Source: Gemmatimonadaceae bacterium (lineage in GTDB: Bacteria; Gemmatimonadota; Gemmatimonadetes; Gemmatimonadales; Gemmatimonadaceae). From it: a DNA stretch of 64,000 bases. A program made the translations under genes and the position numbers. Under the pieces are notes generated by a model that was not told the DNA's origin, ran no database searches, and worked only from the letters and a program-made list of their open reading frames with translations. The DNA lies in the NCBI GenBank assembly GCA_020851455.1, contig JADZCT010000020.1, positions 1 to 64,000 on the forward strand. The letters run 5' to 3'. This document shows positions 1 through 64,000 of the stretch, piece after piece. Position 1 is the stretch's first letter; each line of letters starts with the position of its first letter.

Positions 1-229
1 ACGAGCCCGCGCGACCGAGCCCGCGGCGGGATGGGCCTTCGCTCCCCGACCCCTGTGTTCAGCGCACGCCATGATGCCGCCGCGCAGAAACCCCCGCACG
101 AGCCCCCGCCCAACGAGCCCGCCGCGCATGAGCCCGCGCGAACCGAGTGCGCCGGTGCCGAATGGCGCGCCATTCCCAACGCGTGCACCCGAGCCGCAGT
201 AACCCCAGTCAGTTGTCGTTGGGGCCGCG

Positions 230-355
230 CTCTAACGATGACGTTCTGCTGCGGGGCTCGCAGCGGGCGAACCGATACACGCTGCATCACGCCGGTGGCG
301 GGCGCAACTCATTGATGCCGCCGCACGCCCCGGCAGCAGCAACGGCTTGTTAGCG
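230..355 (-). repeat. attC recombination site of cassette 4
   Basis: Imperfect inverted repeat with core sites at both ends; inner arms gacgttctgctgcgggg / ccccggcagcagcaacggc; starts 3 bp after the stop of the 71-aa ORF. Confidence 0.85.
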
Positions 356-600
356 AGCCTACTTCTCGGCGTCACCGTGTTCCCGCATGAGCTCGTCGAA
401 GCGGACCCAGCCGAGCCGATAGCCGTACTTCTTGTTCTTCGGGACCCAAACAATAGTTCCATTCGACACTTTAAGGCGCCCGTGAGCTTCACCATTGCGT
501 TTGATAGAGAACTCGACGTCAGCTTTCCCGAGCGGCCGTTCAGGGATGGTGAAATTCACTTCGTGCTGAGCCATTGAGGATCTCCTTGAGGACTCGCTAA
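236..600 (-). mobile_element. Integron gene cassette 4 (365 bp), carrying the 71-aa ORF
   Basis: Bounded by core sites (plus-strand ctctaac 230-236 and cgctaac 595-601). The 5' boundary GTTAGCG (minus) is the exact reverse complement of R'' CGCTAAC (plus gttagcg 349-355). Confidence 0.85.
359..574 (-). CDS. Conserved hypothetical protein, 71 aa (cassette 4 cargo)
   Basis: ORF MAQHEVNFTIPERPLGKADVEFSIKRNGEAHGRLKVSNGTIVWVPKNKKYGYRLGW...; fills the cassette; the only sensible ORF in it. Confidence 0.75.
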   Translation of the reverse strand: MAQHEVNFTIPERPLGKADVEFSIKRNGEAHGRLKVSNGTIVWVPKNKKYGYRLGWVRFDELMREHGDAEK

Positions 601-720
601 CGAGCTGGCGTTCTGCTGCGGGGAACGTCGGAGCGCATACGATGATGCTCGTTCAAGATGGTTGGGAGCGCAACCATGATGCCCCTGCGCACCCCGCCAG
701 CAGCAACGCCTCGGTTAGCT
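595..720 (-). repeat. attC recombination site of cassette 3
   Basis: cgctaac (595-601) ... gttagct (714-720), with inner arms ggcgttctgctgcgggg / ccccgccagcagcaacgcc. Confidence 0.9.
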
Positions 721-785
721 CGCAACGCGCGCAATAGATGAACGACCCAACTCGCACGGTCGTTTGCGCGCAACAACGCGGCGGG

Positions 786-1754
786 TCAGCCCCCGGCTGG
801 AGGCGTAGCGAATTGTACCGGGAATTGAAGCTGTGGGTGCTGCCAATTCTTCACATAAACGCGACCCGTATCGCTCGCGAGAACCTTAGTCGCTGGTCCC
901 TTCTCGAATAGGAGCGTCATTAGGTGATATGCCGAGAGCACCTGTTCCTGCAACTCCTGAGACGCTTCGAGGTCATCCACAGCCACCTTCACTGAGCGGG
1001 CTTCGTCGCGATCTATCCGCCTCCCGTGGCTCTTGTGCTTAGACGCGTCATTGAAATGACGCGCCGTCTTTCGGGCGAGCGCGTTTCGTCTCCGCTCTTC
1101 GCGAAACATGTATTGACCCAGCCAACCGGCCACCATGCGCTCGCCGTAGTCGAGGGCGTTCCGGGCCTCTTGGAGCAATGCTGGACCCACTGATTGCAGT
1201 ATCGGTGCCCACACATGCGCGGCCGTTGTATTCGCGAGTATTTCCTTCTTCGCACGTTCAAACTGATCAACAATCGCCCGCGCCGAGAGCGCACCCGAAC
1301 CGACGATGAACTGTGGATCGATTGGGCCGAGTTGACTCTGACGTCCCATGACGATGCGATCCGACGCCAGGCTGATCATCGTCCCCGCCGACATCGCGTA
1401 TGTCGGCACGATTACTTCGATATACTGAAACTTGCTGCGTAGATAGGCGACGATGGTCTCGGCGGCATTGGTGACGCCACCTGGAGTGTGGAGAACCAGT
1501 GTCAGTCCCTTCGCCCACGTCATTCCGTAGATCACGGACATTAGTCCGTTGAGATCTTCTGACGTGATCTGCACGTTTTGCGGTGGCGCCTGAGGCTTCT
1601 GCAAGAATGCGGCACCGTACAGCAGCACATGCCGGTCGCCACGAAGTCGCCCGATTTCCTTGAGTGCAGCCGTCTGGCGAGCCTGAAGCCAGTTCGGCTT
1701 CGCAGGATCGGGGGTGGCTTCAAACTCTGAGAGAACCTCGTTCCATGACGGCAC
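786..1754 (-). CDS. SDH (serine dehydrogenase proteinase)-type ClpP-fold serine protease
   Basis: 322 aa; motifs LHTPGG, YAMSAGTMISLASD, and LGPIDPQF typical of SDH/ClpP-fold proteases. Confidence 0.8.
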   Translation of the reverse strand: MPSWNEVLSEFEATPDPAKPNWLQARQTAALKEIGRLRGDRHVLLYGAAFLQKPQAPPQNVQITSEDLNGLMSVIYGMTWAKGLTLVLHTPGGVTNAAETIVAYLRSKFQYIEVIVPTYAMSAGTMISLASDRIVMGRQSQLGPIDPQFIVGSGALSARAIVDQFERAKKEILANTTAAHVWAPILQSVGPALLQEARNALDYGERMVAGWLGQYMFREERRRNALARKTARHFNDASKHKSHGRRIDRDEARSVKVAVDDLEASQELQEQVLSAYHLMTLLFEKGPATKVLASDTGRVYVKNWQHPQLQFPVQFATPPAGG

Positions 1755-1760
1755 GAGCGG

Positions 1761-1958
1761 TTACTGAGACGGCCAGATCGTCAGCGACAGGGGAGTATCG
1801 GGGGCCAACGAGGTCTCTGCGGCCGGCGGTGAGAGCGCCTTCGTCACGTCGGCGAGACGCGCCAGCTCGATATAGGCCGCATACTGACGGGCCGCTTTCG
1901 CGATGACACCGTCAACGTGGTCATCCAGTCGTGGCTTCTTAGGCTGTGGAGTCATCAA
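1761..1958 (-). CDS. Small hypothetical protein (65 aa), cassette partner of the SDH protease
   Basis: Same strand, ends 6 bp before the protease start; inside the same cassette. Confidence 0.6.
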   Translation of the reverse strand: MMTPQPKKPRLDDHVDGVIAKAARQYAAYIELARLADVTKALSPPAAETSLAPDTPLSLTIWPSQ

Positions 1959-1997
1959 TTAGAGTATCGTGTGCTCATGAACGGAATGCAAGTTGCG

Positions 1998-2092
1998 AGC
2001 TAACGTTTGCTTCTGCTGCGGACACTCCATAAAACGCGGGCGCGAAGCGCCCGCTTCCATACCGTGGCCGTCGGCAGCAAGCATCGTTATCC
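1998..2092 (-). repeat. attC recombination site of cassette 2
   Basis: agctaac (1998-2004) ... gttatcc (2086-2092); arms cttctgctgcgg / cggcagcaagc; internal hairpin gggcgcgaagcgccc. Confidence 0.88.
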
Positions 2093-2133
2093 GGTGCCCG
2101 CGTCAATCCCTACCGACGCGACTAGAAGTTGAG

Positions 2134-2754
2134 TCAGTCCGCAGGCTTCTCAGTGAGCGACTGAGCCTGCTTCGGATACTTCCGAATGAGCCACTTCAGG
2201 ACTTCGACCTGTTCGTCTCCTGCAGCTCTTCGAATCTGCGTAAGAAGCTGAGTAGCCTTCGGGCGCGGCAGCGTGATGTTCTGCGCCCCTTCGTTGCATA
2301 CTGAGCAGAGCGCACGAAGATTCTGTGCGTCGTCCGTTCCTCCGTGACTCAGGTCGATAATGTGACCAAGATGAAGCCGAGTCTTTCGCGAAGGGTCTGA
2401 TGGATGCGGCTCACCAGCGACAGCGCCGCACATCTGGCACGTGAACCCGTTTCGATCCAGCACGAAGGCACGGGTCTCCTTGGAGATGCCAGAAGAGAAC
2501 ACCGGCAGCGGCTTCGTGTTCACCAGTCGATACTGCCCTGGCTTTAGAGCGCTGTTGTCTTTGTCGGTCTCGATGTTCATCCCTTCGAGCTGCCGCAACT
2601 CACGGACGCGACGGGCCCACTCGGTGATGCCGCCCGCGACCTTCCGGAGTGTCTTCCACTCGATGACTTCACCGACGTGAACGAGGAAATACTCTCGGAG
2701 CTTTGCTCGTGCGCCGCCGCCAGAGGCGGGCTTCTTTCGCTTCTTCGCGGGCAT
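2134..2754 (-). CDS. HNH endonuclease (putative restriction enzyme)
   Basis: 206 aa; FTCQMC...LHLGHIIDLSHGGTDDAQNLRALCSVCN matches an HNH motif with zinc-binding CxxC pairs. Confidence 0.85.
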   Translation of the reverse strand: MPAKKRKKPASGGGARAKLREYFLVHVGEVIEWKTLRKVAGGITEWARRVRELRQLEGMNIETDKDNSALKPGQYRLVNTKPLPVFSSGISKETRAFVLDRNGFTCQMCGAVAGEPHPSDPSRKTRLHLGHIIDLSHGGTDDAQNLRALCSVCNEGAQNITLPRPKATQLLTQIRRAAGDEQVEVLKWLIRKYPKQAQSLTEKPAD

Positions 2755-2756
2755 AT

Positions 2757-3752
2757 CTATCCGACGTGGAGCGCGATTTGTTCAGGAAGCAGCTTAGAGG
2801 CTCGGCCCGCGAGCGCGTCTCTGATGGCGGATCCGACTGCGGCTGCCACTGGCGGAGGAAACGCGTTGCCGACCTGACGATACGAAGCGGTCTTCCGACC
2901 CTCAAACTTCCAAGAGTCCGGGAATCCCTGGATGCGCGCTGTCATTCGCACAGTCAACTTCGGTATCCCGTCGATGGGGAAGCCTGCATCGGGAGCTTCG
3001 TTCGCGAGTCCCCGTCCGTCGACGTTCAACAACTTCCAAGCCTCGCGTGCTCGTGTCGGGCCGAGATCGGGGCCGCCGTGCAACTTAGAGCCGCCCACGA
3101 GTGTCGGGCCGATTCCATTTGCGGCTTGCGCCCAAGCGAAAGCGCCTGGCCATCCGCGTGACGCCATGAGATCACGAAGCGTGCCGCCGACCGTTGGCGG
3201 TGAGGACACAGGACTTGGCCACGCGAATGTACGGAACGCCTTTGGCTTCAACGCAACGAGAATGAATCTCGGACGGAGCTGAGGAACTCCGAAGTTGCAG
3301 GCATTCAATACCTGCCAGTCGACTCGGTAGCCAAGCTTCTCGAGCTGCAACGCGATGGACGCGCGATAGCTCTTGAACTTTGCTGTTGCGAGGCCGGGAA
3401 CGTTCTCGAGCATCACTGCTGCTGGCTTGGACTCAGCCACTAGCCGGAGGGCCGTAGGGAACAGATCGCGTTGGTCATCCGGACCGAGCTGCTTGCCCGC
3501 GACGGAGAATGGAGGGCAAGGCACGCCACCTGCAAAGAGATCAATCCCGCGGAACTCGCGCCCTTCGAGGTTGCGCACATCCTCGTTCATAACGCGCCAC
3601 TCGGGCCGATTCGCCCGCAGCGTGCTCGCCGCGTGCGCATCCAGCTCGACGGCGGCGGCGTGACCGAACCCCGCGCGCTCTAAGCCCAGCGCTTGGCCAC
3701 CGGCCCCGGCGCAGATCTCGAGTGAAGTCAGTGTGTCAGTCATACGGCCCAA
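2757..3752 (-). CDS. DNA (cytosine-5-)-methyltransferase
   Basis: SLEICAGAGGQALGLERAGF (motif I), GGVPCPPFS (catalytic PC), ENVPG, RQVGNAFPPPVA (motif X). Confidence 0.93.
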   Translation of the reverse strand: MGRMTDTLTSLEICAGAGGQALGLERAGFGHAAAVELDAHAASTLRANRPEWRVMNEDVRNLEGREFRGIDLFAGGVPCPPFSVAGKQLGPDDQRDLFPTALRLVAESKPAAVMLENVPGLATAKFKSYRASIALQLEKLGYRVDWQVLNACNFGVPQLRPRFILVALKPKAFRTFAWPSPVSSPPTVGGTLRDLMASRGWPGAFAWAQAANGIGPTLVGGSKLHGGPDLGPTRAREAWKLLNVDGRGLANEAPDAGFPIDGIPKLTVRMTARIQGFPDSWKFEGRKTASYRQVGNAFPPPVAAAVGSAIRDALAGRASKLLPEQIALHVG

Positions 3753-3831
3753 TCTACAGACTCCGAAGGAAAGCCGAAAGAGCGAGAAAACGCGCGGGAA
3801 GACTCTCCCGCGGATGGGGGCGTCCGCATCC

Positions 3832-3925
3832 GGATAACGTCACGGTTCAGCTGCGAGGGCATATCATAAGACGCGGCGTAGCCGCGCACCATTACGCCCT
3901 CGTCTGCTGCAACCGGTTGTTAGGC
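3832..3925 (-). repeat. attC recombination site of cassette 1
   Basis: ggataac (3832-3838) ... gttaggc (3919-3925); arms cagctgcgagggc / gccctcgtctgctg; terminal hairpin gcggcgtagccgc. Confidence 0.88.
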
Positions 3926-3929
3926 AGCT

Positions 3930-4232
3930 TTATGTTGGCCAGCGGCCCGACGGTTTCGGTGAGTTGATGAAATCCCACACCTGCTGATTCATCCAGCCGT
4001 TGGCGGTTGACGACGTAACCTCGCAAAGAAAGAAGTTCCAGCCCTGCGCCGTAACGTGCAGCAATCCCGTAAGTGCCGCGAGGTCGCTCTTCGAGCAGAC
4101 AAGAATCGCGCCAGGGAAAATCGCAAGCCAGTTAACAATCTCAGAGCGCGTATCTAAGTGGCGGAGCACTAGATCCCGAGGGGCGTCGAAGGTCAGCAAG
4201 TATGTGCGAAACTCCGGCTGAGTGTATGTCAT
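3930..4232 (-). CDS. Hypothetical protein, 100 aa; possible ferredoxin-like (Cas2/SinR-like) fold
   Basis: ORF RTYLLTFDAPRD...ILVCSKSDLAALTGLL...FFLCEV; start overlaps the stop of the upstream gene (ATGA). Confidence 0.65.
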   Translation of the reverse strand: MTYTQPEFRTYLLTFDAPRDLVLRHLDTRSEIVNWLAIFPGAILVCSKSDLAALTGLLHVTAQGWNFFLCEVTSSTANGWMNQQVWDFINSPKPSGRWPT

Positions 4233-4612
4233 CGGAGCCCCTCTGGCCCGCTCGACAGGCGGGGCAGCGCAGGATTCGTGATTGCGTTAAGAGAGGTCGC
4301 ATCAATTCGAATCGGGCCGCCCTTAGACTGAAGGAGTTGAAGCGTTTCGTGTCGTAGTTGGTATTCCTCCGATTGGAGTTTGTCCGGGTTGCGGAACGCA
4401 AAGAACCCGAATCCCAAGCACGTCACCACGACAGGTAGCGCCGCCAGCAATAGCAGGCCAAGGACAACGGATGGTGATTCGCGGAACATGTACGCTACCG
4501 TGAGTGCTGTTGGCGACACAATTGCCGTGAGCCAGAGCATAGGGTTGAGCGCGCTCCGCACCCGTAGTCCCTTGGCCGCGGAGAATGACGAGCGGGACAT
4601 CGCGTCAAGCAT
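4229..4612 (-). CDS. Hypothetical membrane protein, about 2 TM helices
   Basis: 127 aa with two hydrophobic stretches; translationally coupled to the 100-aa ORF. Confidence 0.65.
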   Translation of the reverse strand: MLDAMSRSSFSAAKGLRVRSALNPMLWLTAIVSPTALTVAYMFRESPSVVLGLLLLAALPVVVTCLGFGFFAFRNPDKLQSEEYQLRHETLQLLQSKGGPIRIDATSLNAITNPALPRLSSGPEGLR

Positions 4613-4652
4613 ATTGTTGGCGCCCCTGTTCGGTATTCAGTTGGTCAAGCTG

Positions 4653-4876
4653 CCTAACTACGTAATTACACGACCACGTTATGCTGCACGGCAGCGTCAA
4701 TCGCTGCAGGGCCACGTCGCATATTGTGCACTCGATCGGCTGCCGGCGCAAACTATGTCACTTCACGGCAAGCAGTTGCAGTGCTGGTGTCCTTCGCGTA
4801 TCCGGATCTTATGCGGTGAAGGCCTGCTGCATAACGTGCGGTATCCGCCAATTTCGCCGTAGGCGTCGCCGGGGCC
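4653..4876 (-). other. Putative attI region (integron primary recombination site)
   Basis: Non-coding stretch between the intI 3' end and the first cassette; core-like sites gcctaac (4653-4659), gttatgc (4679-4685) and gcataac (4830-4836). Confidence 0.6.
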
Positions 4877-5887
4877 CTACAACCGGTCAGCCGGGCTCCG
4901 CACACCAAGACCACCCTTGTTCAGAACGTGGGTGTACCGCATGGTCGTCCGGACATCGGAATGCCCCAGCAGGGTCTGAACCGTCCGGATGTCAGCCCCG
5001 GATTCGAGCAAGTGCGTCGCAAATGAGTGACGCAGCGTATGTGCGGTCACGCGCTTGGTCAGCCCAAGGTCGCGCACGGCCTGTGCAATGGCGCGCTGAA
5101 CCACGGTCTCGTGCAGGTGGTGGCGGCGACGAGCGCCCTCCTGGTCCACGTATACCCGCGTCGCCGGAAACACGTACCACCAGGGCCAAGTGGCATCAGC
5201 GTCCCGATACTTCCGCAGTAATGCGGGCGGCAGGCCGTCCACTCGTACGCCGACCCTCCGGTCGTTCCGGAACTCGGCCAGCCCCGTTCGCAACCGCGCC
5301 TCGAGCGCCGCCACACAGACCTCGGCTAACGGTGTCCGGCGGTCCCTGCCACCCTTTCCCTGCCGCAGAACGATTTCGCGACGATCAACGTCCAGATCCT
5401 TTACACGCAGACTCAAACATTCGGAGATTCGCAGGCCACCGCCGTACATCAGCTGCGCACACAGCTTCACTGGCTCGGGCAGACGCCCCAACAGCCCCCG
5501 AACCTCGCCCTGAGACAGCACCACTGGCACGTACCGCGAACGTCGGGCGGGGGTAAGTCCGGGAATACGGGGGAGCGGCGTGCCCAGGACGGCTCCATAC
5601 AGAAACAGCAGCGCGGCCAGTGCCTGATTCTGTGTGCTGGCCGCCACTTGACCGCTCACCGCAAGGTCGGACAGAAAGCGCTTCACGTCATCCGGCCCAA
5701 GATCTCTCGGATGCCGCCGCCCGTGAAACACGATGTACCGCCGGATCCAGAAGACATACGCCTGCTCGGTCCGCACACTGTACCGCCGTTCCCGCAACCG
5801 TTGACGCACGATCTCGATCAGGCGAAGCCGTCGCTCCGGCTCCGGCGGCCCAAAAAGGTGTGATTCGGGAATGGGCGGCAATGGCAC
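4877..5887 (-). CDS. intI: Integron integrase (IntI-type tyrosine recombinase), GTG start
   Basis: GGGLRISECLSLRVKD, LRQGKGGRDRRTPL, HTLRHSFATHLLESGADIRTVQTLLGHSDVRTTMRYTHVLNKGGLGVRSPADRL, plus the IntI-specific patch DATWPWWYVFPATRVYVD. Confidence 0.95.
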   Translation of the reverse strand: MPLPPIPESHLFGPPEPERRLRLIEIVRQRLRERRYSVRTEQAYVFWIRRYIVFHGRRHPRDLGPDDVKRFLSDLAVSGQVAASTQNQALAALLFLYGAVLGTPLPRIPGLTPARRSRYVPVVLSQGEVRGLLGRLPEPVKLCAQLMYGGGLRISECLSLRVKDLDVDRREIVLRQGKGGRDRRTPLAEVCVAALEARLRTGLAEFRNDRRVGVRVDGLPPALLRKYRDADATWPWWYVFPATRVYVDQEGARRRHHLHETVVQRAIAQAVRDLGLTKRVTAHTLRHSFATHLLESGADIRTVQTLLGHSDVRTTMRYTHVLNKGGLGVRSPADRL

Positions 5888-6103
5888 GATGCAACGATGG
5901 CGACTCCATCGGAGCCGCCATCATCACTTCGCCGCACGCTGCAACAATATCCCGTACGACACCCCCACAATCACGCCCTACTCGCCTGGGCCACCAGCCA
6001 GAAGATCAAGGTATCGAACGCTGGCGGCACGAATACAACACCCAGCGTCCCACACCTACATCGCGCCTCCCCCCCGTTTACCCCGTGCGCGTTCGCCCTG
6101 CAG

Positions 6104-6742
6104 TTAGCGACGCGGAGACGCGAGTAGCCAACGGCCCGGCAGTTCCGTAGCTCCCCACGTACGTCGCTCGTTGCACATCAGGGCCGCATCGGCCTCGGCA
6201 ATTCTCGCACGCGCCGCCCACACGGCGGCGTTGCGCGGGGCCTGCTCGACAAACTCCACGAAATGCGTTTCACCGAACCGCTCGCGCAGGATCTCGGTCA
6301 CGCCAGGCGCGGCGAAGTCGTGCAGCTCGACGCACAGCGCCGAACTGTGGAGCCATGGCACCCGAGCCGGATCGAGCAGATCGCGCTCGCACCCTTCGCA
6401 ATCGCAGAAGACGAGGGCCCCATGGTTCATGTTCACCGGCAGCGCTGCCAGCACCGCGGCGTCGGCGAGCCCGAGGGCGCGCACACGGTTTGCGACGCCG
6501 TTCAGTTCCGCCGACTGCATCGTGCGTCTGCGAAAGACGTCATCCGCCTCGAAGGCGTACACCGTGGCGCCGGGGAGCCGCATGGCCGCGCCGGTCGAGT
6601 ACAGGCCGAGCGCGCTACCAACGTTCACGGCGACCCTCCACCCGCGCGCAAGCTCGCGCTCGACCCACTCGTGAACCTCGCACTCATAGGCGCCGAGCAG
6701 AACCGGCGCCTCGCACTCCGCTTCTCGTTCGACGACCAGCAA
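6104..6742 (-). CDS. FkbM-like/SAM-dependent methyltransferase-like protein
   Basis: NVGSALGLYSTGAA..., YAFEADD, ALVFCDCEGCERDLL resemble FkbM-type motifs. Confidence 0.55.
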   Translation of the reverse strand: MLVVEREAECEAPVLLGAYECEVHEWVERELARGWRVAVNVGSALGLYSTGAAMRLPGATVYAFEADDVFRRRTMQSAELNGVANRVRALGLADAAVLAALPVNMNHGALVFCDCEGCERDLLDPARVPWLHSSALCVELHDFAAPGVTEILRERFGETHFVEFVEQAPRNAAVWAARARIAEADAALMCNERRTWGATELPGRWLLASPRR

Positions 6743-7024
6743 CTGGCCCGCGAACGGTCCGGCCGCAATGCGGCCCCCGGTCCGTTTCCAGAGCCGCGCG
6801 CGCGTACGCCGGCCCGGTGCCCACCGCGCAACGCCCAGCCGCCTGCGCAGCGCGAGCGGTACAAGCTGGTGGTACGTGCTCCGAAAGGCGGAGGCAATAC
6901 TCAGGTATGCCCTCGTGACTGGCCAGGGTACGCGGAAGTGTGCTTCAGGCAGCCATCACTGGCAAGCTGGTACCCTCGCGTCGGATCACGGCACGAGCCG
7001 CCCTGGTGACGAAGCCGAAGGCGC

Positions 7025-7435
7025 TCAACGCTTCGGTCGCAGCGTATACACGTACGCTGCCACGGCCCGCACCTGCGCGGCCGAGAGATTGACGCCGCCC
7101 ATGGGCAGCATCGGCGTGGCTGCCTGTTTTGGCTTGGGCACGCCCGTCGTGATCGTCTTCACGAGGAACTCGTAGCTCCCGTCGCCGTTCAGCCACTGCG
7201 CATCGGTAAGATCGGGTCCGAGCGACGGAATGCCCTTCGCCCTGGGGCCGTGGCAGGTGAAGCAGAGGCCGCCGGCTGCGATGCCGTGAAAGATGCTGTC
7301 GCCGAGTGCGACGACCGCAGGGGGAAACGTAGTGTCAGCCGGCGCGATGGCGGCTGGTCCGGCCGCGAACCCCGCTGCTGAACCGGCGGCCGCCGCTATT
7401 GCGGCCGCGGTGGCCGTGGCGATGAGCAGTCGCAT
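7025..7435 (-). CDS. Class I c-type cytochrome (secreted)
   Basis: N-terminal signal-like segment, heme motif CFTCH, distal P.MLPMGG region. Confidence 0.85.
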   Translation of the reverse strand: MRLLIATATAAAIAAAAGSAAGFAAGPAAIAPADTTFPPAVVALGDSIFHGIAAGGLCFTCHGPRAKGIPSLGPDLTDAQWLNGDGSYEFLVKTITTGVPKPKQAATPMLPMGGVNLSAAQVRAVAAYVYTLRPKR

Positions 7436-7448
7436 GTCGGCCTCGCAC

Positions 7449-8699
7449 CTAGAACGCAAGCACGGTGCCGCCGATCAGCCGGCCCCGGTTCTGCTCGAAG
7501 TCCCAGCCCAGCTCGCTCGTGAGTCGGATGTTGCGGCGTAGCACGTAGTGGAGCCCGCCGCTCACTGCGTTGTACCGGCGCAAGTAGCGCGCTGGCGTAT
7601 CCTGCTCGCCGAGCCGCAGCGAGATCACCGGCCTGTCCGACGACACCCAGTTGTAGCTCCCCGTCAGAACGAACCGGCCCGACTGTCCCTGCGGCCAGAA
7701 CAACACCTCGCCGAACGCCGCGTCCACGGTCGTGCCGAACGATGAAGTGGCGCCGCCCGGGCACGGCGACGACGCCGAGCACGAGCCGAAGAACGGGTCG
7801 TCGTCGAGGCGGCGCAGGAACTGCGCGTTGACGCGCGCCTTCGTGCCCAGGTCGAGTGAAGCGTCGGGGCCGTAGATGCGCGTGGCGTTGCTCGCGCCAT
7901 CCGAGCTCTCGGATCCGGTATAGGCGAACCCGCCAATCCGGAGCGGTCCAAACTCCTGCGAGAGCCGCACGGCAACGTTCTTGGGCGTGTTGCGATCGAA
8001 CTGCCGGCTCGAGCTCGCGGTGTTCAGCCCCTGACCGTTGACGACCTGCACCGAGAAGTCGGCGCCCTCCCATGGAGAGAGAGAGGCCATCACGCCGCGG
8101 TCGTACGTGAGGTCCGGCGTCGCCTCGCCAACCCGCACGCGGTACGCCTGGTAGTCCTCGTAACTTAGCCGGATCTCGCGCTTGAACAGCGGGTCCGACA
8201 CGGTGAATTGCCCGGCGATCACGTTGATGCCTGTCCCTCCGACATCGGTAAACTGCAGGTAGGCATCTTCCAGGCCTGCCACTTCGCCGCGCTCGGTGAG
8301 CAGAAAGTAGGTGTAGTAGCTGATATTGTGCGCCAGCAACCCACCGCTGAGCAGCTTGATCACCCACGGCGTCTGGAAGTCGGCCTGCGGGCCGCCAGAG
8401 CGCCCCTTGGTATAGGCCGCCGCGAAGTAATCCATGCGAATTGCGAGCGGCAGCGACCGGGGCAGCGTGAGCAGCGGGTCGCCCGTGTCAATCGTGTCGC
8501 GCGGGGCCTCGCCGGGCGCCATCTGAAAGCCGTTGGCCGCGAACTTCTCGCCAAATGTGTTGAGGTGAGGAATCGGCGCGTGGCAGAGCGCGCAACTGAC
8601 GCTGTACTTGCGGGCGAAGGCAGGAATCTTGGCCGATGCCACAGCGGGCACGCCGATGGCGATGGCGGCCAGGACCGCGAGTCGGGCTGTACGCAGCAT
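7449..8699 (-). CDS. Outer-membrane beta-barrel protein with an N-terminal c-heme motif
   Basis: MLRTARLAVLAAIAIG signal peptide, CALCH motif, alternating beta-strand C-terminus. The 480-aa ORF start is over-extended. Confidence 0.7.
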   Translation of the reverse strand: MLRTARLAVLAAIAIGVPAVASAKIPAFARKYSVSCALCHAPIPHLNTFGEKFAANGFQMAPGEAPRDTIDTGDPLLTLPRSLPLAIRMDYFAAAYTKGRSGGPQADFQTPWVIKLLSGGLLAHNISYYTYFLLTERGEVAGLEDAYLQFTDVGGTGINVIAGQFTVSDPLFKREIRLSYEDYQAYRVRVGEATPDLTYDRGVMASLSPWEGADFSVQVVNGQGLNTASSSRQFDRNTPKNVAVRLSQEFGPLRIGGFAYTGSESSDGASNATRIYGPDASLDLGTKARVNAQFLRRLDDDPFFGSCSASSPCPGGATSSFGTTVDAAFGEVLFWPQGQSGRFVLTGSYNWVSSDRPVISLRLGEQDTPARYLRRYNAVSGGLHYVLRRNIRLTSELGWDFEQNRGRLIGGTVLAF

Positions 8700-8911
8700 T
8701 AATGGATCCCTCGTGGTAACCGAGTCAATCGGGTATGGACTTAGCGTACCAGACAGGCATCCATGGCACAAGACGCAGCACGCGCCGTTCATGTCAGGGC
8801 TCCCCCCTATTGCACAATGGGGGGTGAGGGTGAGCTTATGTACGCCGTTCGCTGGCAGACGATGCTCCTGGCACCCGCGCCAACACCCCATCTCTGGACA
8901 TCAAGCCCCGC

Positions 8912-11900
8912 ATGCCTACGCCTGGCGTCGCCTCGGCAGGACTCCTTCTGGTTGGCGCACTGCTTCTTCTGCGCGGGCGCGGCGGACTCCGAAGGGTATG
9001 GCATCGGCGCACGGCCGGGCTTGGCTTCATTGCCGCGCTTGGAGCGGTGGCCATCGCGAGTTGTGGACGGGAGCCCACAGCGCCTTCAGCGGGCAGGTTG
9101 CCGGTCGCGCGTCCTGTGTCGTTCGTCGCCTCATTCCCCGCCGGGGCGAGCGCGCTCGCCGGCGGCTCCGACATCGTAGCCTTTGCCAAGGTTCGCGTGA
9201 CCTTCCATCACGCGGACGGTACCATGGCACTCGATACGATCGTTGACTTCGCGTCCACGAACGGAGACCAGGCGCAGGTCACGTTCACGCTGCACCTGCG
9301 GCAAGGCACTCCGTCGTCCGGCGAACCGATGACACTATCGCTGGCGTATGTCAGCGCGAGCGGCGACACGGTATTTCGCGGCGGGCCGACCCCGGTCACG
9401 GTCGTGCCGAGCAGTCCGGGCTCGCCGGCGCCGGTCGTCGTGCAGGTTCCCGTTCACTACAGCGGACCGGGATCGAACGCGGCTGCGGTGCGTATTTCGC
9501 CCCGGGCCCTGAGCGTGCCGGCGGGCGACGCGTTCACGCTGACAGCCGCCGCGACCGACGCGAGCGGCACGCCGCTGCCGGCCACGCCGATCGTATGGCA
9601 GTCGCTGGACCCGCCTGCAGCGGTGCTGAACAGCGCCACGGCCGGCTCAGGGACGACGAAACTCGTTCGCGGAAGCGCGCGCATCGTCGCCACCCTGCTT
9701 ACGGGCTAGGCAGACACGGCAACGCTCACGCTCACCCCCAGGCCCGGCGCGCTCGCAGTTGTATCGGGCAGCGCTCAGACAGGGCCGACGGGTTCAGTGC
9801 TCGCACAGCCGGTCGTGGTAAAGCTGACGGCGACCGATGGCCTTCCGCTTGCAGGAGTTGCCGTTGCGTTTGCGCCGTCGGCAGGCGGAAGCGTGGGCGC
9901 CGCGAGCGTTGTCACCGATGCAGGTGGGCTTGCGCAGACCACTTGGCAGCTCGCGCCCGCGCTGGGAGCGCAGTCACTGACGGCGACCGCGACCGGGGTG
10001 CCGGCTCCAGCAACCTTCACCGCCACGGCAATACCGGGTCCCGCGGCGAAGCTGGTATTCGCCTCGGCGCCCACGGCCGGCATTGCAGGCACGCCGTTGA
10101 GTTCCGTGGTCGTGACCGTGCTCGACGCCCTTGGAAACACGGCGTCGTACACGGGAGCGGTCACCGTGGCGCTCGGCAGCTCGCCCGACGGCACCGCGCT
10201 GCTCGGCACGACTACCGTGAACGCAGCTGCGGGCGTCGCCACTTTCACGTCGCTCCGCATTCGCAAGGCGGGCGGCGGGTATACGCTGTCAGCGAGCGCG
10301 GTATCGCTTGCCGGCGCCACGAGCGCGGCGTTCAACATCGCCACTGCGCCGGCGTCCACCCTGGCGCTCATGAGCGGCAACGGGCAGAGCGGCGTTCAGG
10401 GCACCGTGCTGCCCGCGCCAATTACCGCGCTCGTGACCGACAGCTGCGGCAATTCCGTCAGCGGGTTCCCGGTAACCTTCCAGGTTTCCACCGGGGGCGG
10501 CTCCGTTACACCTGCCGCCGCAAGTACGGACGCCAACGGCACTGCGTCCACGAACTGGCGACTTGGCCTGGCCACCGGGCTGCAGGTAATGACAGCCGCG
10601 GGCGCGGGCCTGACCCCGCCGTCGGTGGGCGTAACTGCGATTGCGGCGTCGCTGGCGCAGCTCGCATTCGGAACGCAGCCCACCTCCGTGACGGCAGGCG
10701 TCGTGATGTCCGCGCCCGTGACCGTGCGCGCGCTGAACGCGTCGGCCGCCACCGACACGACCTTTTCGGGCAACATCACGCTGGCCTTTGCCTCCAACCC
10801 GAGCGGCGCAACGCTCGGCGGGACGCTGACGGTCGCCGCCGTGAAGGGCGTTGCCACGTTCAGCACGCTGAGCATTCGCAAAGCGGGGGCAGGGTTCACG
10901 CTGTCGGCCAGCGCGAGCGGCCTGGGCGGCGCAACGTCGAGCACGTTCAACGTCACGGCCGCCCCGGCATCCATGGTCACGGTCGTAAGCGGAAGCGGAC
11001 AATCCGGGCCGCTCTCGACCGCTCTGCCGAGCCCGCTCGTCGCGCTCGTGAGCGACTCGTGCGGCAACCCGGTCGGTGGCGTCTCTGTCGCGTGGGCCAC
11101 GGGCAACGGAAGCGTGAGCCCGACCCCCGGGACAACCGGCGCCGCTGGCACCGTCAGCGCGACATGGACACTCGGGGCGACCGCCGGCTCCGCTACCGCT
11201 ACCGCGACAGCGTCGCCGCTCACGCCAGCGATCTTCACGGCGACGGCCATCGCGCCGCCCGCTGCGTACAGCAAGACGTGGAACGGATCGGTGAGCACGG
11301 ACTGGAGCACCGCTGCCAACTGGACGCCATCCGGCGTGCCCACCACCAGCGACTCTGTGCTCGTTCCGGTAACTGCGACCAACCCGCTGCTCACCGCAAC
11401 GACCAGCATCGGCAAGCTGACCGTAGCCACCGCCGCAACCCTCGGCCTGAACGGCAACGAACTCGACGCGTATGGGCCGATCAATGCCCAGGGGCTCATC
11501 TCCGGCCTGGCGCCGGGCTGGATCTACACCTTCGCGGGCGGGTCATTCGCGGGAAACTACGCCATCCAGTCGCTCTATCTCTCCGCCAATGCGTCGCTCT
11601 TTGGCGCGATGACGAACTCGGGCAACATCACGATCAACGGCAGTGGCGTGCTCGTGCTCGGCGGCAACACGCTGACGGTGACCGGCAGCGCATCGGCGCA
11701 ACTCAAGATGGTGAACGTGGCCGACTCGGTAAACGTGGCCGGAACCTTCACGGTAACTGCGTCGGCTGCCGCAGCGAACCTCACGGCTGGCACGATCGTC
11801 GTGGGCGGGAACTTCATACAGGCCGGCAACTACCAGAGCTTCCCCGCGACCGGCACGCACAAGGTCGTCATGAAGGGCATGAGCATCCCGCAGCACATCC

Positions 11901-13141
11901 AGTTCTTCTTCCCGCAGAATCGCTACTCGCACTTCAACGATCTTGTCATTGACAACCCGGCTGGCATTGTGATGGACTCCGTCAGCTACGACAACGGCGG
12001 CGGCGCCTGCGGGACGCCCACCTGCGGCGGCTACAACCAGGTCGCGCGCCACCTGACGATCCTTAACGGCACGCTGTCCGGCACGGTCGGATCGTACCTG
12101 CGCATCGGCGGCACGCTCACCGACGCGGCCGGCGGGCGCCTAACGGTGCCGCGCGTGTACTTCGACTCGTCCACCACACCCGTGAGCGGCACCACTCCGG
12201 CGCTGAGCGCGCCAAAGGTGTACTTCGACGGCTACTACGGCGGCGGCGCGTACCTCGGGCCCAAGCGCATGGCTCTCGCGGGCAACCTGACCGTCAACGG
12301 CCAGTTGATCTTCCTCCAGGATGACACGCTCAGGCTCAACGGACACTCGCTGACAGTCACCAGGCAGATCGGCACGCTCTGCTGCACCACCAAGTCGGCG
12401 ATCGAGATGACCAACGCGGCAGACGTGCTCACCGTCAATGGCGCGTTCAATGTTCCACGTGGCGTCTTCACTGGGGGCACGATCTACGCCGACAGCGCGT
12501 TCATCGTCCAGGGCGTGCAGGCGTCTGGCTCGCACAAGGTGGTGATGCGCGGCGGCGGATCGTTCTACTTCGCAGCCGGAACGTCGTCAACCATTGACTC
12601 GACCGCGAGCGGGAACTGGCTCAACGACGTTGACCTCGCGAACTCCGCAAGCGACACGCTGGTCATCGGAGGCAGCGTGCTGGTGAAGGGCACGCTGTCG
12701 AAGTCCACCGCCGCGCCCACGGTGTTCTCGGGCACGAATTCACTACCTGGCGTAGTCGCGGTCAATGGCATCAACGTTACCCAGCCAACGGTCTGGAACC
12801 GCGTGCCCCTGGCCATCGTTGGCAGCGGGTCGGTGGCGCTCGACAACGCCTCGTTCAACAACAGCACCTACGTGAGCGGCGAGGATCCGGCGCTCAGCGG
12901 CACCAGACAATGGCATCTCTCGGTTGTCCGCGGAGGAGGCGGGACCTACTCGCTCTCCGGCCTCAACTTCTCGCTCACATCGTCGTTGCCGACGCCGGGC
13001 GCCAACATCTGGGGGTTCGTCAACCTCAGCGGACCGGCGGCCCTCACGTTGAACCTCACCGGGGCGACGCCAACAGCCGCGGGAGGCGGGACGGCGAGGT
13101 CGCAGGCGCTCGGCGGCGCGACACTCAACTGGACGCCGTAG
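8912..13141 (+). pseudogene. Large Ig-like (invasin/Big-type) repeat surface protein interrupted by an in-frame TAG at 9707-9709
   Basis: ORFs 8912..9709 and 9797..13141 share the same frame; translation runs ...ATLLTG*ADTATLTLTPRPGALAVVSGSAQTG... with domain continuity across the stop. Confidence 0.8.
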
Positions 13142-13697
13142 CGGCCCCTCGCTGATCGGCCGGCAGCATCAACCCTTCCAGGAAGAACGCGGCGAACTCC
13201 GCGCGCCCGTTCAGGCGCGATTTCTGGTAGACCGACACGGCGTGCTGCCGCACGGTGCGTTCACTGCGCTCCGTGGCGAAAGCAATCTGCTTGTGGCTCT
13301 GGCCCTTGAGCATCAATAGCGCCACATCACGCTCGGCGGGCGTGAAGTCCCATGCGGCAAAGCGCTCGTCTATCGCGCGGCCGAGCCCGGCTAGCGCGGA
13401 CTCCGCGCTAGCGCGCCATGCATCGCGCTCGGCAACCTGCGCGGCAAGCAGGTGCTGCGCTTGCATCAGACGCCGGCGCGATCGCCACCAGCCGCGCCAG
13501 AGGACGACGTTCGTGCCAAGCAGGAACGCGAGCAGCGCCATCTCGTAGAGCGCGTGCCCTGAGAGCCAGCTCTCCGGGCCGTCAAACCATAGGTCAATGC
13601 CCTGTCCTACGGTGGTTACCGCCAGGACAACCACCAGGAGCACGCGCAGCCTGCGGTCGTCGTCGGGCAGATCTTCGGTGTCTGGCGCATCCGGCAT
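13125..13697 (-). CDS. Membrane-tethered LuxR-type HTH transcriptional regulator
   Basis: Two N-terminal hydrophobic segments; FTPAERDVALLMLKGQSHKQIAFATERSERTVRQHAVSVYQKSRLNGRAEF is a GerE-type HTH. Confidence 0.85.
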   Translation of the reverse strand: MPDAPDTEDLPDDDRRLRVLLVVVLAVTTVGQGIDLWFDGPESWLSGHALYEMALLAFLLGTNVVLWRGWWRSRRRLMQAQHLLAAQVAERDAWRASAESALAGLGRAIDERFAAWDFTPAERDVALLMLKGQSHKQIAFATERSERTVRQHAVSVYQKSRLNGRAEFAAFFLEGLMLPADQRGAATASS

Positions 13698-13822
13698 ATG
13701 TCGGAAACCTATATGCCATCGCTACCTGCGGCATATGCCGGACTTGAATTGAACACATATCCAATAGCACGCCCTTCCGGGAAGCGGCAGGTTGCGCACA
13801 TCACCTGAACCGGAGCGTCCCG

Positions 13823-14311
13823 ATGTTGCCCAACCCATTGCATCCCGCCGTTGTCCACTTCCCAGTGGTCCTCGCGTTCCTGCTGCCCGCAATGGCGCTG
13901 GGAACGCTGTGGGCGATTCGCCGCGGCGCCCGGGCGCGCCGTGCCTGGGCGCTTCCGCTTTCGTTTGCGGTAGCGCTCGCTGCCAGCGCGTGGCTGGCGG
14001 TGGAGACTGGCGAAGGACAGGACGAGCGGGTTGAGAAGGTAGTCGCCGAGCAGCCCCTGTCCACGCACGAAGACATGGCAGAAACGTTCATGGCCGCGTC
14101 AATGGTTCTTGCGGTGGTGGCAGCCGCGGGGCTGCTTGGCGGCATCCCCGGACGCGCCGCGCGGCTCGTGACGGCCGCTGGCTCGCTGGTGCTGCTGGCG
14201 GGCGCGGCGCGAGTTGGCCACAGCGGCGGCGAGCTGGTGTACAAGTACGGCGCGGCGAGCGCTTACGTGCCGAGCGCCAACACGCCTGCGGCGGTGGGAG
14301 GTGCGCGATGA
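13823..14311 (+). CDS. DUF2231-type integral membrane protein
   Basis: LHPAVVHFPVVLAFLLP signature and several TM segments. Confidence 0.8.
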   Translation: MLPNPLHPAVVHFPVVLAFLLPAMALGTLWAIRRGARARRAWALPLSFAVALAASAWLAVETGEGQDERVEKVVAEQPLSTHEDMAETFMAASMVLAVVAAAGLLGGIPGRAARLVTAAGSLVLLAGAARVGHSGGELVYKYGAASAYVPSANTPAAVGGAR

Positions 14312-14859
14312 TCGGCCACGATTGCAGGAGCGGAGGCCCCCCGGCGGGGCCGGGCGCCGCGTGCGGCGAATGTCCCGCGGCAGCCGCAGGCCGCCGGGCT
14401 TTTCTACGCGACGTTGCGTTCGCCGCAGCCGGCGCGCTCGTGCTCACGGGCGGAAGCGCCGCGCGGGCGCTGGCTGCGTCCGTCGCTCCGGTGCAGCCAG
14501 CCGGGGCGAGCGGCACGCAGCGTACCTACCCGATTCCGGCGCGCGACGCCATCCAGGTGGATGCGTCCAACGACCTGATCCTCGCGCGCTGGCAGGGGAA
14601 GGTGTATGCGTTCTCGTTGCGGTGCCCACACCGCGGCGCGCGTCTCGAGTGGCGTGAGAATGAGGGCCGCGTGTTCTGCCCCAAGCACAAGGCCCGCTTC
14701 GCGCCCGATGGCACACACGATTCAGGACGCGAGTCGCGCGACCTGGATCGCTACGAGATCGCGCGGCAGGGCGCATCGGTGACCGTTGACCTTGGCGCGG
14801 TACTCCATGCCGACCAGGACGCCGATGCGTGGCGGGCGGCCGTGATCACGGTGGCATAA
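14308..14859 (+). CDS. Rieske [2Fe-2S] protein
   Basis: CPHRGARL...CPKHKARF Rieske ligands; Tat/Sec-like N-terminal region; ATGA overlap with the upstream gene. Confidence 0.9.
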   Translation: MIGHDCRSGGPPAGPGAACGECPAAAAGRRAFLRDVAFAAAGALVLTGGSAARALAASVAPVQPAGASGTQRTYPIPARDAIQVDASNDLILARWQGKVYAFSLRCPHRGARLEWRENEGRVFCPKHKARFAPDGTHDSGRESRDLDRYEIARQGASVTVDLGAVLHADQDADAWRAAVITVA

Positions 14860-14892
14860 CCCGGCCACCGCTCCGGGAGCATGGAGGTTCTC

Positions 14893-14915
14893 CGGGGCCG
14901 ACCCACCCGGCCCCG
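14893..14915 (+). terminator. Putative terminator hairpin after the Rieske gene
   Basis: 8-bp perfect stem cggggccg / cggccccg with 7-nt loop; no clear T-tract. Confidence 0.4.
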
Positions 14916-15103
14916 ACGCCTCCGCCTATACATTAGAGAGCTGCTGCCGATCCGGCTCACGCCCTCGCCCGATGACCACGCGCGCTCACACCCGCATCAT
15001 CGGCCTCGTCTTGGGCTGAGCGGGTTGCTGCCTGCAATGTAAGGTGCGAGGCCAATGTTGATATCATCCTTCAACGGCATCTGACCAGGCTGGGCACGAC
15101 ACC

Positions 15104-16888
15104 ATGACTTCATCGCTTCGACTCCGCCTCTTTGCCACGCTGCTCGGCGCCTGCGCGCTCGCCGCGTGCGCGGTACAGCCAGCGCCTTCGTCGGCTGCGC
15201 CGGCGATGTACGCCAAGCGGGCCGTGTCGGCGCGCGGGATGGTGACCGCGTCGCACGCCGACGCGGCCGCCGCTGGCGCCGCCATCCTTCGCCAGGGCGG
15301 CAATGCCATAGACGCAGCTGTCGCCACCGCTTTCGCACTCGCGGTGGTTGACCCGTCGCAGACGGGGCTGGGCGCTGGCGGAGGGATGGTCGTGTGGCGG
15401 CACGATGTGAAGCGCGCCGACATGGTCGAGTTCTACGCGCGCACCGGCGCCGACCCCGACTGGGGACGGCTCGACACCGCGGCCGCAAGGCGTCCGATCA
15501 ATGGCCGTGCGGCCGGGGTCCCGGGCGCAGTGGCGGGCCTGCTCGAGGCGCACGAGCGGTGGGGCAAGCTGGCACGCGCGCAGGTGATGGCGCCCGCGAT
15601 CGCGCTCGCGCGCGACGGATTCATCGTATCGCCGCTGCTCTCGCGCACCTCGGAATCATCGCGCGCGAAACTCGCGGCCGACAGCGGGGCGGCAGCGCTC
15701 TTCCTCCCGGGAGGCGCGGCGCTGCGTCCCGGCGACCGCCTCGTGCAGCGGGAACTCGCGCAAACGCTCGAGGCGATCGCGCAAGGCGGGCGCGCGGCAT
15801 TCTACGAAGGCGCGGTGGCCGAGCGCACAGTCGCGAAGATGCGTTCGTACGGAAGCCCTGTCACCGCAGCCGACTTCAAGGCATATCCAGTGGCAATGGA
15901 GCGGCCGCTGTGCACTTCGTGGATGGGCTTCACCGTGCTGTCGGCGCCGCCGCCACTGGGCGGCACAACTCCGCTCGAAGCGCTCAACCTGCTGGCGGCA
16001 ACCAACTCCGCATCGCTCGGCTCCCCGACCACACAGGGGGCAGCGGCGGTGCGGATCGTCAACGCCATGCGCGTGGCACAGAGTGACGTCGGCAAGTACC
16101 GCGGCGACCCGGCTTACTTCGGCGTTCCCTCGCGCGGGCTCATCAGCCCGGCATTCGCCGAGAAGCGCGCAGGAGTCGTGAACGTGCTCGAGGCGGGCGC
16201 GGCTCCAGTCGCTGGTGATCCGTGGCCTGACGACGCAACGGCGCCCACCGGCGCGTGCGCCGCGCTCGACGGATGGGGTGCGAGCGCGCTCGGCCCCGAC
16301 AAGGTGGCCGGCGAGCAGCCGCCGCCCGCCGACGGCGATGCCACGAGCCCGTGGGCCGGGTCCAACACGACTCACTTCAGCATCGTGGACGGAGACCGCA
16401 ACGCGGTCTCGATGACATTCACCGTGGGCGTGCTCTTCGGCTCGGGCGTGTACGTGAACGGTTTCTTCCTGAATTCCGGAGCCGCGAACCTCGACAATTC
16501 GACCCGCGGCCCGAACCGCTACTCGAGCTCGACCATCAGCCCGACGATCGTCCTCAAGGGCAACGACGTGCGCATGGTGGTCGGGACGGCAGGTTCGCAG
16601 TACATCCCCACAGCCACGGCGCAGGTCACCTGGCGGCACCTCGCCCTCGGCGAAGATCCGTGGACGGCGATCGCCTCGCCGCGCATGCAGCCCGCGCAAG
16701 GACGGAACGTCGAAGTCGAGCCGGGATTCGCACCGGAAGTGTACGCCGCGCTGAGCGCGAGGGGTTACTCGCCGCTCTCGCGCGTAGGCGACATCATGTT
16801 CGGCGGCACGCACCTCGTCAGCGTGATAAACGGAAAGCTGGTTGGCGTGGCCGACCCGAGGAGGGACGGCGCCGCGGTTGGATACTGA
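15104..16888 (+). CDS. ggt: Gamma-glutamyltranspeptidase
   Basis: HADAAAAGAAILRQGGNAIDAAVATAFALAVVDP and NTTHFSIVDGDRNAVSMTFTV (catalytic Thr region). Confidence 0.93.
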   Translation: MTSSLRLRLFATLLGACALAACAVQPAPSSAAPAMYAKRAVSARGMVTASHADAAAAGAAILRQGGNAIDAAVATAFALAVVDPSQTGLGAGGGMVVWRHDVKRADMVEFYARTGADPDWGRLDTAAARRPINGRAAGVPGAVAGLLEAHERWGKLARAQVMAPAIALARDGFIVSPLLSRTSESSRAKLAADSGAAALFLPGGAALRPGDRLVQRELAQTLEAIAQGGRAAFYEGAVAERTVAKMRSYGSPVTAADFKAYPVAMERPLCTSWMGFTVLSAPPPLGGTTPLEALNLLAATNSASLGSPTTQGAAAVRIVNAMRVAQSDVGKYRGDPAYFGVPSRGLISPAFAEKRAGVVNVLEAGAAPVAGDPWPDDATAPTGACAALDGWGASALGPDKVAGEQPPPADGDATSPWAGSNTTHFSIVDGDRNAVSMTFTVGVLFGSGVYVNGFFLNSGAANLDNSTRGPNRYSSSTISPTIVLKGNDVRMVVGTAGSQYIPTATAQVTWRHLALGEDPWTAIASPRMQPAQGRNVEVEPGFAPEVYAALSARGYSPLSRVGDIMFGGTHLVSVINGKLVGVADPRRDGAAVGY

Positions 16889-16929
16889 GGAAGCTGAAGA
16901 GGCGGGGAGCCACTTGCACGATCGTTGCC

Positions 16930-19900
16930 ATGGCTCGACAAGTCGGTGACGGTGGCCTGCCGATACTATTAAAGCGCATGCCGACCCATCGAGAAGCCAC
17001 CGACGCGAAGAGCCCTGGGTCGCCGGCAGGCGACGAGGTAGGGTTTCTTGCGCATGCGAGCGACGCGATCCTCCGCAGGATCTTCGCCGGTGCCCCGTCG
17101 CCAATGTCGCTCACCCGCGCCTCGGATGGCCGCGTACTCGATGCGAACGAGGCCTACGCGCAGTTGCTCGGCCAGTCACGCGAGCACATAATCGGGCGCA
17201 CGACGACGGAACTCGGCTTCTGGCCGAACGACCCTGTGCGCCACGCGCTGGCACGTCGCGTATTGAACGAGCGCGTGGTGCGTGATGTCCACGCCAATGT
17301 CAATACGGCAGGCGGAGCAGTCCGCCTGGTGCGGCTCGACATGCAGCTACTGACGCTCGACGGCGAGGACGTCATCCTCACCTGGTGCCACGACGAAACA
17401 GCGCAGGCGCGCTACACACGCGAGAGCAACGAGCGCCTGCGCCTCGCGTTCATGACCAGCTTCGACGGATACCTTATCGTAACCCAGGGCGAAGGGCGCG
17501 TAGTCGAGGTGAATGACAGGTGCCTCGACATGTTCGGCTACTCCAGGGAGGAATGCATCGGGCGAACGGTGCGTGAGCTCGGGTGGTGGGGCGACATGGC
17601 GCAGCGTGATGCGTACCTCGCACTGGTGGCGCGGAACGCAGTTGTACGCAACTTCGAGGTGACGGCCGTCCGGAAGGCCGGCGAACGGTTCCCGGCCCTG
17701 CTTTCCACTGGTCGAATGGACATCGCCCAGCAGGAGTCGCTGCTGCTGCTGACGATCCGCGACAGCACCGACATCGCGCGCGCCGCGACGGAGCGCCGGC
17801 AACACTCGTTCATCCTGGACGCGATCGCTCAAGGCGTCTTCTGGAAGGACGCGGACGGTCGCTACATGGGATGCAACCAGGCGTTCGCGGAAGCGCTTGG
17901 CATGGCCGCGCCGTCGGACGTTGTCGGCACAACGGACTTCGACATACCCTGGCTGGCAGGTGAAGCCGACTCGTACCGCGCCGATGACTTGGCCGTGCTC
18001 GCCACGAACAAGCCCCGGCTCCGCATAGTCGAGCCGGTGCGGCTTCGCGACGGATCCACGCGAATGGTCGAAACCAGCAAGTTCCCGCTGACCGACCGCA
18101 ACGGCGTACCGGTCGGCGTGGTTGGGATCTTCGATGACATCACGGAACGCCGGCAGAACGAGGCCGAGCTGGAGAGGTACCGGAACCACCTCGCGCAGGT
18201 TGTAGCCGAGCGAACTCGCGAGCTCGAGGAGACGCACGTCGCGCTGGCGGAAAGCATCGCCCGTTATGCAAACCTCGCGGAGCACTCCCACAGCATCATC
18301 CTGGAATCGGGCCTCGACGGTACGGTGCTCTTTCTCAACCGGTATGGGCTCGACCTCCTTGGATGCTTGCCGGACAACCTACCGGAGTACGGCGTACCTG
18401 GCGGTATTGCGGGAATACGCGCCGAATCGGGCCGCGCGGCAGCCACCAGCCCTGATAATTCACACTGCAAGCCAGGCGAGCCCTACTCGGCAGAAGGCGA
18501 ATACGTCGCCGGAGACGGCAGCCGCCTCTGGATTCACTGGACACACGTCCAGCTCCCGGCGCGGTCGGGCGGGCAGCCCACCCTTCTCAGCGTCGGCGTT
18601 GACAGGACGCTGCAGCACGCCGCTGAGGCACAGATCGCGCGCCACCGGGATGAACTGGAGCGGCGCGTCGAGGAGCGAACGGCCGACCTGGCGGCGAGCG
18701 AGCTGCGCTGGCGGGCCGCCTTTGAGGCGAGCGGTGACGCGTGGGCTGTCACGCGAACGAGTGACGGCTGCCTTCTCGAAGTCAATGATCGCTTCATAGA
18801 AATGTTCGGGTTATCGCGCACAGAATGCATTGGTCGCAGCGGCATGGAACTGGGATTGTACGGTCGGCCGGAGCAGCATGACGCGATAGTCGAGCGGTTC
18901 ATGCGCGATGGATACGTGCGCGGGCTCGACATCGAGGGACGGCGCAAGGACGGCACGCTGCTGCCAGCGCTGTACTCGGCGTACCCGATGGCAGCGCCCG
19001 GGCAGGACATGCTCGTTCTCGTGTCCGTGCGCGACATGACGGAACACCATCGGCTCGAAGCCCAGTTGCGCCAGGCGCAGAAGCTCGAGGCGGTTGCCGT
19101 GCTCGCTGGCGGCATAGCCCACGACTTCAACAACGTGCTTGCCGTGATTCTCGGATACGCGCAGATGCTGCTCACGGACCTCCCGGACACGTATCCCGCG
19201 CACGCGGAGGTCAGGGAGATCGAGGCGGCTGCGAAACGCGCAGCGGACCTTACGCGGCAGTTGCTGGTATTCAGCCGACAGCAGCCCTTGCAGTTCCGCC
19301 TGGTGGACCTGAATGGCGTAATCCGGAACCTCGCGAAGATGCTGCGGCGGCTGATCGGCGAAGACATCGAGCTCGTCCTGGCGCTGCCCGAGATCAGCGC
19401 TCCGGCAATCGTTGACTCCGGCCAGATGGAACAGATGCTGATGAACCTCGCCGTGAACGCCCGCGATGCGATGCCGGATGGTGGCCGGCTGGACATCGCG
19501 GTGGATCTACGGGAAGCGATTGACGCAACCGTCTGCTCCGCCGGCGCCGCGCAGGGGCCGCATGTCCTCGTCTCCGTTACCGATACCGGGCTTGGTATGG
19601 ACGCCGCGACGCGCGAGCGGATCTTCGAGCCGTTCTTCACAACCAAGCCACCCGGAAAAGGCACGGGCCTTGGGCTCCCGACGGTATTTGGCATCGTCCG
19701 TCAGAGCAATGGCGCTGTTACCGTCGAGAGCGAAGTCGGCCGCGGAACGACATTCCGCATCTGGCTGCCGCTCGCTGTATCGAACAGCGACGAGGGCGTG
19801 ACCACCGATGCGGCAGCCGGCGCGCCACCCGGGCGGACAGGGACAGACAGCGGGACGATCCTGTTGGTTGAAGACGAAGAGAGCGTCCGCCAACTCGTCG

Positions 19901-20223
19901 TGACGGTTCTCGAGCGGCGTGGCCTCACGGTGCTGTCGGCAGCGAACGGGAGCGATGGATTGGCAGTGTGGGAGCGCCGACAGGACGAGATTGACATGGT
20001 TCTCACCGACGTCATGATGCCACAGATGGACGGCGTCGAAATGGCGCGTCAGCTATGGAGCAGGAACCCCCGCGTGCCCGTATTGTTCATGTCGGGCTAT
20101 CCCGACAGGATTGCGCGCGTGGAGGAGTTGGCGTCGAACGCGGGGTTCATCCAGAAGCCGTTCAGCTCCGAGGCGCTCCTCAGCTGCGTGCGCACGACGC
20201 TTGCGCGGGCTTCCACGGCATGA
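16930..20223 (+). CDS. Multi-PAS hybrid sensor histidine kinase with C-terminal receiver
   Basis: Repeated PAS blocks ([38 protein letters not shown]), H-box [19 protein letters not shown], HATPase motifs, REC domain [16 protein letters not shown]. Likely start at 16930 or 16978, not 16255. Confidence 0.92.
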
Positions 20224-20526
20224 CAGAATCCCGCGTGGCGGTGCTTCCGGACGCTTGATCGGCTGTTGCGCAACGCTGAGCGGAGGCCGCTCGATGCCTA
20301 TCTCTCAGGCATTGGATCAGGCTGTTTGCTGATCCGGCTGTGCTACGAATCAGGCGCACGCTCGTGGATCCTCGTGGTGCGGACATCAGGTTCAATGGCG
20401 CCGATATTGGCTGCCTTGTCCGGTCGCTCGTTGTTCCCGCCCTGATCCGCGGAATCGCTATATTGCCGTAGAGGCTTATATGAATCTACTTGGCGCCGGC
20501 CGCGTGCCGCTGTCGCAGAGCCGTCC

Positions 20527-20877
20527 ATGACCTCGCGCCCGAGCATCCGCCGCATGCGCGCCGCGACACCAGAGCTGCTGGAGCTGGTTGCGCGGCGTTT
20601 TCGCGCGCTCGCCGAGCCCACGCGGCTCACGATCCTCCACGCGCTGGCCGACGGCGAGCGTACCGTCTCCGAGCTGATCGAAGCCACCGGGCTCGGCCAG
20701 GGCAACCTCTCGAAGCACCTTCAGCAGCTGCACGCGGGCGGGTTCGTAAGCAGGCGGCGCGACGGACTGTTCGTGTACTACGCGCTCGCCGACAAGGACG
20801 TGCTCGCGCTCTGCGAGATCATGTGCAGCAGGATCGAGCACGACCTGGATTCGTCGAGGAAGATCGTCGGCAGATAG
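20527..20877 (+). CDS. ArsR-family winged-helix repressor
   Basis: RFRALAEPTRLTILHALADGERTVSELIEATGLGQGNLSKHLQQLHAGGFVSRRRDG. Confidence 0.92.
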   Translation: MTSRPSIRRMRAATPELLELVARRFRALAEPTRLTILHALADGERTVSELIEATGLGQGNLSKHLQQLHAGGFVSRRRDGLFVYYALADKDVLALCEIMCSRIEHDLDSSRKIVGR

Positions 20878-20955
20878 GAGGCATGGCGATTCGTGATGAG
20901 GGAGCTTGCGGAACAGTACATGCCGATATAGTTATATACCTGTACAGTAATCCGA

Positions 20956-22359
20956 TTGACGATCACGAGCCCTACCAGCCCCTTCCCCGACATACCCAGC
21001 ATGACCAGACGGCTGCTACTGGCGGCTGCCCTCGCCTGCCGACTGCCTGCGGCTGCCGCGGCGCAGGACGCGGGCGGAGCCCACCGCCTGACCCTTGCCG
21101 AGGCGCTCCGACGCGCCGACCGCGCCGCGTACGCCAACCGCGGGGCTCGCGCCGCGGCCGAGGCACAGCACGCGGCGTCCCGCGCTGCCCTGCGCGGCGT
21201 CTTTCCTTCGCTGGGCGCCGACGCATCGCTCGTGCACACCACGGACCCGATCAACGCCTTCGGCTTCTCGCTCAAGCAGCGTGGCGTGTCCATGGCGAGC
21301 TTCAACCCGGCGACGCTCAACGATCCGGCCGCGATCGCCAACTACTCCAGCGGCGTCACGCTGCAGCAGCCGCTCCTCAATGGCGACGCATGGGCGGGCG
21401 TGCGAGCCGCCCGTGCAGCAGCAGGAGCCGTCGACGCCCAAGCCGCCTGGGCGCGCGTCGCCACGAGCGCCGGTGTGATCCAGGCCTTCTACGGCGCCGT
21501 GCTCGCGAAGGAGTTGGCGACCACGATGCTGGCCGCCGAACGCTCCGCGCGTGAGCACGTGCGCACCGCCGAGGTTGCCGCCGCGAACGGCCTCGTCACC
21601 GGGTCCGATGGCATGCTTGCCCGGGTGCGCGCCGGCGAGGTCGAAGCGCAGCGTATCGAGGCCGAGTCGCGCGCGGCGCTGGCTCGCCAGCAACTGGCAG
21701 TGCTGCTGGGGACGCCCGGCGACACAGTCTTCATCCTGCCCGACTCGCTCCCGGCGGGCGCAGTCGCCGATCGTGCCCGTTCTCCGGACGCGGCGCGCGC
21801 CGACGTCGAGGCCGCTGCAAGGGCCAGCGAGGCAGCGCGCTTCGACCGACAGCGCGCCAGCGCCGCGATGCTGCCCCGCCTCAACGGCTTCGCACGCTAC
21901 GAATGGAACTCGCCCACGAGCGTCGCGAGCGGCAAGCCGATGTGGACGGCGGGCGCCATTGTGAACTGGTCGCTCTTTGGCGGCGGTGCCGAGCTCGCCG
22001 AGCTGCAGGGTGCGGCTGCCCGCGAGCGGGTGGCGCAGGCGCAGCTCGATGGCGTGCGTGCCGCAGCGGAACTGGAGCAGCGCGAGGCAAGCGAAGCATG
22101 GCGCGTTGCCGCGGCCCGTGCCGCGATCGCCGATACCGCGGTGCAGCAATCCGACGGCGCGCTCCGCATCGTACGCCGGAAGTACGAAGGCGGCCTCGCG
22201 GCCATTACCGAACTGCTGGACGCCGCCGCCGCCAACACCATGGCGCGTCTCATGCGCTCCGACGCCCGATTCAAGGTCATCGCCGCAGCCGCGGCGCAAA
22301 TCAAGGCACGCGGCGGCAACCCCGCCGACCTCGCAGTCCTCGACAACGACCCACGCTGA
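20956..22359 (+). CDS. TolC-family outer membrane efflux protein
   Basis: Signal peptide, LTLAEALRRADRAAYANRGARAAAEA, coiled-coil architecture; operon position. Confidence 0.88.
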   Translation: MTITSPTSPFPDIPSMTRRLLLAAALACRLPAAAAAQDAGGAHRLTLAEALRRADRAAYANRGARAAAEAQHAASRAALRGVFPSLGADASLVHTTDPINAFGFSLKQRGVSMASFNPATLNDPAAIANYSSGVTLQQPLLNGDAWAGVRAARAAAGAVDAQAAWARVATSAGVIQAFYGAVLAKELATTMLAAERSAREHVRTAEVAAANGLVTGSDGMLARVRAGEVEAQRIEAESRAALARQQLAVLLGTPGDTVFILPDSLPAGAVADRARSPDAARADVEAAARASEAARFDRQRASAAMLPRLNGFARYEWNSPTSVASGKPMWTAGAIVNWSLFGGGAELAELQGAAARERVAQAQLDGVRAAAELEQREASEAWRVAAARAAIADTAVQQSDGALRIVRRKYEGGLAAITELLDAAAANTMARLMRSDARFKVIAAAAAQIKARGGNPADLAVLDNDPR

Positions 22360-22369
22360 GACCGATCGC

Positions 22370-23392
22370 ATGCATAGTACCCTTCGCTCCCTGATGATGC
22401 TGGCACCAGTTGCTGTGGTTACGGTCGCCTGTGGCGGCAGCCAGGCATCGGCTGCACTCCCCGCCACAACTACAGAGCCGACCGTTGCCGTGGTTGACAC
22501 GACACTGACGGCAACATTCGCGGCAGCAGGCACCGCGCTCCCTGTCTTCGACGCCACCATCAGCACCAAGCTCATGGGTTCGGTTACGGCGGTGCTGGTA
22601 ACGGAGGGCGCGCGCGTCGCTTCCGGCGACCCGCTCGTGCGCCTCGACGCCGCCGACCTCGACGCGAAGGCAAGGCAGGCGGCCTCCAATGTGGCCGCGG
22701 CCGAGGCAACGCAGCGCGAAGCGCAGGCGATGGCGATCCGCATCAGGGCTCTGTACGCCGACAGCGCGGCGCCCAAGGCACAACTCGACGCGGTGGAAAC
22801 GGGCCTCGCACGCGCCAGCGCAGGCCTCGAGGCAGCTAAGGCAGGCGTAACGGAACTGAACGCAGTACGCGACTACTCCGTGCTACGCGCTCCGTTTGGC
22901 GGTGTGGTCACGCGTCGCTTCGTTGACCCTGGCGATTTCGCAGGCCCTGGCGCGCCGCTGGTCACGATTCAGGATGCGTCGCGGCTGCGGATAGCGGCTG
23001 CGGTGCCAGCGGCGATGGCGATGAAAGTGAAGGCCGGCGCGCAGCTCGACGCAACGATCGAGGGCGAGCGAGTGCGCGCCACCGTGGAAGGCGTCGTGCC
23101 GTCCGCCGCGACGATGTACACGGTGAACGCCATCGTGGCAAATGGAAATGGGTCACTGCCCTCGGGCAGCGCCGCCACGGTGATGGTGCCGTCGGCGGCA
23201 TCGGAGCGGGTGCTGCTGGTTCCGGCCACGGCAATCGTCCGGCAAGGCGATCTCACCGGCGTGCGCGTGGTGCGCGACGGTGCCCCTGAACTCCGCTGGG
23301 TGCGCCTTGGCAATGCCGTGGGCGACCGCGTGATCGTGCGGACAGGGCTCCAGCCCGGCGAGCAGGTGGTCGTCGCCGGCGGAGAGCGCTGA
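22370..23392 (+). CDS. RND efflux periplasmic adaptor (MFP) lipoprotein
   Basis: Lipobox-like TVACGGS; lipoyl/barrel motifs (GSVTAVLVTEGARVASGDPLVRLD, YSVLRAPFGGVVTRRFVDPGDF). Confidence 0.9.
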   Translation: MHSTLRSLMMLAPVAVVTVACGGSQASAALPATTTEPTVAVVDTTLTATFAAAGTALPVFDATISTKLMGSVTAVLVTEGARVASGDPLVRLDAADLDAKARQAASNVAAAEATQREAQAMAIRIRALYADSAAPKAQLDAVETGLARASAGLEAAKAGVTELNAVRDYSVLRAPFGGVVTRRFVDPGDFAGPGAPLVTIQDASRLRIAAAVPAAMAMKVKAGAQLDATIEGERVRATVEGVVPSAATMYTVNAIVANGNGSLPSGSAATVMVPSAASERVLLVPATAIVRQGDLTGVRVVRDGAPELRWVRLGNAVGDRVIVRTGLQPGEQVVVAGGER

Positions 23393-23394
23393 CC

Positions 23395-26300
23395 GTGGGC
23401 ATCGCCGGCCGCGTAGCACGCGCGTTTCTCACCTCCAAGCTGACGCCTCTCGTCACGGTGGCTTCGCTCACCGTGGGCGCGCTTGGCCTGCTGGCGACTC
23501 CGCGCGAGGAAGAGCCGCAGATCTCGGTGCCGATGGTTGATGTCATCGCCGCAATGCCGGGCGCCGGACCACTGGAGATAGAGAACCATGTGGTGCGCCC
23601 GATCGAGCGCAGGATGTGGGGCCTTCCCGGCGTCGAGCACGTGTACGCGCAGAGCGGCGACGGCTATGCCGTCGTGACGGTGCGCTTCCGGGTGGGCGAG
23701 GACCAGGAGCGCTCGGTGGTGCGCGTGCACGCCAAGCTCCAGTCCGACATGGACGTCATGCCGGCCGGCGTGCTTCCACCGCTCGTGAAGCCGCACGCCA
23801 TTGACGACGTTCCGATCCTTGCGCTCACGCTCCACGGCGGCGGCGCCACCGCGAACGAGCTGCGCCAGGTCGCGTTGCACCTCGAAGACGAGATCCGCAC
23901 TGTGAACGACGTCGCCGAGACATCGGTAATCGGAGGCGAACCGCGCGAGATCACGGTGACGATGGATGCGGCGCGCCTGGCGGCCGCCGGCGTGACTCCC
24001 GGCGAGGTCGCGTTGGCGCTGCAATCGGCGAACGTTCGGCTGCAGTCCGGCGAATACGCGTCGGGCAACCGCGTGGTGCGCGTGAGCGTGGGCGCGGGGC
24101 TGACCAGCGCCGGCGACGTAGAACGCGTGGTGGTTGGCACGCGTAGCGGCTCCCCGGTGTACGTGGCTTCTGTTGCGACGGTTTCCGAAGGTTTCGGCGA
24201 GCCCACGAACTACGTTGCGCACGTCGCCGGGGGCAGGCCCGCGGAGGCGGCCGTCACCCTGCAGGTCGCCAAGAGGCACGGCGCAAACGCGACGAAGGTG
24301 GCGGAAGAGGCGCTGCATCGCGTCGAGGCGGCGCGCGAACGACTGCTCCCCGGCGGCGTCACGTACGACGTGACGCGCAACTACGGAGAGACGGCGTCGG
24401 AGAAGGCAGGCGACCTCATACTGCACCTCCTGATCGCCACCGTATCGGTGACGGTGCTGATTGGAATCTTCCTTGGCTGGCGCGAGGCGCTGGTGGTGCT
24501 CGTGGCGGTTCCGGTCACCCTCGCGCTGACCCTCTTCGCCTATTACGCGCTCGGCTACACGCTGAACCGGATCACGCTATTTGCGCTGATATTCTCGATC
24601 GGCATCCTCGTGGATGACGCGATCGTCGTGGTGGAGAACATCTATCGGCACCTCCAGATCGGGCGCGTGAGCGCCGAGAACGCGGCGGTGGAAGGGGTGG
24701 ACGAAGTCGGCAACCCAACCATCCTGGCAACGTTCACCGTCATCGCGGCGATTCTGCCGATGGCATTCGTGTCGGGGCTCATGGGTCCGTACATGCGCCC
24801 GATCCCCGTGGGCGCGTCGGTCGCGATGCTGGCATCGCTTGGCGTGGCGTTCGTGGTGACGCCGTGGCTCGCGCTCAAGCTGCTGCGCGGGCATGTGAAG
24901 CCGCTGGCCGCCCGCGAGCCGGGTGATGAAGGCGGGTCCGCAGCGGGCTCGGCCGGAAAGCCCGGGTTTGGCGCATTCTATGCGCGCATCATGACGCCGC
25001 TGATGGACAGCCGGGCGTGGAGAATGCGCTTCTATGGCAGCGTCGGGGTGCTGCTCCTGGCGTCGGTGGCCCTTCTGGGCGTGAAGCTTGTCCAGGTGAA
25101 GATGCTGCCGTTCGACAACAAGTCGGAGTTCCAGGTAGTGCTCGACTTCCCGGAAGGCATGGCGCTCGAGACGTCGCAGGCGGCCGCGCAGCAGGTGGCC
25201 GACCGCCTCCGCAAGGTGCCCGAGGTGACGAGTACGCAGGTATACGCCGGCACGGCGGCCCCGTTCAACTTCAACGGACTCGTGCGGCACTATTTCATGC
25301 GGCGCGGCTCGAACGTCGCCGACCTGCAGGTGAACCTCGTGTCCAAGGGACGGCGCAAGCGGCAGAGCCATGAGATCGCCGTGGCGGTGCGCCCCGGGAT
25401 AGACTCGATCGCGCGACTCTATGGCGCGAGCGCGAAGGTAGCCGAGATTCCTCCCGGCCCCCCGGTGCTGTCAACGCTGGTCGCAGAGATCTACGCGCCC
25501 ACCGATTCGCTGCGCGTTGCGACCGCGGAGCGGGTCAAGGCCATCATGGAGACGACGCCGGGCGTAGTTGACGTGGATTGGAGCATAGACGCGCCTGGGG
25601 CGCAGCGGCGCTTCAGAGTGGATCGCGCGCGGGCCGCGCAGGATGGCGCCAACGTGGAGCAGATCGCGCGCACGGTCGTCGTCGCCGTGAACTGCATGGC
25701 GGTGACCGGCGCAGAGGCAGGGAGAGCGCGCGAAGGCATCGCCATCACGCCACGGCTCGCCGCGCTCGACCGGTTGTCGGATCTCTCGATCCTGGCAATC
25801 CCGGTCGCGACCGCAGTCGGGCCGCGGCCGCTGGCGCGCTACGTATCGGTTGATTCGCAGACGATCGAGAGCACGCGGATGCGGCGCAACCTGAGGCCGG
25901 TCGTGTACGTTACCGGCGACGTTGCCGGATCAGTGGAAGCGCCCGTTTACGCCATCCTTGCGATGAACGCGCGGCTCGACTCGCTTCGGGTGCAGGGGGC
26001 GGAGGTGCGCCGCTACAATGCAGTGCAGCCCGACCGTCTCGACGAGATTGCGCTCAAGTGGGACGGCGAGTGGCAGGTAACGATAGAAGTGTTCCGCGAC
26101 CTGGGCATTGCATTTGCGATCGTGCTCGTGCTCATCTATGTGCTGGTCGTCGGCTGGTTCCAGTCATTCACGATCCCGCTCGTGATAATGGCGCCGATCC
26201 CGCTCACGATGATCGGCATCCTGCCGGGCCACGCGGCGACCGGCGCGTTCTTTACGGCAACCTCGATGATCGGGATGATCGCGCTCGCAGGCATCATCGT

Positions 26301-26583
26301 GCGTAATTCCATCCTCCTCGTTGACTTCATCCAGCTCGCGCAGCAGCGGGGCCGGATGCTCAGGGCCGCGGTGATCGAGGCGGGCTCCGTGAGGTTCCGC
26401 CCCATTGCGCTTACGGCGGCGGCGGTCGTGGCTGGGGGGCTCGTGATGGTGCTCGACCCGATCTTCCAGGGGCTTGCGGTGTCGCTCATCAGCGGCGCGA
26501 TAGTCGCGACGCTCCTCACGATGGTAGTGGTTCCGCTGCTCTACTGGGAACTCGAGCGCAGGAAGGAGGAGAGAGCACAATGA
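23395..26583 (+). CDS. RND-family efflux permease (AcrB/D/F type)
   Basis: 1062 aa; IFSIGILVDDAIVVVENIYRH and other RND TM motifs. Confidence 0.95.
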   Translation: MGIAGRVARAFLTSKLTPLVTVASLTVGALGLLATPREEEPQISVPMVDVIAAMPGAGPLEIENHVVRPIERRMWGLPGVEHVYAQSGDGYAVVTVRFRVGEDQERSVVRVHAKLQSDMDVMPAGVLPPLVKPHAIDDVPILALTLHGGGATANELRQVALHLEDEIRTVNDVAETSVIGGEPREITVTMDAARLAAAGVTPGEVALALQSANVRLQSGEYASGNRVVRVSVGAGLTSAGDVERVVVGTRSGSPVYVASVATVSEGFGEPTNYVAHVAGGRPAEAAVTLQVAKRHGANATKVAEEALHRVEAARERLLPGGVTYDVTRNYGETASEKAGDLILHLLIATVSVTVLIGIFLGWREALVVLVAVPVTLALTLFAYYALGYTLNRITLFALIFSIGILVDDAIVVVENIYRHLQIGRVSAENAAVEGVDEVGNPTILATFTVIAAILPMAFVSGLMGPYMRPIPVGASVAMLASLGVAFVVTPWLALKLLRGHVKPLAAREPGDEGGSAAGSAGKPGFGAFYARIMTPLMDSRAWRMRFYGSVGVLLLASVALLGVKLVQVKMLPFDNKSEFQVVLDFPEGMALETSQAAAQQVADRLRKVPEVTSTQVYAGTAAPFNFNGLVRHYFMRRGSNVADLQVNLVSKGRRKRQSHEIAVAVRPGIDSIARLYGASAKVAEIPPGPPVLSTLVAEIYAPTDSLRVATAERVKAIMETTPGVVDVDWSIDAPGAQRRFRVDRARAAQDGANVEQIARTVVVAVNCMAVTGAEAGRAREGIAITPRLAALDRLSDLSILAIPVATAVGPRPLARYVSVDSQTIESTRMRRNLRPVVYVTGDVAGSVEAPVYAILAMNARLDSLRVQGAEVRRYNAVQPDRLDEIALKWDGEWQVTIEVFRDLGIAFAIVLVLIYVLVVGWFQSFTIPLVIMAPIPLTMIGILPGHAATGAFFTATSMIGMIALAGIIVRNSILLVDFIQLAQQRGRMLRAAVIEAGSVRFRPIALTAAAVVAGGLVMVLDPIFQGLAVSLISGAIVATLLTMVVVPLLYWELERRKEERAQ

Positions 26584-26870
26584 AGATGTTCTGGATCATC
26601 TACGCAGGCCCGCTGGTCCAGCGTGTCACGGACGCGCTGCTCACGCACGGCGCCACTGGCTACACGACGTTCCCGAAGGCGTACGGGACCGGCACGCATG
26701 GGCCCATAGAAGGCACCCGAGCATGGCCCGGCGAAGAGACGGTGATCACGTCCGTCGTCGCCGGGGGCAGTGCCAGCGCGGTGAGCGAGTGCCTGGCCTC
26801 GCTTCAGCGTGGACTCGACGCTGGTGAGCGGCTCCACTTCGCGGTGCTGGACGTCGAGTCGTTCCAGTAA
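26580..26870 (+). CDS. PII-like transporter-associated protein (PG0541-type)
   Basis: 96 aa; overlaps the RND stop (ATGA); MKMFWIIYAGPLVQRVTDALLTHGATGYTTF. Confidence 0.7.
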   Translation: MKMFWIIYAGPLVQRVTDALLTHGATGYTTFPKAYGTGTHGPIEGTRAWPGEETVITSVVAGGSASAVSECLASLQRGLDAGERLHFAVLDVESFQ

Positions 26871-26901
26871 TTCCGTTTCCCAACCATTACTCCCGATTCC
26901 G

Positions 26902-27117
26902 ATGTGCCCTGACCACGTCATCCGCCGGTTTGCCGGCGTCTTCATCCTGCTGAGCGTCACGCTCGCGGTTGCCATTGACCTGCGCTGGCTCTGGTTCACG
27001 GCGTTCGTCGGCGCCAACCTGCTGCAATCGAGCTTCACCAGCTTCTGCCCGCTGGAGAAGATCCTCGGGAGGTTTGGCGCGGCTGGCTGCCGGCGCAACG
27101 GCCGGGGCGCTGGCTGA
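26902..27117 (+). CDS. DUF2892-type inner membrane protein
   Basis: MCPDHVIRRFAGVFILLSVTLAV...FTSFCPLEKILGRFGAAGC. Confidence 0.8.
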   Translation: MCPDHVIRRFAGVFILLSVTLAVAIDLRWLWFTAFVGANLLQSSFTSFCPLEKILGRFGAAGCRRNGRGAG

Positions 27118-27134
27118 GGCAGCATCGGCGTTAC

Positions 27135-27228
27135 GGGCACGCTGGCGGCCGCTGCGACCTCTGCCGCACGGGCGCGCTGGCGACGGTTGCGACCTCTGCC
27201 GTATGGGCGCGCTGGTGGCCGTATCGGT
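27135..27228. repeat. Imperfect 35-bp tandem repeat, about 2.7 copies
   Basis: gggcacgctggcggccgctgcgacctctgccgcac / gggcgcgctggcgacggttgcgacctctgccgtat / gggcgcgctggtggccg..., starting at 27135, 27170 and 27205. Confidence 0.85.
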
Positions 27229-27278
27229 GACGGGAGCGTCGCTGCATCTTTGACAGTCACGTTATCTATGGCCCGATC

Positions 27279-28865
27279 ATGCGCACTCGCCGCCTTGCAG
27301 TTGCAGCCGCTTCCGCGTTCGTTTCGTTGCCCGCACCCCGCTCGATTGCGGTAGCGCAGGCGGGTGCGCATTTCGAGGTGGCTGAAACGACCATCGCGCA
27401 GGTGCATGCGGCCTTTCAGGCAAGGCAGCTCACCTGTCGCGAGTTGGTTCAGGCGTACCTCGACCGCATCGCCGCGTACGACAGGAGAGGGCCCGCGATC
27501 AACTCACTCGTCACCCTCAACCCTGATGCGCTTGCGATCGCCGACTCACTGGACCGGCGCTTCGGCCGTGAGGGCCTTACCGGCCCGCTGCATTGCGTGC
27601 CGATGATCGTGAAGGACAACTTCGAGACCGCCGGCATGCAGACGACCGCCGGCTCACTTTCGCTGGCGGGCTGGATGCCGCGGCGTGACGCGACGATGGT
27701 GGCGCGCATCAAGGCCTCCGGCGCGATCGTGCTTGCCAAGAGCAACCTCGCCGAGTGGGCGTTTACGCCTTATGAGACCGTGAGCTCGATCCTTCCCGGG
27801 TACACACGCAATCCATACGATTTGGCGCGCGTAACCGCCGGATCGAGCGGAGGTACGGCCGCCGCGATCGCGGCGAGCCTGGGCCTTGTTGGCCTCGGTA
27901 CGGATACGGGCAACTCGATACGCGGACCGTCGGCCCACCAGGCGCTCTTTGGCATCCGCTCGACGATGGGCCTCACCTCACGCGCCGGCGTCGTGCCGCT
28001 GAGCAATTTTGCCGATATCGCAGGGCCGATGGCGCGCTCCGTTGCCGACGCAGTAAAGGTGTTCGACGTGGTAGCGGGCTCGGATTCCGCGGACTCCGTG
28101 ACGGCGTCAGCGGATTCGCGACGGGCCAGGGACTACAATGCGTTCCTGAAGCCGGGCGCGCTGAGAGGAGCGCGTATTGGCGTGCTGCGCCAAGCGTACG
28201 AGACGGCAACAACCGACACCGAGGTGGTGCGCGTGTTCGAGAGCGCGCTGGGCGAACTTCGCACTGCTGGCGCTACGGTGCTCGATACCGTTGGGCTCGA
28301 CTCGCTGCGCGCAATCACGCGTGGCAAAGGATCGTGCAGCACATTCAAGTATGACGTCGAGCGGTACTTCGCCGCGCGGGGCGAGGGAGCCCCCGTGAAG
28401 ACGGTTGACGAAGTCCTGCGGAGCGGGCGCTTTCACCCGACGGTGCAAGGCCGCCTGCAGGCCGCGCAGCGCGATACGGTGCCGCCCGAACGGCAGCCCG
28501 GGTGCGCGTATCGCGACCAAGTCACGCGCCCTCAGTTCCGGGCCGCGATCACTGCGTTGATGGATTCACTGAAACTGGATGCGCTCGTCTACCCGACGTG
28601 GAGCAATCCGCCGCGGCTGATTGGCGACCTGAACACCCCGCACGGCGACAACAGCCAGCTCTTTTCTCCGCTCTCCGGCTTGCCCGCCATGACGATTCCG
28701 ATGGGCTACACGCGAAGCAACACGCTGCCCGCCGGCATGACATTCCTTGGCCGCGCGTGGGACGAGGGGCGGCTCATCGCGCTCTCCTACGACTACGAGC
28801 GTGTGGCGCGCCACAGGAAGCCGCCATCAGCCACGCCGCCGCTTCCGGGCCAGGTGCGCGACTAG
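27279..28865 (+). CDS. Secreted amidase (amidase-signature family)
   Basis: Amidase signature TAGSSGGTAAAIAASLGLVGLGTDTGNSIRGPSA; catalytic VKDNFETAG. Confidence 0.93.
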   Translation: MRTRRLAVAAASAFVSLPAPRSIAVAQAGAHFEVAETTIAQVHAAFQARQLTCRELVQAYLDRIAAYDRRGPAINSLVTLNPDALAIADSLDRRFGREGLTGPLHCVPMIVKDNFETAGMQTTAGSLSLAGWMPRRDATMVARIKASGAIVLAKSNLAEWAFTPYETVSSILPGYTRNPYDLARVTAGSSGGTAAAIAASLGLVGLGTDTGNSIRGPSAHQALFGIRSTMGLTSRAGVVPLSNFADIAGPMARSVADAVKVFDVVAGSDSADSVTASADSRRARDYNAFLKPGALRGARIGVLRQAYETATTDTEVVRVFESALGELRTAGATVLDTVGLDSLRAITRGKGSCSTFKYDVERYFAARGEGAPVKTVDEVLRSGRFHPTVQGRLQAAQRDTVPPERQPGCAYRDQVTRPQFRAAITALMDSLKLDALVYPTWSNPPRLIGDLNTPHGDNSQLFSPLSGLPAMTIPMGYTRSNTLPAGMTFLGRAWDEGRLIALSYDYERVARHRKPPSATPPLPGQVRD

Positions 28866-28923
28866 CCGCTCGCCCCGCGGGGCTCGCCCGCGCCTGGCGT
28901 TCAATTGGGCCCGGCGTTGCCCT

Positions 28924-30198
28924 CTAAGCTCCGCCGAGCCGTTGCGCCCGGAGCCGGAAGAATCCGGCGCCAAGGATTGCAGTAACCACCACGCCTACCG
29001 AGGAGAAGCCAAGCGACGCGCCAAGCGCGCCTCCAATGGCCGACCCGGATATCGCCCCCGCGCCCATGGCCGCGCACGCCACGACGACCGGCCGGGCAAG
29101 GCGTTCGTCGCCGAACGCGCGAAACCATGCGAGCATGGCCTGCATCACGACGAGCATCAGCGTGCCAGCGAGCAACGTGATGAGCATGGGTGCCGACAGC
29201 ACTCGCCCAGCGAGGAACGGAAGGAGATGCGGCCCCACGATCGCGAGCACGAGCAGCGCTATCGAGCTCGCGCCAAATACCCACAATGCCTGGACAAGAG
29301 AGTGGCGCGCGGTATGATCGAACCTATGGAGGTTACCCGATGCGACGAGCGCGCCAAGGCGCGGGTACCGCGCATGCATCCAGGCCACGCTGAGCACTGG
29401 TGGCGCGAGAGCCAAGGCGACATGAAGTCCCACGTCTCCCGCTGCAGACGCGCCGTGAAGGTACATCGTGGCCGGCGTCAGCACCTGCGGAGCGAGCCAG
29501 AGCGCGAGCCACACCTGCGCGGAGCGCCCCTGTTCACGCCTGTACGACTCCGCACGCGCGCTGCCGGCCGACGCGGTGGGCGAAGGCAGCTCGGCGCGCC
29601 ACGCAACGACGAAGAGCGCCGCCACCCCCAGTTGGGCAACGGATGCCCATGCGGCCGCAGCGATGCCGCTGCCAAAGCGAAGGCCGAGCATCGTTGCCGC
29701 CGCCACCGCCGCTGCCTGTACTGCGCGCATCCGTTGTACGGCCTCGACGCCGCCCGCACCCTCCCGCAGGCAGATGAGCGGCACAAGGCGGATATACACG
29801 GTGGTAAGCGCCACCACCGCACCCCATGGTAGCAGAAAGGCCACCGTCGCGCTGCTCGCCCCGGTCGCCAGGACGTACGATCCAACGACGCCTGCAATGG
29901 CGAGAAAGAAGAACGCCGCTCGCGTGAACCATTCGTCGGCCGCGCCGCGCACGTAACCCAGATCGGCAGGGCCCGCGCGCGCGGCACACTGCACGACGAG
30001 CGTCCCGACCCCTGTCTCGAAGAGCTGCGCGAGGGCAACCAGATTGATTGCGATCAGGTAGAACCCGCGGGCCGACAGCGGCTGACGCGTAACGAGCAGG
30101 TACAGCGAGACCGGGGCTGCGGCGAGCGCGACGACGCGTGCAGCCGCGAGCCACCGCACCGAGCGGTCTGCGAGCGCCTGCCGCAGTAGACCGGTCAT
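28924..30198 (-). CDS. Polysaccharide flippase/export membrane protein (Wzx/MATE-like)
   Basis: About 12 TM, cluster context. Confidence 0.7.
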   Translation of the reverse strand: MTGLLRQALADRSVRWLAAARVVALAAAPVSLYLLVTRQPLSARGFYLIAINLVALAQLFETGVGTLVVQCAARAGPADLGYVRGAADEWFTRAAFFFLAIAGVVGSYVLATGASSATVAFLLPWGAVVALTTVYIRLVPLICLREGAGGVEAVQRMRAVQAAAVAAATMLGLRFGSGIAAAAWASVAQLGVAALFVVAWRAELPSPTASAGSARAESYRREQGRSAQVWLALWLAPQVLTPATMYLHGASAAGDVGLHVALALAPPVLSVAWMHARYPRLGALVASGNLHRFDHTARHSLVQALWVFGASSIALLVLAIVGPHLLPFLAGRVLSAPMLITLLAGTLMLVVMQAMLAWFRAFGDERLARPVVVACAAMGAGAISGSAIGGALGASLGFSSVGVVVTAILGAGFFRLRAQRLGGA

Positions 30199-31157
30199 TC
30201 GAAGTTGATGCGTTCCAGCTCGAAGACGTGCGGGATGTCGCGGACGTGGGTCCAGATGGTGCCCACGTACTCCCCAACGATGCCTATGAAGAACAGTTGC
30301 ACTGACGTGAGGAAGAAGAAGCCAACGAGAATCGGAGCCACGCCGAGCGAGAAACTGTTCCAGAACAGCAGTTTCGCCACCAGGTAGCCGAGCCCGGCCA
30401 GCACGGACAGGACTCCAAGAACGAACCCGAGCATGGTTGCCAGCCGCAGCGGCACCTTGCTGTGGCTCGTGATGCCGAGGAACGCCTGGTCGTAGAGAGA
30501 ATAGAAGTTCTGCGATGAGATGCCGCGCCTGCGCCGCGGCTGGTGGAAGGGCACCAGCACGGGCTCATAGCCGACCTCGGACAGCAGCCCGCGGAAGAAC
30601 GGATATGGGTCGTTGATACGGCGCAAGTGCTCGATTACCGCGCGATCGTACATGCCGAAACCAGTCGCCTGCATCACCGGGGGGGCCTCGGAGATTCGGC
30701 CCAGGAGCCGGTAGTACCACCCGCGGATCGCGTAGAAGAGGGAATGTTCCGATGACGACGTCTTCACCGCGAGGACAAGCTTCGCTCCCTGCTCCCACTT
30801 GGTGATGAATTCTCCCAGCAACGCCGGCGGATCCTGGAAATCGCAGGCGAGCGCGAGCACGGCCGCGCCATGCGCCTGCATGAGGACGTGCATTCCCGAG
30901 CGAACCGCGCCAAAGTTGCGCGCGTTGAAGATTGCCTTGACGTTGCAGTCCGCCGCGCAGATGTCCCTGAGGATCCGCCGCGTGCCGTCGCGCGACGCGT
31001 TGTCAATGAATATGTGCTCGTAGCGATAAGCCGGATATTTCGCCATCACGTCGCGCACCGCCTCGTACAGCGCGCGCACGTTCTCTTCCTCGTTGTAGCA
31101 CGAGGTAACGACCGAGAGGAGCGGCCTGGCGGCTGGACCCTGGGGCGGTGTCGTCAT
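30195..31157 (-). CDS. Family 2 glycosyltransferase (DPM1/ArnC-like with C-terminal TMs)
   Basis: LLSVVTSCYNEEENVRALYEAV...YEHIFIDNASRDGT...LACDFQDPP; two TM at C-terminus. Confidence 0.92.
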   Translation of the reverse strand: MTTPPQGPAARPLLSVVTSCYNEEENVRALYEAVRDVMAKYPAYRYEHIFIDNASRDGTRRILRDICAADCNVKAIFNARNFGAVRSGMHVLMQAHGAAVLALACDFQDPPALLGEFITKWEQGAKLVLAVKTSSSEHSLFYAIRGWYYRLLGRISEAPPVMQATGFGMYDRAVIEHLRRINDPYPFFRGLLSEVGYEPVLVPFHQPRRRRGISSQNFYSLYDQAFLGITSHSKVPLRLATMLGFVLGVLSVLAGLGYLVAKLLFWNSFSLGVAPILVGFFFLTSVQLFFIGIVGEYVGTIWTHVRDIPHVFELERINFE

Positions 31158-31186
31158 GTGGCGAAAGATGGCGCGCCCGGGGCGGG

Positions 31187-31840
31187 TCAGTCGAGACGGC
31201 GGATCACGTCGGGGAGGTCGGCAAGGCGGCTTAGGGTCGCAGCCGCGGGCACACCCTCGTATGCGAGCGGCGATCCGTACCCGTACGTCACCGCAACGAA
31301 CGGCAGGCCGTTCGCGGCCGCCGCCTCAGCGTCCTCGACTGAGTCGCCCACCATGACCGCCGTGCCCCGGGGAATTTCCCGCTCCCGCAGCACGTGCGCC
31401 ACAAGCGCCGCCTTGCGAGGCGCAGGCGGGTCGAGGGAATCGAGCGAGTAGAGGTGCTCGAAGCGCGCGAGCAGGCCGAGCCGAGCCGCGATGGCGCGCG
31501 CGGGCAACTGCCGCTTGTTCGTGACCACGAACGCGCGCCAGCGCTCCGCCTCGAAGGCGGCGAGCACTTCATCGAGCCCTTCGAACGCCTCCGCCCCGAG
31601 GATGCCGTCGGTATCGTAGGTGGCTCGAAAGGCGGCCGCGAGACGTTCCAGTTCGACGGGCGACTCCAGCCCTGTGAGTCGCTTCAGTGTCGCCAGCAGC
31701 GGCGGACCGATCACCCGCTCATCTATCGCCTCGATGGCGGACACCCCTGCCGCCGCCAGCGTCTTGCGGAATCCGGCAAGGATGCCGGGAGCCGTGTGCA
31801 CGAGGGTGCCGTCGAAGTCGAGGAGAATGGAGGAAGTCAC
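31187..31840 (-). CDS. HAD-superfamily hydrolase (phosphoglycolate phosphatase-like)
   Basis: LLDFDGTLVHT, VVTNK, VMVGDSVEDAEAA. Confidence 0.9.
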   Translation of the reverse strand: MTSSILLDFDGTLVHTAPGILAGFRKTLAAAGVSAIEAIDERVIGPPLLATLKRLTGLESPVELERLAAAFRATYDTDGILGAEAFEGLDEVLAAFEAERWRAFVVTNKRQLPARAIAARLGLLARFEHLYSLDSLDPPAPRKAALVAHVLREREIPRGTAVMVGDSVEDAEAAAANGLPFVAVTYGYGSPLAYEGVPAAATLSRLADLPDVIRRLD

Positions 31841-31855
31841 GCTGCGCCGGTACCG

Positions 31856-33076
31856 CTACAGGTCGTAAAGAAGGATCAGCTCGTTGGCACAGCCAAGCCC
31901 GGTTCGAACCTGCTCGGCGATCTCGTGCTGGAACACGCGCGAGCTGATCAGCACAGGTTCCGTGCGTCCCTTGAGCGCTTCAGGCGCGAGGATCGGCCTG
32001 CCCTGAAGCATCTTTCCGTGATACCTGGCATTGCTCTCGATGAACGCAACGATATTGGCTTCGGCGAGCCGGCTCGTGGCCATGAGCCGCGACGTATGCG
32101 TGCCGACGCCCCACACAAGGATCGGCCTCCCGCTTGCCGCAAGCGTGTCCACGCGGACGCGGAGCGCTTCATCCTCAGCGCGGCACGCCGCAATATACCG
32201 CTCCAGCCCCACGGACGTCGCGGCGTCGAAGATCACGGGTCCGGCGGGAACGTCAGTCACCTTTCGGTAGGCGGCGGAGATATTCGACATGACCGTCCTC
32301 CAGCTCTGCTCCCGGTGGTTCTGTTTCAGGAAGACGCGAACGAAGCCGTGAACGGCCATGAGGTTATCGAGCGAACGCGGCGCGAAGAAATTGATGTGCT
32401 CCGTGCTGAAATCCTGGTAGGGCGCATTGCTCCAGTCGGCGAACGCGGTCGCATCGGGCACTTCCACATAGAGCAGGCCGTCGAGGTTGAGGGTCGAGCG
32501 GAGGTGCGTGAAGGCCGCGCTGAGGTCGCGCAAGTGCTCGAGCACGCCCACGAGGATCGCGACATCGTATTTCCCGCCCCCGGCGCCGAGCTCCGTGAGC
32601 GTGCGGGTGTGGACAGATATGTCGTAGATCCGCTTCGCTGCCGCTGCGCACGCCGGCGACGGATCGGCGCCTTCGACGTTCACGAAGCCAAGCTCGCGCA
32701 GGTTGGCGAGGAGCCGTCCGGTAGCGCACCCGACGTCGAGGATGCGCGCTTCGAGGCTCGGGACGATGGGCGCAATGACGTCCGCAATGAGTTTCAGTCG
32801 ACGCGCGTCAAAATCGGACTCGGCGCCATCACGCTGGTGGTACTCGTACTTCGACATGGCGCGGTAGTACTCATCGAACACGCCCTGTGGAGGGATGCCT
32901 TCAGCGTAGCCGCAGCCGCAGGCGGAGCACACCGCCACGTCGTACCCGGTTATCGGCGTTGCGTCTTCGACCGCCACGAACTCCTGGCGGAATAGCACGG
33001 TGTAGCTGCGCCCGCCACATACGGGACATCCGCGTACCGGACGCGCCGCGGCCATATCGCTGCCCCCCGATGTCAT
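31856..33076 (-). CDS. Class I SAM-dependent (sugar C-)methyltransferase with N-terminal Zn-binding domain
   Basis: CPVCGG...CSACGCGY, ILDVGCATGRLL, C-terminal GVGTHTSRL domain; start at 33076 overlaps the upstream stop. Confidence 0.82.
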   Translation of the reverse strand: MTSGGSDMAAARPVRGCPVCGGRSYTVLFRQEFVAVEDATPITGYDVAVCSACGCGYAEGIPPQGVFDEYYRAMSKYEYHQRDGAESDFDARRLKLIADVIAPIVPSLEARILDVGCATGRLLANLRELGFVNVEGADPSPACAAAAKRIYDISVHTRTLTELGAGGGKYDVAILVGVLEHLRDLSAAFTHLRSTLNLDGLLYVEVPDATAFADWSNAPYQDFSTEHINFFAPRSLDNLMAVHGFVRVFLKQNHREQSWRTVMSNISAAYRKVTDVPAGPVIFDAATSVGLERYIAACRAEDEALRVRVDTLAASGRPILVWGVGTHTSRLMATSRLAEANIVAFIESNARYHGKMLQGRPILAPEALKGRTEPVLISSRVFQHEIAEQVRTGLGCANELILLYDL

Positions 33077-34335
33077 TGCGGGCGCCGTACGAGCCGCGCG
33101 CGGGGAACAGCATAGCACACCAAGTCCCAGCCTTCCTCATTGTGCGGGCGAAGAAAGAACGTGTAGTCGGGCTGCCATTCGCGCAGCATGAGAGGGATTT
33201 GCCAGAGGTGATCCTGCCGATGGTACACGCACGCTGCGACGATTGGCGCGTGCGCGACGATCGTTCGACGTGCTCCCGTGAGCGCGTCCGGCTCGGCGCC
33301 CTCGATGTCGAGCTTGATCATCGTTGGCACTTTCCCGGCAAGGAGGGTATCGAGTGCCTCCGCGCGCACCGCTACGCCATCGCTGGCGGGCATCCTCCCG
33401 GTTGCCGACGAAGCAGTGCCGGTCGCATCGAGATGCAACACGCCCGTCTCAGAAGCGAGCGCAACGCACTCGCAGGCGATCTTGCTGCGGAGCGCGGCCG
33501 GCAACCCCGCCACCGTTGCCTCCAGCCGCTGGAAGTTCGCCGGGTCCGGCTCGATCGCCAGGACACGCGCAAACTGCTCGCCGTGGAGCCGAACGAGGTC
33601 GCGAATGCTGTCGCCGTCGTACGCTCCGCCGTCCACGATCCACTCCGCACTGCTCCATTCGAAGAGATCGGACGGGAAGTACTGCAGATGCCCAACGGGA
33701 CGAGGGAGTCCGTCGAAGTCGGCATTCATGCGCAACCGGACCTGCGCGACATATTCGGCGCGCGACGTCTCGTCTTCCCACAGATCGAACGCACGCCGCA
33801 CGTCACGAGCCTGCTCCAGCACTTTGTGCGGCTCGTCCTGCAGGTAATGCGGCAGCAGTTCCGCCGGGTACGCCCAGTAGAGCAGCGGGAACGGCACGAT
33901 GACGTCGCAGCCCAACGCCGTGAGCTGCGCGCGCGAGTGTTCAAGGCGGTGCGGACTGCCGGCGCCCCAGATGGTAACCACGAATGCGGCACGCCCCGCG
34001 TACTCGCGCGCGGCGTCGGCAGGCGAACGAACCCGCACGCCTTCTATCAATGACCCTTGCAGTTCAGATGAATTGTCGGCGAACGCAAGCGGCTCGACGC
34101 CGGCGGCCCGAAGGCCTGCAAGTGTACGACGGCCCAGCCCGCCAGCGCCCATCAGCACGATGGGGCGCCCGCGCGACGCCGCCGCGAAGGCGCCACGCGC
34201 CTCGGTGCGCAACTGCGCGGGATCGCGCGCCAGAAGCGCCTCGAGCTCGCCTCCCGGCGCAGAGCCGCGCCCGGCGCCAGCGACACCGGACGCCGCGGCT
34301 GGGCCTGACGATGCATTCCGACGTCGGCTCACCAC
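33073..34335 (-). CDS. FkbM-family methyltransferase with N-terminal Rossmann-like domain
   Basis: VDGGAYDGDSIRDLV, AIEPDPANFQRLE, IKLDIEGAEPDAL. Confidence 0.85.
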   Translation of the reverse strand: MVSRRRNASSGPAAASGVAGAGRGSAPGGELEALLARDPAQLRTEARGAFAAASRGRPIVLMGAGGLGRRTLAGLRAAGVEPLAFADNSSELQGSLIEGVRVRSPADAAREYAGRAAFVVTIWGAGSPHRLEHSRAQLTALGCDVIVPFPLLYWAYPAELLPHYLQDEPHKVLEQARDVRRAFDLWEDETSRAEYVAQVRLRMNADFDGLPRPVGHLQYFPSDLFEWSSAEWIVDGGAYDGDSIRDLVRLHGEQFARVLAIEPDPANFQRLEATVAGLPAALRSKIACECVALASETGVLHLDATGTASSATGRMPASDGVAVRAEALDTLLAGKVPTMIKLDIEGAEPDALTGARRTIVAHAPIVAACVYHRQDHLWQIPLMLREWQPDYTFFLRPHNEEGWDLVCYAVPRARLVRRPQ

Positions 34336-35165
34336 ACGCTCTTGCCGCCGTCAACTACGAGGTTCGCGCCGGTGACGAACGATGCGGCGTCGGAGCAGAG
34401 ATATACGAGCGCGCCCTGATAGTCGGTCGGCCGTCCCATGCGTCCAAGTGGAATGCGCGACGCAGCACGCGCCACGAAACCGGAGTCCTGCCCATTCTCC
34501 ACGCCGCCAACCGTTATTGAGTTCACGCGTACTCCCGCCCCTGCCCAATATGTCGCCAGGTAGAGTGTGAGTCCGTGCAGGCCGGCCTTGACCGCTGTGT
34601 AGCTCACGGGCTTCGCTGGCTGTGCCGAATCCGGCAGCCCCTCAACACGGTACAGCCGCTGGTCGGGTGCAATCATCCCGTACTCGCTGCCGATGTTCAC
34701 GATGCAGCCCCGGCCCGCACGGGACATCGCAGCACCGATGTGCTTGGCGCACAGGAAGGGGCCAGTGAGGCCCACGGCGATATCGGCGTTCCACCGGGCC
34801 AGCGGAAATGCCTCGATCCGCGTGAACGCCGTTACCCCATCTTCGACGCGGGGGTTGTTCGCGGCGTTGTTGACCAGGATGTCCACCCGGCCGTACCGAT
34901 CGAGTACCCGAGCTGTAGCTGCCTCAACCGACGTCTCGTCGGCAACGTCGAGGAGAGTTGCCGTCGCCTGCACGCCGAACCGGTCGGCAATATCCGCGGC
35001 CACGCGCTCGGCGGCCTCCAGCCGGATGTCGGCGATCACGGGAATGCCACCGGCTGCAGCAAGCGCTTCCGCATGACGCGGGCCAAGCAACCCTGCGCCG
35101 CCGGTGACGACTGCAACTCGCCCGGCAAGGGAAAATGCAGACGCCGGCAGTTCTGTCGCAGTCAC
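34329..35165 (-). CDS. SDR-family oxidoreductase
   Basis: VVTGGAGLLGPRHAEALA, NNAANNP, YTAVKAGLHGL, CSDAASFVTGANLVVDGGKSVW. Confidence 0.93.
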   Translation of the reverse strand: MTATELPASAFSLAGRVAVVTGGAGLLGPRHAEALAAAGGIPVIADIRLEAAERVAADIADRFGVQATATLLDVADETSVEAATARVLDRYGRVDILVNNAANNPRVEDGVTAFTRIEAFPLARWNADIAVGLTGPFLCAKHIGAAMSRAGRGCIVNIGSEYGMIAPDQRLYRVEGLPDSAQPAKPVSYTAVKAGLHGLTLYLATYWAGAGVRVNSITVGGVENGQDSGFVARAASRIPLGRMGRPTDYQGALVYLCSDAASFVTGANLVVDGGKSVW

Positions 35166-35175
35166 TTGCAGTCCC

Positions 35176-36189
35176 TCAGGTGAGCCGCACGGGGCGTCCC
35201 GTGCGCATTGACTCCTTCACCGCCAGCGCAACATGCAACACCGCCACGCCGTCTGCCAGCGACGCGCGCGGAATGCCGCCAGTCTCCACACACTCCAGAA
35301 AGTCCCGCATCTCCGCGCGGAACATCTCGTTGCGTTGAAAACTCTGAAGCACCAGGCCATCCGCAACTGGCGGGTCCACCGAGAGCTGGCCGCCCAGCAG
35401 GTCGAGCATCGCGGTTGCCCTGCTGCCGTCCACCCGGATCGAACGGCGCGATGGCCGCGTCGCCATGGACTGGCAGATCAACACCGAGCCCGTCGTGGTT
35501 TCAAGGTCCGCTTGCACGGTATCCTCGACGTCAACCTCGAGGTCACTCAGCTTTCCCCCGCTGGCAGACACGCTTCGGACCGGACCAAAGAGCCACCACG
35601 CAAGGTCGTAGTCGTGAATCTGGGTCAGCACTACGCCGCCGCCCATCTCGGACCGGGCGGCATAAGACGTGCGATAATCCTCGTACGGATGCCAGTCGGG
35701 CAGGTACTCAGCGTAGTGGATCTCCGTCTTGCGCGGTGCGCCGAGTGCGTGCCGGGCAAGCAGTTCCTGCAGCCGCACGACGCATGGATGAAATCGCCAC
35801 TGGCACCCCATGGCTACGATCAGTCGCTTGCGCGCAACGACGCGCTGCAGCCGGTGCAACCCATCGGCGGTGTGCGACACTGGCTTCTCGATGAACAGGT
35901 GGCAACCCGCCTCGGCCGCCTCGATCGCAACGCCCAGGTGCAGGGCCGATGGATTGCAAATGACCACTGCGTCTGGCCGAGCGGCAAGGGCCGCGCCGAG
36001 CGTCTCATGCGGGATGACGCCAAGGTCCGCCTCGACGTCGCGCAAATCGTCGCGCAACAGAGCGTCGGTCACGACGTGGGAGAGCCGGCGCTGGCGAAAC
36101 GCGTGAAGCTCGACGCCCGGGCGCAACGCCTGAATGTTGCGCGCATGACGCTGGCCTATGGCTCCGAGCCCTACGACCAGGATTCGCAC
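35176..36189 (-). CDS. Gfo/Idh/MocA-family oxidoreductase
   Basis: RILVVGLGAIGQRHARNIQAL, CNPSALHLGVAIEAAEAGCHLFIEKPVSHT. Confidence 0.92.
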   Translation of the reverse strand: MRILVVGLGAIGQRHARNIQALRPGVELHAFRQRRLSHVVTDALLRDDLRDVEADLGVIPHETLGAALAARPDAVVICNPSALHLGVAIEAAEAGCHLFIEKPVSHTADGLHRLQRVVARKRLIVAMGCQWRFHPCVVRLQELLARHALGAPRKTEIHYAEYLPDWHPYEDYRTSYAARSEMGGGVVLTQIHDYDLAWWLFGPVRSVSASGGKLSDLEVDVEDTVQADLETTTGSVLICQSMATRPSRRSIRVDGSRATAMLDLLGGQLSVDPPVADGLVLQSFQRNEMFRAEMRDFLECVETGGIPRASLADGVAVLHVALAVKESMRTGRPVRLT

Positions 36190-36190
36190 C

Positions 36191-37990
36191 CTACTCGGGA
36201 AGCGGCGGGACGATCATGTTGGCGAGGAACTCATCGCGCGGCAGGAACGGCCAGAGGTCCTCGAGCGGCTTCGACGCCATCGAGCCGTCCGCCCTTCGCA
36301 TCGAGGCGAGACTCGGCGCCCTCGGCTCTTCGCGTGGCGTCATCACTTCGATCACGCACGGGCCGGGGGCGTCGAGCAACTCGCGCACGCGATCCGCAAG
36401 CTCGATGTCGCCGTCGAGGCGGGCGTAAGGAAGCCCGTACGCCCGCACGACGCCATCGAGCGGCGGCAAGGTGACACCGCTCGTGGGGTCTGCGCCGGCC
36501 AAGCGGCCGAAATACCGCGACTGTGACGTGCGGATCGAAGCGTAGCCGTCGTTGTTCAGCACGAAGAGCTTGATCGGCAACTGCAGCCGGCGTATGACCT
36601 CCAGCTCCTGGACGTTCAACTGGAATCCGCCGTCGCCATCCACCGCAATCACGCGGCGGCGGCCGTGTGCAAGGCATGCGCCGATGGTTGCAGGCAAGCC
36701 GTTTCCCATTGCGCCAAGCGCCGTAGTGAGGAAGATGCGCTGGCCTTCCTTCAGGGTCACGGCAAGGCAGAATATCTCGATCCCCGCTCCGCTGCTGCCG
36801 GAAACGATGACGTCGTCAGTTGCCGACGCCGAAGCAATCGCCTCGGCGAGCACGTAGGTGCTTACGCCGGATGGCAGCCCGCGATACTCCGGGAGCACGA
36901 TGGGGTAGCGACCCATCCAGTCACGACAGCGGGCCATCCAGCCCGACCGGTCACGCCTTTCCACCCCTGGAAGCGCCTTGAGCAGCTCTTCGATGAAGGC
37001 CTTTACGTCGGCGCAGACCCCGAGCGCTATTGATGCGCCCATCTTCCCGATTTCCGCCTCGTCCACGTCTACCATCACCTTTCTCGCAGCGCGCGCAAAA
37101 TCGCCCGGCGCGTAGCCAGTAACGACTAGATCGAGCCGTGCGCCAAGCGCAAGCACGAAGTCACTGTTCTGGAGAGCGAAGTTCGCGCCGCGCGGCGCGA
37201 CAGGGCCCGGCCGCCCAACCATCAACGGATGATCGTCTGGTACCATGTCGTGCGCGGGCCACGTCGTGAGCACGGGGACGCCAAGCGCGTCTATGAGCTG
37301 CCGCATCTCACCGCGCGCGTGCCCAAGCCGCACGCCGTTGCCGATCAGGACAACCGGACGCTCCGCAGCATCGAGCAGATCGAGTGTCTCGCGTACGGGC
37401 GCGGCGAGCGCGGTTGCAGCCAGTGACCGCGGCGGGGGTGTGAAGCTTGCCAGTGTATGCTCGTCAATCATCGCGCCCTGCACGTCGAGCGGGATGTCAA
37501 TCCAGACCGGGCCAGGCCGGCCGCTGCGCGCCAGGTGTACCGCCTTTTCCAGATGGAACCGGATGCTCTCAGGCTCGGTCACTGTAACGGCGTACTTCGT
37601 TACAGGCGCAGCCATCGAGACGACATCCACTTCCTGCACACCCATCTGGCGCACTCCGGATGCACCCTTGAGATCGGCGCGTTTCACCTGGCCGGAGATG
37701 ACGAGCACCGGCGTCGAGTCGAGCCATGCCCCGGCGACGCCAGTGAGAGCGTTGGTACCGCCGGGTCCGGTCGTAACGAGGCACACGCCAAGATCGTTTC
37801 TCACCTTGGCATACGACTCGGCCGCCATCGCCGCTGCCTGCTCGTGGACGTTGCAGACGTACTCGATGTCGCCGTTCGCGCCCAGCGAGTCGTTGAGGTG
37901 CATCGCGCCGCCGCCGGTCACCTCGAACACGTGACGCACGCCGAGTCCGGCGACGAACCGGAACACGTAATCAGAGAGCTTGATCGTCAC
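36191..37990 (-). CDS. Thiamine-diphosphate-dependent enzyme (acetolactate synthase-like)
   Basis: NVHEQAAAMAAESYAK, TTGPGGTNALTGVAGAW, GDGGFQLNVQELEVIRRLQLPIKLFVLNN ThDP motif. Confidence 0.92.
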   Translation of the reverse strand: MTIKLSDYVFRFVAGLGVRHVFEVTGGGAMHLNDSLGANGDIEYVCNVHEQAAAMAAESYAKVRNDLGVCLVTTGPGGTNALTGVAGAWLDSTPVLVISGQVKRADLKGASGVRQMGVQEVDVVSMAAPVTKYAVTVTEPESIRFHLEKAVHLARSGRPGPVWIDIPLDVQGAMIDEHTLASFTPPPRSLAATALAAPVRETLDLLDAAERPVVLIGNGVRLGHARGEMRQLIDALGVPVLTTWPAHDMVPDDHPLMVGRPGPVAPRGANFALQNSDFVLALGARLDLVVTGYAPGDFARAARKVMVDVDEAEIGKMGASIALGVCADVKAFIEELLKALPGVERRDRSGWMARCRDWMGRYPIVLPEYRGLPSGVSTYVLAEAIASASATDDVIVSGSSGAGIEIFCLAVTLKEGQRIFLTTALGAMGNGLPATIGACLAHGRRRVIAVDGDGGFQLNVQELEVIRRLQLPIKLFVLNNDGYASIRTSQSRYFGRLAGADPTSGVTLPPLDGVVRAYGLPYARLDGDIELADRVRELLDAPGPCVIEVMTPREEPRAPSLASMRRADGSMASKPLEDLWPFLPRDEFLANMIVPPLPE

Positions 37991-40305
37991 GCGCTGGTAT
38001 CCGGGAGGTGCTCGCCGCTCGCGTAGTCAACGAGACGGCGGTCGGCGTCAACGATCGGCATGACGCGGGTCCTCCCCGGAAGCTTCGCCTCGAGCTCAGA
38101 GGGCTGCATCCCGACGACTCCCGCGGAGAAATCCCGGGTCATTACGTCTCTTACGAGCGCGTGCAGCCCGAATCCGCGGACGAACGCATGTCGCACATCG
38201 CCATCGGTCAGGACACCCACGACGCGGCGGTCCTGATCAACGACGAACACGATTCCCATGCGGTTTGCATCCATCGCGCGAAGCGCGGCGAAGATCGTTG
38301 CCCCGTCTGGTACCGTGAGGGCTGCAAGGTCCGCGCGGGCGCGCCGCTCGGACGGGCGGCGAAGCGCATCGCCTGCCCAGTGGATATCCGTGAGATGGTC
38401 GAGCGCGACCCGGAAACCCTCGCCCGTGTCGTGATGCCCCATCCATATCTCCGGCACCATCGTGCAGCCACCAGCCATGAGGGGCGGGAGCACGTCCACG
38501 AAGTTCACGTTCCCTTCGCCGATCTGCAGTCCCTCGCCCGAAGTTCCGGCGCCGTCGCTCACGTGGAGGTGGCGAACCCAGGGCGCGACTGCCTGCGCAA
38601 ACTCAACCAGAGCTGCGCCGCTCCGCGCGCACTCCAGCGCAGCGTGCGAGACATCGAAGCACAACCCCAGCCCCGACTCCTGGCACAGCTGCACGGTGCT
38701 GGCGGCGTCGCAGAGGACGTGGCCGAACCAGCGGCCGCCGAAGTACCACGGATAGGGCGGCAGGTTCTCCAGCAGCAGGTCCACGCCCTCGGTGTCGAGC
38801 TCGCGGAGTGCTGCAAGCAACCTGCGCGCGGCGGCCGCAGAATCGTATCCACCGGGCTTTTGCGACATCCCGCCGACGTGCACTACGATCTTCGGTCCGC
38901 GTGGGAACAACGCCGTGTCGAGATGGAAATGCGGCGCCATTGCTCGGGTGAGATCTATGGTCTTCTGGATCCGCGCGACGGAAAGCGAGCGCTGTGCGTC
39001 GGCGGCGGCGCACAAGTCAACAAGAGTCTCGTGCGCGTACTCGGGAGCGTGGACGACCAGTCCGTATGACTTGTCGCCGGCGGCATACGCCACAGCCCCC
39101 GCATCGAGGTCGCGGTCGCTCACGTGAAATTCGATGAAGCGCATGCCGAGCGGAGCGAACCTCGCTTCGAGCGGCGCGAGGTCGAGGAATCGCGCCACGA
39201 CACCCCATGCCGCGCCGGTGTCAATCGGGCGAGTCTCGCGCGGCGTCGCGCGCGCGTCCACGATGTCGTGCGGCAGGAACATCTCGTCGGCGCCGACGTC
39301 GCGGGGGAGCGACCGTCCGACGATCTGATCAACAAGCTGCGGCGACAGGCCCAGCCCCGGGCTCTTGCTCGTGACCATCGCGCGAGTGATTGGAGTGCCG
39401 GCCGGAATTGCGCGCGCCGCTACCAGACTCTTGGCCAGGGCGCGCCTGTTGAGCATCTCACCGCGCGTCATCCACCTGTTCGGCGCGCCGAGCGAAAGCT
39501 CAACCTCGCGCACCGCGCGCACCTGCGCTGCAAACTCCGCCGGTTCGAGGCTTGCCTTGTGGTCGGGCCCCCTCATCGTCCGGTCGAGCGTCACATGACG
39601 CTCGAGGAGCCGGGCGCCCATTGCGACCGCGGCGAGCGAGATTGCCGTTCCCGTGTCATGCCCGGAGTAGCCCACCGGACGACCGCTCCACTCACGGAGC
39701 GTAAGCATGAAGCGAAGGTTCACTTCCTCGGGTGCGGCCGGGTAGGTGCTCACGCAGTGAAACAGCCCATACTCCGCATTGAGCGTTTCGAGGAACGCAA
39801 GCGTGCGGCGAATCTCGTCCTCTGTGCTCATGCCCGTGCTCACGAGCAGCGGCTTGCCCGTAGCCGCAACGTGCTCGATGAGCGGAAAGTTCGTCATGTC
39901 CGGCGAGCCGATCTTGTACCCGTCGAGATTCATTGTCTCGAGAAAATCAACGCTCGCGCGATCCCAGGGGGTGCACATGAACGTGACGCCGCGGGCGATG
40001 CAGTACGCGTGCAGATCCCGAAAGGCGTCGTCTGGCAGTTCAAACTCGACGAGCAACGGGACCAGGTACTGCAGCCCCTGCTCACCGTGCCGCGGCTGGT
40101 CGAGTATCTCCCTGCGGTAGGTCTCGGTCAACTTCCGCTTCTGGAACTTGACAGCGTCGGCGCCAGCCTCGACGGCCGCGTCAACGAGGCGCTTGGCTAT
40201 TCCAAGATCGCCGTTGTGGTTCACGCCAATCTCGGCGATCACGTAGCACGGTTCATTCGGGCCGATACGCCGGCCGCCTATCGTGAGGTGCCGTTCGCGC
40301 GACAT
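37987..40305 (-). CDS. NeuB-type synthase - SAF - sugar isomerase (TIM barrel) - CBS fusion protein
   Basis: CYVIAEIGVNHNGDLGIAKRLVDAAVEAGADAVKFQ (NeuB), RALAKSLVAARAIPAGTPITRAMVTSKSPG (SAF), LCFDVSHAALECARSG...EIWMGHHDTG (AP-endo-2-like), TIFAALRAMDANRMGIVFVVDQDRRVVGVLTDGDVRHAF (CBS). Start set at 40305. Confidence 0.88.
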   Translation of the reverse strand: MSRERHLTIGGRRIGPNEPCYVIAEIGVNHNGDLGIAKRLVDAAVEAGADAVKFQKRKLTETYRREILDQPRHGEQGLQYLVPLLVEFELPDDAFRDLHAYCIARGVTFMCTPWDRASVDFLETMNLDGYKIGSPDMTNFPLIEHVAATGKPLLVSTGMSTEDEIRRTLAFLETLNAEYGLFHCVSTYPAAPEEVNLRFMLTLREWSGRPVGYSGHDTGTAISLAAVAMGARLLERHVTLDRTMRGPDHKASLEPAEFAAQVRAVREVELSLGAPNRWMTRGEMLNRRALAKSLVAARAIPAGTPITRAMVTSKSPGLGLSPQLVDQIVGRSLPRDVGADEMFLPHDIVDARATPRETRPIDTGAAWGVVARFLDLAPLEARFAPLGMRFIEFHVSDRDLDAGAVAYAAGDKSYGLVVHAPEYAHETLVDLCAAADAQRSLSVARIQKTIDLTRAMAPHFHLDTALFPRGPKIVVHVGGMSQKPGGYDSAAAARRLLAALRELDTEGVDLLLENLPPYPWYFGGRWFGHVLCDAASTVQLCQESGLGLCFDVSHAALECARSGAALVEFAQAVAPWVRHLHVSDGAGTSGEGLQIGEGNVNFVDVLPPLMAGGCTMVPEIWMGHHDTGEGFRVALDHLTDIHWAGDALRRPSERRARADLAALTVPDGATIFAALRAMDANRMGIVFVVDQDRRVVGVLTDGDVRHAFVRGFGLHALVRDVMTRDFSAGVVGMQPSELEAKLPGRTRVMPIVDADRRLVDYASGEHLPDTSA

Positions 40306-41342
40306 CACTGGCGCCACCACGCGATGGTTCGCGCGACAGCATCGTCGAATGGAATCCACACGCTTACGCCAAGCCCGGCGCGCGCGCGGGCGATATCGGG
40401 TACGAACCGCGCGGCCTTGGCGCCTGGCACTGGCTCGGCACGGCGGACGATACCGGCGCTCGATGCCGCGCACACCGCTACGCGCGCTGCCGCCGCATCT
40501 ATCGTCATGGCCTCGTCGGAGCCGACGTTGTAGGCGCTCCCGGGGACTCCATGCGCCAAGATCATCCAGCACCACGCGGCAAGATCGGCGGCGTACATCC
40601 ACGACCGTACCGGCGTGCCGTCACCGCTGATCTCGATCGGCTTGCCTGCCAGCACTGCCCCAATGAAGTTGCCAATGGCATATGTGCCATCGAGCACCAG
40701 GCGTGGACCGACCAGCGCGAACCCCCGCGCCGCCACGAACGCCGTCCCGCGCTTCACAGACTCAAGGCCACGGCGCTCAGCCGCAAGCTTCGCGGCGCCA
40801 AACCGCTGAGCGGGAACCAGCGGGTTCGCCTCGCCGGCATACGTCTCGGGGATACGATCGAGGTCCGGTGGCTGCGGCCCGTAAACAGACCCTGAACTCA
40901 TCTGCAGAAATCGCACGCCGCCCACACGCTCCGACTCAGACAGCAGGTTGGCCGTGCCTGTCACGATCATGTCCGCAATGCGCTCGGGATTGCCGGCGTT
41001 CTCGGCCGGTGTCGCAGCGGAAGCGCAATGCACCACATGAGTGAACCGGGCCGGCAGGCGAACCGTCCGCACGTCGCCTTCCACGACGGCCACGCGAGGT
41101 GCGCCGGCAAGATACGGAAAGCGCGCGCGAAACGCGCTGGCGTCGCGTACCACCGCGGTGACCGCCACGCCAAGCGATTGAGCCCGGCTGGCGTACAGGA
41201 GAGTCTCGGTCATCCAGCTGCCGACGAACCCGTTGGCGCCGGTGATGACAACGTGCGCCCCGCGCAACCCCGGCCAGGCGCGCCTTGCACTCTCGAGCAC
41301 GTGACCCAGGTCGTCCTGGGCAAGCTCACGTACGCGCACCAT
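40305..41342 (-). CDS. NAD(P)-dependent epimerase/dehydratase (extended SDR)
   Basis: [33 protein letters not shown]; the YxxxK position reads FGAAK. Confidence 0.85.
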
Positions 41343-42684
41343 CCCTCACGAAGGCATGCATGCTCTTCGACACCCAGACCAGCATCTCCTCCGTCAGCCC
41401 CGGATAACAGCCGATCCAGAGCGTACCGTGCATCACCTGATCCGACCGCGCCAGATCACCCGCCACACGGTACGTGAGCCCTTCATAGGCCGGCTGTCGC
41501 GTGAGATTTCCGCCAAAGAGCAGCCGGGTCGCGATCTTCCGGCCTTCGAGGAACTGAACAAGGGCATTGCGGTCGAACGGAGCGCCTTCGCGAACGCGCA
41601 TCGGGAACCCGAACCAGCTCGGTTCGGCCTTCGGGTGCACCGCGGCAAACTCGAATACATCATCGAGGTCAGCCAGCGCTGCGCGTAGGGTTTCATAGTT
41701 GCGATTGCGCGCCGCTATGAACGCCGGAAGCCGCTGGAGCTGCGCAAGCCCGATCGCCGCCTGCATGTCCGTGGCCTTCAGGTTGTAGCCGACGTGCGAG
41801 TAGATGTACTTGTGATCGTACCCGAACGGCAGCTGCCCCAACTGCCACCCGAAGCGCTTCCCGCAGGTGTTCTCCTTCCCGGGAGCGCACCAGCAATCGC
41901 GGCCCCAGTCACGGTACGACTCGACTATCCGCTTCCACTTCGGCTTGTGCGCAAGCACCGCGCCGCCCTCGCCCATGGTGATGTGGTGCGCGGGATAGAA
42001 GCTCGCGGTCGCGAGGTCGCCAAAGGTGCCCACCGACCTGCCGTCGAATTTCGCACCGACGGCGTCACAGCAATCTTCCACGACGAACAGGTCGTGCTCC
42101 TTCGCAAACGCGGCCACCGCGCCGATGTCGTAAGGGTTGCCGAGCGGGTGAGCCAGTACGATCGCGCGAGTCCTCGGCGAGAGCGCATCATCCAGCCGCG
42201 AAACGTCAATGCCGTAGCCTGGAAGTTCGACGTCCACGAACACGGGCACGAGCCGATTCTGGAAGATCGGGTTAACGGTCGTCGGGAAGCCCGCCGCGAC
42301 AGTGATCACCTCGTCGCCCGGCTTCAGCTCGCGGCCATCCAGCATCGGCGAGCAGAGCGCGCTAACCGCAAGCAGGTTCGCGCTCGACCCGGAGTTCACG
42401 AGCATCGCATGGCGCGCACTCATGACGCTGGCGAACTCCCGCTCGAACTTCTCCGCATACGGGCCCGCGGTAAGCCAGAAGTCGAGGGATGCCTCGACGA
42501 GTTGTTGAAGCTCTTCGGCGCCGAACACGCGCCCCGACACGGGGACGGGCGTCACCCCGGGCAAGAACGACCCGGGTGCGAACGCAAGCTCATGGTACTC
42601 CGCGACGAGCGCCTTGATCTGCTCGCGCAGTGTCGCTGCACCCCTTGCCACGTCCGTCATCTCACTGCGCCGAGAGGAACTCAC
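41326..42684 (-). CDS. rfbH: CDP-4-keto-6-deoxyglucose-3-dehydrase (E1; DegT/AHBA family, Fe-S)
   Basis: [14 protein letters not shown] (His replacing the PLP lysine) and a C-X57-C-X1-C-X7-C arrangement. Confidence 0.92.
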
Positions 42685-43678
42685 CGTACCACGCGATGGT
42701 CCGGTCGAGCCCTTCCTCGATGGTGAACTCCGGCTTCCAGCCGAGCACCTTGCGCGCCTTTGCGGCGCTGAGCCACTGGTGCCTGATCTCGTGCCTCGCC
42801 TCCGCGCGAACGTCCGGCACGAGCTGCGAGCGCATGCGAGCGAGGATCTTTCCGGTCAGCGCGAGCACGTCGAGCTGCAACTCGTTGGAGAAGTTGAATG
42901 CTTCTCCGCGCAACTCGGGTCGCACGTGCAGCTCTTCCGCGAGCCGCATGTATGCCGCCGCGCCGTCTTCGACGTAGAAGTAGTCCCGTATGAGCGTGCC
43001 GTCCGAGCGAATCACCGGACGCTCGCCACGAAAGGCCGACCGGATCGTGCCCGGCACGAGCCTGTTCCAGTTGAGGTCGCCGCCACCGTAGAAGTTGCCA
43101 CAGCGCGTTATCGCGACAGGTACGCCGAACGTCACCGCGTACATCCGCGCCACGATGTCGGCGCATGACTTGCTCGCGTCGTACGGATGCTCGCCGCGAA
43201 GCGGCGCTGTCTCGTCGTAGGGAAGTTGCTCGTGGTCGCCGTACGCCTTGTCGCTCGATGCCGTGACTACCGCCTTCACCAGCGGGCTCCGGCGCACGGC
43301 GTCGAGCAGCGCCCATGTGCCGCGGATATTGGAATCCAGCGTGGAAACAGGGTTCCTGTTGGCAACGCCAACGATCGTCTGCGCGGCAAGGTGAAACACA
43401 GTGTCAATCTCGTACTCGGCCAGTGCTCGCTCCAGCAGCGCCTGGCTGCGCGCATCGCCCCGGACGAGCGTGACGCGCGAAAGAAGGTCGCTCGAGAGCA
43501 GCACGCTCTGAGGCACCCAGTCGCGAACCAGCGCGACCACATCCGCGCCGCCCCCAACCAGCCGCCGTACGAGCCAGCCGCCAAGCAGGCCCGTCGCGCC
43601 GGTGACGAACACCCTGCGATCGCGCCAGAACGACGACGCTCTGCGTCCTGGCGTTCCAGCCTTGCGGGTAGCGTTCAC
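42662..43678 (-). CDS. rfbG: CDP-glucose 4,6-dehydratase-like SDR (GTG start)
   Basis: [57 protein letters not shown]. Confidence 0.9.
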
Positions 43679-44442
43679 CGAACCTTCCACGGCGCCTGCC
43701 CGCCAGCCCACAGCGCCTCGAGCATATTCATGTCTCGCAGCGTATCCATCGGCGCCCAGAATCCTTCGTGGCGGTATGCGCGCAACTGGTCTTCCACGGC
43801 AAGCCGTTCCAGCGGGGCTTGCTCCCACGCAGTATCGTCGCCCTCGATGTAATCGAGCACGTTCGGTTCCAGGACGAAGAACCCGCCGTTGACCCAGCCC
43901 GCGCTGGTCTGCGATTTCTCGGCGAAGGCCGCCACGCGGTCGCCGTCGAGCTCCAGTCCGCCAAACCGCGCCGCCGGCCGCACCGCGGTAACCGTTGCAA
44001 GCCGCCCGTGCGCGCGGTGGAATGCGATGACCTTTGAGAGGTCAACGTCGCTGACCCCGTCGCCATAGGTGAGGCAGAACGTCTCGTTGCCGATCCAGCG
44101 CTTCAGCCGGCGAATCCGCCCTCCCGTCTGCGTCTTCAGTCCCGTGTCAATCATCGAGACGGTCCAGTCCTCGGAGAGTACGCCGTGCGTGGAGACGCTC
44201 CCGTCCGCGATGTGGACGGTGACGTCGCGTGATACCTGGTGATACCGGAGAAAGTACTCCCGCACAATGTCGGCCTTGTATCCAAGGGCCAGAATGAACT
44301 CCGAAAGGCCGTGGTGCGCATACATGTGCATGATATGCCATAGCATTGGCCGGCCACCGATCTCGACCATCGGCTTGGGACGCGTGGCCGTCTCTTCCGC
44401 AAGGCGCGTGCCGAGTCCGCCGGCAAGGATGACGACCTTCAT
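43675..44442 (-). CDS. rfbF: Glucose-1-phosphate cytidylyltransferase
   Basis: [75 protein letters not shown]. Confidence 0.95.
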
Positions 44443-44477
44443 GCGCTGGCCGCCAGGGGTGAGTGTGGGCATCGTGT

Positions 44478-46133
44478 TCAAGGTAGCACGGACGGCACTT
44501 CGCGACGAACCAGCCGCCGGGCCACGAGCCGTTGGCTGCCGGAGGTCACGATTACGGAGTCTGCAACGGAATAAACCGGCAGGAGCGTCCCAAGCGCATG
44601 GTCGTCGTAGGCATGATTCGAGAAGTCGAGGAGCCACGCCCCCGGCGACCGTCGCGCGGCAATGTCCACCTCGTCGGCGTACACCGGCGAGAACACGCCC
44701 CGGCGCTCCATGGTTCTGTGCAGCGTCGCGGCGTCGAGCTGGCTCCAGATATTCCATCGTACGGTGCGTGGCGCGCCAATCACCGTGGAATCCGTCGGGC
44801 GAATACGGTCGAACAACGCGTTCTGCACGCGGTGGTAGTCAACGAACTCGATGTTGTACACGAGCTGGTCTCGGCCAGGGCCGCCGGACTCGCCGGTAAA
44901 CGACGTCATCGCGTACATGCGCCTCACTCCTGCATCGAAGGTGCCATACATGGCGCGTGACAGCGGGTCTGCCGACCGGTAGTCGCCCAGGAGGAACAAC
45001 GCGATGATCGCGGCGAACGCCGCCTGACGCGCGCGTAGGCCGATGCCGAGCCGGACGAGGGATGCGTAGCTCAGCGCCAGGAAGAGCGGGTACAGTACTG
45101 CGAAATACCGGACGTTGGTCCAGGTTCTGAAGCTCGTCAACAGGTACGTCAGGACGAGGGTCAGCGCGATGAACGGACCGAGCAAGGCCCCGTCCGCACC
45201 AGGCACGGCCCGCGCGGCCCTGCGCCGCACCGTTCGGGTAACCCCTGTTGCCGCGTCACACGCCACTGGCAGCCACGCAACCCACATGAAAGAGAGCACA
45301 CCCAGCCCGGCGGCGTAGCTGAGGAATATCGGGTCGCTGAAGTTGAAGAACACGAAGCCGTCGGCCGTACTCTCCTGCCAGCCGTGCTTCCAGATGGCAG
45401 GGTCCGCGTGGGTCGCACCGTACGCGAGGACGTACGCCAGGAAGAGAACGAGGGGCAGGGAAAGCACGGCTCCCCGCCTTGCGACCATCCCGATCCGCGC
45501 CCGCAGCGTCCGGCCGGCCCTCAGGTGTTCCGCGAGCAGCGTAGCGCCAACCGCGAGGCCGTACGCGGCAACACCCGTCTCCTTCGAGAAGCAGAGAAGC
45601 ACGCCACCTATAAGCGCGATGCCCGCGGCAGACGCACCGGAGCTCAGCAGGGCCGCCAACGTCACGTAGAAGAACACATACACGCCAAAGTCCACGTTTG
45701 GCTGCAGCATCGTCGAGACAACCACAGGCTGCACTGCGGCGGCAATCGCCACGAGGTCGAGTGCGCCGGAGTGCTCCCTCGCCGGGAACACGCGCGCGAG
45801 CACGATTCGGAAGGCAGCCGCCGCGACAATTCCCAGCACGAGATTCGTCGCATTCATTACCGCCATGCTGCCGGGCGCGAACAGTTGCGGAACGACCAGC
45901 ACCGCCGCCCAGCCCTGCGACGGATGGTTTGCGCAGCGGAGCGATTCGAGGGTGACGCCTGAGAACGCCGCCTCGAACACGCAGTTCGCGTACACCCGGC
46001 CGTCCCAGAGGGGCACGTAATCCAGCAATGGAACGATCATGACAGCGAGGATCGCAGCGGCTGCGCCGATTGCAACGACCCGGCCTCGCGCGAACGGCCA
46101 GGCGATGGCCCGATCCTGCCCGAGTGGATTCAT
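44478..46133 (-). CDS. Polytopic membrane protein, putative glycosyltransferase (GT-C like)
   Basis: Multiple TM; cluster context; start overlaps the upstream stop. Confidence 0.6.
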   Translation of the reverse strand: MNPLGQDRAIAWPFARGRVVAIGAAAAILAVMIVPLLDYVPLWDGRVYANCVFEAAFSGVTLESLRCANHPSQGWAAVLVVPQLFAPGSMAVMNATNLVLGIVAAAAFRIVLARVFPAREHSGALDLVAIAAAVQPVVVSTMLQPNVDFGVYVFFYVTLAALLSSGASAAGIALIGGVLLCFSKETGVAAYGLAVGATLLAEHLRAGRTLRARIGMVARRGAVLSLPLVLFLAYVLAYGATHADPAIWKHGWQESTADGFVFFNFSDPIFLSYAAGLGVLSFMWVAWLPVACDAATGVTRTVRRRAARAVPGADGALLGPFIALTLVLTYLLTSFRTWTNVRYFAVLYPLFLALSYASLVRLGIGLRARQAAFAAIIALFLLGDYRSADPLSRAMYGTFDAGVRRMYAMTSFTGESGGPGRDQLVYNIEFVDYHRVQNALFDRIRPTDSTVIGAPRTVRWNIWSQLDAATLHRTMERRGVFSPVYADEVDIAARRSPGAWLLDFSNHAYDDHALGTLLPVYSVADSVIVTSGSQRLVARRLVRREVPSVLP

Positions 46134-47662
46134 CGGGAAATCTCCCGGAACTCGCCGGATTTCTCGTCGTACAGATAGGCAGCACGGCCCGGCGCCGCAG
46201 TCATGAGGTCGAGGTCCGAGGTGCCGCGATCGTGCACGATCCACGACACGGCGTCGTCGGGCACACCGTCGTTGGCAACGAGCGAGATGTGCATGTTGCG
46301 CCCATCCGCGTACCGCACGAAGACGATGTTGGGCTTGAGCGGAAGACGCTCGACTGCCGCTCGAAATGCATAGGTGTGCGACGCCACGCGCGCCAGAATG
46401 TCACGTGCGATTTCAACGTCCCGCGCGACGAGTCCCGCAGCGACTGCAAGGAGCACCGCCGGGAAGGTGCGCGCGATACCATGCGGCATGGGTGCCGGGA
46501 GCAGCTTGCGCGCGCCGACGGCCGCGCGCCGCACCCCCAGCGCGGTGATGAACGCGACGGCGGGGAATGCCTCGAGGTAGTAGATCGTCCAGTCAGGCGT
46601 ATGCGCCTGCGTCACATACGCAAGCACGAGCAGCACGCCTGTGCCAATCGCGAACCAGCCCGCTGGACCTGCGACCGCCAGTCCGATCGCGAATGCAACC
46701 GCGAACGGCAGCCGCCAGCCAGCGAATACGTCGCGCAGCAGGAAGCCACCGCGCTGGGCGAACGTTCTCCATGCCGGTGCCCGCGCCTGCTCTGCCTTGA
46801 TGTCGCGCAGGAAGCCGCGCACGCGCTCCATCTCGGGCGGCAGCGCGCGCTCGGGAGGCGTGTCGCGCACCGTGTAGCCGGGAACGTCGAACGGCAGGTA
46901 CTGCCTCGTGTAGAGGCCCAGAGGTGTCACGCGCCAGTCGCCGGTAACCCGCGCGCTCCACAGCGGCAGGATGCCGAGCACCGCAGTCCCGACTGCGACG
47001 CCAAGGGCGAGCTGCCGCCAGGCACGCATCCGCGCCACGTCGCGCAGCACGACGACGCCAACCGGGATGGCGAAGACGAACATCGTTGGCGGGCGGGTGA
47101 TCGCGCCCCATCCAACAATTGCCGCAAGCGCTGCCATCCACCACGGTCGGCGCGTCTCGCGCCATGCAATGAGCGCCCACCAGGCAGCCAGCCACGCCAC
47201 GGAAGTCGTCACCTCCGAGAAGTAGCTGGCCCGGAATCGCAGGTTGCCGAACGTGCTCACCCAGAGGGCAAACGTGACCGCTGCGACGCCGGCGCCGGCC
47301 ACGCGGCGTGCCAGCAAGAAGACGAGCGCACCGGCAACACCGCTAAGCAGGATGGGCACGAGCGCCGGCAGCCCCACGGCGAATCCCGCCGCGATCGCCA
47401 TGGCGTGACCCGGCCAGTACTTCGCCGCGAACACCGGCACGACGAGCACATACATCTGCTCGAAGAACTCCGGGTGCGGCGGCGAGGGCACCGTCCAGCG
47501 CAACGCGGCGTACTGCCCAGCCTGTGTCCAGTACGCCCATTCGTCATGGAGAATCGGCCACGCACGCAACGACTCCCACGTAACCCACACGCAGGCGGTC
47601 GCCACGGCGCCAAAGAACCACGGCGCCCAGCGCGACTCCAGCCACGCGGCAGGGCGCGTCAC
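46130..47662 (-). CDS. Polytopic membrane protein, putative ArnT/PMT-like glycosyltransferase
   Basis: Multiple [20 protein letters not shown] resembles the acidic first loop of GT-C enzymes. Confidence 0.65.
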
Positions 47663-49413
47663 TCTTCCTGGTACACCATCTCCAAGTTCACGTCCCAGAG
47701 ATTGTCGTCGTCTTCGCGGCCGGCGATGATGTTGTCAACCGCCAGCATCGCCGTGAGCATCGAGTGATCCTGATTATTGTAGCGGTGCATGCCGTTCCGC
47801 CCGACGCAGAACAGGTTGGGCACGCTGCGCACCCATGCCCGCACCTCGCCGAGCCGGTCGTAGGTGCCGAAGTACGCCGGGTACGCCTTCGGCATCCGGA
47901 GAACGCATCCATCGAGCACATCACTGGCGCGGGCGAAGCCGATCTTCTCGAGCTCGCGCGCCGCGAGCTTGACGAGATCGGCGTCCGGCGCGCGCCAGAG
48001 GTCGTCGCTCTCATTCAGGAAGTACTCGAGTCCAACCCACACAGTGCGCTCCGGGTCGGCAACGAGATAGGGACTCCAGTTGTTGAATATCTGGATGCGC
48101 CCAACGTTCACAGATTCGTCCTGCACGTAAATCCAGTTGTCGCGCACGGCGGCTTGCGGCTGGCGTCCGCGTTCGAGCACGTGGAGCCGTTTCAAGAGGA
48201 GCCCCACCGTCATGAAGTCGCGGTACACCAGCCCTGCCGCCACTTCCCTGACTTCGGGCGGAGGAGGAGGGCTCACCATGGCGGCCAGTTCGCGCACCGG
48301 CATACTGGAGAAGAACCAATCGCAGCGCATCTCCTCACGCTGGCCCGTGCACGCGTCCTCGACCGTGACGTGCGACACACGGCCGCCGGTCATTGCGACG
48401 CCCACGACCCGTGCGCCGTGACGCACGGTGCCGCCCGCCTCCACGACCTGGCGCTCGACGACCTCCCAGATCTGGCCTGGGCCGAGCTTCGGGTAGAAGA
48501 ATCTCGTGATCAGGGATGTCTCCCGCGCCTTCTGCTCCTTCGCGAAGTCGCTCGAGAGCAGATCCTTCACCGCGTGCAGCACGGCACGCTTGAGCGACAG
48601 GCCCTTCACGCGCTGTGCGCCCCAGTCGGCACGGATGTCCGGGCACTTCACGCCCCAGACCTTCTCCGTATAGCCCCTGAAGAACGTCTCGTAGAGCCGC
48701 CGGCCAAAGCGATTGGTGAAGAACGCGTCGAGGTAAGTCTCATCCCGCAGGGGAAACAGCTGGGCCTTGAGGTAACTGAGCGTGATCAGCGCCGTGTTCA
48801 CGAGGCCGAGCCGCCACGCGACGAGCAGCGTGATGGCCAGCGGGTACGGAAAGAAGTCATGCCGCCAGTAGATCCTCGACAGGCGCGGCCGCTGCAGCAT
48901 CACGGCGTCATCGCGCGCCGGGTCGGGAGCGCGCCGCCGTTCTTCGATCACCATTGGCCGGCCGTCGGCGCCCCGCGCGAGCATGCGAAGCGTCACCTCG
49001 CCGGCAAGCTCGATGCCTGCGGCGCGCGCGCCGTCATCCGAGGCAGGCGCGCCCTGCCGCGGCAGAATCGAGAACCACCAGTCGGTCACCCTGGAGCTCT
49101 TTGAAAAAAACCTGTGCCCGCCAAGGTCAATCCTGTTGCCGGCGTACACGTGTGTGCGGGCGATTCCGCCGGTTGCGTCGGTGGCCTCGATCACCAGTGG
49201 AACGATGTCGGTCCGTGCCAGAAGTTCCCATGCGGCGGTCAGCCCGGCCGGACCGGCGCCGGCAATGACCGCAACGCCCGCGGGCCGCGACGGGCCTGAG
49301 CGGCTCAACGAGCGCGCGCCGCCGCGCGCCCGGTTCGGGAAACCTGCGGCCAGACATCCCGTATGGTGACGGTGCGCGCCGGCATGGCCGTATATTCGGG
49401 GCGCGGGCCACAT
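47659..49413 (-). CDS. FAD-dependent amine-oxidase-like/UDP-galactopyranose-mutase-like oxidoreductase
   Basis: [63 protein letters not shown]. True start probably near the GAGPAGL region. Confidence 0.8.
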
Positions 49414-49427
49414 CTAACAAGGGATCC

Positions 49428-50390
49428 ATGAGCGAGATCGCCCTCGATATCCGGGCCATCACGAAGCGCTACGCCGACCATGTTGCGGTTGACGGGTTGT
49501 CGCTTCAGGTACCCAAGGGCACCATCTACGGGCTTCTTGGCCCCAACGGCGCCGGCAAGACCACCACGATCCGCATCACCCTGGATATCATCGGCCCGGA
49601 CGAAGGCTCTGTTGCGATCTTCGGCATGGCCAATACCGACCGAGGCGCCATTGACCGCGTGGGATACCTCCCCGAGGAACGTGGGCTGTACCGGAAGATG
49701 CAGGTCCGGCGGGTGCTCCGGTTCCTCGCTGAGCTCAAGGGAATCGCTGCGCGCGAAGCCGACCGCCGTATTGACGCATGGATGGACCGTCTTCAGCTCC
49801 GGACCCCGGAAAAGGACTGGAGCGCAGCAAAAGTTGATGAACTCTCGCGTGGGATGCAGCAGAAGGTGCAGTTCATAGGCACCCTGCTCCACGACCCCGA
49901 CCTCGTGATTCTCGACGAGCCCTTCAGCGGTCTCGATCCGATCAACGCCCAGGCGCTCAAGGACGTGATGGTCGAGCTGCGACAGCGCGGCAAGACGATC
50001 ATCTTCTCCACCCACCTGATGGACAACGCCGAGCGTCTCTGCGACTCGGTGTGCATCATCGCGCGCGGCCGGAAGATCCTCGACGGCACCGTGGCAGGCG
50101 TCAGGACGGAACATGGCGTGCAGAATATCGCACTTGGCGTGTCCAGCGGACGCGATCGCGTGGCGGCCCTGCTTCAGGAATCTGGTGTCGTCGAGCGGAT
50201 GGACGACCAGAACCGGTTCTTCGAGCTGACGCTGCGCCGCGGCGCCGACCCCCAGGCGCTGCTGCGGTCGCTCGTGACAGCCGGCGTTGAAGTGCAGCGG
50301 TTCGAACTCGTGCAGCCATCGCTGCACCAGATCTTCCTCGAAAAGGTCGGCGCGACTGGCGTCGAGCCGGGGGTGACCGGCAATGGATAA
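49428..50390 (+). CDS. ABC transporter ATP-binding protein (NatA-like)
   Basis: GLLGPNGAGKTTTIR, LSRGMQQKVQFIGTLLHDPDLVILDEPFSGLDP. Confidence 0.95.
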   Translation: MSEIALDIRAITKRYADHVAVDGLSLQVPKGTIYGLLGPNGAGKTTTIRITLDIIGPDEGSVAIFGMANTDRGAIDRVGYLPEERGLYRKMQVRRVLRFLAELKGIAAREADRRIDAWMDRLQLRTPEKDWSAAKVDELSRGMQQKVQFIGTLLHDPDLVILDEPFSGLDPINAQALKDVMVELRQRGKTIIFSTHLMDNAERLCDSVCIIARGRKILDGTVAGVRTEHGVQNIALGVSSGRDRVAALLQESGVVERMDDQNRFFELTLRRGADPQALLRSLVTAGVEVQRFELVQPSLHQIFLEKVGATGVEPGVTGNG

Positions 50391-51711
50391 GCTGCTTGCG
50401 GTCGTCAAGCGCGAGTACCTCGAGCGCGTCCGTACCAAGTGGTTCATCATCAGCACGGTGTTCGGCCCCGTATTCCTGCTCGCGATCATGATCCTGCCGA
50501 GCCTCCTGACCATGCGTGGAATGCAGTCTGCCGGCGCGACCAACTTCCGGATCATTGACGCGACGGGAGCGGGGCTGGGCCCGCTGGTCGCGGCCCAGAT
50601 AAGGGAGCGCGCGCTCAACAACCCGCTGCGCAACATTCCCGGGATGACGAGGCGGGCCGATTCCACGCGTTCCGTCGCCGAGGCGCAAGTCGTCGGCGTC
50701 GCCCCCGAAGCCGTCGCCGCCGCCGAATCCACCGCCACGCTCGACGTGATGGCCTCGCGGATACGCGGATACCTGATCCTCGACTCTGCAACGGTGGCCT
50801 CCGGCAAGGCACGGTACGCAGGCCGAAACACTTCCTCGCTCGGGGAGATGGAACAGGTCGAAGGCGGCCTCCGCGCCGCGCTCCTCGCCCAGCGCCTCGA
50901 AGCCGCAGGCATCACCGGCGCACGGGCCGACGCGCTCGCCAAGGTTCGCGCCGACGTGTCCACCGAGCGCATCACGTCCAAGGGACGCGGCGGATCCGGA
51001 ATCGCGAGTCTCGTCTTCGGGTTCGTCATCGCCTTCCTGCTCTACATGATGATCATCCTGTACGGGCAGAACATCCTCCGGGGCGTGCTCGAGGAAAAGA
51101 CAACCCGCGTCGCTGAGGTCGTGATCTCGAGTATCTCACCCGAGACGCTTCTGGCGGGCAAAGTGATTGGCGTGGGCGCCGTTGGACTCACCCAGCAGCT
51201 CGTCTGGCTCGCATTCGCCTGCGGGTTTTCAGCGTACGGCCTTGCAATGGCGGCGTCATTGGGTGCGGTCAGCGTCACCATGCCGCAGGTATCGGTGTTG
51301 CAGGTGGTGGCTCTGCTGCTGTACTTCCTGCTGGGGTACACGTTCTACGCCGCGCTGTTTGCCGCTGTCGGTGCGATGTGCAGCAGCCAGGAGGAGGCAA
51401 CGCAGGCCGCCCAGCCGGTGATGATGCTGCTCGTCGCGACCATTATCCTCGTGCAGCCAATCCTTACGGCACCCACCGGAACGATGGCAACGGTGATGAG
51501 CATCCTGCCGTTCAGCTCGCCGATCATAATGCCCATGGTCATGAGCGGCACCCAGGTTCCGGCATGGCAGCTTGCCGCGTCGCTCGCGAGTCTCGCGATC
51601 GCGGTGTACGGGTCCATCTGGCTTTCCGCGCGTATCTATCGCGTTGGGCTGCTGATGACGGGAAAGCGGCCGAGCCTGAAGGAACTGGCGCGCTGGGTCA
51701 GGTACTCCTGA
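50383..51711 (+). CDS. ABC transporter permease (NatB-like)
   Basis: KREYLERVRTKWFIISTVFGPVF; C-terminal TM cluster; coupled to the ATPase gene. Confidence 0.9.
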   Translation: MDKLLAVVKREYLERVRTKWFIISTVFGPVFLLAIMILPSLLTMRGMQSAGATNFRIIDATGAGLGPLVAAQIRERALNNPLRNIPGMTRRADSTRSVAEAQVVGVAPEAVAAAESTATLDVMASRIRGYLILDSATVASGKARYAGRNTSSLGEMEQVEGGLRAALLAQRLEAAGITGARADALAKVRADVSTERITSKGRGGSGIASLVFGFVIAFLLYMMIILYGQNILRGVLEEKTTRVAEVVISSISPETLLAGKVIGVGAVGLTQQLVWLAFACGFSAYGLAMAASLGAVSVTMPQVSVLQVVALLLYFLLGYTFYAALFAAVGAMCSSQEEATQAAQPVMMLLVATIILVQPILTAPTGTMATVMSILPFSSPIIMPMVMSGTQVPAWQLAASLASLAIAVYGSIWLSARIYRVGLLMTGKRPSLKELARWVRYS

Positions 51712-51780
51712 CCACCCGGCACGTCAGGAAGCGGACTGGCCGGCGCAGGACGCGCCTGGAGCAGCCGTAACGGCGGCCCG

Positions 51781-52110
51781 CTATCGCGGCCGCGACGACT
51801 CGATCAGCGATTCCATCTCCGCGAAATAGCGCTCCATGGCCCTGCGGCCCGCCGCGGTAAGCCGGTACTCGGTGTGCGGCACCCTGCCCTCGAAGCTCTT
51901 ATGGCAGCTCACGTAACCGGCATCCTCGAGCTTGCGCGCGTGCACGCTTACGTTGCCGTCGGTGGTGCCAAGCCGGTTCTTGAGGTCGTTGAACGAGAGG
52001 CGCTCGTTCACCGCCAGCGCGCTGACTATGCCAAGCCGGATCGGCTCGTGGATCGTCCGGTTGAGCAACAGGACTGCAGGGGTTGCGCGCGGGGTGCGGG
52101 CCATACGCAT
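51781..52110 (-). CDS. Winged-helix transcriptional regulator
   Basis: IHEPIRLGIVSALAVNERLSFNDLKNRLGTTDGNVSVHARKLEDAGYVSCHKSFEGRVPHTEYRLT. Confidence 0.9.
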   Translation of the reverse strand: MRMARTPRATPAVLLLNRTIHEPIRLGIVSALAVNERLSFNDLKNRLGTTDGNVSVHARKLEDAGYVSCHKSFEGRVPHTEYRLTAAGRRAMERYFAEMESLIESSRPR

Positions 52111-52152
52111 ATGCTACGGCTTTCCCTCGGCGTTGACAAGTGCTTTTCAATG

Positions 52153-52186
52153 ACAAGCCCCGCCGATGTGCGTAGGCGGGGCTTGT
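52153..52186 (-). terminator. Strong hairpin, likely terminator of the bacilliredoxin gene
   Basis: 12-bp perfect stem acaagccccgcc / ggcggggcttgt with 10-nt loop, downstream of the bacilliredoxin stop. Confidence 0.75.
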
Positions 52187-52217
52187 GCGTGACGCGGGTC
52201 ACGCAGCGGCGCGCGAC

Positions 52218-52667
52218 TTACTGCGCCGCTGACGCGGCTCCGCAGTGGTCGTCGAACGCCGCCGCCAGATCGGCTGCAATCTCGTGCGCCGCGCGGCCAT
52301 CAATCTGCCAGCGCTCCATCATGTGCACGAGCTTGCCGTCCTTGAAGAGCGCAATGGAGGGCGAGCTCGGCCCGTATCCGGTGATGAACTCGCGCATCCG
52401 GCGCGTGGCGTCCGCGTCCTGACCCGCGAAGACGGTGAACAGGTGGTCAGGCCTGGCACCGTGCTGCAGCGCCATGGCGACAGCCGGCCTGGCATAGCGC
52501 GAAGCACAGCCACACACGGAGTTCACCACCACGAGCGCGGTACCCTGCGCGTTTGCGAACTTGGCGTCCACTTCCGCGGCGGTTCGCAGCTCATGCACGC
52601 CAACCTGCGTCAGCTCCTGCCGCATCGGTGTTATGAATCGCTCGTCGTACATCATGCCTGGGAACAC
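52218..52667 (-). CDS. BrxA/BrxB-family bacilliredoxin
   Basis: NSVCGCASRYARPAVAMAL, conserved N-terminal YDERFITPMRQELTQ. Confidence 0.92.
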   Translation of the reverse strand: MFPGMMYDERFITPMRQELTQVGVHELRTAAEVDAKFANAQGTALVVVNSVCGCASRYARPAVAMALQHGARPDHLFTVFAGQDADATRRMREFITGYGPSSPSIALFKDGKLVHMMERWQIDGRAAHEIAADLAAAFDDHCGAASAAQ

Positions 52668-52688
52668 CTTTGAAGGGAGGAAGAAGGT

Positions 52689-53072
52689 CTAGGTGTAGCC
52701 GCCACCCGGCTCCGGCTGCCTCGCCAGCGCGAGGATCGCAGCCTGCGGAACGACGAGAAACCGCTCTCCCTCGAACGTGATCTCGACGGCCGCTTTGCGG
52801 AAGAAGAGCGCGTAGTCACCAACGCGCGCCTGCATCGGAACATAACGGGTTTCCTTGCTTCCGGCGATCAGCCACGGCTCATCGAGGTGCTCCTCGACTG
52901 AGGGAAGCGGCTGGCCCGGACCAGTCGCGATGATCGTACCGCCCTGAACCGCCTGGTTGTCAACGGCGGTAGCCGGCAGGTAGAGGCCCACCTTCGATCG
53001 CTCTTCGCCGTCTTCCACCCGGATCAGCACACGATCGCCAACCACGAGCAACTCCTTTTCGCCCTTCTTCAT
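52689..53072 (-). CDS. GroES-like co-chaperonin family protein
   Basis: VVGDRVLIRVEDGEERSKVGLYLPATAVDNQAVQGGTIIATGPG. Confidence 0.8.
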   Translation of the reverse strand: MKKGEKELLVVGDRVLIRVEDGEERSKVGLYLPATAVDNQAVQGGTIIATGPGQPLPSVEEHLDEPWLIAGSKETRYVPMQARVGDYALFFRKAAVEITFEGERFLVVPQAAILALARQPEPGGGYT

Positions 53073-53109
53073 GCACGCCTCCGCAACACCGTCGCCGTCA
53101 TCATGCGCG

Positions 53110-54561
53110 TCACCTTACGATGAATAAACTGTCCTGCCGACGCAGCGCCCAGCGCGGCTTGCCATCGGCGCCAATGATCATGTCCTCCTCCATCGCCATC
53201 CGTACCGGCTGGCCGCCCCATTCAGGAACGGGCGTAGTCGCCTGCAGCTCGATCGAGTACCACATCGAGGGAATTACCTTCGCGTCGCCGCGCCCGGCCA
53301 CGCCGTCCTGGTAATCCCAGAGCCCGATGAGCGGGCCTGCCCCGTGCCCGTTGAGCCCGATGGGGTGCGAGTACATCGTGCCGTCTATTCCCAGCGCCCT
53401 GATGCGCGCAATGACCGACGCAAGGATCTCGTTGCCAGTGCGCGCCGGACGGATCTCTTCCATTGCGATGTCCTGCATCGCGTTGCCGTTCGCGAGCGCA
53501 CGCTTCAGCCCTGCGGGGGCATCGGTTTCACCTGGCAAGAGCACGTACGCCATGTGCTGTGTGTCAGTGTTCAGGCCGGCAACAGTGAGTCCGACGTCGC
53601 AATGAAGCACGTCGCCGCGCTGAATGATGGGATCATCCCCCAGTTGCGACTCCGTGACGCCGCGGCGTTGTACGTCCACGCTCGGCTGGAACCAGTTGCC
53701 GAGCCCTTCGTCAGCGAGGCGCTGACGCCACCACCAAACCAGGTCGCTCGTGCGGGTGCTGCCCGGGACTATCACGCGGCCGGAGAACATCTCCTGCGTC
53801 ATTGCCCAGACATGCTCGGTCATCTTCTTGTAGAACGCTTCCTCATCCGGCAGCCGCGATGCAATCAGCTCGAGCGGCAGCCCCTCGGCGTCCTTGAACC
53901 TCGCGGTCCACTGCGGGCCGAGGGCCTCGCTCATGCCCTCGAGTTCTCCGCTCGAGAGACCGTCGCTGAACGCGAACACTCTGGAACGGTCAATGCCAAT
54001 CACGCGCGGCTGCTTCTCCTCGACCACCTGCCTGAGCGCTTGCCACTGTTCGTCGCCCCATAATTCCGCCCGGAGCCCGCCGATTCCACCCTCGATCGCC
54101 TTGGTCGTCCTTCGCGCCTGCCACACTCCGCCCTGGCTCGTGCCACCCAGGGCAATGCGCTCGCCGCACGAAGGCGCCGGATCAACGCCGGTTGCGGCGC
54201 ACTTGTCGAAGAACACGTAGATCGTCCGGCGCCGTGCGGAGTACGTCTCGGGCGATGTGATCGCGCTGAAGACGGGATCTTCGTTGTACTCGCGCATCGC
54301 CACGATCCAGAAATCAACGCCGTGCTTTCGCATGAGGCCCGGCACGAACGCATCCAGCCGCTTCGCCAGCCACGCCTGTTGCATCGCGGCCAATTCCCGC
54401 TGCGTGCCAAACGGACGGCGCGCGGCGGAATCCGTGCGCACCGCCTGCACTTGCTCACGGCGGGGCGTATCCTGCGCCCCCGCCGGCGTCGCGGCGAGCG
54501 CCGCCGCAAGCGCGCCAGACCATGAGCGACGGAGCGCGCGAACGAACGTGAAGGAAATCAC
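53110..54561 (-). CDS. M24-family metallopeptidase (Xaa-Pro aminopeptidase-like), secreted, GTG start
   Basis: LHCDVGLTVAGLNTDTQHMAYVL, HPIGLNGHGAGPLIGLWD; signal peptide. The 818-aa ORF start is over-extended. Confidence 0.85.
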   Translation of the reverse strand: MISFTFVRALRRSWSGALAAALAATPAGAQDTPRREQVQAVRTDSAARRPFGTQRELAAMQQAWLAKRLDAFVPGLMRKHGVDFWIVAMREYNEDPVFSAITSPETYSARRRTIYVFFDKCAATGVDPAPSCGERIALGGTSQGGVWQARRTTKAIEGGIGGLRAELWGDEQWQALRQVVEEKQPRVIGIDRSRVFAFSDGLSSGELEGMSEALGPQWTARFKDAEGLPLELIASRLPDEEAFYKKMTEHVWAMTQEMFSGRVIVPGSTRTSDLVWWWRQRLADEGLGNWFQPSVDVQRRGVTESQLGDDPIIQRGDVLHCDVGLTVAGLNTDTQHMAYVLLPGETDAPAGLKRALANGNAMQDIAMEEIRPARTGNEILASVIARIRALGIDGTMYSHPIGLNGHGAGPLIGLWDYQDGVAGRGDAKVIPSMWYSIELQATTPVPEWGGQPVRMAMEEDMIIGADGKPRWALRRQDSLFIVR

Positions 54562-55121
54562 CGCCCTTCCTCCCGTGGGTGGTTGGATACCGCCTCGGCG
54601 TTTGCCCTGTGCACCGCCGCGGCCGTGTGGCCCCGGTCTTCCGCGACCAGCAGCAGCCGCCTCAGGACCGACACAACCGCTGCCAGCACGACGGTAAACA
54701 GGATGATGCCGGCAAGCCGCCAGAACATGATGCGGATACCGGTGGGAATCCAGTCGCCCAGCTCGGCGCGCTCCGCCCCGAGCGGCTCGAGGTTCACCGC
54801 CGTGAGCGCGAGACTCATCACGATCTCGGCGCCGGCCTCCAGCACTGCAAAGAGCGGCGCCCTCCAGACCCAGTTGCGGAGGGTGAAGTTCGCCAGGTGA
54901 ATCGCGCACATGAGGAACAGGAACGCCACGCCCGCGAGGAACGTCCCGCCTACCCATGCCCAGCTGTCGGCGGTCCCGTGCGTGAGCACGAACGAGCGCC
55001 ACAGCCGCATCCCGACACCCGTCACGAGCGCCATCTGCGGCAGCGACAGCGTCAGCCGTCGGACCGCGTGCGGCCGTTCGATGCGCCAGGCGATGGATGT
55101 TCGCGGAAAGAACTCGGGCAT
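54558..55121 (-). CDS. Hypothetical membrane protein
   Basis: Four hydrophobic segments; stop overlaps the M24 start. Confidence 0.65.
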   Translation of the reverse strand: MPEFFPRTSIAWRIERPHAVRRLTLSLPQMALVTGVGMRLWRSFVLTHGTADSWAWVGGTFLAGVAFLFLMCAIHLANFTLRNWVWRAPLFAVLEAGAEIVMSLALTAVNLEPLGAERAELGDWIPTGIRIMFWRLAGIILFTVVLAAVVSVLRRLLLVAEDRGHTAAAVHRANAEAVSNHPREEGR

Positions 55122-55168
55122 CGCAAGAAGCTACGGCGGTTGCGGCTCTGGAGTGGAGGCCTGCTGGA

Positions 55169-56203
55169 TCAGGGCCGGGCGAGGCGCGCAGCCAGCCAGC
55201 GGAGACTGTCGCCCACGTGAGCACGCCAGTACTCCCATGTGTGCCCGCCCGGCCATTCGCGATACTCGAGCGGAACTCCCGCTGCCGCCATCGCATCGCG
55301 AAACGCCCGGTTTTCGGGAAGGAAGAGGTCTTCCGTGGCGCAGTCGGCATAGAGCGCCGGCAGCGCGTCACCCCGTGACACCAGGCTCCTGGCCATCGTC
55401 GCCGGGTCGCGCGCGCGCCAACTGGCGGAGTCGGCGCCGAACACCGCGGCGTAACGGGTTGCGTTCGCCCCCCGGTACCGTGCGAAGGCAGCAGAGTCCG
55501 TGCTGACGCGCGATAGCTGCTGGCCTCCCGCCGATCCCGGCGCCAGCTCGAGCGGCCAGAGAACACCAGAGTGCGACGCCGCGGCAGCGAAGATGCGCGG
55601 GTAGCGCAGTGCGAGCGTCACGGCGCCGTAGCCCCCCATCGAGAGCCCCGCTATGCCGCGCCGGGAGCGCTCAGGCTCCGTCCGGTACCGCGCGTCCACG
55701 TGCCGCACCACATCGTATGCGATGTAGTCATCATAGTGCGGCCATGCCACGCAATCGTGCTCCGCATTCCCGCCCGGTGGCAGCATCAGACGCCTGCAGC
55801 CGGCGGCGTCGAGCAGGATGTTGTACGTGGTGTAATAGGAGTAGGCGTCGCCGTCCGGCATCGCCACGATCATTTCGGGCATGCCGCGCGCGACGAGCGA
55901 ATCCATCACCTGCGCGAGGTTCCCGCGCCCGGTCCAGTCAGTCTCGCTCCCGGTGGCGCCGTGCAGGTAGTACGCAACCGGATATCGCCGCCTCGCATCA
56001 GTCGAGTACGAGGGCGGCAGATACACCACGAGCGTCTTGCGCGCGGCCAGTGCCTGCGACCAGAGCGTGTCGGTGACGACGCGCCCGCGCGCCGTCGCCT
56101 GTGCCACCGCCCGGGAGGGCCCGGGCATCGCCATCGCACCCAGTGCAGGGACCAGCGCTCGCACCAAGGCACGCCGCGCCACCCCGGGGCTCACGCGCGT
56201 CAC
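55169..56203 (-). CDS. Secreted esterase (esterase D/antigen 85-like alpha/beta hydrolase)
   Basis: YPVAYYLHGATGSETDWT, RRGIAGLSMGGYGAVTLALRYP, GGHTWEYWR. Confidence 0.9.
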   Translation of the reverse strand: MTRVSPGVARRALVRALVPALGAMAMPGPSRAVAQATARGRVVTDTLWSQALAARKTLVVYLPPSYSTDARRRYPVAYYLHGATGSETDWTGRGNLAQVMDSLVARGMPEMIVAMPDGDAYSYYTTYNILLDAAGCRRLMLPPGGNAEHDCVAWPHYDDYIAYDVVRHVDARYRTEPERSRRGIAGLSMGGYGAVTLALRYPRIFAAAASHSGVLWPLELAPGSAGGQQLSRVSTDSAAFARYRGANATRYAAVFGADSASWRARDPATMARSLVSRGDALPALYADCATEDLFLPENRAFRDAMAAAGVPLEYREWPGGHTWEYWRAHVGDSLRWLAARLARP

Positions 56204-56210
56204 GGCCCGG

Positions 56211-56669
56211 CTACTTCACAGACGCGATACACTCGATCTCAACGCGCGCGCCGAGTGCAAGCCCGGTTGTGCCGAACGCGCTCCTGGCCGGAAACCTGCC
56301 GCCCCGGAAATACGTGGCATATACGGCGTTCATCGCGTCCCACTCCTTCATGTCGGCCATGAAGACCGTGCACTTCACCACGTGCTCCATGTCGGACCCC
56401 GACTTCTCGAGCACGTCCCTGATGTTGTTCATGACCTGCCTCGTCTCCGCGGCAATACCCCCCGGCACCACGCCCGGGCCGGAGGCATCGGCGGGGGTCC
56501 CGATCTGGCCGGCTAGGTAGAGCAGGTTGCCAACCTTCACCGCCGGCGAGAATGGCCGCGTGGTAGGCCCGTACGGCTGGAGGTACTCAGGCTGCTGCGC
56601 AGCCAGCATCACGGGTACCGCGAACGCGGCGGTCGCGGCGGCGAGCATGGCGGAGAGTGTGCGTCGCAT
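56211..56669 (-). CDS. Secreted RidA-family protein
   Basis: VKVGNLLYLAGQIGT, AAETRQVMNNIRDVLEKSG, RSAFGTTGLALGARVEIECIASV; signal peptide. Confidence 0.9.
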   Translation of the reverse strand: MRRTLSAMLAAATAAFAVPVMLAAQQPEYLQPYGPTTRPFSPAVKVGNLLYLAGQIGTPADASGPGVVPGGIAAETRQVMNNIRDVLEKSGSDMEHVVKCTVFMADMKEWDAMNAVYATYFRGGRFPARSAFGTTGLALGARVEIECIASVK

Positions 56670-56715
56670 GGTCACCTCTGCAAGGCGAATGGAGTGCGTT
56701 CCATGGTCCGGCGCC

Positions 56716-57525
56716 CTACCGGATCCAGTGCCCGAGCCGGCCCCAGCGGATATCGGTGAGAAAGCTGAGCGGACGGTCGCTCTGGCCCGATGGCACATAG
56801 GAGTAATAGACGAACATCGGGCGCCCCCTGATGTTCCCGCGAGGGACGATGCCCCAGTAGCGGCTGTCCTTCGAGTCGTACCGGTTGTCGCCCATCATGA
56901 AGAAGTAGCCGGCTGGAATCACGAGCGGACCCCAGTTGTCGTGCGTTGGCTGCTTCGGCGGATCGCCGAAGCGCGTGCGCTGCACCTCGATACGAAGCTG
57001 CCACTCGAAGAGCGGGTTGGTCTCCGTACCGTCGCCACGCGCCTGGTCGGGTGAGGTCTCGCTCAGCATCTGCGCCTCGCCGTCCACGTACACCACGGCG
57101 TCGCGCATGTAGATCGTGTCGCCCGGCATGCCGATGATCCGTTTGACGAGCGTGGGGGTTGGGTCATGCCCGAGCTCGGCTTCATCCGCCTGGTAGGGCG
57201 ATTCGAACACGACCACCTCGCCGCGCCTCGGCTGGGCATATCCCGGCAGCGACACGTGCGTGAATGGGATGTGCGGCCCGTAGCGAAGCTTGTTCACGAA
57301 CAGCCAGTCGCCGACGAGCAGCGACGGAATCATGCTCCCAGACGGGATCCGATACGCTTCGACGAGGAACGTGCGGAGCAGCAGGAAGATTGCGATCGTG
57401 CCGGCGAGCGACTTGAAGCCCTCCCAGGCGCGTCGCCCCCCCGAGCCGCGCCCCTTGCCGGCGCGCAGCGACGCGACGCTTCCCCTGCCGCCTCCTTCAC
57501 CACCCGATGACTTTCGCTTGGCCAC
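56716..57525 (-). CDS. lepB: Signal peptidase I
   Basis: IPSGSMIPSLLVGDWLFVNKL, VKRIIGMPGDTI, GDNRYDSKDSRYWGIVPRGNIRGRP. Confidence 0.96.
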   Translation of the reverse strand: MAKRKSSGGEGGGRGSVASLRAGKGRGSGGRRAWEGFKSLAGTIAIFLLLRTFLVEAYRIPSGSMIPSLLVGDWLFVNKLRYGPHIPFTHVSLPGYAQPRRGEVVVFESPYQADEAELGHDPTPTLVKRIIGMPGDTIYMRDAVVYVDGEAQMLSETSPDQARGDGTETNPLFEWQLRIEVQRTRFGDPPKQPTHDNWGPLVIPAGYFFMMGDNRYDSKDSRYWGIVPRGNIRGRPMFVYYSYVPSGQSDRPLSFLTDIRWGRLGHWIR

Positions 57526-57628
57526 GGCCCGTCAGTTGAGGTAACCCGCGCCTGCCGCCAACAGGACGACGCGCGGCAGTGCAGGGAATCTGGGCTGTGC
57601 GCCACGACGGGCAAGTGCGATGGCAAGA

Positions 57629-57654
57629 GGGGCACGCCCTTGCGGACGCGCCCC
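57629..57654 (-). terminator. Putative terminator hairpin after the SWIB gene
   Basis: 8-bp arms ggggcacg / cgcgcccc (one wobble pair) about 20 bp beyond the stop. Confidence 0.4.
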
Positions 57655-57675
57655 CCGGACGAACCTTCCCTCGTG

Positions 57676-57957
57676 CTACTTGACGTGCTTGTTGACGAGC
57701 GCCGTCATCTTGAACATCGAGACCTGCGCCGTCTTGAAGATCGGCTTCAGGTTCGCGTCCGCGTTGATCATGCGCCTGTTCTTCTTGTCCTGCAGGCCGT
57801 TCTTCTTGATGTACGCCCACAGCTTCTTGGTCAGCTCGGTGCGCGGCAGCGGCTTGTCGCCAACGATCGCGGCGAGCGTGGCATCCGGCTTGACCGGCTT
57901 CATGAATGCCGCATTCGGCTTCCGCTTCGCCGTCTTCTTCTTCTTCTTGGCGGCCAT
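57676..57957 (-). CDS. SWIB/MDM2-domain protein with Lys-rich N-terminus
   Basis: KPDATLAAIVGDKPLPRTELTKKLWAYIKKNGLQDKKNRRMINADANLKPIF. Confidence 0.92.
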   Translation of the reverse strand: MAAKKKKKTAKRKPNAAFMKPVKPDATLAAIVGDKPLPRTELTKKLWAYIKKNGLQDKKNRRMINADANLKPIFKTAQVSMFKMTALVNKHVK

Positions 57958-58125
57958 GTAACTGTCTCCTGGAGAATGTTGAAGGAACCCGGTTTCCCTC
58001 TGCGAACAAGCTCGAAAGTATAACAGCGCGCCGGGAGCGCAATAGGCGTTTCCCTCTGGAGGCCGCTCTGCCACCCTCTGAGAGCCGTCGTCCAGCCGTT
58101 CCCCAAGGCCCTGTGGCGCCTGGCT

Positions 58126-59025
58126 TCAGAGGAGAGAACGCAACAGCTGCACCATTCGCACATCCGCCGGGTCGGGGCTGGGATCGTCGCCTCGCACCTC
58201 GGACCCCTCCTGCGGCGTCTCGAGGATGAGCGGCACACCCGCCGTGCGGTCGTCCGCGAGCAGCCAGCGAAATGGCTCGACGCCAAGCACCCCCTCTCCG
58301 ATCCACGCATGACGATCCTTGTTCGACCCGAGCGGATATCGGCTGTCGTTCAGGTGAAAGAACGCCGCCCGCTCGCCCAACACCTGCTCGAACTCGTCCA
58401 GCACCGCCCGCATGGCGGCCGGCGACGACCGGATATCGTACCCGCTCGCATACAGGTGGCACGTGTCGAGTCCGTAGCCCGTGCGGGCGCGCAGCGAAGC
58501 CGGAACGCGAGAGAGCATGCGCGCCACTTCCCCCGGCGACCGACCGACCGTGCGGCCCGCGCCCGCCGTATTCTCGATGAGCACCCGCGTGCGCGAATCC
58601 GTGCCCGGCACCTGCTCCAGCGCGTAAGCAATCGCGTCACCAACCTGGTCAAAGGCCGAGCCGGGATCACCCTGCCCGGCCGATCCTGGATGGAAGCAGC
58701 ATCCGCCAACGCCGTACGCCGTCGAACGCTTCAGTTCCTGCGCCAGGCCGCGGCGTGCGCGTTCCGCCTTGGCCGGATCCTCGGAGGCAGTGTTGAGCAC
58801 GTACGCGGCGTGGACGAGCACGTTGCGGGGTTCAATCGCGGCGGCGACCAGCGCTTCGCGCAGCGCTGCGATCCTCTCCGGCTTCGCGCCGACCTTCTCG
58901 TTGTAGTAGACTGGCGGCGCGGTAAAGATCTGGATTGCCTCCATGCCCGCCGCGGCGCCGCGGCGCACTGCCATCGCCAGCCCGCCCGCATCGGGCGGGT
59001 GCCCCCCGATGATCCGCGCCGTCAC
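58126..59025 (-). CDS. nfo: Deoxyribonuclease IV (AP endonuclease)
   Basis: VHAAYVLNTAS, VLIENTAGAG, GYGLDTCHLYASGYD, FHLNDSRYPLGSNKDRHAWIGEG. Confidence 0.94.
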   Translation of the reverse strand: MTARIIGGHPPDAGGLAMAVRRGAAAGMEAIQIFTAPPVYYNEKVGAKPERIAALREALVAAAIEPRNVLVHAAYVLNTASEDPAKAERARRGLAQELKRSTAYGVGGCCFHPGSAGQGDPGSAFDQVGDAIAYALEQVPGTDSRTRVLIENTAGAGRTVGRSPGEVARMLSRVPASLRARTGYGLDTCHLYASGYDIRSSPAAMRAVLDEFEQVLGERAAFFHLNDSRYPLGSNKDRHAWIGEGVLGVEPFRWLLADDRTAGVPLILETPQEGSEVRGDDPSPDPADVRMVQLLRSLL

Positions 59026-59711
59026 CTGCTGCCGCCTGGCTCCTCGCGTGGCGCAATGTCGAGCATGCGCGTGTTGCCGAGGTACTCCACGGAGCGCGGT
59101 TCCCGAAGGCTGTTCAGCCGCTTGACGACCTCGCCGATCCGCCTGGCCTGCTCGACTATCGTGGCGACCGTCTCATCCCGCTCCGCGTCGTCCACCATGC
59201 CGGCCTCGAGGAGCGCCGCATGCGTCAGCATTGCCGTCAGTGGATTGTTGATCTCGTGCTGCAGCGCGAGCGACGTCTCCCCGATGCCCGCGAGGTAGCG
59301 CGCGCGCCGCAGGTCAAGCTCCGCCTGCCGACGCGCCCCCGTGATCTGGATTCGCCGCTCGACGATCCTCAGCCGCGCGGCAAACTCGTCGGGCGTCACG
59401 GGCTTGCTCAGGTAGTCGTCGGCTCCGGCGTCGAGGGCCTTGAGCAAGTCATCCCGTGTCTTCCGGCCCGTTACGACGAGGATGAACGGGTCCGGCCGGT
59501 CTGACGCGCGGATCCGGCGGCAAAGGCCCAGCCCGTCGAGCTTCGGCATTTCCCAGTCCAGGATGATCAGATGCGCCTCTGTATGCTGGAACTCCCCCCA
59601 AGCCGCCTCGCCGTCGTGCGCTGCAGCAATCACCGAGTGGCCGCCTTCTTCCACCACGGCGCGCAGGATCGCCAGCATCGTTGGGTCGTCATCGGCGATG
59701 ATCACTTTCAT
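59022..59711 (-). CDS. Response regulator with C-terminal HisKA-like segment, no HATPase
   Basis: VIIADDDPTMLAILRAVVEEGG, LDWEMPKLDGLGL, VTGRKT, then ALQHEINNPLTAMLTHAALLEAG. Confidence 0.85.
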   Translation of the reverse strand: MKVIIADDDPTMLAILRAVVEEGGHSVIAAAHDGEAAWGEFQHTEAHLIILDWEMPKLDGLGLCRRIRASDRPDPFILVVTGRKTRDDLLKALDAGADDYLSKPVTPDEFAARLRIVERRIQITGARRQAELDLRRARYLAGIGETSLALQHEINNPLTAMLTHAALLEAGMVDDAERDETVATIVEQARRIGEVVKRLNSLREPRSVEYLGNTRMLDIAPREEPGGSR

Positions 59712-59919
59712 CGGACAGTCGTCCTCGTCGGTTCGCTGCGCTGGCCGCAGCCCAGCGCCGGGCAGGTGTCGCGGATGCTGGATCCGGCGGGCGGCGCTCG
59801 TACGCAATCTGTGCAGGGCCGGCCGAAATCGCGAGCAGGCCGCGTTTCCTCGGCGGTAGATTGAATGCACGCATCCAGCACCGGCAGCTGCCCTCCCTGC
59901 ACCCAACCACGAGCGAACG

Positions 59920-61554
59920 ATGTCAGCACCCTCGAACGCCATCCGCAACCTCGGTCCCGCCGTCAACGAGCCAATCCGGTCCTACGCCCCTGGCGAGCCG
60001 GAACGGGCCGCACTGAAGGCCCGGCTCCGCGCCATGGAGAAGGAGCGGCCCGACATCCCCCTCGTGATCGGCGGCAAGGAGGTCCGCACGGGAATCGCCG
60101 CGCAAGCCACCGCCCCACACAAGCATCGGCACGTGACCGCCACGTGGCACAGGGCTCGGCCACGCGACGTTGCCGCGGCTGTCCGCGCAGCAACCGCGGC
60201 GCGCAAGGAATGGGCATCGTGGCGATTCGAAGATCGCGCCGCCGTGCTGCTCCGCGCAGCCGACCTGCTGGCCACCTCATGGCGCGACACGATCAACGCG
60301 GCAACGATGCTCGGCCAGTCCAAGACCGCGTTCCAGGCCGAGATAGACGCGGCATGCGAGCTCATTGATTTCTGGCGCTTCAATGTGCAGTTCGCAACCG
60401 AGCTCTACGAGGAGCAACCGATAAGCGCGCCCGGTACGATGAACATGGTGGACTACCGCGGGCTCGAAGGATTCGTCTACGCCATAACACCGTTCAACTT
60501 CACCTCGATTGCGGGAAACCTGCCTACGGCGCCGGCATTGATGGGCTGCACCGTCGTGTGGAAGCCCTCAAACACGGCCATTCTCTCCGGATGGCACATC
60601 ATGCAGCTCCTGCGCGAGGCAGGCCTCCCCGACGGCGTCATCAACTTTGTGCCCGGTGATGCCGCTGCCATCACCGGGCAGTTGCTCGATCATCGCGACC
60701 TGGGCGGCATCCACTTCACCGGCAGTACCGCCGTCTTCAACTCGATGTGGGAAACGGTCGGCCGCAACATCGGCGCCTATCGCTCCTACCCGCGCATCGT
60801 TGGCGAGACAGGCGGCAAGGACTTCATCGTCGCGCACCAGTCGGCCGATCCGGTGACCCTTGCCGCCGCGATCGTGCGCGGGAGCTTCGAGTTCCAGGGG
60901 CAGAAGTGCTCGGCGGCGAGCCGCATCTACGTGCCCCGGTCGCTCTGGAACGAGGTCAGGGACCGGGTCGTGGCAATGATGAAGAGCATTCGGATGGGTG
61001 ACGTTGCCGACTTCCGGAACTTCATGGGCGCCGTCATAGACAGGAAGGCGTTCGACCGCATCAGCGACTATCTCGCCGATGCGAAGAAGAGGGCGAAGAT
61101 CGTCTGCGGTGGCGGCGCCGATGCAAAGACCGGCTGGTTCATCGAGCCGACCCTCGTCGAGACGAAGGATCCGGGCTACCGGCTCATGTGCGAGGAAATC
61201 TTCGGGCCCGTCGTCACCGCCTACGCTTACCCCGACGCGAAGTGGAAGGAGACGCTGCGCACGGTGGACGCGACTTCGCCGTACGCACTCACCGGCGCGG
61301 TGTTCGCGCGCGACCGCAAGGCTGTCGCGGAAGCGCAGACTGCCCTCCGCAACGCCGCGGGCAACTTCTACGTGAACGACAAGCCTACTGGCGCGGTCGT
61401 CGGCCAGCAGCCGTTCGGCGGCGCACGTTCGTCCGGCACCAACGACAAGGCCGGCTCCAAGCTCAACCTCGTCCGGTGGACTAGCGCGCGCACGGTCAAG
61501 GAGACGTACAACGCCGCGCGGGACTACCGGTACCCGTTCATGGACGCCGAGTAG
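59920..61554 (+). CDS. pruA: L-glutamate gamma-semialdehyde (1-pyrroline-5-carboxylate) dehydrogenase
   Basis: ALDH family; YAITPFNFTSIAGNLPTAPALMGCTVVWKPS, GETGGKDFIVAH, FQGQKCSAASRIYVP, QPFGGARSSGTNDKAGS. Confidence 0.95.
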   Translation: MSAPSNAIRNLGPAVNEPIRSYAPGEPERAALKARLRAMEKERPDIPLVIGGKEVRTGIAAQATAPHKHRHVTATWHRARPRDVAAAVRAATAARKEWASWRFEDRAAVLLRAADLLATSWRDTINAATMLGQSKTAFQAEIDAACELIDFWRFNVQFATELYEEQPISAPGTMNMVDYRGLEGFVYAITPFNFTSIAGNLPTAPALMGCTVVWKPSNTAILSGWHIMQLLREAGLPDGVINFVPGDAAAITGQLLDHRDLGGIHFTGSTAVFNSMWETVGRNIGAYRSYPRIVGETGGKDFIVAHQSADPVTLAAAIVRGSFEFQGQKCSAASRIYVPRSLWNEVRDRVVAMMKSIRMGDVADFRNFMGAVIDRKAFDRISDYLADAKKRAKIVCGGGADAKTGWFIEPTLVETKDPGYRLMCEEIFGPVVTAYAYPDAKWKETLRTVDATSPYALTGAVFARDRKAVAEAQTALRNAAGNFYVNDKPTGAVVGQQPFGGARSSGTNDKAGSKLNLVRWTSARTVKETYNAARDYRYPFMDAE

Positions 61555-61623
61555 AGCGAGCCGACCCGCCGCGCCAGCCTGCCGCGCCGCGCGTAGACCG
61601 GCCCGCAGCGGCGCCCGCGGCGG

Positions 61624-62910
61624 CTACTGGCGGAGCGCGTTGATCTCGATCGAGCGACGACCCGGCAGGGCGCCGTCGAACGCGCGGAGCCCCGGCTCCC
61701 ACATCTGGCTGCGGTCGCGTCCGTTCCGCTTCGCGACGTACAGCGCTTCGTCGGCGCGCGCAATCAGCTGCCCCACTATCTGGTCGCTCTCGGCGACTGC
61801 CGATGCGATGCCGATGCTGATGCCTATGATGCGTGTGCCGCCCAGGCTCTGGAACGGCCGCTTGCGGAACGCCGCCTGGAGTCGGTCGGCAAGGATCTGC
61901 GCGCCCTCGGCGGACGTGTCGGGCGCAAGAACCTCAAACTCCTCGCCGCCGATGCGGGCCACGACGTCGCCCGCGCGCGCGGTCTCCCGGAGACGCGCGC
62001 CCATCTCGCGCAGGACTTCGTCGCCCGTCAGGTGGCCGAACTCGTCGTTGATCAGCTTGAAGTGATCAACGTCTATCGCGAGCATCGCCATCGCGTGCTT
62101 CCCGCGAATCGCGCGTGAGGCCTCTCGCGCGCACAACTGGTCGAACCCGCGACGATTGAAACAGCCGGACAACGGATCCGTGAGCACCATCGCCTCGAGG
62201 CGCACCCGCATCCTGTTGTACGCGCGCCCGACCAGCGTGATCGGGTCGGGCATGCGGTCGAGCGAATCGTCGTAGGGCGTGGAGAAATCCCCTTCCTGCG
62301 CACGGTCGAACAGCGCCAGCACGCGGTCCAGGCGCCCAGTCACCTGCCCCTGCAGCAGCCCGAGCATCAGAGCGCCAATCAGGAAGATCGCGAGGTTCCA
62401 GAACTCTTCTTCGGGGTGCTCCAGGCGCCCCGAGTTCGTGGCCAGGAATACCAGCACGCCATACCCCGCGGTTGAAGCCACGAGACTCACCACCGCTGCC
62501 CGCATGCCGAAGTAGAGCCGCGCATATTGCACGAGAAACACGGCGAGGAGCAGGCCGCGCGAATACTGCACCGGTGGCGTCACGGCCCCCAGGATCACGA
62601 AGATCAGCACCAGGTCGGCCACCAGCACGGAGTGAAGCAGCCGCGTTCCTGCCTGGCCGGTACGCTGGACGTGGCGCGTCACGATCTCGCAGAAGATCAG
62701 GTAAGCCGCCACCGCCGCAGCACCCACGATCAGCGCATTCACGCTGCCGATCAGCGGCGAGAGAATGGACTCCGCGCTCAGCAGACCCGTCGCCTTGAAT
62801 ATGAGCGCGGCAAACCCGACGGCCGCCGCAAAGCCGCGACGAAACCTCGCCTGCCAGAGCAGGATCTCGCCGTTCCACTGCGATGTTGAGAGCGACGGGT
62901 CTGTGTGCAC
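61624..62910 (-). CDS. Membrane-bound GGDEF protein (putative diguanylate cyclase)
   Basis: DPLSGCFNRRGFDQL, AIDVDHFKLINDEFGHLTGDEVLREM, RIGGEEFEVLAP. Confidence 0.93.
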   Translation of the reverse strand: MHTDPSLSTSQWNGEILLWQARFRRGFAAAVGFAALIFKATGLLSAESILSPLIGSVNALIVGAAAVAAYLIFCEIVTRHVQRTGQAGTRLLHSVLVADLVLIFVILGAVTPPVQYSRGLLLAVFLVQYARLYFGMRAAVVSLVASTAGYGVLVFLATNSGRLEHPEEEFWNLAIFLIGALMLGLLQGQVTGRLDRVLALFDRAQEGDFSTPYDDSLDRMPDPITLVGRAYNRMRVRLEAMVLTDPLSGCFNRRGFDQLCAREASRAIRGKHAMAMLAIDVDHFKLINDEFGHLTGDEVLREMGARLRETARAGDVVARIGGEEFEVLAPDTSAEGAQILADRLQAAFRKRPFQSLGGTRIIGISIGIASAVAESDQIVGQLIARADEALYVAKRNGRDRSQMWEPGLRAFDGALPGRRSIEINALRQ

Positions 62911-62992
62911 TGGCCGGCGGCAGATAGTGCCTTATATAGGGTATTGCGGGCGTCCAATCCGCAAGGTCCGTCCCGTTTCTTGACACCAGGAG

Positions 62993-63997
62993 CTAGAAAC
63001 GCGCGTCCACGCGAAGGTCGAGCCGCCACTGCGCCGCGGGCCAGATCCCCCGCGCGATGTCCATTCGCGCCAGTCCGTCGAGAACGGACCATCCCACGCC
63101 AGCGCCCGAGAGCGCGCGACCCGGCCTGCCGATGTCCGCCCGCGCGCCCGCCCAGCCAAGATCGCCAAAGGCGATCGTGCGGAAGCCAGGGTTCCGTGTG
63201 CCAATCTCCGTCCGCACCATCCAGAACGCGCTGCCAGCCGCCGTCAGCGCATTCTGCCCGGCGATCGTCTGGCCGCCACCCAGGTAGAACATTCGCTGTG
63301 GCGGAACCTCGCCCACCGCCGCACCAGCGCTGACCGTCAGCGCCGACGCCACTGGCCCCAGCGGCCCCGAGAGCGTCAGGTCGAACAATCCCCGCGCGTA
63401 AGTGGAGTCGCCCGTGGCTGCCTCGCCGCGCACGTCGGCCATGACGCGCAATCCGTCGGGGTCGAGGCCCCACTGCGGGCGAAGCCGCACCTTGGCGCCT
63501 GCAACGGCAATACGCGCGGCCGTCGGGTTTGAAATGAACCGCGGATCGTTGCCGCCCCCGAACAGCGTCCAGCGCGAGTGCACGCTGTCGCCCCACTGTT
63601 GCTCGCCAAAGAGGCGCAGTTCGACGCCGCCGCCCGTCTGCGGGGTGCGCACGAGTTCACCGCCCCAGGCACGGAAGTACGCGCCTTCGTCGCGGGCATA
63701 GAGCAGCGACGACAGCGACGCGCCGAACGAGAGCGGATTGCCCCAGTCGTTCGCCGCAACGAGACGCCGATACGCCGCGCCACGCCATGTCGTGCGGCCG
63801 TTCGACCGCCACGCGGCCAGTTCGCCGTTGAGCTGCCGGTCGGCGTACGACCCGCGAGCTGTGATCGAAGCCGAGTACCCATTGCCGAGCACGCTCGTGG
63901 CGGTCACTGCCGTCGAGATTCCCTCCACGCGGTTATAGCGCGTCTGGTTGAGGCCGTAGTCGAACACGGGCCTCTGCGGCCCCCAGCCGGGCTGCAA
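62993..63997 (-). CDS. C-terminal part of an outer-membrane beta-barrel protein (5' end probably beyond the window)
   Basis: Alternating amphipathic strands, terminal Phe (RVDARF), PPQRMFYLGGGQTIAG motif. Confidence 0.65.
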   Translation of the reverse strand: MQPGWGPQRPVFDYGLNQTRYNRVEGISTAVTATSVLGNGYSASITARGSYADRQLNGELAAWRSNGRTTWRGAAYRRLVAANDWGNPLSFGASLSSLLYARDEGAYFRAWGGELVRTPQTGGGVELRLFGEQQWGDSVHSRWTLFGGGNDPRFISNPTAARIAVAGAKVRLRPQWGLDPDGLRVMADVRGEAATGDSTYARGLFDLTLSGPLGPVASALTVSAGAAVGEVPPQRMFYLGGGQTIAGQNALTAAGSAFWMVRTEIGTRNPGFRTIAFGDLGWAGARADIGRPGRALSGAGVGWSVLDGLARMDIARGIWPAAQWRLDLRVDARF

Positions 63998-64000
63998 CCC

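Follow-up and report, generated by a model that had tools for sequence, protein, structure and literature searches.

A very probable reverse integron in a Gemmatimonadota genome, from a class in which this layout is the rule

We describe an integron in which the attachment site and the cassettes follow the 3′ end of the integrase gene on the same strand, and we find that this reversed layout is the rule, the normal one, in the bacterial class to which the genome belongs. The window (the whole stretch of DNA analysed, 64,000 nt) comprises bases 1-64000 of the 353-kb contig C49, part of a 2.96-Mb assembly in 139 contigs. As read from its sequence, the locus is very probably a chromosomal 'reverse' integron of a Gemmatimonadota bacterium, operating by IntI-mediated recombination between attI and attC. 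The reversed topology had been proposed from the sequence alone and is confirmed here: attI and four attC sites lie 3′ of intI, on the intI strand (Table 1).

Judged by RpoB identities, the genome is that of a member of the Gemmatimonadota. Its RpoB is 84.6% identical to the RpoB of a Gemmatimonadetes MAG (L081), against about 52% or less (long stretches) for records from Acidobacteria, Planctomycetia and Treponema, and likewise about 52% or less for those from Gammaproteobacteria, Actinomycetota, Calditrichia and Anaerolineales.

Table 1. Features of the integron, in window coordinates; bit scores of attC sites are those of the independent scorer unless another model is named.
Feature	Coordinates	Strand	Content and scores
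intI, integron integrase	4877-5887	-	336 aa; GTG start; TIGR02249, PDB 2a3v, family alignment
14-bp inverted repeat, intI-attI interval	arms 4675-4688 and 4825-4838	.	136-nt spacing
attI core	4652-4670	-	TAATTACGTAG^TTAGGC; predicted crossover after G4658; on the basis of the motif
Cassette 1	3838-4657	-	ORFs 4229-4612 and 3930-4232; attC D at end
attC D (cassette 1)	3832-3925	-	44.3 bits; Infernal R1 30.5 bits; R2 61.4 bits; palindrome 3835-3922
Cassette 2	2004-3837	-	C5-cytosine DNA methyltransferase 2757-3752; HNH nuclease 2134-2754
attC C (cassette 2)	1998-2092	-	29.5 bits; R2 39.2 bits; palindrome 2001-2089
Cassette 3	601-2003	-	small ORF 1761-1958; ClpP-like SDH-type serine protease 786-1754
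attC B (cassette 3)	595-720	-	32.4 bits; R2 44.1 bits; palindrome 598-717
Cassette 4	236-600	-	ORF 359-574, 71 aa; attC A at end
attC A (cassette 4)	230-355	-	37.4 bits; R2 55.4 bits; palindrome 233-352
Cassette 5, start only	1-235	-	cut by contig end

The attI core lies 209 nt past the intI stop, in keeping with the earlier claim that attI lies on that side of the gene. With the core downstream, both attI and the array are on the 3′ side of intI. We described the site by the motif AAT-N4-7-GTTA[GA][AG], which is present 3′ of intI and on the intI strand in 19 of 58 class loci (0.27 in shuffled sequence) and in none of them in the three other placements (opposite strand, upstream, upstream opposite). 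Because the motif was first noted in the stretches 3′ of intI of these same class loci, the independent test consists of the other placements and the ordinary loci alone; of 71 ordinary loci, 12 have it 5′ of intI on the opposite strand and none has it 3′. The attI-like motif tracks topology, being 3′ of intI where the layout is reversed and 5′ where it is ordinary.

The intI-attI interval also contains a 14-bp inverted repeat, the arms of which are partly kept in the closest relative, L223. Two identities considered for this repeat were set aside: an extra cassette (it is without full attC arms) and a terminator (it is without a T run).

In the proposed mechanism, IntI would recombine the folded bottom strand of the attC of circular cassettes with attI. 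Given that attI lies about 210 nt past the intI stop, new cassettes would go in between intI and cassette 1, where they would be read in the intI direction. Their expression would draw on a promoter in the intI-attI interval, on read-through from intI, or on both. We infer the recombination activity, the use of the bottom strand and the route of cassette expression from the sequence.

Read-through could couple integrase and cassette expression: intI and the cassettes would be transcribed as a single unit starting at the intI promoter, and bursts of integrase would raise the expression of fresh cassettes. This proposal concerns expression alone and is compatible with the reverse-integron explanation; we rate it tentatively, somewhat below even. 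The shared strand and the distance of 264 nt that separates the first cassette ORF from the intI stop are consistent with it. In the window, no terminator-like site was found between intI and cassette 1, and such sites are not enriched after intI in relatives (5 seen vs 4.75 expected), which leaves coupling possible, but little weight attaches to the lack of a consensus terminator. On the intI strand of the interval, promoter-like scores are slightly raised in relatives (mean 7.15 vs 6.38 shuffled, sd 0.30) and leave room for a separate cassette promoter; moreover, a putative Pc has been described in Treponema amplicons spanning intI, attI and cassette 1 (PMC4909258). No consensus promoter was found within 1-6800. 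Just as possible as coupling is that the cassettes have a promoter of their own in the intI-attI interval.

Next, we consider the attC sites. For scoring we used 58 sites from ordinary-topology loci outside the class, aligned without gaps, with both sequence and pairs contributing to the score. This independent scorer places all four sites on the minus strand at 29.5-44.3 bits, which agrees with the four sites of the earlier reading; the sequence-only reading had named as the contrary outcome that attC models score no site, and here 4 of 4 are recovered. Across both strands of the 64 kb, no site other than these four scores at least 20 bits. Shuffled sequence (768 kb) reaches at most 22.8, and the four sites themselves give 6-10 bits when read on the plus strand. 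They are the only four imperfect palindromes of the form TAAC...GTTA in the window, with palindrome scores of 13.5-15.9 compared to 11.6 for the best among ten shuffled windows. The polarity of an attC is marked by the extrahelical bases of its L″ box, and in all four sites, read on the minus strand, two more bases are left unpaired in the 5′ arm than in the 3′ arm.

Infernal model R1, built from those same ordinary-topology sites and thus free of sites from the window or the class, matched site D in the window (E=2e-4) and did not match sites A, B and C; with filters off, the full-length match to site D was lost too, probably a consequence of long variable loops. R1 recovered site D alone, and the directional scorer and a class model, R2, were built for this reason. 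R2 finds 4 of 4 attC in the window with E of 1e-6 to 1e-11, the four being themselves among its 34 training rows. Pair covariation in the class attC alignment amounts to 96 double-change cells vs 28 when shuffled; in that alignment, loops are filled with random letters and left out of use. The attC close their cassettes and share a conserved structure rather than a conserved sequence. An Rfam gathering scan gave 0 matches; no attC model matched, and the scan is therefore no test of attC.

To place the locus among its relatives, we turn to the class as a whole, in which an IntI over the cut-off occurs in 131 of 394 sampled genomes. The survey covered 60 intI loci with flanks of at most 7 kb on either side (407 kb searched upstream vs 267 kb downstream) and an attC threshold of at least 25 bits. 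On the intI strand 3′ of the gene we found 116 attC; the ordinary layout, 5′ of intI, accounts for 1, and the two other placements for 0 and 1. At least one downstream attC is present in 34 loci, all of which are reversed; one of these, L234, has one weak attC on each side of intI. Of 31 well-flanked loci, 10 have no downstream attC. Beyond the class, reversed loci number 11 and ordinary ones 30 among 80 from genomes, and the corresponding numbers for 80 loci from a viral collection are 10 and 41; one locus in these two sets is mixed. The description of the layout as uncommon is thus not upheld for the class. No synteny of the gene upstream of intI with relatives was seen.

These counts also bear on whether the locus could be an artefact of assembly or rearrangement, that is, an ordinary integron misjoined, in the wrong orientation, either to an intI of foreign origin or to an integrase-less array. 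The array does lie at the end of a contig in an assembly of 139 contigs. Nevertheless, the same order recurs across the 34 class loci and refutes the artefact reading in the relatives; some of them are located inside single-contig chromosomes (G039, G090, G140, G203 and G138), where the layout is no assembly effect. The attI-like core is also placed to match the reversed layout. We therefore regard an artefact as very improbable.

The integrase gene itself is on the minus strand, as the first reading had it. Its product scores 392.5 bits against TIGR02249 (cut-off 265), and its top relative of solved structure is the Vibrio cholerae IntI (PDB 2a3v, E=4e-79). The catalytic residues R153, K178, H283, R286, H309 and Y318 fall in invariant columns of the family alignment (A1), and the integron-specific insert DRRVGVRVDGLPPALLRKYRDADATWPWWYVFP aligns with that of other IntIs. 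The chance that the locus is a Xer-type recombinase beside unrelated repeats, with no integron, is negligible: XerC/D-like genes are also present in the genome, but the product far exceeds the integron cut-off and reaches 146.6 and 138.5 bits where the XerC and XerD equivalog models require 335 and 330, and the attC sites are recovered by an independent model, which together refute that reading. Accordingly, a placement with XerC/D outside the integron integrases, which the earlier reading had held against itself, is not what the models return.

We then asked where this IntI falls in a tree of 109 IntIs (322 columns). It is a quick tree with rows picked by similarity to the window, and its counts are therefore no estimate of the reversed share in nature. 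The window IntI groups with reversed IntIs, as anticipated: 44 rows, all reversed and the window among them, are set apart from the rest by a branch whose SH-aLRT support is 95. This block holds all class rows together with rows from Acidobacteriota, Planctomycetota, Actinomycetota and Treponema. Topology labels require 5 changes on the tree compared to 36.5 when shuffled. Reversed rows outside the block come from a gammaproteobacterial MAG, an Acidobacteriota pair and two groups of viral-collection contigs (L120, L157, L162, L163, L166, L167, L169, L173, L178 and L187 are such contigs). The AU test does not reject one origin for the whole set of 57 reversed rows (p-AU 0.074).

L223, L233 and L229 are the nearest relatives of the window IntI. 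L223, at 77% identity, comes from a different genus of the same family, and IntIs from the window's own genus whose arrays were scored reach about 51-53% identity. Since the closest IntI is from another genus, the history of IntI appears to depart from that of the species, by horizontal transfer or paralogy.

Every credible cassette gene shares the intI strand, as had been claimed. The limits of cassette 1 were set by the attI and attC crossovers, and profile searches gave no family match for its ORFs. Cassette 2 is probably a restriction-modification or phage-defence cassette, from its domains (PF00145, 231 bits; PF01844, 36.7 bits) and from PADLOC. In cassette 3, the ClpP-like serine protease (PF01972, 71 bits) is a gene carried on an integron cassette.

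Base 1 of the window is base 1 of C49, and the array is therefore cut off. Across the genome, R2 finds one further attC beyond the four of the window, at C105:1495-1554. The ORF closed by this site runs in from the beginning of contig C105, and for this reason the final cassette of the window array may lie on C105. At the start of C105 (L277, 1-1500), the ORF has a near-duplicate block, VPQWSSILMLRNL[RK]SPETYFQAAFRVQSPWS, which may be an assembly artefact. Just past the C105 attC, a Fic/DOC protein gene (L275, 1567-2196, minus strand) adjoins a MazE-like antitoxin gene.

Reversed integrases are well documented (PMC3607928, PMC4909258, PMC6557892), and the sequence-only reading had named Treponema denticola as an example. 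'Reverse' or 'unusual' integrons, with intI in the cassette direction, have been described in T. denticola (Coleman 2004, as cited in PMC6557892), Acinetobacter baumannii, Chlorobium phaeobacteroides and Blastopirellula marina (PMC6557892). Treponema loci with unusual integrons have been examined (PMC3607928), and reverse integrons are attributed to the Spirochaetota generally (PMC9668308). Integrons are known in Gemmatimonadota (PMC8618304); a search that took in few subscription papers returned no paper giving their orientation in this phylum, and we claim no priority.

As in the window, the Treponema intI is transcribed toward attI, in the cassette direction, and the Treponema IntI L102 belongs to the same all-reversed block of the tree. 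It is from another phylum, however, and the window IntI is 43% identical to it; compared with Treponema, the window integron has GC-rich attC of the Gemmatimonadota type and a short known array. The integrons of C. phaeobacteroides, B. marina and A. baumannii have the same gene order, according to their description in PMC6557892 alone. With class 1 and Vibrio-type integrons, the window locus shares the IntI family, the attC fold, the attC polarity relative to the cassette gene and an attI core with a GTTRRRY crossover; in those integrons, by contrast, intI and the array are divergent, with attI at the 5′ end of intI.

Taken alone, the window locus is an ordinary example of the published reverse integron type. 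What is added here is the survey: reversal is the rule in the class, attI moves along with it, and topology follows IntI ancestry. With reversal the rule in Gemmatimonadota, tools and primers that assume attI 5′ of intI would search the wrong side. Further still, the reversed layout might be ancient and fixed in one large branch of IntI that extends over several phyla, having seldom switched in either direction, with integrase and cassettes transcribed together, although we consider this whole scenario rather unlikely. If true, it would mean a regulatory mode unlike the divergent Pc/PintI arrangement. The class loci offer a natural comparison set in which to look for any effect of intI orientation on the control of the integrase and on the expression of cassettes.
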